32,597 bases of DNA. Origin: Oscillospiraceae bacterium (GTDB taxonomy: Bacteria; Bacillota; Clostridia; HGM11514). Within the stretch, counting starts at the first letter, position 1, and each line of letters starts with the position of its first letter. This document shows, in pieces, positions 1 to 32,597 of the stretch. Made by a program: the position numbers and the translations under genes. The stretch is from the NCBI GenBank assembly GCA_015068925.1, contig SVJP01000006.1, forward strand, positions 1 to 32,597. The letters run 5' to 3'. The notes under the pieces are model-generated. The model was not told where the DNA came from, searched no databases, and saw only the letters and a list, made by a program, of their open reading frames with translations.

Positions 1-131
1 AAAGCAAGCAACCGTCAGGAAAATCCGACATTCTCCTGACGGTTTTTTATTTGTTATTGTAAATATGAAAGAATATGTTTTTTCTTGTTTTATTTTACTT
101 CGCTTGCGGTAGACCGACTTTTTCGACGGTC
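1..131 (+). repeat. Intergenic repeat family, copy 1 (cut by window edge)
   Basis: This non-coding stretch carries a hairpin with an ACCGTCAGGA arm and a T-tract, then an AT-rich spacer, then a CTTGCGGTAGACCGAC box followed by TTTTTCGACGGTC. The same modules in the same order occur at 32309-32468 (+) and, in reverse complement, at 20944-21068. The left edge may continue outside the window. No reading frame here looks real. Confidence 0.8.
10..48 (+). terminator. Intrinsic terminator within repeat copy 1
   Basis: AACCGTCAGGA (10-20) pairs with TCCTGACGGTT (34-44), followed by a run of T. It would end a plus-strand gene lying to the left of the window. Confidence 0.75.
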
Positions 132-132
132 T

Positions 133-167
133 GAGGGGTGTAGCATTTTGCTACACCCCTCATTTTT
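133..167 (+). terminator. Hairpin terminator upstream of ald
   Basis: GAGGGGTGTAGCA (133-145) pairs perfectly with 149-161 over a 3-nt loop and is followed by ATTTTTG. It lies between repeat copy 1 and the ald promoter and insulates ald from upstream transcription. The GTAGCA stem core recurs in the hairpins at 24810 and 28428. Confidence 0.7.
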
Positions 168-179
168 GTTGAAAAATGA

Positions 180-208
180 TTGACAAATATACAGTTTCAT
201 TTTATAAT
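180..208 (+). promoter_or_regulatory. Sigma-A promoter of ald
   Basis: TTGACA at 180-185 and TATAAT at 203-208 are separated by exactly 17 bp. Transcription should start near 215. The ribosome binding site AAAGGAGA (225-232) precedes the ATG at 241. Confidence 0.85.
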
Positions 209-240
209 AGTAGTATACTTGTAAAAAGGAGAAATGTGAA

Positions 241-1353
241 ATGAAAATCGGAACAACCAAGGAATTGAAAAATCATGAGTACCGCGTAGGGATGACACCT
301 GATAATGCAGCTGCATTTGTGGCAGATGGGCATACTGTTTATGTAGAATCAAAAGCAGGAGAAGGGGTCGGCTTTACGGATGAAATGTACCGCGAAGCAG
401 GTGCTGTTGTTTTGGATACCCCTGTGGAAGTATTCAATCAATGTGATATGATTATTAAGGTCAAAGAACCGGAGCCCTGTGAGTATGAATATTTAAAGGA
501 CGGACAGATTTTATTTACATATCTGCATCTTGCTCCCAATCCCGGTCTTGGCGAGGCGTTGATGAATCGTGGTGTAAAAGCGGTGGCATATGAAACCATT
601 ACCGATGAGGAAGGAAATCTTCCTTGTCTTCGTCCCATGAGCCAGATTGCAGGTCGTCTCAGCATTCAGGAAGGTGCAAAATATCTGGAACGTAGTTTTG
701 GTGGTCGCGGAATACTGTTGGGCGGTGTTCCCGGTGTAGAAAGAGGTAAAATTGTCATTTTAGGTGGCGGTGTTGCAGGTACCTATGCGGCAAAAGCGGC
801 TGTGGGAATTGATGCTCAGGTTACCTTGCTGGATATTAACATGAATCGTCTTTCTTATTTGGAGGATGTATTTGGTGCATCTGTTACCACTTTGTACAGT
901 ACAGACGCCAACATTAAAAAATGCTTGCAGGAAGCAGATTTGGTTATTGGCTCTGTCTTGATTCCCGGTGGAAAAGCTCCCTGGCTGATTCGCAAGGAGC
1001 ACCTGAAACTGATGAAAAAAGGTTCTGTAATTGTTGATATCGCTATTGACCAGGGCGGTTGCTGCGAATCCTCTCATGTAACCACCCACGATAATCCTGT
1101 GTTTATTGAAGAAGGAATTGTTCATTACTGTGTTGGTAATATGCCCGGTGCAGTTCCCTATACTTCTACCATCGCTCTTTCAAACTCTACTTTTAAATAT
1201 GCAAGAATGATGGCAAATATTGGATTTGAAGCTGCGGTGAAGAAGGATGCAGGCTTGTTTAACGGTGTGAATATTTACAATCATCATTGCACCAATAAGA
1301 ATGTTGCAAAAAGTCTTGACTTAGAATATGTAGATCTGAACAGCTTGATTTAA
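241..1353 (+). CDS. ald: Alanine dehydrogenase
   Basis: Catalyses reversible NAD-dependent oxidative deamination of L-alanine to pyruvate and ammonium in the cytoplasm. The 370-residue length is normal for the family. The N-terminus (KELKNHEYRVGMTP) is the conserved substrate-domain opening. Active-site Lys is in IKVKEPEP near residue 75 and His in TYLHLAP near residue 96. The Rossmann motif VILGGGVAGTYAA sits near residues 177-190 with LLDIN as the following beta strand, and MPGAVPYTST near the end is family-typical. The gene stands alone behind its own promoter, and the start is fixed by AAAGGAGA 8 nt upstream. The next transcription unit is a glycine-controlled alanine/glycine symporter, so the two are functionally paired around alanine and glycine, although ald itself is not behind the riboswitch. 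Confidence 0.96.
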   Translation: MKIGTTKELKNHEYRVGMTPDNAAAFVADGHTVYVESKAGEGVGFTDEMYREAGAVVLDTPVEVFNQCDMIIKVKEPEPCEYEYLKDGQILFTYLHLAPNPGLGEALMNRGVKAVAYETITDEEGNLPCLRPMSQIAGRLSIQEGAKYLERSFGGRGILLGGVPGVERGKIVILGGGVAGTYAAKAAVGIDAQVTLLDINMNRLSYLEDVFGASVTTLYSTDANIKKCLQEADLVIGSVLIPGGKAPWLIRKEHLKLMKKGSVIVDIAIDQGGCCESSHVTTHDNPVFIEEGIVHYCVGNMPGAVPYTSTIALSNSTFKYARMMANIGFEAAVKKDAGLFNGVNIYNHHCTNKNVAKSLDLEYVDLNSLI

Positions 1354-1382
1354 CCGGAATCAAGAGAATTTCGAGAAAAGTC

Positions 1383-1411
1383 TTGACAATTTGACAAAAA
1401 AGGTGTATAAT
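1383..1411 (+). promoter_or_regulatory. Promoter of riboswitch-symporter transcript
   Basis: TTGACA at 1383-1388 and TATAAT at 1406-1411 are spaced by 17 bp. The predicted start near 1418 leaves the whole riboswitch inside the leader RNA. Confidence 0.85.
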
Positions 1412-1431
1412 AAAATGCAATTAAATACTTG

Positions 1432-1601
1432 AGCTAAGTGAAGTGTGCAGGAGAAAGGCGTTTGCCTTGCCGAAGGAGTAATGCTCTCAGGTGCGATAGC
1501 GGTGACTGTTCACAGATAGCACTCCGGAGAAGTCCTAACATAACAGGATGCCGAAGGTGTAAAGCCCTTTTGGGTTAATCTCTCAGGCAAAAGGACGGAG
1601 A
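1432..1601 (+). promoter_or_regulatory. Tandem glycine riboswitch
   Basis: Two consecutive aptamers are recognisable. Each contains the GCCGAAGG core followed by CTCTCAGG (first: 1469-1491 region; second: 1550-1586 region). The second aptamer is closed by CTCCG (about 1522) pairing with CGGAG (to 1600) and has the canonical CAGGCAAAAGGACGGAG end. Glycine riboswitches bind glycine and commonly control glycine cleavage genes or AGCS sodium:alanine/glycine symporters, and an AGCS gene follows directly. The first aptamer's 3' side (GTGCGATAGCGGTGACTG) is a less common variant. Confidence 0.93.
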
Positions 1602-1629
1602 AAAAAAGGTTTTAGTCGGCTTTTTTGAT

Positions 1630-1664
1630 GCGGAGTTTTTGTATTTCAAAAACTCCGCTTTTTA
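1630..1664 (+). terminator. Riboswitch expression-platform terminator
   Basis: GCGGAGTTTTTG (1630-1641) pairs with CAAAAACTCCGC (1647-1658), then TTTTTACTTT. It lies between the second aptamer and the symporter start codon, so premature termination is the likely control step. Whether glycine switches it off or on is not readable from the sequence alone. Confidence 0.8.
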
Positions 1665-1695
1665 CTTTATTTAGCCCAATCAAGGAGGAAATATT

Positions 1696-3216
1696 ATGGT
1701 AAGTTTTGTGGAAGCGTTGACCAATTTTAATAATAGTGTCAACAGTTTTGTTTGGGGAAAGGGTCTTTATCTGCTTTTGGCAACAGGCTTGATTATGACC
1801 GTAATTACCGGTGTGTTTCAGATTACACATATCGGTCATTGGTTCTCTCAAACCATCGGAAAGATTTTTGACAAAAAGGTATCCGGTCATGTGCAGGGAA
1901 AATCTATTTCTCAGTTCCAGGCACTTTGTACTGCTTTGGCGGCAACCGTTGGTGTTGGTAACATTGCCGGTGTGGCAGCAGCAATCGTAGGAGGTGGTCC
2001 CGGTGCGGTATTCTGGATGTGGATTGCTGCATTTTTTGGTATGATGACCAACTATTCTGAAAATGTTTTAGGGATTTACTACAGAAGAAAGAATGCAGAC
2101 GGCGAGTGGTCAGGCGGTGCGATGTACTACTTAAGAGACGGTCTTGGCAATTTTAAGGGTTGTCGGTGGATTGGTAAGGTTTTGGCTGTTCTGTTCTCCA
2201 TTTTTGCCATTTTGGCATCCTTTGGAATTGGTGCCATGGGTCAGATTAACAAGATTGTTGTGAACGTGGTAGATGCCTTTCAAATTCCTTCTCTGGAAGC
2301 AATGCCTTTCGGAGATGTTACCATGTATCATCTGATTATCGGTATTGTGCTTGTTGTAATTGCGGGATTGATTATCTTAGGCGGTTTGAAGAGAATTGCA
2401 AACTTTGCAGAAAAAGTGGTACCTTTTATGGTTGTCTTGTTTGTACTGGGAAGCTTGATTATTATCGGTATCAATTACAGTATCATTGGTGCTGCATTTG
2501 CTTCTATCTTTAAGTATGCCTTTACCGGACCTGCCGTATGGGGCGGTGTAACAGGGATTGCGGTGAAGGAAATTGTCACTCTTGGTTGTAAGAGAGGAGT
2601 TTTCTCCAACGAAGCAGGTCTTGGTTCTTCGGTTATGGTTCACTCCAACTCCAACGTGGTAGAGCCTGTTCGTCAGGGTTTGTGGGGTATCTTTGAAGTG
2701 TTTGCAGATACCATGGTTGTTTGTACCATGACTGCGCTGGTTGTATTAACCTCCGGTGTGATCAATCTTGACACAGGTGCCCTGATGCAGGGTGCAACAG
2801 ATGCCAACCTGGTAGCAAAGGCATTTTCCATTTTGTTTGGTGTATGGGGCGAACGATTTATTGCGATTGCCATTTTGTTGTTTGCATTTACCACCGTTCT
2901 CGGATGGGATCACTATGGTACAAAGGCCTGGGAATATCTGTTTGGAACAAAGGCTACCAAGATTTATAAAGTAATTCATCTTGTAATGATTTTCTGCGGT
3001 GCATTGTTAACTTCTTCTCTTGCTTGGGATATTTCAGATACCTTTAACGGATTGATGATGGTACCCAACTTGATCGGTGTATTGGTACTTTCCGGTCTGG
3101 TAGTGAAGATTACAAGAAATTATATTGACAGAAATTTGAAAAATAAAGACATCAAGCCTATGCTTTCTGCTTTCCCTGAAGTTCAGGAAGAGGAAGAAAA
3201 ACAATTGGCAGAATAA
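1696..3216 (+). CDS. Sodium:alanine/glycine symporter, AGCS family
   Basis: A 506-residue polytopic inner-membrane protein that imports alanine and/or glycine with sodium. The start ATG follows AAGGAGG about 8 nt upstream. The N-terminal region has the AGCS layout: GKGLYLLLATGLIMTVITG as the first membrane segment, then FQALCTALAATVGVGNIAG, the glycine-rich ion/substrate segment, then GGPGAVFWMWIAAFFGMMT. Later come GVFSNEAGLGSSVMVHS and a long alternation of hydrophobic helices ending in an acidic cytoplasmic tail (EVQEEEEKQLAE). The glycine riboswitch in its leader supports glycine or alanine as the substrate. A terminator follows the stop closely, so it is monocistronic. Confidence 0.95.
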   Translation: MVSFVEALTNFNNSVNSFVWGKGLYLLLATGLIMTVITGVFQITHIGHWFSQTIGKIFDKKVSGHVQGKSISQFQALCTALAATVGVGNIAGVAAAIVGGGPGAVFWMWIAAFFGMMTNYSENVLGIYYRRKNADGEWSGGAMYYLRDGLGNFKGCRWIGKVLAVLFSIFAILASFGIGAMGQINKIVVNVVDAFQIPSLEAMPFGDVTMYHLIIGIVLVVIAGLIILGGLKRIANFAEKVVPFMVVLFVLGSLIIIGINYSIIGAAFASIFKYAFTGPAVWGGVTGIAVKEIVTLGCKRGVFSNEAGLGSSVMVHSNSNVVEPVRQGLWGIFEVFADTMVVCTMTALVVLTSGVINLDTGALMQGATDANLVAKAFSILFGVWGERFIAIAILLFAFTTVLGWDHYGTKAWEYLFGTKATKIYKVIHLVMIFCGALLTSSLAWDISDTFNGLMMVPNLIGVLVLSGLVVKITRNYIDRNLKNKDIKPMLSAFPEVQEEEEKQLAE

Positions 3217-3225
3217 TTGGAATGG

Positions 3226-3266
3226 AATCGTCGGAAAAATAATGTATTTTTCCGACGATTTTTTAT
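3226..3266 (+). terminator. Terminator of symporter gene
   Basis: AATCGTCGGAAAAATA (3226-3241) pairs perfectly with 3245-3260 over a 3-nt loop and runs into a T-tract. Confidence 0.92.
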
Positions 3267-3285
3267 TGATTCCGTGCGGAAAAGG

Positions 3286-3314
3286 TTGTTTTTTTTGGGT
3301 TTTTATGGTATAAT
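3286..3314 (+). promoter_or_regulatory. Promoter of the nine-gene glycan operon
   Basis: TTGTTT (3286-3291), 17 bp, TATAAT (3309-3314). This is the only good promoter seen before the gene at 3537. No internal terminator was seen until 14469, so one long transcript of about 11 kb is likely. Confidence 0.7.
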
Positions 3315-3426
3315 GATTTCAAAAAAGTTGAAATCATTAATTAAGTTTGCCTTTGCAGGCAAGTGAAGTTCTGCCTTGCGGCAGAGTGGCAATCTTAATT
3401 TCACTTTTGCGTATGCAAAAACTTCA
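3314..3426 (+). repeat. Multi-hairpin structured leader element
   Basis: Just after the promoter there is an AT-rich palindrome (GATTTC to GAAATC, with a GTTGAAATC arm ending about 3335). Then AATTAAG (3339-3345) can pair with CTTAATT (3394-3400), closing a multibranch unit. It contains hairpins TTGCCT-TTGC-AGGCAA (3347-3362) and TCTGCC-TTGC-GGCAGA (3370-3385) joined by GTGAAGTT. A third hairpin, TTTTGC-GTAT-GCAAAA (3405-3420), follows. A short open frame across it (3347-3580) has no coding character. From 3427 to the gene start at 3537 nothing else is evident except the ribosome binding site. It could be a cis-regulatory leader or a dispersed palindromic repeat; a second copy of similar design is at 19828-19876. 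Confidence 0.65.
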
Positions 3427-3536
3427 AAAAATGATGGCATCTCAATTGTTTACTGATTTTGGAATAGATTTAATAAAACGAAATCTGTTCTTACAGACAA
3501 TGGGTTTGGAGAAGCAGGAAAAGGAGGATAAAGTGG

Positions 3537-5351
3537 ATGAAATATACGATGAAAGCAACATCAGAATACGGAGTATGTGAAATCAGCGAGTCGCATATTT
3601 CTTTTACAGCAGATAAAACCTCAGAACAAGCATTTTTTGATGTAGAAATTACCTTTTCTGATTGGGAAGAAGATTGTTATGTGATGATGCCTGCCTGTGC
3701 TTATAACGGAAATCGGTTGCAACGGGTGGCCAGAGGATATCCGCCCATGTATTTTCCAAAGGAATCAGGGGTGCATTGTGAACCCTTGATGACGGATGTT
3801 CCGGCTTTCAATCCTGACGGAAGCGGAAGCATTCAGGTAACGACAGGGGATATGGCAACACCCTGTGCAGGCATTTTTTATCGGCAGAGCAAGCAAGGTT
3901 TTTTGCTATTCACCCATCAGGAGGTGAAAGGAAAAAATCTGGGATTTACCTTGGAAAAAGGGAAAATACAGATTTCTTATCCTGCCAATCGTACGGACCT
4001 TTACAGGTTTTGCCGTCCTCATGATACATCGGGAGATAGGGGGATTTTTGTTACGGCAGGAGAGCAAATATGTTCACCATATCAAATTGCTTCTTTTGAC
4101 TGTGCCGATATCTTTGAATTTTACAAGTATTATTTTCAGTTGAGAAAATCGGTGTTGCAGGATAAACGGGCAGAATTTGGCTATACTAAAGAGCTTTGGG
4201 ATTTGCTGGAGCAGCATTTTAATGAAGCTAATTTTAGCGGAGAGTATTATGCAGAGGCTTCAAAAATCTGGCAATGCGGTTGGGTAGGAGGCGGAATGTC
4301 TACTTATCCTTTGTTGAAATACGGAACGGATTTGTCCCGTGAACGAGCCGTACAAACCCTTGACTACATGACCCGTCATCAGGCGAAAAGCGGTTTTTAT
4401 TATGGTATTATCAAAAACGGAGCAATCATGGATGACAGCTTTTGTACTTCGGGAATGGAACAGCTTCATTTACTGCGAAAAAGTGCCGATGCTTTGTATT
4501 TTTTATTTAAAAACTTTACAGCTGTCTCTCCAAAGCAAAGCTGGATTGACAGTGCAAAATGATGTGCCGATGCATTTGTCACTTTGTTTGATACATATGG
4601 AAAAATCGGTCAATTTGTCAATATCAATAGTGGAGAATTGGTGATAGGAAACAGCACCTCTGCCGCCATTGTTTCTGCAGCTTTGGCAAAGGCGAGAGTG
4701 TTTTTTGATGATGTCAGGTATTTAAAGGCAGCAGAAGACAGTTTGGAGTATCATATCGAACTTTTCAAGCAAATAGGAATCACAAATGGAGGACCCGGAG
4801 AAATTTTGGGAGCACCTGACAGCGAAAGTGCATTTGGATTGTTGGAAAGCTGTGTCGTTCTTTATGAAGTAACCAAAGCCGAAAAATGGCTTTCTTATGC
4901 AAAAGGAGTTGCATGGTATTGTTCTTCGTGGGTGGTATCTTATGCCTATCATTTTCCGAGCAGCAGTGAATTTGGTCGGCTGAATATTAACACGGTCGGC
5001 AGTGTGTTTGCGAATGTGCAGAATAAACATTCTGCCCCGGGGATTTGTACATTGTCGGGAGATAGCTTGTTGAAACTGTATCGTTACACCAAGCATGAAG
5101 AATACCTTGATTTAATCAAGGATATTGCATATTTTATTCCTCAATGTGTTTCCACTGAAACTAAACCGATTTATTCATGGGATTCCCCTCCCAAACAATT
5201 GCCCGCAGGGTATATTTGCGAACGGGTGAATATGAGTGATTGGGAAGGGTTTGAACGGGTTGGCGGAGTGTTTTGCGGTACTTGCTGGCCTGAAACTAGC
5301 TTAATACTGTCTTATGCAGAATTGATGACAGAGAGGGAAATGCTTCCATAA
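3537..5351 (+). pseudogene. Six-hairpin glycosidase-like protein interrupted by an in-frame TGA
   Basis: The frame from 3537 to 5351 is continuous except for one TGA at 4560-4562; it would otherwise encode 604 residues. The start ATG follows AAGGAGG (3521-3527). The first part (341 residues) has a beta-rich N-terminal half (residues about 1-190) and then helical sequence; the remainder (LFDTYGKIGQFVNINSGE onward) continues the helical half in the same frame with no shift. The helix running across the stop (WIDSAK-stop-CADAFV) reads smoothly, so a point mutation, for instance CGA or TGG to TGA, is the simplest explanation. The helical-repeat content and glycosidase neighbours suggest an alpha/alpha-toroid carbohydrate-active protein, but I cannot name a family. 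No signal peptide is visible. It is the first gene of the operon. TGA clearly acts as a stop elsewhere in the window, so this is not a recoded genome. A sequencing error or readthrough remains possible. Confidence 0.7.
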
Positions 5352-5387
5352 TATAACGAGATGATATTCATGAAAGGAGAAAAGAAG

Positions 5388-6080
5388 ATGTTTCAAGGAA
5401 AAATGAAGGCGGTAACCTTTAGCTATGACGATTGCATTATGCAGGACATTCGTTTGGTTGAGTTGTTCAACAAATATGGTGTCAAGGGGACATTTAATGT
5501 AAATTCAGAGCTTTTGGGAACCAAGCGCGAGATTATTAGAAAGGGTGTGACGGTTCGTCATGACAAGCTTCCTGCAACAGAGGTAAAGAAGGTGTTTGAA
5601 GGTCATGAGGTTGCGGTTCATACCTTGACTCATCCTTATTTACAGGAGATTGAGGATGATGAGGAAGTGGTTCGGCAAATCGAGGAAGACAGAAAGAATT
5701 TAGAAGCCCTTGTGGGTTACCCGATTTGTGGTATGGCATATCCCGGCAACGGTAACAATGCAGACAGAGTGGCAGAGTTGATTCAAACCCGTACCAAGAT
5801 AAAATATGCCAGAACTACCATTTCCACCCTGAATTTTGATTTGCAGGACAATCTTTATCAGTTTAACCCCACGGTCCATCAGGATGATTATGATGATTTG
5901 TTCCGATTGGGTGAGGAGTTTTTGAATTTGAAACCGGAAACACCGAAATTGTTTTATATTTGGGGACATAGCTTTGAATTTGATGTTCATGATAATTGGG
6001 ACAGATTTGAAGAATTTTTACAACTGATTAGCGGAAAAGACGATATTTTTTACGGTACCAATAAAGAAGTATTGTTATAA
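5388..6080 (+). CDS. Polysaccharide deacetylase-like protein (NodB fold)
   Basis: A 230-residue protein with the NodB homology pattern. FSYDD (residues 11-15) supplies the catalytic and metal Asp pair. HTLTHP (His78, His82) is the H-(S/T)-x-x-H metal motif, and GMAYPGNG is the third motif with its active-site-lining Pro. WGHSFEFD near the C-terminus carries the late His. Such enzymes remove N- or O-acetyl groups from amino-sugar polymers or oligomers. The ATG at 5388 is chosen because AAAGGAGA lies 8 nt upstream; an upstream in-frame ATG at 5370 has no such site. There is no signal peptide, unlike most secreted peptidoglycan deacetylases, so a cytoplasmic oligosaccharide or small-molecule substrate is more likely. 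It lies 36 bp after the broken first gene and 14 bp before the next. Confidence 0.85.
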   Translation: MFQGKMKAVTFSYDDCIMQDIRLVELFNKYGVKGTFNVNSELLGTKREIIRKGVTVRHDKLPATEVKKVFEGHEVAVHTLTHPYLQEIEDDEEVVRQIEEDRKNLEALVGYPICGMAYPGNGNNADRVAELIQTRTKIKYARTTISTLNFDLQDNLYQFNPTVHQDDYDDLFRLGEEFLNLKPETPKLFYIWGHSFEFDVHDNWDRFEEFLQLISGKDDIFYGTNKEVLL

Positions 6081-6094
6081 ACAGGAGAAGTAAG

Positions 6095-6745
6095 ATGAAG
6101 CTGACTGCATTTCAATACGGCAAAACGGAAATTACGGAGAAAATGGCATTTCCGGACGGAAATCCTGACAAAAAATTACCCATCTCCTTATTGTTTTTTC
6201 TGGTGGAAACGGGAGATAGGAAGATTTTGATTGATGTAGGTTGTGATACCATGCCCGGGTTTCCTTTATATGAATTTCAAAAACCTGTGGAGGTGCTGGA
6301 AAAGTACAAAATTCGTCGGGAAAGTATTACCGATGTTGTATTGACCCATGCCCATCACGACCATATTGATGGAGTGAGACATTATAACAATGCAACCGTA
6401 TTTTTGCAGGAATCAGAATGGAATCGTGCAAAGCAGTATCTTGTCGATTGTAAGGAGGTTATCTTGTTTCAGGAGAAGCTTTCTTTGACGGATGAGATAC
6501 TGGTCAAGCGGATTGGCGGTCATACGATGGGGTCTTGCATTGTGTTGATTCAGAATCATATTGTTCTTTGCGGTGATGAATGTTACACAAGAGAAAATCT
6601 GAGTCAAAGGATTCCCACAGGCAGCAGCGAATGTCCAAAAAACAGTATTTCTTTTGTGGAGGAATACAGAAAAGAATGCTATCGTCCCATTTTGTTTCAC
6701 GACCCTGATTTGGTTGGGAAAATTGGTTTTTGTCAGATTGTTTAG
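6095..6745 (+). CDS. MBL-fold metallo-hydrolase (lactonase-like)
   Basis: 216 residues with the metallo-beta-lactamase superfamily signature LTHAHHDHIDG (His85, His87, Asp89, His90). A later metal His is in GGHTMGS, the bridging Asp is in LCGDECY, and a C-terminal His is in LFHDPDL. The size and layout match the N-acyl homoserine lactonase / small MBL hydrolase branch. The superfamily hydrolyses lactones, thioesters and phosphoesters, so the substrate cannot be read. Within this operon a sugar lactone is plausible, but that is inference. AGGAGA lies ahead of the ATG. Cytoplasmic, no signal peptide, 14 bp from both neighbours. Confidence 0.85.
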   Translation: MKLTAFQYGKTEITEKMAFPDGNPDKKLPISLLFFLVETGDRKILIDVGCDTMPGFPLYEFQKPVEVLEKYKIRRESITDVVLTHAHHDHIDGVRHYNNATVFLQESEWNRAKQYLVDCKEVILFQEKLSLTDEILVKRIGGHTMGSCIVLIQNHIVLCGDECYTRENLSQRIPTGSSECPKNSISFVEEYRKECYRPILFHDPDLVGKIGFCQIV

Positions 6746-6759
6746 AAGGGGAGAAACAG

Positions 6760-8871
6760 ATGTTTCACGAAACATGGATTTGGTTGCCCGAGGAGAACTA
6801 TCCAAAACGGCAGACCACGAAATACAGCGGATTTTTGGAACGAAATAATGTGGAAAGCTACACAGTTGCAGAGTTTGAACGGGAGTATCGGTTTGACAAA
6901 CAGATTTCGTATGTTCAGCTTCGGTTCAGCGGCGATACGGAATTTCAGCTTTTTTGCAATGACGAGTTCCTTGCCACAGGCCCCGTTCCTTCGGGGGGAG
7001 ATTTTATCGGGAATGAACTGCCCAGAAGCAATTTTTATGCTACAAAAACGACGCTGACTCCCCATTCTGATACCTTGCATTTTTTTGCACGGGTAAAAAT
7101 GATGCCCGTGAAAATCTGTGAATATTCTAAAGGACACGGCGGATTTATGCTGACGGGTCATATTTGCTTTGAAGACGGCAGTCAGTACATTTTTTCTACA
7201 GACAGTAGTTGGAATTGTCGGTTAAACGGTGCATACTGTTCTCCTTTTCATTATGACGGAAGAATTGCACCCGACCCATATGTTTCGGCACAGGTGATTC
7301 CAAATTTTTGGAACACCAAAACAGCACCCCTTGCCATTCGCACAGAACGGGAAATGAAAACGGATGAAGTAATCGTGCCGCCCCACAGTCAGGTAGAGCA
7401 GAATTTGGAATTTGATATGATTTATGCCGGTTTTTTGTCCCTGAAGGTGAAAACCAAAGGAGAAGTGCGGATGACTGTTACCTGCAAGGAAACAGAGGAG
7501 GAAGGCTCCAAAGAAACCTTTGTGTTTGACAAAGACGGCACCTATCGCGGATTCGCATTACATAGTGCAGGAAAACTGGTAATCAGGGCAGAAAATGATT
7601 CAGACGAGACCGTATGGATACAGCCTGTCTTCCTACTTACTCATTATCCCGTAAAGGAATGTGCCATTACTACGACGAATGACAAAGCCCTTAACCGGGT
7701 GTTGGAGGTTTGCCGTCATACTCTGCAGTATTGCAGACAATTGCATCATCTTGACAGTCCCAGGCATTGCGAACCCCTTGCCTGTACGGGGGATTATTAT
7801 ATCGAGAGTCTGATGACTGCCGTTTCTTTTGGAGATATGACATTGGCGGAATTTGATGTGGTGCGGACGGCTGAACTGCTTCGGAACAACGACGGAAGGA
7901 TGTTCCATACCACCTACAGTTTACTCTGGGTGTTGATGCTTTATGAGGTGTATTTGTTTGCGGGAAACAAGGTCCTTTTGGAGGAATGTAAGGATGCACT
8001 CCTGCTGTTGTTACAACGGTTTGAAACTTATCTTGGGGAGAACGGATTGATTGAAACACCCCCTGATTATATGTTTGTGGATTGGATTTATATTGATGAA
8101 ATTTCCATGCACCATCCCCCGAAAGCGTTGGGGCAAAGTTGTTTGAATTTGTTTTATTTTGGTGCTTTGGAAAAGGCGGAGTTGATTTTTCGGGAGCTTT
8201 CTGAATCCGAAATGGCAATTCGTTGCGGAAAACAGAAGGAAGCCTTAAAAAATGCCATCAATTCCTTGCTGTATGATGAGGAAAAGGGGTTGTATTTTGA
8301 AGGACTCAATACCCCTACTCCTGAACATTTGTTGGGACAATGGATGCCCCGTAACACGGAAAAACGGTATTATCTGAAGCATTCCAATATTTTAGCGGCA
8401 TGCTTTGGAGTATGTGACCAAACGACGGCACAAGAGCTAATCAGAAAAATTATGACAGGGGAATGTGAGGGAGAATATCAGCCTTATTTTGCCCATTATT
8501 TGTTAGAGGCAATTGAACGAAACGGTCTTCGCGATGGTTATACTGTGGCGGTTTTAGAACGATGGAAGGTGCCTGTTTCCGATTGCCCCAAGGGGTTGGT
8601 GGAAGGATTTGTTGCACCTGAACCAACTTATCATTTTGACCATAGTCATGCATGGGGCGGAACTCCTCTTTATTCTCTTCCCAAAGCGTTGTTGGGATTT
8701 AAGGTTTTGGAGGCGGGCATGAAACGACTGGAGTTGTCTCCTTCCCTGTTAGGATTAAAGGAAGCAAGAGTGGAATTGCCCACTCCTTACGGTATGGTTG
8801 TTTGTGATATGAAGGAAGGGCAACCGCCTGTGATTACTTGCCCTAAAGAAATTCAGATTGTGAGGAAGTAA
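6760..8871 (+). CDS. GH78-like (alpha-L-rhamnosidase-type) glycosidase
   Basis: A 703-residue cytoplasmic protein. The N-terminal beta region contains QLFCNDEFLATGP, the GH78-type carbohydrate-binding jelly-roll signature. Further beta domains lead to an alpha/alpha-six-hairpin catalytic region beginning about residue 305. There, LDSPRHCEPLACTGDYYIES corresponds to the GH78 D-x-P-x-R-E-x-x-x-W-T-G-D segment. The end has HFDHSHAWGGTPLYSLPKAL, equivalent to the SHAWS-x-HP-LY box, then a C-terminal beta domain. The match is divergent: several GH78 acidic positions are replaced (for example HCEPLAC), so activity on rhamnose is not assured. The start at 6760 is supported by AAGGGGAG 6 nt upstream. 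Confidence 0.8.
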   Translation: MFHETWIWLPEENYPKRQTTKYSGFLERNNVESYTVAEFEREYRFDKQISYVQLRFSGDTEFQLFCNDEFLATGPVPSGGDFIGNELPRSNFYATKTTLTPHSDTLHFFARVKMMPVKICEYSKGHGGFMLTGHICFEDGSQYIFSTDSSWNCRLNGAYCSPFHYDGRIAPDPYVSAQVIPNFWNTKTAPLAIRTEREMKTDEVIVPPHSQVEQNLEFDMIYAGFLSLKVKTKGEVRMTVTCKETEEEGSKETFVFDKDGTYRGFALHSAGKLVIRAENDSDETVWIQPVFLLTHYPVKECAITTTNDKALNRVLEVCRHTLQYCRQLHHLDSPRHCEPLACTGDYYIESLMTAVSFGDMTLAEFDVVRTAELLRNNDGRMFHTTYSLLWVLMLYEVYLFAGNKVLLEECKDALLLLLQRFETYLGENGLIETPPDYMFVDWIYIDEISMHHPPKALGQSCLNLFYFGALEKAELIFRELSESEMAIRCGKQKEALKNAINSLLYDEEKGLYFEGLNTPTPEHLLGQWMPRNTEKRYYLKHSNILAACFGVCDQTTAQELIRKIMTGECEGEYQPYFAHYLLEAIERNGLRDGYTVAVLERWKVPVSDCPKGLVEGFVAPEPTYHFDHSHAWGGTPLYSLPKALLGFKVLEAGMKRLELSPSLLGLKEARVELPTPYGMVVCDMKEGQPPVITCPKEIQIVRK

Positions 8872-8873
8872 AA

Positions 8874-10025
8874 GTGAACTGTGAAAAGGTGTTACAAACC
8901 ATTGATGCATTAGAGAAAGAATATCGTTCTCTTTGGGAGGATGTGTGTAATATAGAAAGTCCTACCGACCATAAAGCAGGGGTCGATCAGGTGGGTCTCT
9001 TTGTTGCAGGGCTTGCTGAAAAGCAAGGCTGGAAGGTGGAATTTTTTCGTCAGCCTGTATCAGGAGATGTGGTGTGCATTACCATGAACGAAGAGGCGGA
9101 GGGTAAGCCTGTTTCCCTTTCGGGGCATATGGATACGGTGCATCCTGTAGGAATGTTTGGTTCTCCTGCGGTGAGGAAGGAGAAAGAAAAAATATACGGT
9201 CCCGGTGTGACGGATTGTAAGGGCGGAATTATTGCGGCAATGCTGGCCATGGATGCTTTAAAACGATGTGGTTTTTCTTCCCGTCCCGTACAGCTTTTGT
9301 TGCAAAGTGATGAGGAAACCGGCAGCAAGGGAAGCAACAAGGAAACCATTCGTTATATTTGTGAAAAGGCGAAGGATTCGATTGCATTTTTGAATTTAGA
9401 AGGACATACAAAGGGAGTGGCATGTCTGGAGCGAAAAGGAATTGTCACCTTTACCTTCACCGTAACGGGGCAAGAAGCACATTCTTCCAAATGCGCAACC
9501 TTAGGTGCCAATGCCATTTTAGAGGCGGCACACAAAATTATTGAATTAGAAAATATTAAGGATGAGGATGGATTGACCTGTTGCTGCAGTACCATTCAAG
9601 GGGGTACGGTTCCCAATACGGTGCCCGGCAGTTGCGTATTTCAGGCAAATGTTCGGTTTGCAACGGCAGAGCAGCTTGCATGGATGAGAGAGAAGGTGCA
9701 AGAGGTGGCAAATCGGACGGTTGTTCCCGGTTGCAGTTGCAGAGTGGATCAGCCCGAGGGCAGACCTGCTATGGAATTGACAAAACAGAATGAGGCGTTG
9801 TTGGAAACCGTCAATAAGATTTATCAGGAAAACGGACTGCCTGTGTTAGAGAAAGGGAAACGGACAGGAGGGTCAGATGGGGCAGATGTGACGGCATTCG
9901 GAATCCCTTGTATCGACTCCTTGGGTGCAGAAGGAGACGGGATTCATTCTATTGATGAGTTTGCATGGCTTTCCTCTTTGGCGGAATCGGCAAAAAGGAT
10001 TGCATCGGTAGTATATTGTATTTAA
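8874..10025 (+). CDS. M20-family metallopeptidase (carboxypeptidase G2 / ArgE-like)
   Basis: 383 residues with all di-zinc M20 landmarks: SGHMDTVHP (His85, Asp87), GVTDCKGG (bridging Asp114), SDEETGSKG (general base Glu147 and ligand Glu148), NLEGH (Glu ligand) and GIHSIDEF (last His). A dimerisation domain insert (residues about 180-295) starts near GIVTFTFTVTGQEAHSSK. M20 enzymes cleave amide bonds in acyl-amino acids or dipeptides. The gene begins with GTG only 2 nt after the preceding stop, so translation is coupled. An amidohydrolase among glycan enzymes suggests the substrate is an aminoacylated or peptidyl sugar, or an N-acyl product; this is inference. Confidence 0.9.
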   Translation: MNCEKVLQTIDALEKEYRSLWEDVCNIESPTDHKAGVDQVGLFVAGLAEKQGWKVEFFRQPVSGDVVCITMNEEAEGKPVSLSGHMDTVHPVGMFGSPAVRKEKEKIYGPGVTDCKGGIIAAMLAMDALKRCGFSSRPVQLLLQSDEETGSKGSNKETIRYICEKAKDSIAFLNLEGHTKGVACLERKGIVTFTFTVTGQEAHSSKCATLGANAILEAAHKIIELENIKDEDGLTCCCSTIQGGTVPNTVPGSCVFQANVRFATAEQLAWMREKVQEVANRTVVPGCSCRVDQPEGRPAMELTKQNEALLETVNKIYQENGLPVLEKGKRTGGSDGADVTAFGIPCIDSLGAEGDGIHSIDEFAWLSSLAESAKRIASVVYCI

Positions 10026-10036
10026 GGAGGAGAATG

Positions 10037-11029
10037 ATGAATTTTCAATATAAAAAGTTTTGTTTGAATCAAACCACAGAAGTAAAATTGTTGGGAAGAA
10101 CCCTGTTGGATGAAGGTCTTCATATTTCCTGGTGCAACAGTGGGGTAGAATTGGTGTTTTCAGGACATCGAATCGAATTTGAATTTGCAGAATATAAAAC
10201 CGCGGATCCTGTTTATATGAAAGCAATCACCGAAAACGGGGAGCAACGGTTTGAATTGTTTGGCTCTTCCCCCAGAGTGATTCTGGATTTTGAGGAGGAC
10301 AAGGCTCACCCTGTGACCTTAATCAGAGTGTCGGAATTGGATGATGGTCTGGTGCTGAAAAGAATCACGGTAATGGGAGAGACTCCCGAGCTTTTGCCCG
10401 TAACCGACCAAAAGGATTTGAAAATTGAATTTATGGGAGATTCCATTGTAACGGGATGGGGTGTGCTTGCTCCCCAGGACAGAGCAGAGTACCACGGATA
10501 CGAGCAGGACAGCACCAAATCTTTTGCCTACATGACGGCAAAACTTCTCAATGCCGAAATCCGCAGTGAAGGCTGGGGCGGTCAGGGAGTATGGCGCAAT
10601 TGTGCAGGGCAGGATGATGTGCAGTTTCAGGAAATTTTTGATATGGTTATCAGAGGTGTAAAAGGATACGACCATTCTCAATGGATTCCCGATGTGTTTG
10701 TTCTGTGTTGCGGAACCAACGATTGTGCAGGAGGCACCACCGATGAGGAAATGATTCGGGAAGGGAATATTTTGCTGGATAATATCAGAAGGGTGTATCC
10801 TGACACAAAAATTATCTGGACGTACGGCTTGATGAACGGCAGACTTCACGGTGCATTGGAACGGTTGATTGCAATGCGGAAGGAACAAGGGGATTTCAAT
10901 ATTTGGTACCTTCCTCTTGAGAAAATAACGGCAGAAAAGGAGGAAATCGGTGCAGTAGGGCATCCCAATGTGAATTCCTCTATCAAGGTTTCCAAACAGC
11001 TTTCCGAATTGATTCAAAGGATATTATAA
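10037..11029 (+). CDS. SGNH/GDSL esterase, CE2-like two-domain architecture
   Basis: 330 residues. The N-terminal beta-sandwich (residues about 15-120; LDEGLHISWCNSGVELVFSG) followed by an SGNH hydrolase domain is the architecture of carbohydrate esterase family 2 deacetylases. Block I is FMGDSIVTGWG with nucleophile Ser136, block II the Gly in GWGGQGVWRN, block III GTNDCAG with oxyanion Asn, and block V VGHPN with the catalytic His. It should remove O-acetyl groups from a sugar. The start at 10037 is preferred over the adjacent 10034 because AGGAGG then sits 6 nt away. No signal peptide, so it acts in the cytoplasm like its neighbours. Confidence 0.88.
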   Translation: MNFQYKKFCLNQTTEVKLLGRTLLDEGLHISWCNSGVELVFSGHRIEFEFAEYKTADPVYMKAITENGEQRFELFGSSPRVILDFEEDKAHPVTLIRVSELDDGLVLKRITVMGETPELLPVTDQKDLKIEFMGDSIVTGWGVLAPQDRAEYHGYEQDSTKSFAYMTAKLLNAEIRSEGWGGQGVWRNCAGQDDVQFQEIFDMVIRGVKGYDHSQWIPDVFVLCCGTNDCAGGTTDEEMIREGNILLDNIRRVYPDTKIIWTYGLMNGRLHGALERLIAMRKEQGDFNIWYLPLEKITAEKEEIGAVGHPNVNSSIKVSKQLSELIQRIL

Positions 11030-11053
11030 CAATAACAGTTGGAGGGAGCGTTT

Positions 11054-11533
11054 ATGAAAGTAAATTCTTGGAAAAAAGCATTATTGTTTGGTTTTCTTCG
11101 AGGAGCACTTTTGATTCTTACTTGGATTGGTTTTACTTTTGTTATCAATTGTTTGACAGGCGGAGAATATTTTGTAGATAAACTCTATACAAAGGATGAA
11201 ATCAATGGGATTTCTTTTGAGGTTGTATTAAATATGGCAATTGTAGTCTCGGCCTTGGTTTCGAGTTTATCTTTGTGGTATACTTCTCAAAAATATTTAG
11301 CGGTATCGATACCGGTGTGCTTTGTTTCATTTATTGGGTTGTTTTATTTATTGGGTATAATACCGGGAAGTCTCGGTGAGATGCTTCAAAAGGCTTATGT
11401 TGCATTAGGAACCCTTCACTTCGATGCAATATTTTATGCAATTAGATTTCTTTTGGGAATAGTGATAGGAACTGTAATATCAATTATTATCAATGACTGG
11501 ATAAACAAGAAAAGGAAAGGAGAATCGTTATGA
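11054..11533 (+). CDS. Small integral membrane protein, unknown function
   Basis: 159 residues with about four membrane segments: residues 8-30 (GFLRGALLILTWIGFTFV), about 57-75 (VLNMAIVVSALVSSLSLWY), about 80-102 (AVSIPVCFVSFIGLFYLLG) and about 128-148 (FYAIRFLLGIVIGTVISII). A lysine-rich C-terminal tail follows. I do not recognise a family. GGAGGGAG precedes the ATG at 11054, and the stop overlaps the nagA start as ATGA, so it is translationally coupled. It is the only membrane protein in the operon and is too small to be an obvious complete transporter. Confidence 0.75.
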   Translation: MKVNSWKKALLFGFLRGALLILTWIGFTFVINCLTGGEYFVDKLYTKDEINGISFEVVLNMAIVVSALVSSLSLWYTSQKYLAVSIPVCFVSFIGLFYLLGIIPGSLGEMLQKAYVALGTLHFDAIFYAIRFLLGIVIGTVISIIINDWINKKRKGESL

Positions 11534-12669
11534 TTATTAAAAACGGCCTTGTGATGAACGAGGAATTTCAGCTTGTTAAGTGTGATTTGCGGATTGAAAA
11601 TGGAGTGATTGCTGAAATTGGTCATAATTTGTCAGGAGAGGGTGTGGATGCCGAAGGTTTGTATGTTTTGCCCGGGTTTATTGATACTCATATTCACGGA
11701 GCGAATGGGGTTCGTATCAGCGATAAGAACGGAGATTTATCTAAGATTACAACCTTTGAGGCAACCCAAGGGGTGACAGGCCTTGCCATTACCTCGGGGT
11801 CTTCTCAATACGACTCCTTATTAAAGCAATTCCAAATGGCGGCAGAGGCGGCAAAAACTGCTCCCGGTGCCAAGTGTTTGGGGATTCATGCAGAAGGACC
11901 TTTTTTGAGCAAGGAACGAAAAGGTGCCATGAATGTGGATAATCTGATAGAACCCTCTCGTGAAAAATTAGATTGTATGATTGAGGCGGCAGGTGGGCTT
12001 TTAAAACTCATTACCATCGCTCCCGATACAGAAGAAGGAAGAGCGCTGATTTCTTATGCGGTCAGCCGTGGTCTTACTGTTTCCATGGGTCATACCGTTT
12101 CTGATTATGATACGGCAATGAAGGGAATAGAAGCAGGAGCAACCCGTGCAACCCATACCTTCAATGCCATGAAGGGATTACATCACAGAGAACCCAATCT
12201 TTTGGGTGCGGCGTTGACAGAGGATGCCATCACCTGCGAAATGATTTGTGATTTTGTGCATCTTCATCCTGCGATTGTAAAGCTGATTTACCGCGCAAAG
12301 GGTGCGGATAAGATTTGTATCATCAGTGATTCGGGTCATGCGGCAGGAATGGAAATTGATTGCTTTGAGGTAGACGGCATTATGCGGTATGTGAAGGATA
12401 AAGTGATTCGTCTGGCAGACGGCACCATTGCGGGAAGTGCCATGACCATGCTTGACGGGGTTCGTCATCTGGTGCAAACGCTTGAAATTCCCTTGGAGGA
12501 TGTTTCAAAAATGGTGTCGTTAAATCCTGCTAAGGGGTTGAAAATGGAGGACAAAACAGGAAGCATCGGGTTGGGAAAATGTGCCGACCTTGTGTTGATG
12601 GATCAGCAACTGAATGTGGTTGCTACTTATGTGGATGGAATTTGTGTATTTCAAAATAAAGAAAGATAG
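11530..12669 (+). CDS. nagA: N-acetylglucosamine-6-phosphate deacetylase
   Basis: 379 residues, usual length. Converts GlcNAc-6-phosphate to glucosamine-6-phosphate plus acetate in the cytoplasm. Amidohydrolase metal motif GFIDTHIHG (His54, His56), the metal Glu in GIHAEGPFL, the His of MGHTVSDY, the substrate-binding ATHTFNAMKGLHHREP, and the catalytic Asp in IISDSGHAAG are all present. The last motif differs from the common TDA form but keeps the Asp. It overlaps the preceding gene by 4 nt and is 8 bp before a GH3 glucosaminidase, a natural pair since GH3 releases GlcNAc. No GlcNAc kinase, NagB or transporter is in this window. Confidence 0.93.
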   Translation: MIIKNGLVMNEEFQLVKCDLRIENGVIAEIGHNLSGEGVDAEGLYVLPGFIDTHIHGANGVRISDKNGDLSKITTFEATQGVTGLAITSGSSQYDSLLKQFQMAAEAAKTAPGAKCLGIHAEGPFLSKERKGAMNVDNLIEPSREKLDCMIEAAGGLLKLITIAPDTEEGRALISYAVSRGLTVSMGHTVSDYDTAMKGIEAGATRATHTFNAMKGLHHREPNLLGAALTEDAITCEMICDFVHLHPAIVKLIYRAKGADKICIISDSGHAAGMEIDCFEVDGIMRYVKDKVIRLADGTIAGSAMTMLDGVRHLVQTLEIPLEDVSKMVSLNPAKGLKMEDKTGSIGLGKCADLVLMDQQLNVVATYVDGICVFQNKER

Positions 12670-12677
12670 GAGAAGCT

Positions 12678-14360
12678 ATGATGAAAAAGCCAAATGTAAA
12701 GGAAATGACAATTCGGGAAAAGGTGGGACAATGTGTTTGTATCCGTCAGTATGATTTGTTGCAAAAAACAGAGGTTGATGAGTATTTGCCGAGACCTTTG
12801 GAGGAACGGGATGAAATTTTACAAAAAAATCCTTACGGTGTTCTTTGGTGTGCAGGAAATCAGAATCTGAAAAATATTAACATGAGCGAGAAAAACTACG
12901 GAAATTACAAGGTGACCAGCGACGAGTATAGGGAATGGATTAAGGGTTTGAACAAAAACTGGGAAATCCCCGGTCTTATGGCAACCGATGCGGAATCTTC
13001 GGGAGCAGGCACCATTTTTTCTGATTTAACCATAGTGGGAAGCGGTCTTTCCATCGGTGCGGCAAATTCTGAAGAATTATCCTATGAGCTGGGGGTTGCC
13101 GTCGGAAAGGAGCTTCGTTGTGCAGGAATTAATTGGAGATGGGCACCTGTTGCAGACCTTCCCAGCAGATTTTCCATGAGTTGTATGCGACCCTTTTCTT
13201 TGAATCCCGACCAGTTGGTTCGTCTGGCTTCTGCTCACATTAAGGGAATGCAGTCGGTGGGTGTTGCGGCAACATTAAAGCACTTCCCCGGTTCTGACGG
13301 CTATGAATACAGAGATTCTCATTTCACCAACGCGGCATTGAATATTTCCATGGAAGAATGGTGGGAACGGCAGAGAAAGGTGTTCCAGAAATTGATTGAC
13401 AGCGGTGCATATTCCGTTATGATTGCCCACGAAACCTTTGAATCTGCCGATGATACCATGGTAAACGGAAAACTGATTCCTTCTACCTTGTCCAAAAAAA
13501 TCATTACTGATTTGCTCAAAGGAAAAATGGGCTTTGAGGGAGTTGTTATTACCGATGCGGTGGGAATGGCAGGGTTGCAGGCTTGTTATCCTTATCAACA
13601 GTTGTTGGTGGAATTGATCAAAGCAGGAAATGATGTATTGCTGGGAACAGGCTTGGATGCTGTGGATATTCTGGAACAGGCAGTATTAAACGGTGAATTG
13701 CCCGAAGAACGGGTGGATGATGCTTGCCGCCGTGTGCTGGAAATGAAGGAAAAGCTGGGCTTGTTTGATGAAGATTATCGGATTGACGAGTATCGGGCTT
13801 GTGAGGTAACACCCCGTACACGGGAAGTTGACAATCTGATTTCTGAAAAATCCATTACCTTGATTCGTGATAAGCAGAATCGTTTGCCCTTTGACAAAAA
13901 TCAGGTGAAGAAGGTTAGTGTGATTTGTTCTACCCATGATGATACCTTTATGGATCGGATGGAGGTTTTGAAAGCAGAACTGGAAAAGATGGGCATGGAG
14001 GTCAGAATGCAGCGTCGCCTTTCTTCCTTTGAAGAAATACAGGAGATTAACCAAAACAGCGACTTGATTCTTTATGCTGCATATCTGGCACCCCACAGAC
14101 CGAAAGGTGCTATGAGTTTTTATGATGAGGAATGCCAGACCTTCGGGTTTGCCTTTACGGAAGGAAATGAAAAATCGGTTGGTGTGTCTTTTGGATATCC
14201 TTACATATTCTATGATTTCATGGGAAATGCAGATATTTGCGTTAATGCTTACTCAACCAGCGATGCCACCATCAAAGCTTTTGCAAAAACCTTGTTCGGA
14301 GATTTGCCTATGGATGGAGTGTCTCCCGTCAAGTTGAATCCTGATCGAAGAGTGTTTTAA
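12678..14360 (+). CDS. GH3 beta-N-acetylglucosaminidase (NagZ-like, two-domain)
   Basis: 560 residues with GH3 N-terminal TIM barrel and a C-terminal alpha/beta domain (from about residue 400). KHFPGSDG begins at Lys201, and the Asp213-Ser-His215 motif matches the Asp-His general acid/base dyad that marks the N-acetylglucosaminidase branch of GH3. The nucleophile is Asp293 in VVITDAVGM. This dyad plus neighbouring nagA argues for GlcNAc release rather than beta-glucosidase activity. GH3 members of this branch can also be phosphorylases. No signal peptide. It is the last gene of the operon and is followed by a structured element and a strong terminator. Starts at ATG 12678 or the adjacent 12681. 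Confidence 0.9.
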   Translation: MMKKPNVKEMTIREKVGQCVCIRQYDLLQKTEVDEYLPRPLEERDEILQKNPYGVLWCAGNQNLKNINMSEKNYGNYKVTSDEYREWIKGLNKNWEIPGLMATDAESSGAGTIFSDLTIVGSGLSIGAANSEELSYELGVAVGKELRCAGINWRWAPVADLPSRFSMSCMRPFSLNPDQLVRLASAHIKGMQSVGVAATLKHFPGSDGYEYRDSHFTNAALNISMEEWWERQRKVFQKLIDSGAYSVMIAHETFESADDTMVNGKLIPSTLSKKIITDLLKGKMGFEGVVITDAVGMAGLQACYPYQQLLVELIKAGNDVLLGTGLDAVDILEQAVLNGELPEERVDDACRRVLEMKEKLGLFDEDYRIDEYRACEVTPRTREVDNLISEKSITLIRDKQNRLPFDKNQVKKVSVICSTHDDTFMDRMEVLKAELEKMGMEVRMQRRLSSFEEIQEINQNSDLILYAAYLAPHRPKGAMSFYDEECQTFGFAFTEGNEKSVGVSFGYPYIFYDFMGNADICVNAYSTSDATIKAFAKTLFGDLPMDGVSPVKLNPDRRVF

Positions 14361-14390
14361 GAAAAAAATTGTAAAAATGTTCAAAACGGA

Positions 14391-14475
14391 ACAACCAAGC
14401 AAAAGCAAAGCTTTTGGTTACCCAAAGGCGTACGGGGAGTACGTTGAGCGGTGATGTTTTTTCGCAGCAAAAAGG
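14391..14475 (+). ncRNA. Structured intergenic element, copy A
   Basis: Between GH3 and its terminator lies a hairpin-rich stretch. A 5' hairpin (CCAAGCAAAAGC to GCTTTTGG) is followed by a two-step helix: GTTAC (14417-14421) with GTGAT (14451-14455) outside, and CAA (14423-14425) with TTG (14444-14446) inside. An AGG bulge and CGTAC (14429-14433) paired with GTACG (14439-14443) complete it. A T-rich/CAAAAA hairpin follows. The same arrangement occurs at 28510-28590 with a compensatory base change, which suggests selection on RNA structure. Function unknown; it could be a 3' UTR element, a small RNA or a mobile palindromic repeat. Confidence 0.5.
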
Positions 14476-14514
14476 TTGAAAATCTTTTGTAAGAGATTGT
14501 TCAACCTTTTTTTA
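14469..14514 (+). terminator. Terminator of glycan operon (bidirectional)
   Basis: AAAAAGGTTGAA (14469-14480) pairs with TTCAACCTTTTT (14500-14511), with inner pairing AATCT/AGATT. T-tracts exist on both strands, so it can also end the convergent minus-strand regulator gene. Confidence 0.9.
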
Positions 14515-14541
14515 TTTCACACTTTTTACATTTTTTGAATT

Positions 14542-15264
14542 TTACAGATAACCGAGTCTTCTTGCCAGTAATGTGAGAAATTGCTTGTTGGTCAGTTTGC
14601 CTTTATCAGCAGATGTTTGATCAAGAATTTCTTGTATGTAAGAATTGCTACACTTTGTAAAAATGCAATCAATCTCATATCGGATTTTTCGTTCTATGCT
14701 TTGAGGAGTAGTCTCAAATTGTTCTGCAAGCTTGGGATATAGTACGGATGTGATGCTTTTTGCACAGTCTTTTTGTGAGGAAATCAGCAGTAATGCATGT
14801 TGAATCAACTGATATCCGTCTGTATGAGATCGTAATTCAAATTTGTTTAACAGATTACTGATGCGGTTCTTCTGAACTTCAATTTTTTCTTCTTGAACTT
14901 TGCAAAGCTGAAGGATTCTTTCTTGCAAAATGCTCCATTCCACAGGTTTTTTGATTACATAAGTGATGGCTGACCGAATTTGATCAGGAATTAGCATTTG
15001 ATTGATTTCCCAAGCACTCATAGTGAAAATAAAGGGCCGATAAGAAGGTAATGTTTGAGTCATCCAGGTGATGACACCAATTCCGTCCATCAAAGGCATA
15101 CAATGATCCAATAAAATCAAATCCGGTTGAAATTGTCTGATTTTAATGCAAGCATCCTTTCCGTTATGCGCAATGCCAATCAATTCCATGGAAGGGTGCA
15201 GACGAACCATTTCGCCAATACAAAGACAAAAGTCTTTATCATCATCTACAACTAAAATTTTCAT
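14542..15264 (-). CDS. Spo0A-like response regulator
   Basis: 240 residues. The receiver domain has VVDDDKDF, phospho-acceptor Asp53 in LLDHCMPLMDG, Thr81 in FTMSA and Lys105/Lys106 before Pro. After a linker (about 120-135) comes a Spo0A-type DNA-binding domain: SHTDGYQLIQHALLL, SVLYPKLAEQF, TTPQSIERKIRYEIDC (recognition helix region; compare TTPSRVERAIRHAIE in Spo0A) and GKLTNKQFLTLLARRL. Spo0A is the master sporulation regulator and binds TGTCGAA boxes. This protein is shorter than usual and its recognition helix diverges, so it is either a divergent Spo0A or a paralogue. The ATG at 15264 is favoured since GAGGA lies 6 nt upstream; the ATG at 15270 touches that site. It is divergent from the SLH gene whose promoter holds an exact 0A box. 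Confidence 0.85.
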   Translation of the reverse strand: MKILVVDDDKDFCLCIGEMVRLHPSMELIGIAHNGKDACIKIRQFQPDLILLDHCMPLMDGIGVITWMTQTLPSYRPFIFTMSAWEINQMLIPDQIRSAITYVIKKPVEWSILQERILQLCKVQEEKIEVQKNRISNLLNKFELRSHTDGYQLIQHALLLISSQKDCAKSITSVLYPKLAEQFETTPQSIERKIRYEIDCIFTKCSNSYIQEILDQTSADKGKLTNKQFLTLLARRLGYL

Positions 15265-15396
15265 TTTCATTCCTCATTTCAATCATTCCTTATTATTATA
15301 CAGTGTTTTTCCGATTTGTTCCATTCGCTTTTTCACCAAAAATATTACTGTTCATAGGCGAAATTTTAAAATCTTATGATTTTTTGTAAAAAAAAC

Positions 15397-15425
15397 TGGT
15401 CAAATGTCGAAACCTGTGATATAAT
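15397..15425 (+). promoter_or_regulatory. Promoter of SLH gene with internal 0A box
   Basis: TATAAT at 15420-15425 is preceded by TGA, an extended -10. A weak -35 (TGGTCA, 15397-15402) lies 17 bp upstream. The spacer contains TGTCGAA at 15405-15411, an exact Spo0A box. A box between -35 and -10 would more naturally repress than activate. Confidence 0.65.
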
Positions 15426-15461
15426 AAAAGAAACAAATGCAAAGGAAAGGGATGATATTCT

Positions 15462-16430
15462 GTGAGAAAGTGGATTGCAGGAATCTTAAGTGTTGTTTTG
15501 GCATTGTCTTCTGTCGCTTCTGTGGCGAGAGCATATTCCTTGGAGCAAACCTATCGGGTGCTTCAGATTACGGCAGAGGATTTTATTAATGAATTGAAGG
15601 GTGCCGGTGTTTCGGAAGAAATGATTTCGGATTTCTTAACGGATTTAAGTAACCGCATTGCCCAGCAGGAAACACTGACAGAAGAAAATTTCAATTCCGT
15701 GATGGCAAGCGTAATGGCAGGATTGCTTTACAGCGGAAATTATAATAATTTGCAAATTGCAATGATTTCGTTGTATTCTCAGCAGGTTCAGGTCATGCTG
15801 GTTACCAAAACCATTCCGGAAGAATTTCAGCCTCTTTACGATACCGTGAAAGCTTGTTTGCTGGAAACGGGAGATTTGCAGATTTTCTTAGATGTTCCAA
15901 AGGACCATTGGGCAGAGCAATCCATTGAAGCGTTAACGGTAGACGGGATTGTCAACGGAATGGGAAATCGTCTTTTTGCACCCGATGATATGGTGACCAG
16001 AGAACAATTTGTGAAAATGGCAGTAGATAGCCTTGGTTTGCAAGGAACAGCAGATGGATTGCCTTTTGAAGATGTGCAGACGGGAGCCTGGTATGTTCCT
16101 TATGTAACAGCGGCTTACCAAAATCAGATGATTAGCGGAATCAGTGCCGAACAGTTTGGTGTGGGACAACCCATGAAAAGACAAGATATGGCGGTGATTA
16201 TTTATCGTATTATGAAGCAAAAAGGCTGTCTTCCTTCAAAAAGTGTTTCGCGTTTCGACTCATTTGAGGATGCAGAAGAAATTGATGATTACGCAAAAGA
16301 AGCAGTGCAGGTTTTGTGTGACGGAGGAATGATTTCCGGAATGAGTGCTGCGCAATATGCACCCCAAGCCTTTGTTACTCGTGCCCAAGCGGCAAGAATG
16401 ATTGATTTGATGTGCCAATCCATAGATTAA
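15462..16430 (+). CDS. Secreted protein with three SLH domains
   Basis: 322 residues starting at GTG 15462 (AGGAAAGG upstream). A signal peptide (MRKWIAGILSVVLALSSVASVARA) is followed by a helical unknown region (residues about 25-145). Three S-layer homology repeats then begin near 148 (DVPKDHWAEQSIEAL), 205 (FEDVQTGAWYVPYV) and 268 (FEDAEEIDDYAKEAV), each ending in the R-x-Q-xx-M type helix. SLH domains anchor proteins to secondary cell-wall polymers on the surface. The gene is monocistronic or followed by nrdR 24 bp on. Likely controlled by Spo0A or the adjacent Spo0A-like regulator through the 0A box in its promoter. Confidence 0.9.
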   Translation: MRKWIAGILSVVLALSSVASVARAYSLEQTYRVLQITAEDFINELKGAGVSEEMISDFLTDLSNRIAQQETLTEENFNSVMASVMAGLLYSGNYNNLQIAMISLYSQQVQVMLVTKTIPEEFQPLYDTVKACLLETGDLQIFLDVPKDHWAEQSIEALTVDGIVNGMGNRLFAPDDMVTREQFVKMAVDSLGLQGTADGLPFEDVQTGAWYVPYVTAAYQNQMISGISAEQFGVGQPMKRQDMAVIIYRIMKQKGCLPSKSVSRFDSFEDAEEIDDYAKEAVQVLCDGGMISGMSAAQYAPQAFVTRAQAARMIDLMCQSID

Positions 16431-16454
16431 TTTCAAGAGAAAAGAGGAATGATT

Positions 16455-16907
16455 ATGAAATGTCCTTATTGCAGTGAAGCAGACAGCAAGGTAATTGATT
16501 CGCGTTCGACAGAGGAAGGCGTATCCATCCGCAGAAGGAGAGAATGTTTGATTTGCGGAAAGCGGTTTACCACTTATGAAAAAGTAGAAAATGTTCCGAT
16601 TATGGTTATTAAAAAGGATCATAGCCGTCAGCCTTTTGACCGTACAAAAATTTTGAATGGGTTAAAACGTGCTTGCGAAAAACGCCCTATTTCCATGGGG
16701 GAAATCGAATCCATTGTCTATGAAATTGAAACTTCTATTTATAATTCCCTGGAACGGGAAATTTCAACCGAGGAAATCGGAGAAATGCTGATTGAAAAGC
16801 TTCGAAAATTAGATCAAGTTGCTTTTGTTCGTTTTGCATCGGTATACCGCGATTTTCAGGATGTGGAAACATTCCGTCATGAAATTGACAAAATTTTAAA
16901 GAAATAA
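16455..16907 (+). CDS. nrdR: Transcriptional repressor NrdR
   Basis: 150 residues, the standard length. Zinc ribbon MKCPYC (Cys3, Cys6) and CLICGKRF (Cys31, Cys34) is followed by an ATP-cone domain ([18 protein letters not shown] onward). NrdR represses ribonucleotide reductase genes by binding NrdR boxes in response to dATP/ATP. The ATG at 16455 is chosen because MKCPYC is the conserved start and AGAGGA lies 6 nt upstream; the ATG at 16449 abuts the binding site. No clear terminator follows; the next 136 bp hold only an AT-rich stretch and the promoter of the small peptide gene. Confidence 0.96.
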
Positions 16908-16970
16908 TTGTTAAAATCGCCAAATGAAGTGTTTTTGTTTTGTTTAAAATAACGAAAATTAAAAATTAAC

Positions 16971-16999
16971 TTTACAAAATGATTAAGATGTGTTATAAT
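16971..16999 (+). promoter_or_regulatory. Promoter of the small peptide gene
   Basis: TTTACA (16971-16976), 17 bp, TATAAT (16994-16999). With the strong ribosome binding site at 17029-17036 and a terminator at 17261, it frames a dedicated monocistronic unit. Confidence 0.8.
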
Positions 17000-17043
17000 C
17001 AAATTGAATTATAATTCTATACTTGTACAAGGAGGAACGAGTC

Positions 17044-17241
17044 ATGAAAGCTTATGTAAAACCGTCTTTGGCGGTAACTCGTTTTACTTCTCAGGAAACC
17101 ATTGCAAATGCATATGATACTCCTACTGTAGGTACTGAAAGTGTTACAATTGATGGTGCACAGGTTAGTGTTCCTGTAACTACTTACAATATCACCAGTT
17201 TGGGAGAAACATCTGCAATGAATCCCCTTCTTGAGCAGTAA
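17044..17241 (+). CDS. Orphan 65-residue peptide with YxxPxL leader-like motif
   Basis: ATG 17044 is 7 nt after AAGGAGGA, and the gene has its own promoter and terminator, so it is a real, probably well expressed gene. The N-terminus MKAYVKPSLAVTRFTSQE contains Y4-V-K-P7-S-L9, the YxxPxL pattern that RRE domains recognise in lasso-peptide leaders. It is followed by ETIANAY and a Thr/Val/Ser-rich remainder (DTPTVGTESVTIDGAQ, VPVTTYNITSLGE) ending NPLLEQ. There are no Cys, no signal peptide and no membrane segment. Similar short Y-x-K-P proteins of unknown role are, from memory, frequent in Clostridia. No cyclase, RRE protein, protease or exporter is adjacent, so a RiPP role is only a hypothesis. 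Confidence 0.8.
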   Translation: MKAYVKPSLAVTRFTSQETIANAYDTPTVGTESVTIDGAQVSVPVTTYNITSLGETSAMNPLLEQ

Positions 17242-17260
17242 TTCTAAATAATTCAATTGA

Positions 17261-17291
17261 AAAAAGACCGATTCATGACCGGTCTTTTTTT
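17261..17291 (+). terminator. Terminator of the small peptide gene
   Basis: AAAAAGACCG (17261-17270) pairs with CGGTCTTTTT (about 17279-17288) and continues into a long T-run. Confidence 0.9.
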
Positions 17292-17309
17292 ATTTTTTTA
17301 AAAAAAGGG

Positions 17310-17359
17310 TTGACAGAAATAGAAAAAAGCTTTATAATAATACTTGAACAATCGTTCAA
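17310..17359 (+). promoter_or_regulatory. Metal-operon promoter and ArsR/SmtB operator
   Basis: TTGACA (17310-17315), 17 bp, TATAAT (17333-17338). Directly after it is the inverted repeat TTGAAC (17344-17349), 4 nt, GTTCAA (17354-17359). This is the classic palindrome bound by SmtB/CzrA/CadC-type repressors, and it covers the transcription start. The next gene encodes such a repressor, so autoregulation relieved by metal is expected. Confidence 0.85.
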
Positions 17360-17382
17360 TTGTTAAAGTGAAGGTGATAATG

Positions 17383-17733
17383 ATGCATACACCCCAATGT
17401 GATTATTTACATGCGCATCCTGATGTAATTGACCGAATTACGAAAAAGCTTCCGCCCCAAGAACATTTGTATGATTTGGCAGAACTTTATAAGGTGTTTG
17501 GAGACAGCACCAGAATCAGACTTCTCTATGTACTGATGGAAGAGGAGCTTTGTGTTTGTGATTTGGCGGCACTGTTAGGAATGTCTTTGTCTGCAGTTTC
17601 CCATCAGCTGCGGATTTTGAAGCAGGCGCGCTTGGTGAAATTTCGCAAAGAAGGAAAGACCGTTTTTTATTCTCTGGCAGATAATCATGTGAAAACGATA
17701 ATTGCACAGGGGATGGAACATATCGAGGAATAA
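17383..17733 (+). CDS. ArsR/SmtB-family metal-sensing repressor
   Basis: 116 residues, winged helix. The DNA-binding helix region is LAALLGMSLSAVSHQLRILKQ. Metal ligands of two known site types are visible. ELCVCD (Cys57, Cys59) with N-terminal Cys6 and nearby His residues matches the alpha3N site of CadC. Asp100, His102, His113 and Glu116 have the spacing of the alpha5 site of CzrA/SmtB, with Glu replacing the last His. Zn, Cd or Pb sensing is therefore likely. The start could be 17380 or 17383; AAGGTG favours 17383. First gene of the operon with an HMA protein and P-type ATPase. Confidence 0.92.
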   Translation: MHTPQCDYLHAHPDVIDRITKKLPPQEHLYDLAELYKVFGDSTRIRLLYVLMEEELCVCDLAALLGMSLSAVSHQLRILKQARLVKFRKEGKTVFYSLADNHVKTIIAQGMEHIEE

Positions 17734-17749
17734 GAAAGGAACTATTACA

Positions 17750-17968
17750 ATGAAAAAAGTATATCGTATAGAAAATTTGGATTGCGCTCATTGTGCTGCA
17801 AAAATGGAACAAGCAATTGGAAAATTGGATGGAGTAGAGTCGGTTTCTATCAGTTTCCTGACGCAAAAGCTAATTCTGAATACAGAGGAAAGCAAGCTGG
17901 AACAGATTTTGACGGAAGCAGAAAAGATTTGCAAAAAAATTGAACCGGATTGTGCGATAAAGAGGTAA
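17750..17968 (+). CDS. Stand-alone heavy-metal-associated (HMA) domain protein
   Basis: 72 residues forming a single ferredoxin-like HMA domain. IENLDCAHCAAKMEQAI holds the metal-binding C-x-x-C (Cys12, Cys15). The LDCAHCA form resembles the N-terminal domain of Zn/Cd/Pb ATPases rather than copper chaperones (GMTCxxC). It sits 4 bp before an ATPase gene that lacks this domain, so it looks like the ATPase's metal-binding domain encoded separately. AAAGGA precedes the ATG at 17750. Confidence 0.92.
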   Translation: MKKVYRIENLDCAHCAAKMEQAIGKLDGVESVSISFLTQKLILNTEESKLEQILTEAEKICKKIEPDCAIKR

Positions 17969-17972
17969 TGGT

Positions 17973-19799
17973 ATGAACAAAAAAAGAAAAAAGCTGCTCA
18001 TCAGAATTCTGATTAGTGTGGCGTTGTTTGTTATCTGTATGTTATTGCAGGATCAAACCACTCCTTATTTGCTTCTGGTTTCCTATCTGATCGCCGGTGG
18101 AGATGTGTTGTTTTGTGCCATCCGCAACTTGTTTCGCGGTCAGGTATTTGATGAAAAAATTTTGATGGCAATTGCAACGGTCGGAGCAGTTTTATTGCAG
18201 GAATTTCCCGAGGCTGTATTTGTTATGGTGTTTTATCAGGTCGGGGAATTGTTTCAAAGCTATGCAGTGGAGAAAAGCCGAAATTCCATTGCACAGTTGA
18301 TGGCGCTCGCTCCTGACAGTGCATGGATTGAAGAACAAGGAACGTTGAATGAGGTTTGTCCTGAAAAAATTGAAATAGGGCAAATTGTGGTGGTTAAGCC
18401 GGGAGAAAAGATTCCTGTGGATGGTGTTGTGGAATTTGGTAATTCTTGTTTGGATATGGCTGCGCTGACGGGAGAAGCTTTACCTCGTGACGTTGCAGTA
18501 GGCGATGAAGTCATCAGCGGATGCATCAATCTGAAAGGTGTTTTAAAAATTCGTGCAAGCAAGGAATTTTCTGATTCGATGGTATCAAAAATTTTGGAAT
18601 TGGTGGAAAATGCTGTTTCTACAAAAGCAAAAACAGAGCAATTTATCACCCGATTTTCCCGTTGGTATACTCCTGTTGTGGTGGCTTTTGCCGTTTTTTT
18701 GGCAATGCTTCCTCCTTTGTTCGGATGGGGAGCATTGGGGATGTGGTGCCATAGAGCATTGAATTTTTTGGTAGTGTCTTGTCCTTGTGCTTTGGTAATT
18801 TCTGTGCCCTTATCTTTTTTTGGCGGAATCGGGAAAGCTTCCCGTCAAGGAATTTTAATCAAAGGTTCTCAGTTCGTTGAGGTGTTAGAACGGGTCACTA
18901 CCGTAGTTTTTGATAAAACCGGAACGTTGACCAAGGGATGCTTTTCGGTGGTGCAAATCAAAAGCAATGACCCTGAGGAAACACTTCGTCTGGCAGCTAT
19001 AGCGGAAAGCGCTTCCAATCATCCCATTGCCCAATCCTTACGACAGGCTTACGGAAAGGAAATTCCAACCGTTTCTCAAGCAGAAGAATTGGCAGGCTTT
19101 GGAATCAAAGCGATTATCGAAGGAAAAGAAGTATTGGCAGGCAATCAGCGGCTGATGGAACAATACGGGATTCCCACTCAAGATTGTGAAGGAGTCGGAA
19201 CGCGAGTGTTTGTGGCGGTGAATGGTGTGTTTTACGGCGTCATTTTGATTGCGGATCAACTGAAAGAACAAGCTGTCACAGCGGTGGAGCAATTAAAAAA
19301 ACAAGGCGTTAGTCGTATCATGTTGTGTACAGGAGATGAGGAAACGACAACCAAAGAAATAGCGAAGTGCTTGAAAATAGAAGAAATGTATGCACAATTA
19401 CTTCCTCAGGATAAGGTTTCTCTGATGAGGGGAATTTTGGAATCGGAGCAGAAAGGAAGTGTATTATTTTCAGGAGACGGCATCAACGATGCTCCTGTTC
19501 TGGCGTTGGCGGATGTAGGTGTTGCCATGGGTGCCTTAGGGTCAGATGCGGCAATTGAAGCGGCAGATGTGGTGTTGATGGATGATAACCCTGAAAAAAT
19601 ACCCCAAGCAATTTGTATTGCCAAGAAAACGATGGGGATTGTACGGCAAAACATTGGCTTTGCCTTGGGAATTAAATTGACGGTATTACTATTGAGTGCT
19701 TTTGGCATAACCGGAATGTGGGAAGCAGTATTTGCGGATGTGGGCGTGTCTGTTCTTGCCATCTGCAATGCTATGCGTACTCTTTACGGGAAAAAGTGA
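17973..19799 (+). CDS. Zn/Cd/Pb-type P1B ATPase (CadA/ZntA-like), no N-terminal HMA
   Basis: 608 residues. An inner-membrane efflux pump for divalent soft metals. Phosphorylation Asp314 in DKTGTLTKG, actuator TGEALP, transport motif Cys270-Pro-Cys272 (SCPCALV), HP motif SNHPIAQSL, hinge GDGINDAPVLA, and the last helices IKLTVLLLSAF and MWEAVFADVGVSVLAICNA. That Lys and Asp pair is typical of the Zn/Cd subgroup. It begins directly at the first membrane helices, with the HMA domain supplied by the preceding gene. Co-regulated with the repressor at 17383. No terminator is evident after it. Confidence 0.95.
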   Translation: MNKKRKKLLIRILISVALFVICMLLQDQTTPYLLLVSYLIAGGDVLFCAIRNLFRGQVFDEKILMAIATVGAVLLQEFPEAVFVMVFYQVGELFQSYAVEKSRNSIAQLMALAPDSAWIEEQGTLNEVCPEKIEIGQIVVVKPGEKIPVDGVVEFGNSCLDMAALTGEALPRDVAVGDEVISGCINLKGVLKIRASKEFSDSMVSKILELVENAVSTKAKTEQFITRFSRWYTPVVVAFAVFLAMLPPLFGWGALGMWCHRALNFLVVSCPCALVISVPLSFFGGIGKASRQGILIKGSQFVEVLERVTTVVFDKTGTLTKGCFSVVQIKSNDPEETLRLAAIAESASNHPIAQSLRQAYGKEIPTVSQAEELAGFGIKAIIEGKEVLAGNQRLMEQYGIPTQDCEGVGTRVFVAVNGVFYGVILIADQLKEQAVTAVEQLKKQGVSRIMLCTGDEETTTKEIAKCLKIEEMYAQLLPQDKVSLMRGILESEQKGSVLFSGDGINDAPVLALADVGVAMGALGSDAAIEAADVVLMDDNPEKIPQAICIAKKTMGIVRQNIGFALGIKLTVLLLSAFGITGMWEAVFADVGVSVLAICNAMRTLYGKK

Positions 19800-19827
19800 T
19801 GGTACATTTTATTGCTTCGTGACATCA

Positions 19828-19876
19828 TAATTTCAGCAAAGATGAAATTAACGAATTGCACCTTAGGTGCATGAAA
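19828..19876 (+). repeat. Palindromic leader of the phosphotriesterase-family gene
   Basis: TAATTTCA (19828-19835) pairs with TGAAATTA (19843-19850). After 6 nt comes TGCAC-CTTAG-GTGCA (19857-19871), then TGAA. The order (TTTCA hairpin, AATT, GC-rich mini-hairpin, TGAA) parallels the leader at 3314-3426, so it may be a shorter member of the same family. No clear promoter is visible in 19800-19909. Confidence 0.55.
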
Positions 19877-19909
19877 GACGATTCCAAACAAAGAAAGGAT
19901 GATCAATTG

Positions 19910-20944
19910 ATGAACTATATACAGACTGTGACGGGCCGGATTTCTCCCGATGAAATGGGGTTTACATTGCCCCATGAGCATGTATTCTGGGATTTGAGCT
20001 TTTATTTGCCTGCAGATTTGAAGGATACGGATGAAACAGATGAAAGAAAGCAACCGGTATGCCCCCAAAATCTTGCGCAAATGAAATATCACTTAACAGA
20101 TTATCCCGATAACGTGATACAGCAGGATATGGAGATTGCATTAAAGGAGCTGAATTGGTATCAAGAAGCAGGGGGTGTGACCATTTGCGACAATGGCAGT
20201 TACGGACTGAACTGTGACCCTGTGATGCTTCGTGAGGCTTCCCAAAGAAGCGGTGTGCAGATTGTTCGCGGAACAGGAGCATATCAGGGAATTACATTAC
20301 CGTCTGAGATAGCAAAACTGGGCGTTGACCGGTTGGCAGAGCTTTTTATCAAAGAAATTGTTGTGGGAATTGGAACCACGGGCATCCAATGCGGATTTAT
20401 TGGTGAAATCGGCTTAAATGCAGGAATGCCTGAACGTTCTATTCGTTCTTTGGCAGCTGCAGCAATTGCGCAAAAAGAGACGGGCGCTGCCATTACTATT
20501 CATCAGCCCGGTCTTGAACATCGTGCCGATGAGATTTTTAAAATAATTGACGAAAATGGTGGAGATATTACAAAAACTGTGATGTGCCATTGTGACCCGT
20601 TTTTGCCGGAGCCTGAGTATATTGACCATATTGCAAAAAGCGGTGCTTATATTTCTTTTGATTTCTTTGGGCTTGAGGCTGTTTTGGGAGGTACGTTATG
20701 GCTTCCCACCGATCGTGACCGAATTGTGGGAATAAAAAAACAGATTGAATTGGGGAATTTAGAACATATTTTAATGTCTCACGACACCGCATATAAGTGT
20801 ATGCTTCGTCAATATGGAGGCTTTGGTTACGGACATATTAAAAAGCATATCATTCCCTTTATGCGATCCTTCGGATATGAGCAGGCATGGATTGATTGTA
20901 TGACTGTAGAAAATCCTAAGCGTGTTTTCAGCTTGGAAGTATAG
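19910..20944 (+). CDS. Phosphotriesterase-family amidohydrolase (PHP/lactonase-like)
   Basis: 344 residues. Metal motif TLPHEHVFWD (His22, His24) opens the barrel, ITIHQPG and VMCHCDP carry the two later His residues, and SHDTAYK carries the last metal Asp. GFIGEIG has Glu where classical phosphotriesterase has the carboxylated Lys, as described for the E. coli PHP protein. Family members hydrolyse lactones or phosphate esters; the natural substrate here is unknown. The ATG at 19910 is preferred (AAAGGA upstream); an earlier frame opening at 19856 lies inside a palindrome. It is 110 bp after the ATPase and its stop codon abuts repeat copy 2. Confidence 0.88.
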   Translation: MNYIQTVTGRISPDEMGFTLPHEHVFWDLSFYLPADLKDTDETDERKQPVCPQNLAQMKYHLTDYPDNVIQQDMEIALKELNWYQEAGGVTICDNGSYGLNCDPVMLREASQRSGVQIVRGTGAYQGITLPSEIAKLGVDRLAELFIKEIVVGIGTTGIQCGFIGEIGLNAGMPERSIRSLAAAAIAQKETGAAITIHQPGLEHRADEIFKIIDENGGDITKTVMCHCDPFLPEPEYIDHIAKSGAYISFDFFGLEAVLGGTLWLPTDRDRIVGIKKQIELGNLEHILMSHDTAYKCMLRQYGGFGYGHIKKHIIPFMRSFGYEQAWIDCMTVENPKRVFSLEV

Positions 20945-21068
20945 TTGAAAAAGTCGGACTGCCGGGAGTAATTAAAAAATAAAAGAGATTGATTATAAAT
21001 TTCTAAATATAAAACAAAAAACCGTCAGGAAAATAAACGAAATTCCCTGACGGTTACTTGCTTTTATA
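20944..21068 (-). repeat. Intergenic repeat family, copy 2 (reverse orientation)
   Basis: Read on the minus strand it has AAAGCAAG, a hairpin of AACCGTCAGG type with T-tract, an AT spacer containing TTAGAAATTTATAATC (compare TTAGAAATTCATAATT in copy 3), and GGCAGTCCGACTTTTTCAAC. One end coincides with the stop codon of the phosphotriesterase-family gene. Confidence 0.8.
21012..21056 (-). terminator. Terminator of beta-lactamase-like operon, supplied by repeat copy 2
   Basis: On the minus strand AACCGTCAGGGAA pairs with TTTCCTGACGGTT, followed by TTTTGTTTTAT. It lies about 95 bp past the stop of the gene at 21150 and would end that operon. The stretch 21069-21149 shows nothing else. Confidence 0.75.
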
Positions 21069-21149
21069 AAAAAGATATTTGTTTGCTGTGCTCTCCCATA
21101 AATCGTAGAGCCTAACATACCCATAATCAAAAGAACGAAGCAGCTTTTT

Positions 21150-22043
21150 TCATTCTTCTGAATTCCCTTTGTCGTTAAAAAAATTGTACGTAATTTCTGA
21201 CAGTTTGGCAATTGCCTGGTGACTGTCCCAACTGCTCCGGGTATTGTTTACCATGGCGCAAATCACATAATCTCCTTTGGGAGAAAATACAATTCCTACA
21301 TCAGCTTGAATATCGTCTGTTTCTCCTGTTTTATTGGCAATTTTGGTGCCTTCGGGGAGAAGAGCAGGAATTTTCTCTCTTCTTGTTTGACCCAACAACA
21401 GCTTTAACATTTCTTCATCATATTTGGGAGAAATACATTCTTTTCGGTAAATTTTTTCCAATGCAATACCACAATCTGTGACACAGGAATAATTGATTCC
21501 GGGAACCAGATATCCCGGGTCGTAATCAAACAACATCATCCCGTCTTGGGTTTGTGTGCAGCCGAGTTTTGCGGCGGTTTCATTCACATATTCTGCACCC
21601 TTATAAAAATCGCCATTTCCAATATAGGTTACCACTTCATTGGAGGCTGCATTTTCACTGTAAATAATCATTCGCTTTACTGTGTCCAGAATTTCAGGTG
21701 AAGAAGAAATCAACCCTTCCTGCAGTGCACGGTAAAACGCAATCATACGAAACATTTTAATCACGCTGGCAGGCTGCAATTGTTGGTTCTGATATTCCAA
21801 AACAGAATCAGAATCCAGGTGCTTTACATAAAAGGACCAGTCACCGCCGATTCCTGCGATTGCTTCTTCTACCTGTTCTCTTAACGGTTTCATATCAACG
21901 GGTTCGGGAGTCGGTTCCGGTGTTATCTCCACCGCAACCGGCTTCGCGGTAAGGGATGACACTGCAACGCCTGTCAGAACACTGCCAATTATCAGGATGG
22001 CGGCAAGAGTGATGAGTAATGATTTCCATTCTCTTTTATTCAT
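21150..22043 (-). CDS. Membrane-anchored serine beta-lactamase-fold protein
   Basis: 297 residues. A single N-terminal membrane anchor (residues 10-32) is followed by a Pro/Glu-rich linker (TPEPTPEPVD) and a class A beta-lactamase-type domain. The SxxK motif is PASVIKM (Ser93, Lys96), the SDN-like motif is SEN (129-131), and KTG is at 238-240. I see no clear Glu166-type omega-loop signature. It may therefore be a penicillin-binding or cell-wall-associated homologue rather than a resistance enzyme. It starts 12 bp after the repeat-bearing zinc-ribbon gene and probably shares its 0A-box promoter. Confidence 0.85.
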   Translation of the reverse strand: MNKREWKSLLITLAAILIIGSVLTGVAVSSLTAKPVAVEITPEPTPEPVDMKPLREQVEEAIAGIGGDWSFYVKHLDSDSVLEYQNQQLQPASVIKMFRMIAFYRALQEGLISSSPEILDTVKRMIIYSENAASNEVVTYIGNGDFYKGAEYVNETAAKLGCTQTQDGMMLFDYDPGYLVPGINYSCVTDCGIALEKIYRKECISPKYDEEMLKLLLGQTRREKIPALLPEGTKIANKTGETDDIQADVGIVFSPKGDYVICAMVNNTRSSWDSHQAIAKLSEITYNFFNDKGNSEE

Positions 22044-22055
22044 AAAAACACCTTT

Positions 22056-22590
22056 CTACGGAGTATAGACACAATTTCCGTTCTCGTCGTAAACTTCATA
22101 TCCGTCTGCCTTATGTTGATTTGCTAAATTTACTGCATTGGAGTATACTGCAAAAGCACCAAGCTGAGAAGATTTATCTCCTGCAAATTTTTGCACATAA
22201 TAAAGTCCCGTATATTCCGAGGAACTTGTAGACGAAGTGGTACTTGGGGTATAGATGCAATTGCCATAGTCGTCATAAACTTCATATCCGTCTGCTGCAT
22301 TTTTATCGGCTAAATTGATGGCGTTGCTTAATATTGCAAAAGCGCCAAGCTGAGAAGATTTATCTCCTGCAAATTTTTGTACATAATAAAGTCCCGTATA
22401 TCCCGAGGAACTTGTAGACGAAGTGGTGCTTGGAGCATAGATGCAATTTCCATAGACATCGTATACTTCATAGCCGTATGCCGCATTTTTGTCAGCTAAA
22501 TTGATGGCGTTGCTTAACACTGCAAAAGCGCCAAGCTGAGAAGCTTTATCCCCCGCAAATTTTTGCACATAATATAGTCCCGTGTATCCT
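22056..22590 (-). repeat. Three tandem 186-bp coding repeats
   Basis: The marker TAAAGTCCCG (or TATAGTCCCG) recurs at 22201, 22387 and 22573, an exact 186-bp period (62 codons). The two linkers are nearly identical in nucleotides (GAGGAACTTGTAGACGAAGT in both), showing recent duplication or gene conversion. Confidence 0.9.
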
Positions 22591-23303
22591 GAGGAGGCAG
22601 TAGGGGTTGGGATGGGTTGAGGAATTTCGTCAAATAACCCTGAAACATCAAGGATATCTCCCGGTAAACCAACCATTCTTTTCTTTTGGCTGGAGGATGT
22701 CAAAAAGGAAAAATCCGTACTTTGATTATCGTAAAAAATGGTTGCGCCGAAATTGGCATACGCATCCTGAGAGGAGCTGTAAACAAAAACCGTTCCTGTT
22801 GTTTGTTCAATTATTTTGCCTTTAACAACTGCTCCTGACGAATCTAACTTCTGTTCATAAATTGTTACCGTGCTGTCTTGATATTTGGGAATGACAACGA
22901 ACAACTCCTGACCACCGCAATGAACCACATTGGGATTTTGAATCCCCAATTTGCTTGTCCAGACCGAAAGGTCAGACACCGAAGCGGTTGCTCCCAAAAC
23001 AGAGACCTTTCCTTGAGATACTTTTTCAAAATCAGAATTGATTTCATAGCTCGGCGTTTCTTGTGTCATCTGGTTATTGCCTGACAAATTTGGTTTCAAA
23101 ACGGAGCCGAAGAACACAATCATAGCAATAATGAGTAATAAGCAAACGCCTATGATGACAGAAATCAACAAGGCATGATTTTTTTGTTTTTGGGAACCCA
23201 TGTTGTTTGGTATGTACTGACTTTCTCTTCTCAGAGCATTTCCGCATCTGTGACAATGAGTATCATTTTGATTGACTTGTGTACCGCATTTTGAACAAAA
23301 CAA
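22056..23303 (-). CDS. Zinc-ribbon membrane protein with three tandem SPOR-like repeats
   Basis: 415 residues. The N-terminal zinc ribbon has FCSKCG and CHRCG, then one membrane helix (about residues 45-67, LLISVIIGVCLLLIIAMIVFF). An unknown extracytoplasmic region (70-235) follows, then three 62-residue repeats. Each has LYYVQKFAGDK, SQLGAFA, SNAINLADK and GYEVYD-x-x-GNCIY, joined by Ser/Thr linkers. The repeat resembles the GAF/A-x-x-GY-x-V-x-D segments found in clostridial cell-wall amidases and SPOR-like domains, so peptidoglycan binding is plausible. The start is TTG at 23303: GGAGG is 8 nt upstream, whereas the GTG at 23312 overlaps that site. First gene of a two-gene operon with 21150-22043. 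Confidence 0.82.
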   Translation of the reverse strand: MFCSKCGTQVNQNDTHCHRCGNALRRESQYIPNNMGSQKQKNHALLISVIIGVCLLLIIAMIVFFGSVLKPNLSGNNQMTQETPSYEINSDFEKVSQGKVSVLGATASVSDLSVWTSKLGIQNPNVVHCGGQELFVVIPKYQDSTVTIYEQKLDSSGAVVKGKIIEQTTGTVFVYSSSQDAYANFGATIFYDNQSTDFSFLTSSSQKKRMVGLPGDILDVSGLFDEIPQPIPTPTASSGYTGLYYVQKFAGDKASQLGAFAVLSNAINLADKNAAYGYEVYDVYGNCIYAPSTTSSTSSSGYTGLYYVQKFAGDKSSQLGAFAILSNAINLADKNAADGYEVYDDYGNCIYTPSTTSSTSSSEYTGLYYVQKFAGDKSSQLGAFAVYSNAVNLANQHKADGYEVYDENGNCVYTP

Positions 23304-23321
23304 TGTTATCACCTCCTTTTT

Positions 23322-23385
23322 ATCATACCATAAACAACCTCTTTTGTCAATTCATTTTCGACATAAAAACAGGTGATTTTCGACA
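23322..23385 (-). promoter_or_regulatory. Minus-strand promoter with two tandem 0A boxes
   Basis: On the minus strand TTGACA (23345-23350), 17 bp, TATGAT (23322-23327). Upstream of the -35 are two exact TGTCGAA boxes at 23357-23363 and 23379-23385. They have the same orientation, are 22 bp apart (about two helical turns), and lie inside a direct repeat ATTTTCGACATAAAA(A)CAGGTG. This is the layout of Spo0A-activated sigma-A promoters. Confidence 0.75.
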
Positions 23386-23424
23386 TAAAACAGGTGATTT
23401 GCCAAGGTTTTCCTTTCATTTTTA

Positions 23425-23453
23425 TTGACAAAAGCCCTGTTTTGGTGTACAAT
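23425..23453 (+). promoter_or_regulatory. Promoter of coaX
   Basis: TTGACA (23425-23430), 17 bp, TACAAT (23448-23453). It is divergent from the 0A-box promoter, with the two boxes about 40 bp upstream of its -35. Confidence 0.8.
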
Positions 23454-23497
23454 AAAAAACAGAACGAACTTATGACAACAGGAAGGAGGATTCAAAT

Positions 23498-23527
23498 TTG
23501 TTTTCTGATACGGGAAAATTGATTTGA
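23498..23527 (+). CDS. Possible 9-codon leader cistron before coaX
   Basis: The strong ribosome binding site AAGGAGGA (23483-23490) is 7 nt before TTG 23498, which opens a frame of nine codons ending in TGA at 23525-23527. That stop overlaps the coaX ATG (TGATG). The coaX start itself has only a weak binding site, so translational coupling is likely. No upstream start in the coaX frame explains the strong site. Confidence 0.4.
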   Translation: MFSDTGKLI

Positions 23528-24318
23528 TGGATAAAAGGATGTTACTTTTGGTTGATGTGGGAAATACGAATATTGTATTCGGTATTTATCAGGAAGACAC
23601 CCTGGTCAGCAGTTTTCGGATGTCTACTCAGGCGGATCGTTCTCTGGATGAGATGGGTGTGCTGATTTTACAATTTCTGGCACTGAAGAATGTGAAAGCG
23701 GAAGAAATTGAAGATATTATTCTTGCTTCGGTTGTACCACAGATTATGTATCCTTTGTGTAAAGCGTTAAAATCCTATGTGGGAAGAGAACCCATTGTGG
23801 TGGATGGTTCGATGAATTTGGGTATGAAAAATAAATATGATAATCCAAAAGAAGTGGGCGCTGACAGGCTGGTCAATGCTGTTGCAGCAAAGGAATTGTA
23901 CGGTACGCCTTGTATTATTGTGGATTTCGGAACGGCAACCACCTTTTGTGCCATTGACAAAAACGGAGATTATTTGGGCGGTTCCATTTTGCCCGGTATT
24001 AAAATTTCTTTAGATGCACTTTTTTCCAAAACGGCAAAGCTGCCGAAAATTGAAATTGAGGACCCGGGAAAAATCATTGGAACCAATACAGTCACCAGTA
24101 TGCAATCCGGTATTTTTTACGGTTATGTGGGCTCGGTTGATTATATCGTAGATGAAATGACAAAGGAATTGGGCGGCGATACGAAGGTGGTTGCAACGGG
24201 CGGACTTTCTTCTTTGATTTCCACCAAATCCAAAACCATTCAGACAATCGACCGTAAATTAACCTTAAAAGGGTTAAAGCTGATTTATGACCGTCTGAAA
24301 AAAGGAGAACTCAAATGA
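23527..24318 (+). CDS. coaX: Type III pantothenate kinase
   Basis: 263 residues, normal length. First step of coenzyme A synthesis: ATP-dependent phosphorylation of pantothenate, cytoplasmic. The ASKHA fold is shown by LLLVDVGNTNIVFG near the N-terminus, KEVGADRLVNAV (GADR), IIVDFGTATTFCAID with its catalytic-region Asp, GGSILPGI and VVATGGLS. The ATG at 23527 is used; an internal ATG at 23539 (MLLLVDVGNTN) is the other candidate. The last codons overlap the next start as ATGA. Confidence 0.95.
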   Translation: MDKRMLLLVDVGNTNIVFGIYQEDTLVSSFRMSTQADRSLDEMGVLILQFLALKNVKAEEIEDIILASVVPQIMYPLCKALKSYVGREPIVVDGSMNLGMKNKYDNPKEVGADRLVNAVAAKELYGTPCIIVDFGTATTFCAIDKNGDYLGGSILPGIKISLDALFSKTAKLPKIEIEDPGKIIGTNTVTSMQSGIFYGYVGSVDYIVDEMTKELGGDTKVVATGGLSSLISTKSKTIQTIDRKLTLKGLKLIYDRLKKGELK

Positions 24319-24782
24319 AGCAAATCATCCAATCTCCCATTAAAGCAAAAAAATGGGCAGGCTTGCTTGCCTTGGGTGTCATTATGGTCTTGTTGCTTCG
24401 GGCAAGATTGTCCAATTTTGCAGGAACCTTATTGACCATCGGCATTATGATTTTGTTTATTGATATGCTGGTGAATGGTGTTTTGGCGGAATATGAATAC
24501 GAAATTATGGACCATGTATTCCTTTATAAGAGAAAGTTTCAAAATCGGGAAAAGATTCTTTTTTTCGTTCCGTTGGATTCTGTGGTGATCATGGCAAAGG
24601 AGAATGACCCTATCTTGTCCCGGTATCAAATCCATAGCACCGGTAATTTGATTCCCCGTTTTTGTGAGGAAGAAAAATATGAGGTAGTGTATCGGGAAAA
24701 TGAGCGTTATTTTAAATTTCGGTTCATTCCCAATGAGGAATTTTCAGAAGGGTTTGCTGAGCAAATCAAGCCGATAGAATAG
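24315..24782 (+). CDS. Small membrane protein, function unknown
   Basis: 155 residues. Two adjacent membrane segments (about 13-29 AGLLALGVIMVLLLRA and 37-53 LLTIGIMILFIDMLVNG) are followed by a soluble domain with beta-strand character (YEYEIMDHVFLYKRKF, FVPLDSVVIMAKEND, YFKFRFIPNEEF). This resembles membrane-anchored PH-like domains, but I cannot name the family. Translationally coupled to coaX by a 4-nt overlap. Confidence 0.8.
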   Translation: MKQIIQSPIKAKKWAGLLALGVIMVLLLRARLSNFAGTLLTIGIMILFIDMLVNGVLAEYEYEIMDHVFLYKRKFQNREKILFFVPLDSVVIMAKENDPILSRYQIHSTGNLIPRFCEEEKYEVVYRENERYFKFRFIPNEEFSEGFAEQIKPIE

Positions 24783-24809
24783 AAATGAGGGCTGTTTGAA
24801 ACAAATAGA

Positions 24810-24847
24810 GGCTGTAGCAAGCAAAATAATTTTTGCTTGCTACAGCC
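24810..24847. terminator. Long hairpin between convergent genes
   Basis: A 17-bp perfect stem, GGCTGTAGCAAGCAAAA (24810-24826), pairs with 24831-24847 over the loop TAAT. It has no long T-tract on either side but sits between convergent stops and probably terminates both. The TGTAGCAA core is shared with the hairpins at 133 and 28428. Confidence 0.65.
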
Positions 24848-24856
24848 CCTTGAATT

Positions 24857-25765
24857 TTACCAAGTTGTGATGTAGGGAGTAATTACTGCATCCAAATTAT
24901 CATATCTTGAATCACAATCGTCAAGATTTATGTCCGGTAAATTACGTGCCCAATTATGAGATGCAACGGTGTACCCATGAATTCTGTTAATGTTTGAAAC
25001 CAATTTGTTTGCTTCGGATAAGGCGGAGTTAATATAGTTGACAAAATCACCTTTATAATAGAAATTAGGATTTTGGTTCAAATGATACAGACGTTCCTGC
25101 AAAAAGGCTTGAACACTTTTTGCTCTGTTGATATTTCCTTGATTAATATAAAGAATGTCGTTTTCGTAATACAATTTTCCGCCAAATGTATCATCAATTG
25201 CATTAGTAACTTGTCCGATGGAGTTTCTGGCATAACGAATACTTTCGTTTAATTCATAAGCAGGCAGTAAGGTTTGCCAATCGGGATTGTATTCCATGAA
25301 AATATTACTGGTAAAGCTGATGCTGTCGGATACGGGATAGTAATTCACTTTTCCGTACCGCCATAAATCAGTCATGCTGATTAACATTCTTCCGTCTAAG
25401 CTATAAGCATTTACATAATCCCCATCCAAACGAACCCTTGTATTGCTGGAAACGACTGTGGACATTTTTTCTCTGACAAAAGTAGGTTCTATATCATCAA
25501 AGTTGTAAGGTGTCCAGGTTTTAAAAGGGTTATAATAAATGTCTAAAATTTCGGTTTTACCATTCCAACTGATGTCAAACCCATATCCTTGCAAATCTTC
25601 GGCAACGATATAGGATTCTCCGTTATAAACATATTGAGGGATTGCTTCGTTGTCAATATACGCCATGGTATTGGATGTGTAAACTGTGTTGTCAGCAGAA
25701 ACAGCCAAGCCTGCCAACAGAATCAAACATACACTGATTAACAGTGCGATTGAACATTTTTTCAT
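24857..25765 (-). CDS. Secreted stalk-domain (copper amine oxidase N-like) protein
   Basis: 302 residues. Signal peptide MKKCSIALLISVCLILLAGL with cleavage after AVSA. The N-terminal half has two stalk-type units of the copper amine oxidase N-domain kind: YVYNGESYIVAEDLQGYGFD followed by WNGKTEILDIYY, and DGRMLISMTDLWRYGKV followed by YYPVSDSISFT. The C-terminal half (about 150-302) is a helical region of unknown role. In clostridia such domains are found on extracellular cell-wall-associated proteins. The ATG at 25765 is chosen for AGAGGAAG upstream and the signal peptide; the longer frame to 25864 overlaps the preceding gene. It lies 29 bp after the DUF1858 gene. Confidence 0.82.
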   Translation of the reverse strand: MKKCSIALLISVCLILLAGLAVSADNTVYTSNTMAYIDNEAIPQYVYNGESYIVAEDLQGYGFDISWNGKTEILDIYYNPFKTWTPYNFDDIEPTFVREKMSTVVSSNTRVRLDGDYVNAYSLDGRMLISMTDLWRYGKVNYYPVSDSISFTSNIFMEYNPDWQTLLPAYELNESIRYARNSIGQVTNAIDDTFGGKLYYENDILYINQGNINRAKSVQAFLQERLYHLNQNPNFYYKGDFVNYINSALSEANKLVSNINRIHGYTVASHNWARNLPDINLDDCDSRYDNLDAVITPYITTW

Positions 25766-25794
25766 TTTGTTACTTCCTCTCATAAAAATTTTAA

Positions 25795-25998
25795 TTAGTT
25801 TCCTGCTAAGTAATTGTTGATTTTTTGAATCAACTGTTCCACGTCTGCCCCGTGAATGGCACAAGCGTCTTCAATGCTTTCACCGCTGGCGGAGGGACAA
25901 CCTAAGCAATGCATACCGATTTCTAAGAAAAATTCAGCAGTGCCCGGATCCAACGCCAAAACATCGGCAATAATCATATCCTTTGTTACTGTGGTCAT
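25795..25998 (-). CDS. DUF1858 small protein
   Basis: 67 residues. The pattern VTKDMIIADVLALDP, FFLEIGMHCLGCPSA, ESIEDACAIHGAD is that of DUF1858 (hybrid-cluster-protein-associated, TIGR03980-like) proteins, with the invariant C-x-x-C (CLGC) suggesting redox or metal chemistry. The ATG at 25998 is used because AAAGGAG sits 8 nt upstream; GTG 26007 overlaps that site. It has its own promoter at 26038-26066. Confidence 0.9.
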   Translation of the reverse strand: MTTVTKDMIIADVLALDPGTAEFFLEIGMHCLGCPSASGESIEDACAIHGADVEQLIQKINNYLAGN

Positions 25999-26037
25999 GG
26001 GATTCACTCCTTTCTGTCAAAAAGTTTTCCTAATTCT

Positions 26038-26066
26038 ATTATACATCTTTTTTCTTACTTTTGCAA
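26038..26066 (-). promoter_or_regulatory. Promoter of DUF1858 / stalk-protein unit
   Basis: On the minus strand TTGCAA (26061-26066), 17 bp, TATAAT (26038-26043). Confidence 0.75.
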
Positions 26067-26079
26067 GGGGAAAACGAGA

Positions 26080-26769
26080 TTATTCTAAAAATCCTCGTAA
26101 TTTTTCTACTGTTCTGATGGGAGCATCTTTTGAGTTTCCCCAGGGAAGGGATTCGTTTTTGTAATCAAATTTTTGGGTGAACCAATGAATTTCTTCTTTG
26201 ATTCTTGCCAGTTCTCTTTTTTCTATGGCAATTACCTGATTGCAAAATTCATTGGCTTCCTTTTTGGATAGGAATTTGGCAGCTTCCCTGAGCAACCGAT
26301 TAAAGTGAGGCAGGCAAAAGCCCTTGCAATTGTTGAATTTTTCTGAAAATTCATGGTTTTTCTTCCACATATAGAAAATTACATCCATATATTTCTCCAT
26401 GACAAATGCAATTTTGTCGCAGGCGGCACAAGTCTTTTCCGTTTGCTCCAATTCCTTTTTGATGGCTTCGGTTTGGGGTGCTTTGGACAACAGAGCGGTT
26501 TTGTTTAAAATTTCGTTTAAAGTATCCATATGGGTGTCCAACACCAATGCCAAGGGTAATTTATTTTGTGCTTCAAACAATAGACGGTAATGATGGGAAC
26601 AGAACCCTTTTTTATTGGTTTGAATCCGAAAATCCGGCTCCATCATGGCAGGACCTAACACAAATTCTACTGTGTTTTTTTCCAAATCCCGTTCTAACAC
26701 ACAAATGGGACATTCGCAGTCTTGGTCAAATGCTTCGTTGACCGGGATTTCATAAATTTTTTCTTTCAT
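26080..26769 (-). CDS. Cysteine-rich cytoplasmic protein, DUF6062-like
   Basis: 229 residues, soluble, largely helical. Regularly spaced Cys/His pairs are CECPIC near residues 18-23, CSHHYR, CAACDKI and CLPHFNR. The repeated C-x-x-C / C-x-x-H pattern suggests binding of zinc, an iron-sulfur cluster or another metal. I believe this is the DUF6062 family of Clostridia, but that name is from memory and no function is known. AAAGGAA precedes the ATG. Confidence 0.75.
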   Translation of the reverse strand: MKEKIYEIPVNEAFDQDCECPICVLERDLEKNTVEFVLGPAMMEPDFRIQTNKKGFCSHHYRLLFEAQNKLPLALVLDTHMDTLNEILNKTALLSKAPQTEAIKKELEQTEKTCAACDKIAFVMEKYMDVIFYMWKKNHEFSEKFNNCKGFCLPHFNRLLREAAKFLSKKEANEFCNQVIAIEKRELARIKEEIHWFTQKFDYKNESLPWGNSKDAPIRTVEKLRGFLE

Positions 26770-26811
26770 GGTTACAATTCCTTTCTGCCCTTTCGCTGAG
26801 AGGGTGCTTTT

Positions 26812-26840
26812 ATTATATCAGAATTCTTTAAAAAAAACAA
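26812..26840 (-). promoter_or_regulatory. Promoter of the DUF6062-like gene
   Basis: On the minus strand TTGTTT (26835-26840), 17 bp, TATAAT (26812-26817), with TGA just before the -10 (extended -10). Confidence 0.7.
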
Positions 26841-26915
26841 TAGATTCTCTGATATTTCTGAAAAACAAAGGATTTTTCCGGAAAAAGTCGAACATGGAAA
26901 GTGGGAGTGATGGGT

Positions 26916-27545
26916 ATGACACAAGGATATCTTTTGAATTGTAATTGTTTTTCCAATCAGGAACTGTTTTTGCAGGGGATGGGGAGGTTGTCTTCTTTCA
27001 GACGAAAAAAAGTGAACCATGCAAAAAGTCTTCAAGCCAAGTATCAGCGTCTGGGTGCAGGAGTGCTTTTGGATCAGGCGTTGAGACAGAGGGGGTTGTC
27101 GGAAAAAGAGATGGAATATATGGTAGATACCAACGGAAAACCCTTTTTTGCACACTGTTCCAATTTGTTTTTCAGCTTGTCCCATTCCGGTGATTGGGCG
27201 GCATGCACGTTAAGTGATCAACAGGTTGGCGTAGATGTTCAGGTCCTTTCGGAATACAATGCCCGTGTTTCGGAGCGCTGCTTTTCAAAGGAAGAGGCTA
27301 AGGTGTTAGCTCAACTGAGCGGAGAGGAAAGAGATAGAGAGTTTACAAGATTGTGGGTGAGAAAAGAGAGTCTGGTGAAATATTTTGGTACATGGAAAAA
27401 ACAGGAAACAGCTCCAAAGGTGATGGATTTTTATGATGAGGTACATGTGGGAGTATGCACAGAGGATGATAGCCATGTGTCCTTCAAAAGATTGTATATC
27501 AATGAAAAAGAAGAATTAATGATTGACTTATTTGGAAAAATGTGA
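26916..27545 (+). CDS. 4'-phosphopantetheinyl transferase, Sfp type
   Basis: 209 residues. Transfers phosphopantetheine from coenzyme A to a carrier protein. QVGVDVQVLSE carries the magnesium Asp of the GVD motif and RLWVRKESLVKYFG is the W-x-x-K-E-S motif. LFFSLSHSGDWAACTL is the conserved His/Ser segment before it. Sfp-type length and N-terminal half distinguish it from AcpS. No NRPS, PKS or acyl-carrier gene is present in the window, so its partner lies elsewhere. The start could be 26910 or 26916; GGGAG fits 26916 better. Confidence 0.9.
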   Translation: MTQGYLLNCNCFSNQELFLQGMGRLSSFRRKKVNHAKSLQAKYQRLGAGVLLDQALRQRGLSEKEMEYMVDTNGKPFFAHCSNLFFSLSHSGDWAACTLSDQQVGVDVQVLSEYNARVSERCFSKEEAKVLAQLSGEERDREFTRLWVRKESLVKYFGTWKKQETAPKVMDFYDEVHVGVCTEDDSHVSFKRLYINEKEELMIDLFGKM

Positions 27546-27551
27546 TATGAT
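27524..27551 (+). promoter_or_regulatory. Promoter of SH3-repeat gene inside the sfp-type gene end
   Basis: TTGACT (27524-27529), 16 bp, TATGAT (27546-27551), with TGA before the -10. The -35 lies in the last codons of the preceding gene. Confidence 0.6.
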
Positions 27552-27583
27552 AACAGTATCAAAATTTATGAGGAGGCTTTTTT

Positions 27584-28333
27584 ATGAAAAAGCAAATGTT
27601 ACGTTTGTCAATGGTATTGAGCATTGCTCTTGTGGTGATTTTGGCTTTGTCTGCCATGGGAGTTAGTGCAGGAGAAGGAATGTATGTTTCAGGAGCAGAA
27701 ACCGGTGCGGTATATCTGAGAAAAGCACCTGCATCTTCTGACTATTACACCACCTTGAGTAACGGTACTTATGTGGAAAGTGTTGGCTGGCAGTTGGGTT
27801 GGGACGGCGTTGGTTACAACCAGGTGATCTATAACGGTACTTGGGGCTGGATTACCACCAGATATCTGTCTTATAACAATTATGCCAATATGCCCGGTGA
27901 AACCATGTATGTTTATGGTGCAGAAACCGGTAGGGTGTATTTGAGATATTCCCCTGCCTCTTCCGGCTATTATACCACCATCAATAATGATACCAAGGTA
28001 AAAAGCATTGGTTGGCAATTAGGTTGGGACGGTGTTGGTTATAATCAGGTTGTTGTCAACGGTCAGGTTGGCTGGATTACTACCAAATATCTGTCTTATT
28101 CCACTCCCGGTGCAACATGGAGAAGCGGTGTCATCAAAGGAGCATCGACCGGTAATGTATATATTTGGAAAGATGCTTACAGCCAAAGTTGGATTACTAC
28201 CATTCCTGTTGGAACCTGGATTCAGTATAAACCTGCCAGTGCAACCAACGGCAGAGTATATGGTCGATATGCAAACAGTTATGGTACTGTCTATGAGGGT
28301 TGGTTTACCGGTCAATATGTTTATAATTGGTAA
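27584..28333 (+). CDS. Secreted SH3-repeat protein
   Basis: 249 residues. Signal peptide (MKKQMLRLSMVLSIALVVIL to about ALSAMGVSA) and no membrane segment after it. Three SH3-like beta modules follow. Modules 1 and 2 are near-duplicates of about 81 residues: both have MYV-x-GAETG, VYLR, YYTT, SVGWQLGWDGVGYNQV or SIGWQLGWDGVGYNQV, then GWIT and YLSY. The third is divergent and ends the protein (GWFTGQYVYNW). Bacterial SH3 modules bind cell-wall peptides or glycans; with no catalytic domain this is probably a surface or secreted adaptor. GAGGAGG gives the start. Confidence 0.85.
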   Translation: MKKQMLRLSMVLSIALVVILALSAMGVSAGEGMYVSGAETGAVYLRKAPASSDYYTTLSNGTYVESVGWQLGWDGVGYNQVIYNGTWGWITTRYLSYNNYANMPGETMYVYGAETGRVYLRYSPASSGYYTTINNDTKVKSIGWQLGWDGVGYNQVVVNGQVGWITTKYLSYSTPGATWRSGVIKGASTGNVYIWKDAYSQSWITTIPVGTWIQYKPASATNGRVYGRYANSYGTVYEGWFTGQYVYNW

Positions 28334-28366
28334 ATTGATATGAAACTTTTTTCGATAGAAGAAGCA

Positions 28367-28389
28367 GTCCGTTGAAAAAGTCGGTCTGA
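28367..28389 (-). repeat. Fragment of the intergenic repeat family
   Basis: GTCCGTTGAAAAAGTCGG plus TCTG is the reverse complement of the GACCGACTTTTTCGACGGTC box of copies 1 and 3. No ACCGTCAGG hairpin accompanies it. The 367-bp gap 28334-28700 between convergent genes also holds the hairpin at 28428, the structured element at 28510 and the repeat at 28667; I see no gene in it. Confidence 0.65.
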
Positions 28390-28427
28390 TGTAAACAAAA
28401 GGAATTTGTTGGACTTTTATCTCAAAA

Positions 28428-28459
28428 GGAGGGGTAGCAAAACATTTTGCTACCCCTCC
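28428..28459. terminator. Perfect hairpin between convergent genes
   Basis: GGAGGGGTAGCAAAA (28428-28442) pairs with 28445-28459, a 15-bp perfect stem. A T-tract is lacking, so terminator function is likely but not certain. Confidence 0.55.
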
Positions 28460-28509
28460 GGTTCGTTTCAGGGTGGAAGAAAAATAGTGCAGAATGGACA
28501 AAATCTAAC

Positions 28510-28590
28510 AACGGGATTATCATCCCGTTTGTCACGCCCGAAGGCGTACAAAGGTACATCGAGAGACGAGTTTTGTTCATAGCAAAAAGC
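28510..28590 (+). ncRNA. Structured intergenic element, copy B
   Basis: The 5' hairpin is AACGGGAT (28510-28517) with ATCCCGTT (28522-28529). The outer helix TTTGTC (28528-28533) with GACGAG (28565-28570) competes with the last two bases of that hairpin. The inner helix is CGA (28539-28541) with TCG (28559-28561), then an AGG bulge, then GTAC (28546-28549) with GTAC (28554-28557). The 3' hairpin is TTTTG (28571-28575) with CAAAA (28583-28587). Same architecture as 14391-14475; the CAA:TTG pair there is CGA:TCG here, a compensatory change. Confidence 0.5.
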
Positions 28591-28666
28591 AGTTTTTACC
28601 TCTTGTTTTCTGTTATTTATGAAATTTTAGTTTATCTGAACGGCATAAATAAAGTTTTTTGTTTTG

Positions 28667-28694
28667 TGCGATCTGTGCATTTTGCTACATCCTC
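28667..28694 (-). repeat. Copy of a 29-bp repeat shared with 32309
   Basis: GTGCGATCTGTGCATTTTGC followed by TACATCCTC is the reverse complement of 32309-32337 with about one mismatch. It lies just beyond the stop of the SCIFF maturase gene. Confidence 0.8.
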
Positions 28695-28700
28695 TTTATT

Positions 28701-30071
28701 TTATTGTTGTTCTGCAATTTTCACCATCAATGCACATTCGATTCGCTTGCGGAACAATTCGCATCCGTATTCATAAATTCCGTTGATGGAGCCGGTGGCG
28801 TGATAAGCATTCGCCGCACATCCGCCTGCACAGTAGAGCTTTGCCCAACAGTCTTCACAATCGGGTCTTGTATATACGTTGCAGCTTGCAAATTGATTTC
28901 TCAAATCCGTATTGGTAACGCCATCGCGAAGATTTCCCATGCAATATTCTTTATTGCCTACAAACTGATGGCAAGGATACAAGTCCCCTTCAGGGGTAAC
29001 CGCCAAATACTCTGTACCGGAACCGCATCCCGACACACGCTTATAGATGCATGGTCCACCTGTAAGACTTAACATATAATGATAAAAGGTAAAGCCTTTT
29101 CCCTCATTGTTTCTCCGAATCATTTCCCGCGCCAAGTCTTCATATTGTTGTTTTAATACAGGCATATCCTCTGCAGTCAATGCGCAAGGGTCAGAAGGGT
29201 CACACACCACAGGCTCCATGCTAAGCTCAGAAAAGCCCAAGTCTGCCATGTGAAGAATATCCTGTAAAAAGTCGGTATTATGATGGGTATAAGTGCCGCG
29301 GATGTAATAACTCTTATCTCCGCGCTGATTTACAAATTCTTGAAATTTGGGTACAATCGTATCATAACTGCCTTTGTTTTGGTAATCCACACGGAATCGG
29401 TCGTGGACTTCTTTTCTGCCGTCCAGACTCAACACCACATTGTGCATTTCCTTGTTGCAAAATTCTGTTACTTCATCGTCCAACAGCATCCCGTTTGTGG
29501 TAAGGGTAAAACGGATATTTTTATTGTGCAGTTTTTCTTGTTCTCTTCCGTAAGCCACAAGCTCCTTTACCACCTCCCAGTTTATGAGAGGCTCTCCACC
29601 GAAAAAGTCAATATCTAAATTTTTATGATGCTCTGAATTGGCAATGAGAAAATCAATTGCCTGTTTTCCTGTTTCCAAGCTCATCAAACCGCATTTCCCT
29701 TTATATGCCCCCTGACCTGCAAAGCAGTAAGAGCAAGCCAAATTGCAAACGTGAGCAACATGGAGGCAAAGTGCCTTCACCGCTGTCTGATTCCGACGGT
29801 AATTTTTTGCAACCGTTTCGTAAACATCTTGAGTAAACAGTTTTCCTGCCTGCTTGAGCGCTTCAATATCTTCCAGACATTCTGCAATTTCCTGTTCATT
29901 CACATCTTCTCGGTCTCTGTATTTTTTCAAAATAAATGCGGTAATGTCATCTTTGGAGGAGGTTTCGTACATGCCGATGATGTCATACGCTACCTCATCC
30001 ACCACATGAACCGAGCCGCTGAAAATATCCAGCACCACAAAGGTGCCGTCCATAGTAAATTGATGAATCAT
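28701..30071 (-). CDS. scfB: SCIFF ranthipeptide maturase, radical SAM/SPASM
   Basis: 456 residues. An N-terminal peptide-recognition region (about 1-95) precedes the radical SAM domain with C-x3-C-x2-C (Cys109, Cys113, Cys116 in HVCNLACSYCFAGQ). DFFGGEPL is the SAM-binding GGEP segment. The SPASM-type C-terminal region has many Cys residues (CIYKRVSGCGSGTEYLAV, LYPCHQF, CEDCWAKLYCAGGC, YGCELF) for auxiliary 4Fe-4S clusters. The family forms thioether crosslinks between Cys and other residues in the six-cysteine SCIFF precursor, which is encoded just upstream at 30135. The start ATG has GAGGA 9 nt upstream. Cytoplasmic; oxygen-sensitive chemistry fits an anaerobe. Confidence 0.95.
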   Translation of the reverse strand: MIHQFTMDGTFVVLDIFSGSVHVVDEVAYDIIGMYETSSKDDITAFILKKYRDREDVNEQEIAECLEDIEALKQAGKLFTQDVYETVAKNYRRNQTAVKALCLHVAHVCNLACSYCFAGQGAYKGKCGLMSLETGKQAIDFLIANSEHHKNLDIDFFGGEPLINWEVVKELVAYGREQEKLHNKNIRFTLTTNGMLLDDEVTEFCNKEMHNVVLSLDGRKEVHDRFRVDYQNKGSYDTIVPKFQEFVNQRGDKSYYIRGTYTHHNTDFLQDILHMADLGFSELSMEPVVCDPSDPCALTAEDMPVLKQQYEDLAREMIRRNNEGKGFTFYHYMLSLTGGPCIYKRVSGCGSGTEYLAVTPEGDLYPCHQFVGNKEYCMGNLRDGVTNTDLRNQFASCNVYTRPDCEDCWAKLYCAGGCAANAYHATGSINGIYEYGCELFRKRIECALMVKIAEQQ

Positions 30072-30092
30072 AGTCTTATCCTCATAGAAAAC

Positions 30093-30115
30093 GGTCTCAT
30101 AATCATTATGAGACC
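30093..30115 (-). promoter_or_regulatory. Hairpin between SCIFF precursor and maturase genes
   Basis: GGTCTCATAAT and ATTATGAGACC form a perfect 11-bp inverted repeat in the 63-bp gap. It is followed on the minus strand by GTTTTC, a poor T-tract. It would act as a partial terminator or mRNA 3' stabiliser, giving more precursor than enzyme. Confidence 0.65.
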
Positions 30116-30134
30116 GCTTACTGACTTTCTGTTC

Positions 30135-30281
30135 TTATTTGCCGTTGTTTTCGCAAGGCTGATTTGCAACACCGCAAGAGGTTTTGCAAGCGGACTGACA
30201 AGAAGTTTGACATTCGCCGCATCCGCCGGTTTTCAGAGATTTGTTCAAATCCCTTGTTTGAAGGGTTGTAATTCTTTTCAT
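30135..30281 (-). CDS. scfA: Six-cysteine SCIFF ranthipeptide precursor
   Basis: 48 residues. The leader MKRITTLQTRDLNKSLKTGG is followed by a core with six Cys (21, 24, 28, 32, 36, 43): CGECQTSCQSACKTSCG, then VANQPCENNGK. This is the nearly invariant SCIFF (six cysteines in forty-five) pattern of Clostridia. The downstream radical SAM enzyme installs thioether bonds. AAGGAG (30290-30295) is 8 nt before the ATG. No dedicated protease or exporter is adjacent, as is usual for SCIFF loci. Proposed roles for clostridial SCIFF peptides include signalling, but this is not settled. Confidence 0.96.
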   Translation of the reverse strand: MKRITTLQTRDLNKSLKTGGCGECQTSCQSACKTSCGVANQPCENNGK

Positions 30282-30314
30282 GATAAAAACTCCTTACTTT
30301 TTAATGATAGTATC

Positions 30315-30343
30315 AGTATATCACAATTTTTTCCTAATGTCAA
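30315..30343 (-). promoter_or_regulatory. Promoter of scfA inside the decarboxylase gene end
   Basis: On the minus strand TTGACA (30338-30343), 17 bp, TATACT (30315-30320). The -35 and most of the spacer lie within the last codons of the preceding gene, which ends at 30321, so scfAB has its own start even though it follows that gene by only 39 bp. Confidence 0.8.
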
Positions 30344-31703
30344 GGGGTTTTGTGTCTTTCACCACCGCAATTGTTTGCGGATATTGTCCTCTTGTAGAGT
30401 GAAGCGATGTTTCAGGAAGGAAGGTAATTTCCTCCCCCGGAATCAGAAAAGGAATACCGGGGGGATAACTCCAAAGGTATTCTGCTGAAATCCGTCCCTT
30501 TGCATCAGCGGGTGCAATCAGTTCAAATTCCTGCTCCAATGCTTGTTCGGGTAACATCACCTGCTCTGGAATCAGAGGAATCAAGGGCTCTGATTTAATT
30601 TCGTCAAAGGATAGCCTGTCAATTTCCGACAAAGCATCTGCCAAGGCTTGTAATGTTTGCCTGGTATCTCCCATGCCCGTCATTGCCAGCACGAAATTTG
30701 GAACAATCAATTCAGGCTCAATCTTTCTGTTTCTCAATTCCTCTCCCAACTGAAAACCGTTGTGGGAAAAAATGATGATTTTACTCGGGTCTTTTAAAAA
30801 CTGTTCCTTGGTTTTTTGTAAGATACGAAGGTTTTTTAGAGAACTTGTTGTCTGATAAAAGGTAATCAATGCTTGTTCCCAACCGCAAAAACGTTCTTTG
30901 GTCATTTGACGTACACATCCATCAATGGATGCCATCAGCAAATAAGAGGGACTGCTGGTTTCAAAAACAGACAACTGGTGCTCCAGTCTTTCCTTGTCCA
31001 CCAAAGAACCCTTGATGTGCAAAATAGCGGTCTGAGTCAAAGAAGGCAGAGTTTTGTGCAGACTTTGTACCACCACATCTGCCCCTGCTTTCACAGCACC
31101 GCCTGAGAAATACGGATGAAAATCCAGATGAGCACCATGGGCTTCATCCACAATCAGGGGAATGTTTTTTTGATGGACAATCTTGCAAATGGAAGTGATA
31201 TCCGAAATCACACCTTCATAGGTGGGACTGGTTATCACCACAAGCTTACAATCAGAATACTCTTTCAGCTTTTCTTCCACCTGTTTAGGCGCAACGGAAC
31301 CGAATATGCCTGGTTCCATCAAGGGCGGTAAAACAAAAATCGGTTGCAATCCGCAAAGCTCAATAGCATGAAACACCGATTTATGACAATTCCTTGCCAC
31401 TAAAATCCGATCTCCCCGTTTGGTCATGGCGCGGATGCCTGCCAAGATACCACAGGTGCTTCCGTTAACCAAAAAATAGGATGCATCACTTCCCCAAACA
31501 CGGGAGGCGCCGTCCATTGCTTCTTTCAGGATGCCATCTGCCCCGTGAAGATTGTCAAATCCATCAATTTCCGTGATGTCCCATTGTTCGGATAAGCGAT
31601 TGAGATAAGGTGCAATTTCTGCATTTCTTTTATGTCCAGGCATGTGCATGGGAATCATTTCAGCTGCCTGATATTCTTTTAATTGTTGTTCAAGAGATTT
31701 CAT
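30321..31703 (-). CDS. Orn/Lys/Arg decarboxylase-family PLP enzyme
   Basis: 460 residues. IPMHMPGHKRN opens the family fold, DEAHGAHLDF carries the Asp/His that contact PLP, and SLHKTLPSLTQTA carries the Schiff-base Lys in SxHKT. Family members decarboxylate lysine, ornithine or arginine to polyamines or precursors. At this length it is the short Gram-positive form (SpeA/YaaO-like) with a small C-terminal domain (from about 370) and no N-terminal wing domain. The exact amino acid cannot be told. The ATG at 31703 has AAAGGAG 8 nt upstream and overlaps the stop of the flavoprotein gene as ATGA. Confidence 0.9.
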   Translation of the reverse strand: MKSLEQQLKEYQAAEMIPMHMPGHKRNAEIAPYLNRLSEQWDITEIDGFDNLHGADGILKEAMDGASRVWGSDASYFLVNGSTCGILAGIRAMTKRGDRILVARNCHKSVFHAIELCGLQPIFVLPPLMEPGIFGSVAPKQVEEKLKEYSDCKLVVITSPTYEGVISDITSICKIVHQKNIPLIVDEAHGAHLDFHPYFSGGAVKAGADVVVQSLHKTLPSLTQTAILHIKGSLVDKERLEHQLSVFETSSPSYLLMASIDGCVRQMTKERFCGWEQALITFYQTTSSLKNLRILQKTKEQFLKDPSKIIIFSHNGFQLGEELRNRKIEPELIVPNFVLAMTGMGDTRQTLQALADALSEIDRLSFDEIKSEPLIPLIPEQVMLPEQALEQEFELIAPADAKGRISAEYLWSYPPGIPFLIPGEEITFLPETSLHSTRGQYPQTIAVVKDTKPLDIRKKL

Positions 31704-32251
31704 GGCTGAAACTCCTTTGCACAAGTGATGATGTGGTTTAATTGTTCCATGGTCTGTTGGCATGCAAGAGGATTGGCGTTTTGAGGATTGTCTGTTCCGG
31801 AATGGTAAACTGTTGCAATCTCTTTTACTCCCAATAAATGAAGAAGCCGTTTTCCCATCTTTAAGGCATCCTCGAAAATTCCCATACCGCCGTCTACCAA
31901 AACAACAGCACCCAAACGTTTTTTTGGAAAGAGTCTGTTTTTGTCAGTCCAAAAATATTGCAATCGGCTCAAAAGGGAAAGCAAAGAGCCGGTCAGTTGA
32001 CCGAAGTAAATGGGGGAGGCAAGAATGATTGCATCCGCTTCGTTAATCAGACGGTAAATTTCTTGCATTTCATCTTGTAAAGCACAAGCATTGTGTGTAC
32101 GGCAATGGCGACAATCAATGCAAGGGGAAGCAGAGACTGTATAGCTGTCAATCCGAATCACTTCTTCGGGCAGGTTTTTTTGTAAATAAGAAACAATTGC
32201 CGAGGTTGCACCCGTCTTTCTGGGAGAACCGTTAAAAATGACTGTTTTCAT
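31700..32251 (-). CDS. Iron-sulfur flavoprotein / NADPH-dependent FMN reductase family
   Basis: 183 residues with flavodoxin-like fold. FNGSPRKTGATSA is the FMN phosphate loop and ILASPIYFGQLTGSL the second flavin loop. Between them the compact cysteine motif C-x2-C-x2-C-x5-C (SPCIDCRHCRTHNACAL) matches the 4Fe-4S motif of archaeal/clostridial iron-sulfur flavoproteins (Isf). It likely transfers electrons in the cytoplasm; partner unknown. The ATG at 32251 follows AAAGGCGG; GTG 32260 overlaps that site. First gene of an operon with the decarboxylase, coupled by a 4-nt overlap. Confidence 0.88.
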   Translation of the reverse strand: MKTVIFNGSPRKTGATSAIVSYLQKNLPEEVIRIDSYTVSASPCIDCRHCRTHNACALQDEMQEIYRLINEADAIILASPIYFGQLTGSLLSLLSRLQYFWTDKNRLFPKKRLGAVVLVDGGMGIFEDALKMGKRLLHLLGVKEIATVYHSGTDNPQNANPLACQQTMEQLNHIITCAKEFQP

Positions 32252-32272
32252 GGGAATCACCGCCTTTCTTCC

Positions 32273-32301
32273 ATTATATCAAAAATAAAAAAAACTGTCA
32301 A
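32273..32301 (-). promoter_or_regulatory. Promoter of flavoprotein-decarboxylase operon
   Basis: On the minus strand TTGACA (32296-32301), 17 bp, TATAAT (32273-32278). Confidence 0.85.
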
Positions 32302-32308
32302 CAAAAAA

Positions 32309-32468
32309 GAGGGTGTAGCAAAATGCACAGATCGCACAAAGCAAGAAACCGTCAGGAAATTTCGATCGTTTCCTGACGGTTTTTCTCGTGTTTTATATTC
32401 GATTAGAAATTCATAATTTATCTCTGCATTCTTTATTTGCTTGCGGTAGACCGACTTTTTCGACGGTC
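32309..32468 (+). repeat. Intergenic repeat family, copy 3 (most complete)
   Basis: Modules in order: a 29-bp GAGGGTGTAGCAAAATGCAC box (also at 28667, reversed), AAAGCAAG, a hairpin AACCGTCAGGAAA (32347-32359) with 32369-32381 and TTTTC, then an AT spacer with TTAGAAATTCATAATT, then CTTGCGGTAGACCGAC and TTTTTCGACGGTC ending about 32468. The spurious open frame at 32257-32517 (minus) across it is not a gene. Confidence 0.8.
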
Positions 32469-32471
32469 CGG

Positions 32472-32509
32472 GGGCTGTCTCACTAAAAGTGAGGCAGCCC
32501 TGATTTTTT
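32472..32509 (+). terminator. Terminator-like hairpin after repeat copy 3
   Basis: GGGCTGTCTCACT (32472-32484) pairs with AGTGAGGCAGCCC (32488-32500), one G-T pair, followed by GATTTTTTG. No plus-strand gene precedes it in this gap. Confidence 0.75.
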
Positions 32510-32516
32510 GCACACA

Positions 32517-32551
32517 AAAAGCCGCTGAAGTATGGAAACTTCGCGGCTTTT
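32517..32551. terminator. Second hairpin near the window end
   Basis: AAAAGCCGC (32517-32525) pairs with GCGGCTTTT (32543-32551), extended inside by GAAGT/ACTTC. A- and T-tracts flank both sides, so it can work on either strand. The 346-bp stretch 32252-32597 holds only the minus promoter, repeat copy 3 and these two hairpins. Confidence 0.75.
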
Positions 32552-32597
32552 GTGGTATCATGAAGTATGATTAGTAATTCAAAAATACAAGTAGATT

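Follow-up and report, generated by a model that had tools for sequence, protein, structure and literature searches.

The closest described relative of the arrangement reported here is the spoIIG (spoIIGA-sigE) promoter of Firmicutes, in which a Spo0A-box core likewise lies upstream of a sigma-A-type -10 element. Sigma-A promoters activated by Spo0A, such as spoIIG and spoIIE of B. subtilis, have an over-long spacer, for which Spo0A compensates. Outside this promoter type, the Spo0A DNA-binding domain of C. difficile bound in vitro to fragments carrying a perfect box at most 100 bp from a start codon; perfect cores were predictive of binding, and bases G2, C4, and G5 of the box are important (PMC3485338). 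The bound fragments included those upstream of lplA and ssuA, which are not linked to sporulation, so that Spo0A binding to upstream DNA of non-sporulation genes is already known in C. difficile (PMC3485338). Regulation by Spo0A is likewise position-dependent, and positively regulated genes tend to carry sites upstream of the -35 element (PMC4168254). At the sin locus of C. difficile, in turn, Spo0A acts as a repressor through upstream boxes (PMC7643835); as such boxes can thus mediate repression, the regulatory sign is not readable from position alone.

The DNA analyzed here (the window) is a stretch of 32,597 nt from an Oscillospiraceae bacterium (contig SVJP01000006.1 of assembly GCA_015068925.1), whose genome comprises 2.18 Mb in 220 contigs and is 86% complete. 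A sigma-A-type promoter, TTGACA-17-TATGAT with an extended -10 (TG), is located on the minus strand at 23322-23350 (TTGACA at 23350-23345, TATGAT at 23327-23322); with 11/12 matches, it shares the top score among the promoter-like sites of the region 20900-24900. As the -35 is perfect, the spacing is 17 bp, and the -10 is extended, this promoter should fire without an activator. Judging by the -10, transcription would start near 23315, and the leader would be only some 12 nt long. The gene that follows (22056-23303, minus strand) likely starts at TTG 23303, with GGAGG at 23316-23312, and encodes a protein that combines a zinc ribbon (E = 1.6e-4, under its cut-off) with a single transmembrane segment and three SPOR-like repeats (Pfam SPOR, E = 2.7e-9). 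These repeats, of 62 aa each, correspond to a 186-bp coding DNA repeat present in 2.9 copies. A gene for a class A beta-lactamase-fold serine hydrolase (21150-22043, minus strand; PF13354, E = 6.5e-34) lies 12 bp downstream; its product falls short of the beta-lactamase equivalog cut-offs, and the two genes probably share an operon. The SPOR protein is apparently lineage-specific, since no orthologue was found in 99 relatives, 391 genomes of the class, or the GTDB genome collection, all of which yielded only weak domain matches; a search of the order returned the genome of the window alone. No box was present in the upstream regions scanned at the loci of these weak domain relatives, for which the longest ORF on either strand was used (in L056, a different gene), so that this result carries little weight.

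Upstream of this promoter, also on the minus strand, there are two exact copies of the 0A-box core TGTCGAA, with G2, C4, and G5 in place: a proximal one at 23357-23363, approximately -48 to -42 of the predicted start site, and a distal one at 23379-23385. Their starts are 22 bp apart; measured from the TTG start codon, the boxes begin at 54 and 76 bp upstream, and 6 and 28 bp separate them from the -35. Both have A/T-rich flanks, TTATGTCGAAAAT being present in both copies. The first-pass annotation had reported two exact boxes in one orientation, 22 bp apart, inside a duplicated 22-bp unit and 6 bp from the -35 of the TTGACA-17-TATGAT promoter, and in all these respects it agrees with the sequence. 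The duplication is a tandem array at 23354-23400 (no strand assigned), consisting of 2.2 copies of ATTTTCGACATAAAA(A)CAGGTG (Tandem Repeats Finder score 87, period 21-22, 96% matches). Segments ATTTTCGACATAAAA and AAAACAGGTGATTT are identical between both copies (spacings 22 and 21), and the sole difference is one A in an A-run. The lack of substitutions fits a slippage duplication that, judging by the identity of the copies, is apparently recent. An origin of the unit from a dispersed repeat was rejected, as it occurs nowhere else in the genome. In viral contigs, an exact 18-mer of the unit had one match, which by a rough estimate is about the chance level.

Since the boxes are two copies of one duplication, they count statistically as one box. 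The tandem pair reflects a single duplication event, which explains the second box, and is not evidence for two selected sites. Unlike the lplA and ssuA sites of C. difficile, which bound Spo0A in vitro, the box considered here is duplicated and is a predicted site.

The genome encodes a canonical Spo0A on contig 37 (G000:C37; Spo0A_C, E = 7e-46), the recognition segment of which, SRVERAIRHAIEVAW, is identical to the B. subtilis sequence in 1LQ1. The sporulation genes present include spoIIGA, spoIIE (with a match under the curated cut-off of the family), and spoIIAA/AB (named by eye), the latter with a TTGTCGAAAA site upstream. Given the canonical Spo0A, the sporulation genes, and the in vitro binding of perfect boxes in C. 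difficile, binding of Spo0A at the boxes is plausible, while physiological regulation of the operon by Spo0A has about an even chance. The explanation that we tentatively prefer, with confidence slightly short of even, is a candidate Spo0A site that has been doubled by duplication and modulates a near-consensus promoter. The tandem duplication, short and apparently recent, lies just upstream of a near-consensus sigma-A promoter, and both of its copies contain a perfect Spo0A core; canonical Spo0A~P would probably bind these cores, as the conservation of its recognition helix and the exact core match suggest. As the promoter is predicted to fire unaided, any effect of Spo0A on the operon would be modulation from an upstream site, of either sign, rather than a spoIIG-type switch compensating for a misplaced -35.

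It is also possible, though somewhat less likely, that the arrangement is accidental: a TGTCGAA present by chance in AT-rich DNA upstream of a constitutive promoter would have been doubled by replication slippage, with no regulation by Spo0A. The near-consensus promoter and the derivation of the second box from the duplication agree with this explanation, and so do the counts: TGTCGAA occurs in the window four times against 4.26 expected, showing no enrichment. A box pair within 40 bp appeared in 0 of 20,000 shuffles, the second box being accounted for by the duplication. For a single box, the 223-bp intergenic region is only marginally beyond chance (p ~0.04 for at least one box, not corrected for the number of regions), and two independent intergenic boxes across the whole window have p ~0.10. 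In the genome-wide statistics, which rest on pattern searches, the A/T-flanked core WTGTCGAAAW was found 23 times, many copies being within genes, against 56 for the reversed control, which lacks CpG. Exact boxes elsewhere in the genome also fall inside genes, for instance carB-like and hemW-like ones. Tandem boxes spaced by 21-23 bp showed no enrichment in 99 genomes of the class (six match; the reversed control, without CpG, has more). Against an accidental origin, the box is flanked by A/T in an intergenic promoter region, at a position plausible for an activator, the genome has a canonical Spo0A, and perfect cores predicted binding in C. difficile (PMC3485338).

A further explanation, which we consider unlikely, is that the 22-bp repeat is the operator of some other regulator, forming a direct repeat with a period of two helical turns and possibly serving both divergent promoters. 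The divergent gene is coaX, encoding type III pantothenate kinase (23527-24318, plus strand; PF03309, E = 1.3e-76). As it has its own promoter, TTGACA-17-TACAAT (23425-23453, plus strand; 11/12 matches), the boxes lie between two divergent promoters; they are about 40 and 61 bp upstream of the coaX -35 and 62 and 84 bp from its -10. Upstream of coaX (23485-23529), a strong Shine-Dalgarno GGAGG precedes a possible short leader ORF starting at TTG 23498, the TGA of which overlaps the coaX ATG (TGATG), suggesting translational coupling. One candidate for such a regulator is encoded 8 kb away: a diverged Spo0A paralogue of 242 aa (14542-15270, minus strand; Spo0A_C, E = 4.6e-22; TIGR02875, 152 bits at a cut-off of 200), with 32% identity to the canonical Spo0A of this genome. 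Its IERKIR segment aligns with VERAIR of Spo0A, and a third intergenic TGTCGAA (15405-15411, plus strand) lies in its own divergent promoter region, between TGGTCA and TATAAT (15420-15425) of an SLH-type gene. If bound, this third box (window 15397-15425) would by its position predict repression. The duplicated unit also reaches past the 7-bp core, CACCTG being doubled too. Against an operator of this kind, no further exact copy of the unit was found in the genome, the flanks of the site at 15405 do not match the remainder of the unit, and, as genomes of the class commonly encode a second Spo0A-type protein, the presence of the paralogue is unspecific.

The geometry of the promoter was compared with that of spoIIGA promoters. 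The 250 bp upstream of spoIIGA were taken from 30 genomes, including the source genome (L059, L063-L091), and 7-mers at all distances from -10-like hexamers were scored for similarity to TTCGACA and TGTCGAA, allowing up to two mismatches. TTCGACA-like words peaked sharply at a distance of exactly 21 bp upstream of the -10, with 20 of 94 placements there compared with approximately two at most other distances; a smaller second excess, of eight, was seen at 34 bp. Some of the words counted, such as TTTGACA, are also plain -35 elements, so that not all need be Spo0A boxes, but a -35 placed 21 bp from the -10 itself marks the spoIIG type. Forward TGTCGAA-like words had no peak at 21 bp in the same 30 regions (1/94). 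Hence spoIIG-type activation in the class is characterized by a fixed orientation, a spacing of 21 bp, and a box located on the -35. The source genome conforms to this: its own spoIIGA promoter has TACGACA, in the orientation opposite to that of the candidate, overlapping the -35 and 21 bp before TATAAT. TACGACA is the degenerate box named for C. difficile (PMC7643835). The spoIIAA box of the source genome is likewise in the orientation opposite to the candidate and adjoins a sigma-H-like -35; in the spoIIAA promoter (L036, 1440-1566), the reverse 0A box TTTTCGACA directly precedes a sigma-H-like AAAGGAAAT, and GGTCGAA is found further upstream.

The candidate differs from spoIIG in each of these features. 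In spoIIG, a TTCGACA-like box overlaps the -35, 21 bp before the -10, whereas here the boxes read TGTCGAA along transcription, do not touch the -35, and are 29 and 51 bp from the -10 of a 17-bp promoter with a perfect TTGACA. Their orientation would suit the coaX promoter, but the distances from its -10 do not match 21 bp either. The claim of the first-pass annotation that the locus has a textbook Spo0A-activation geometry is therefore unsupported, and textbook activation of the operon is very improbable: perfect boxes do lie upstream of the -35, at about -45, and positively regulated genes tend to carry sites upstream of that element (PMC4168254), but the orientation, the -35 overlap, and the 21-bp spacing of spoIIGA are all absent, and a near-consensus promoter should need no help. 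As the promoter is unlike the sporulation-activated promoters of the source and related genomes, the case is a fairly ordinary one. The preferred explanation remains that of a doubled, modulating site: the locus holds a real but modest candidate Spo0A site beside a strong ordinary promoter.

A more far-reaching proposal, which we regard as improbable, is that a Spo0A-family regulator, either the canonical protein or the paralogue, controls the SPOR membrane protein and the serine hydrolase through forward boxes two turns apart, in an architecture other than that of spoIIG, linking envelope remodeling to sporulation entry. If true, it would hold in an order of spore-forming Firmicutes that is poorly sampled. 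As SPOR domains recognize bare glycan strands at septa, a connection with the sporulation septum would be reasonable if Spo0A acts here. In that case, the Spo0A regulon of an unsampled order would gain an envelope protein with SPOR domains and a hydrolase of beta-lactamase fold. Of more use at present is the control: across the class, spoIIGA promoters follow a sharp 21-bp rule that is specific for orientation; the candidate promoter fails this rule, which can be used for judging sequence-based claims of Spo0A activation.
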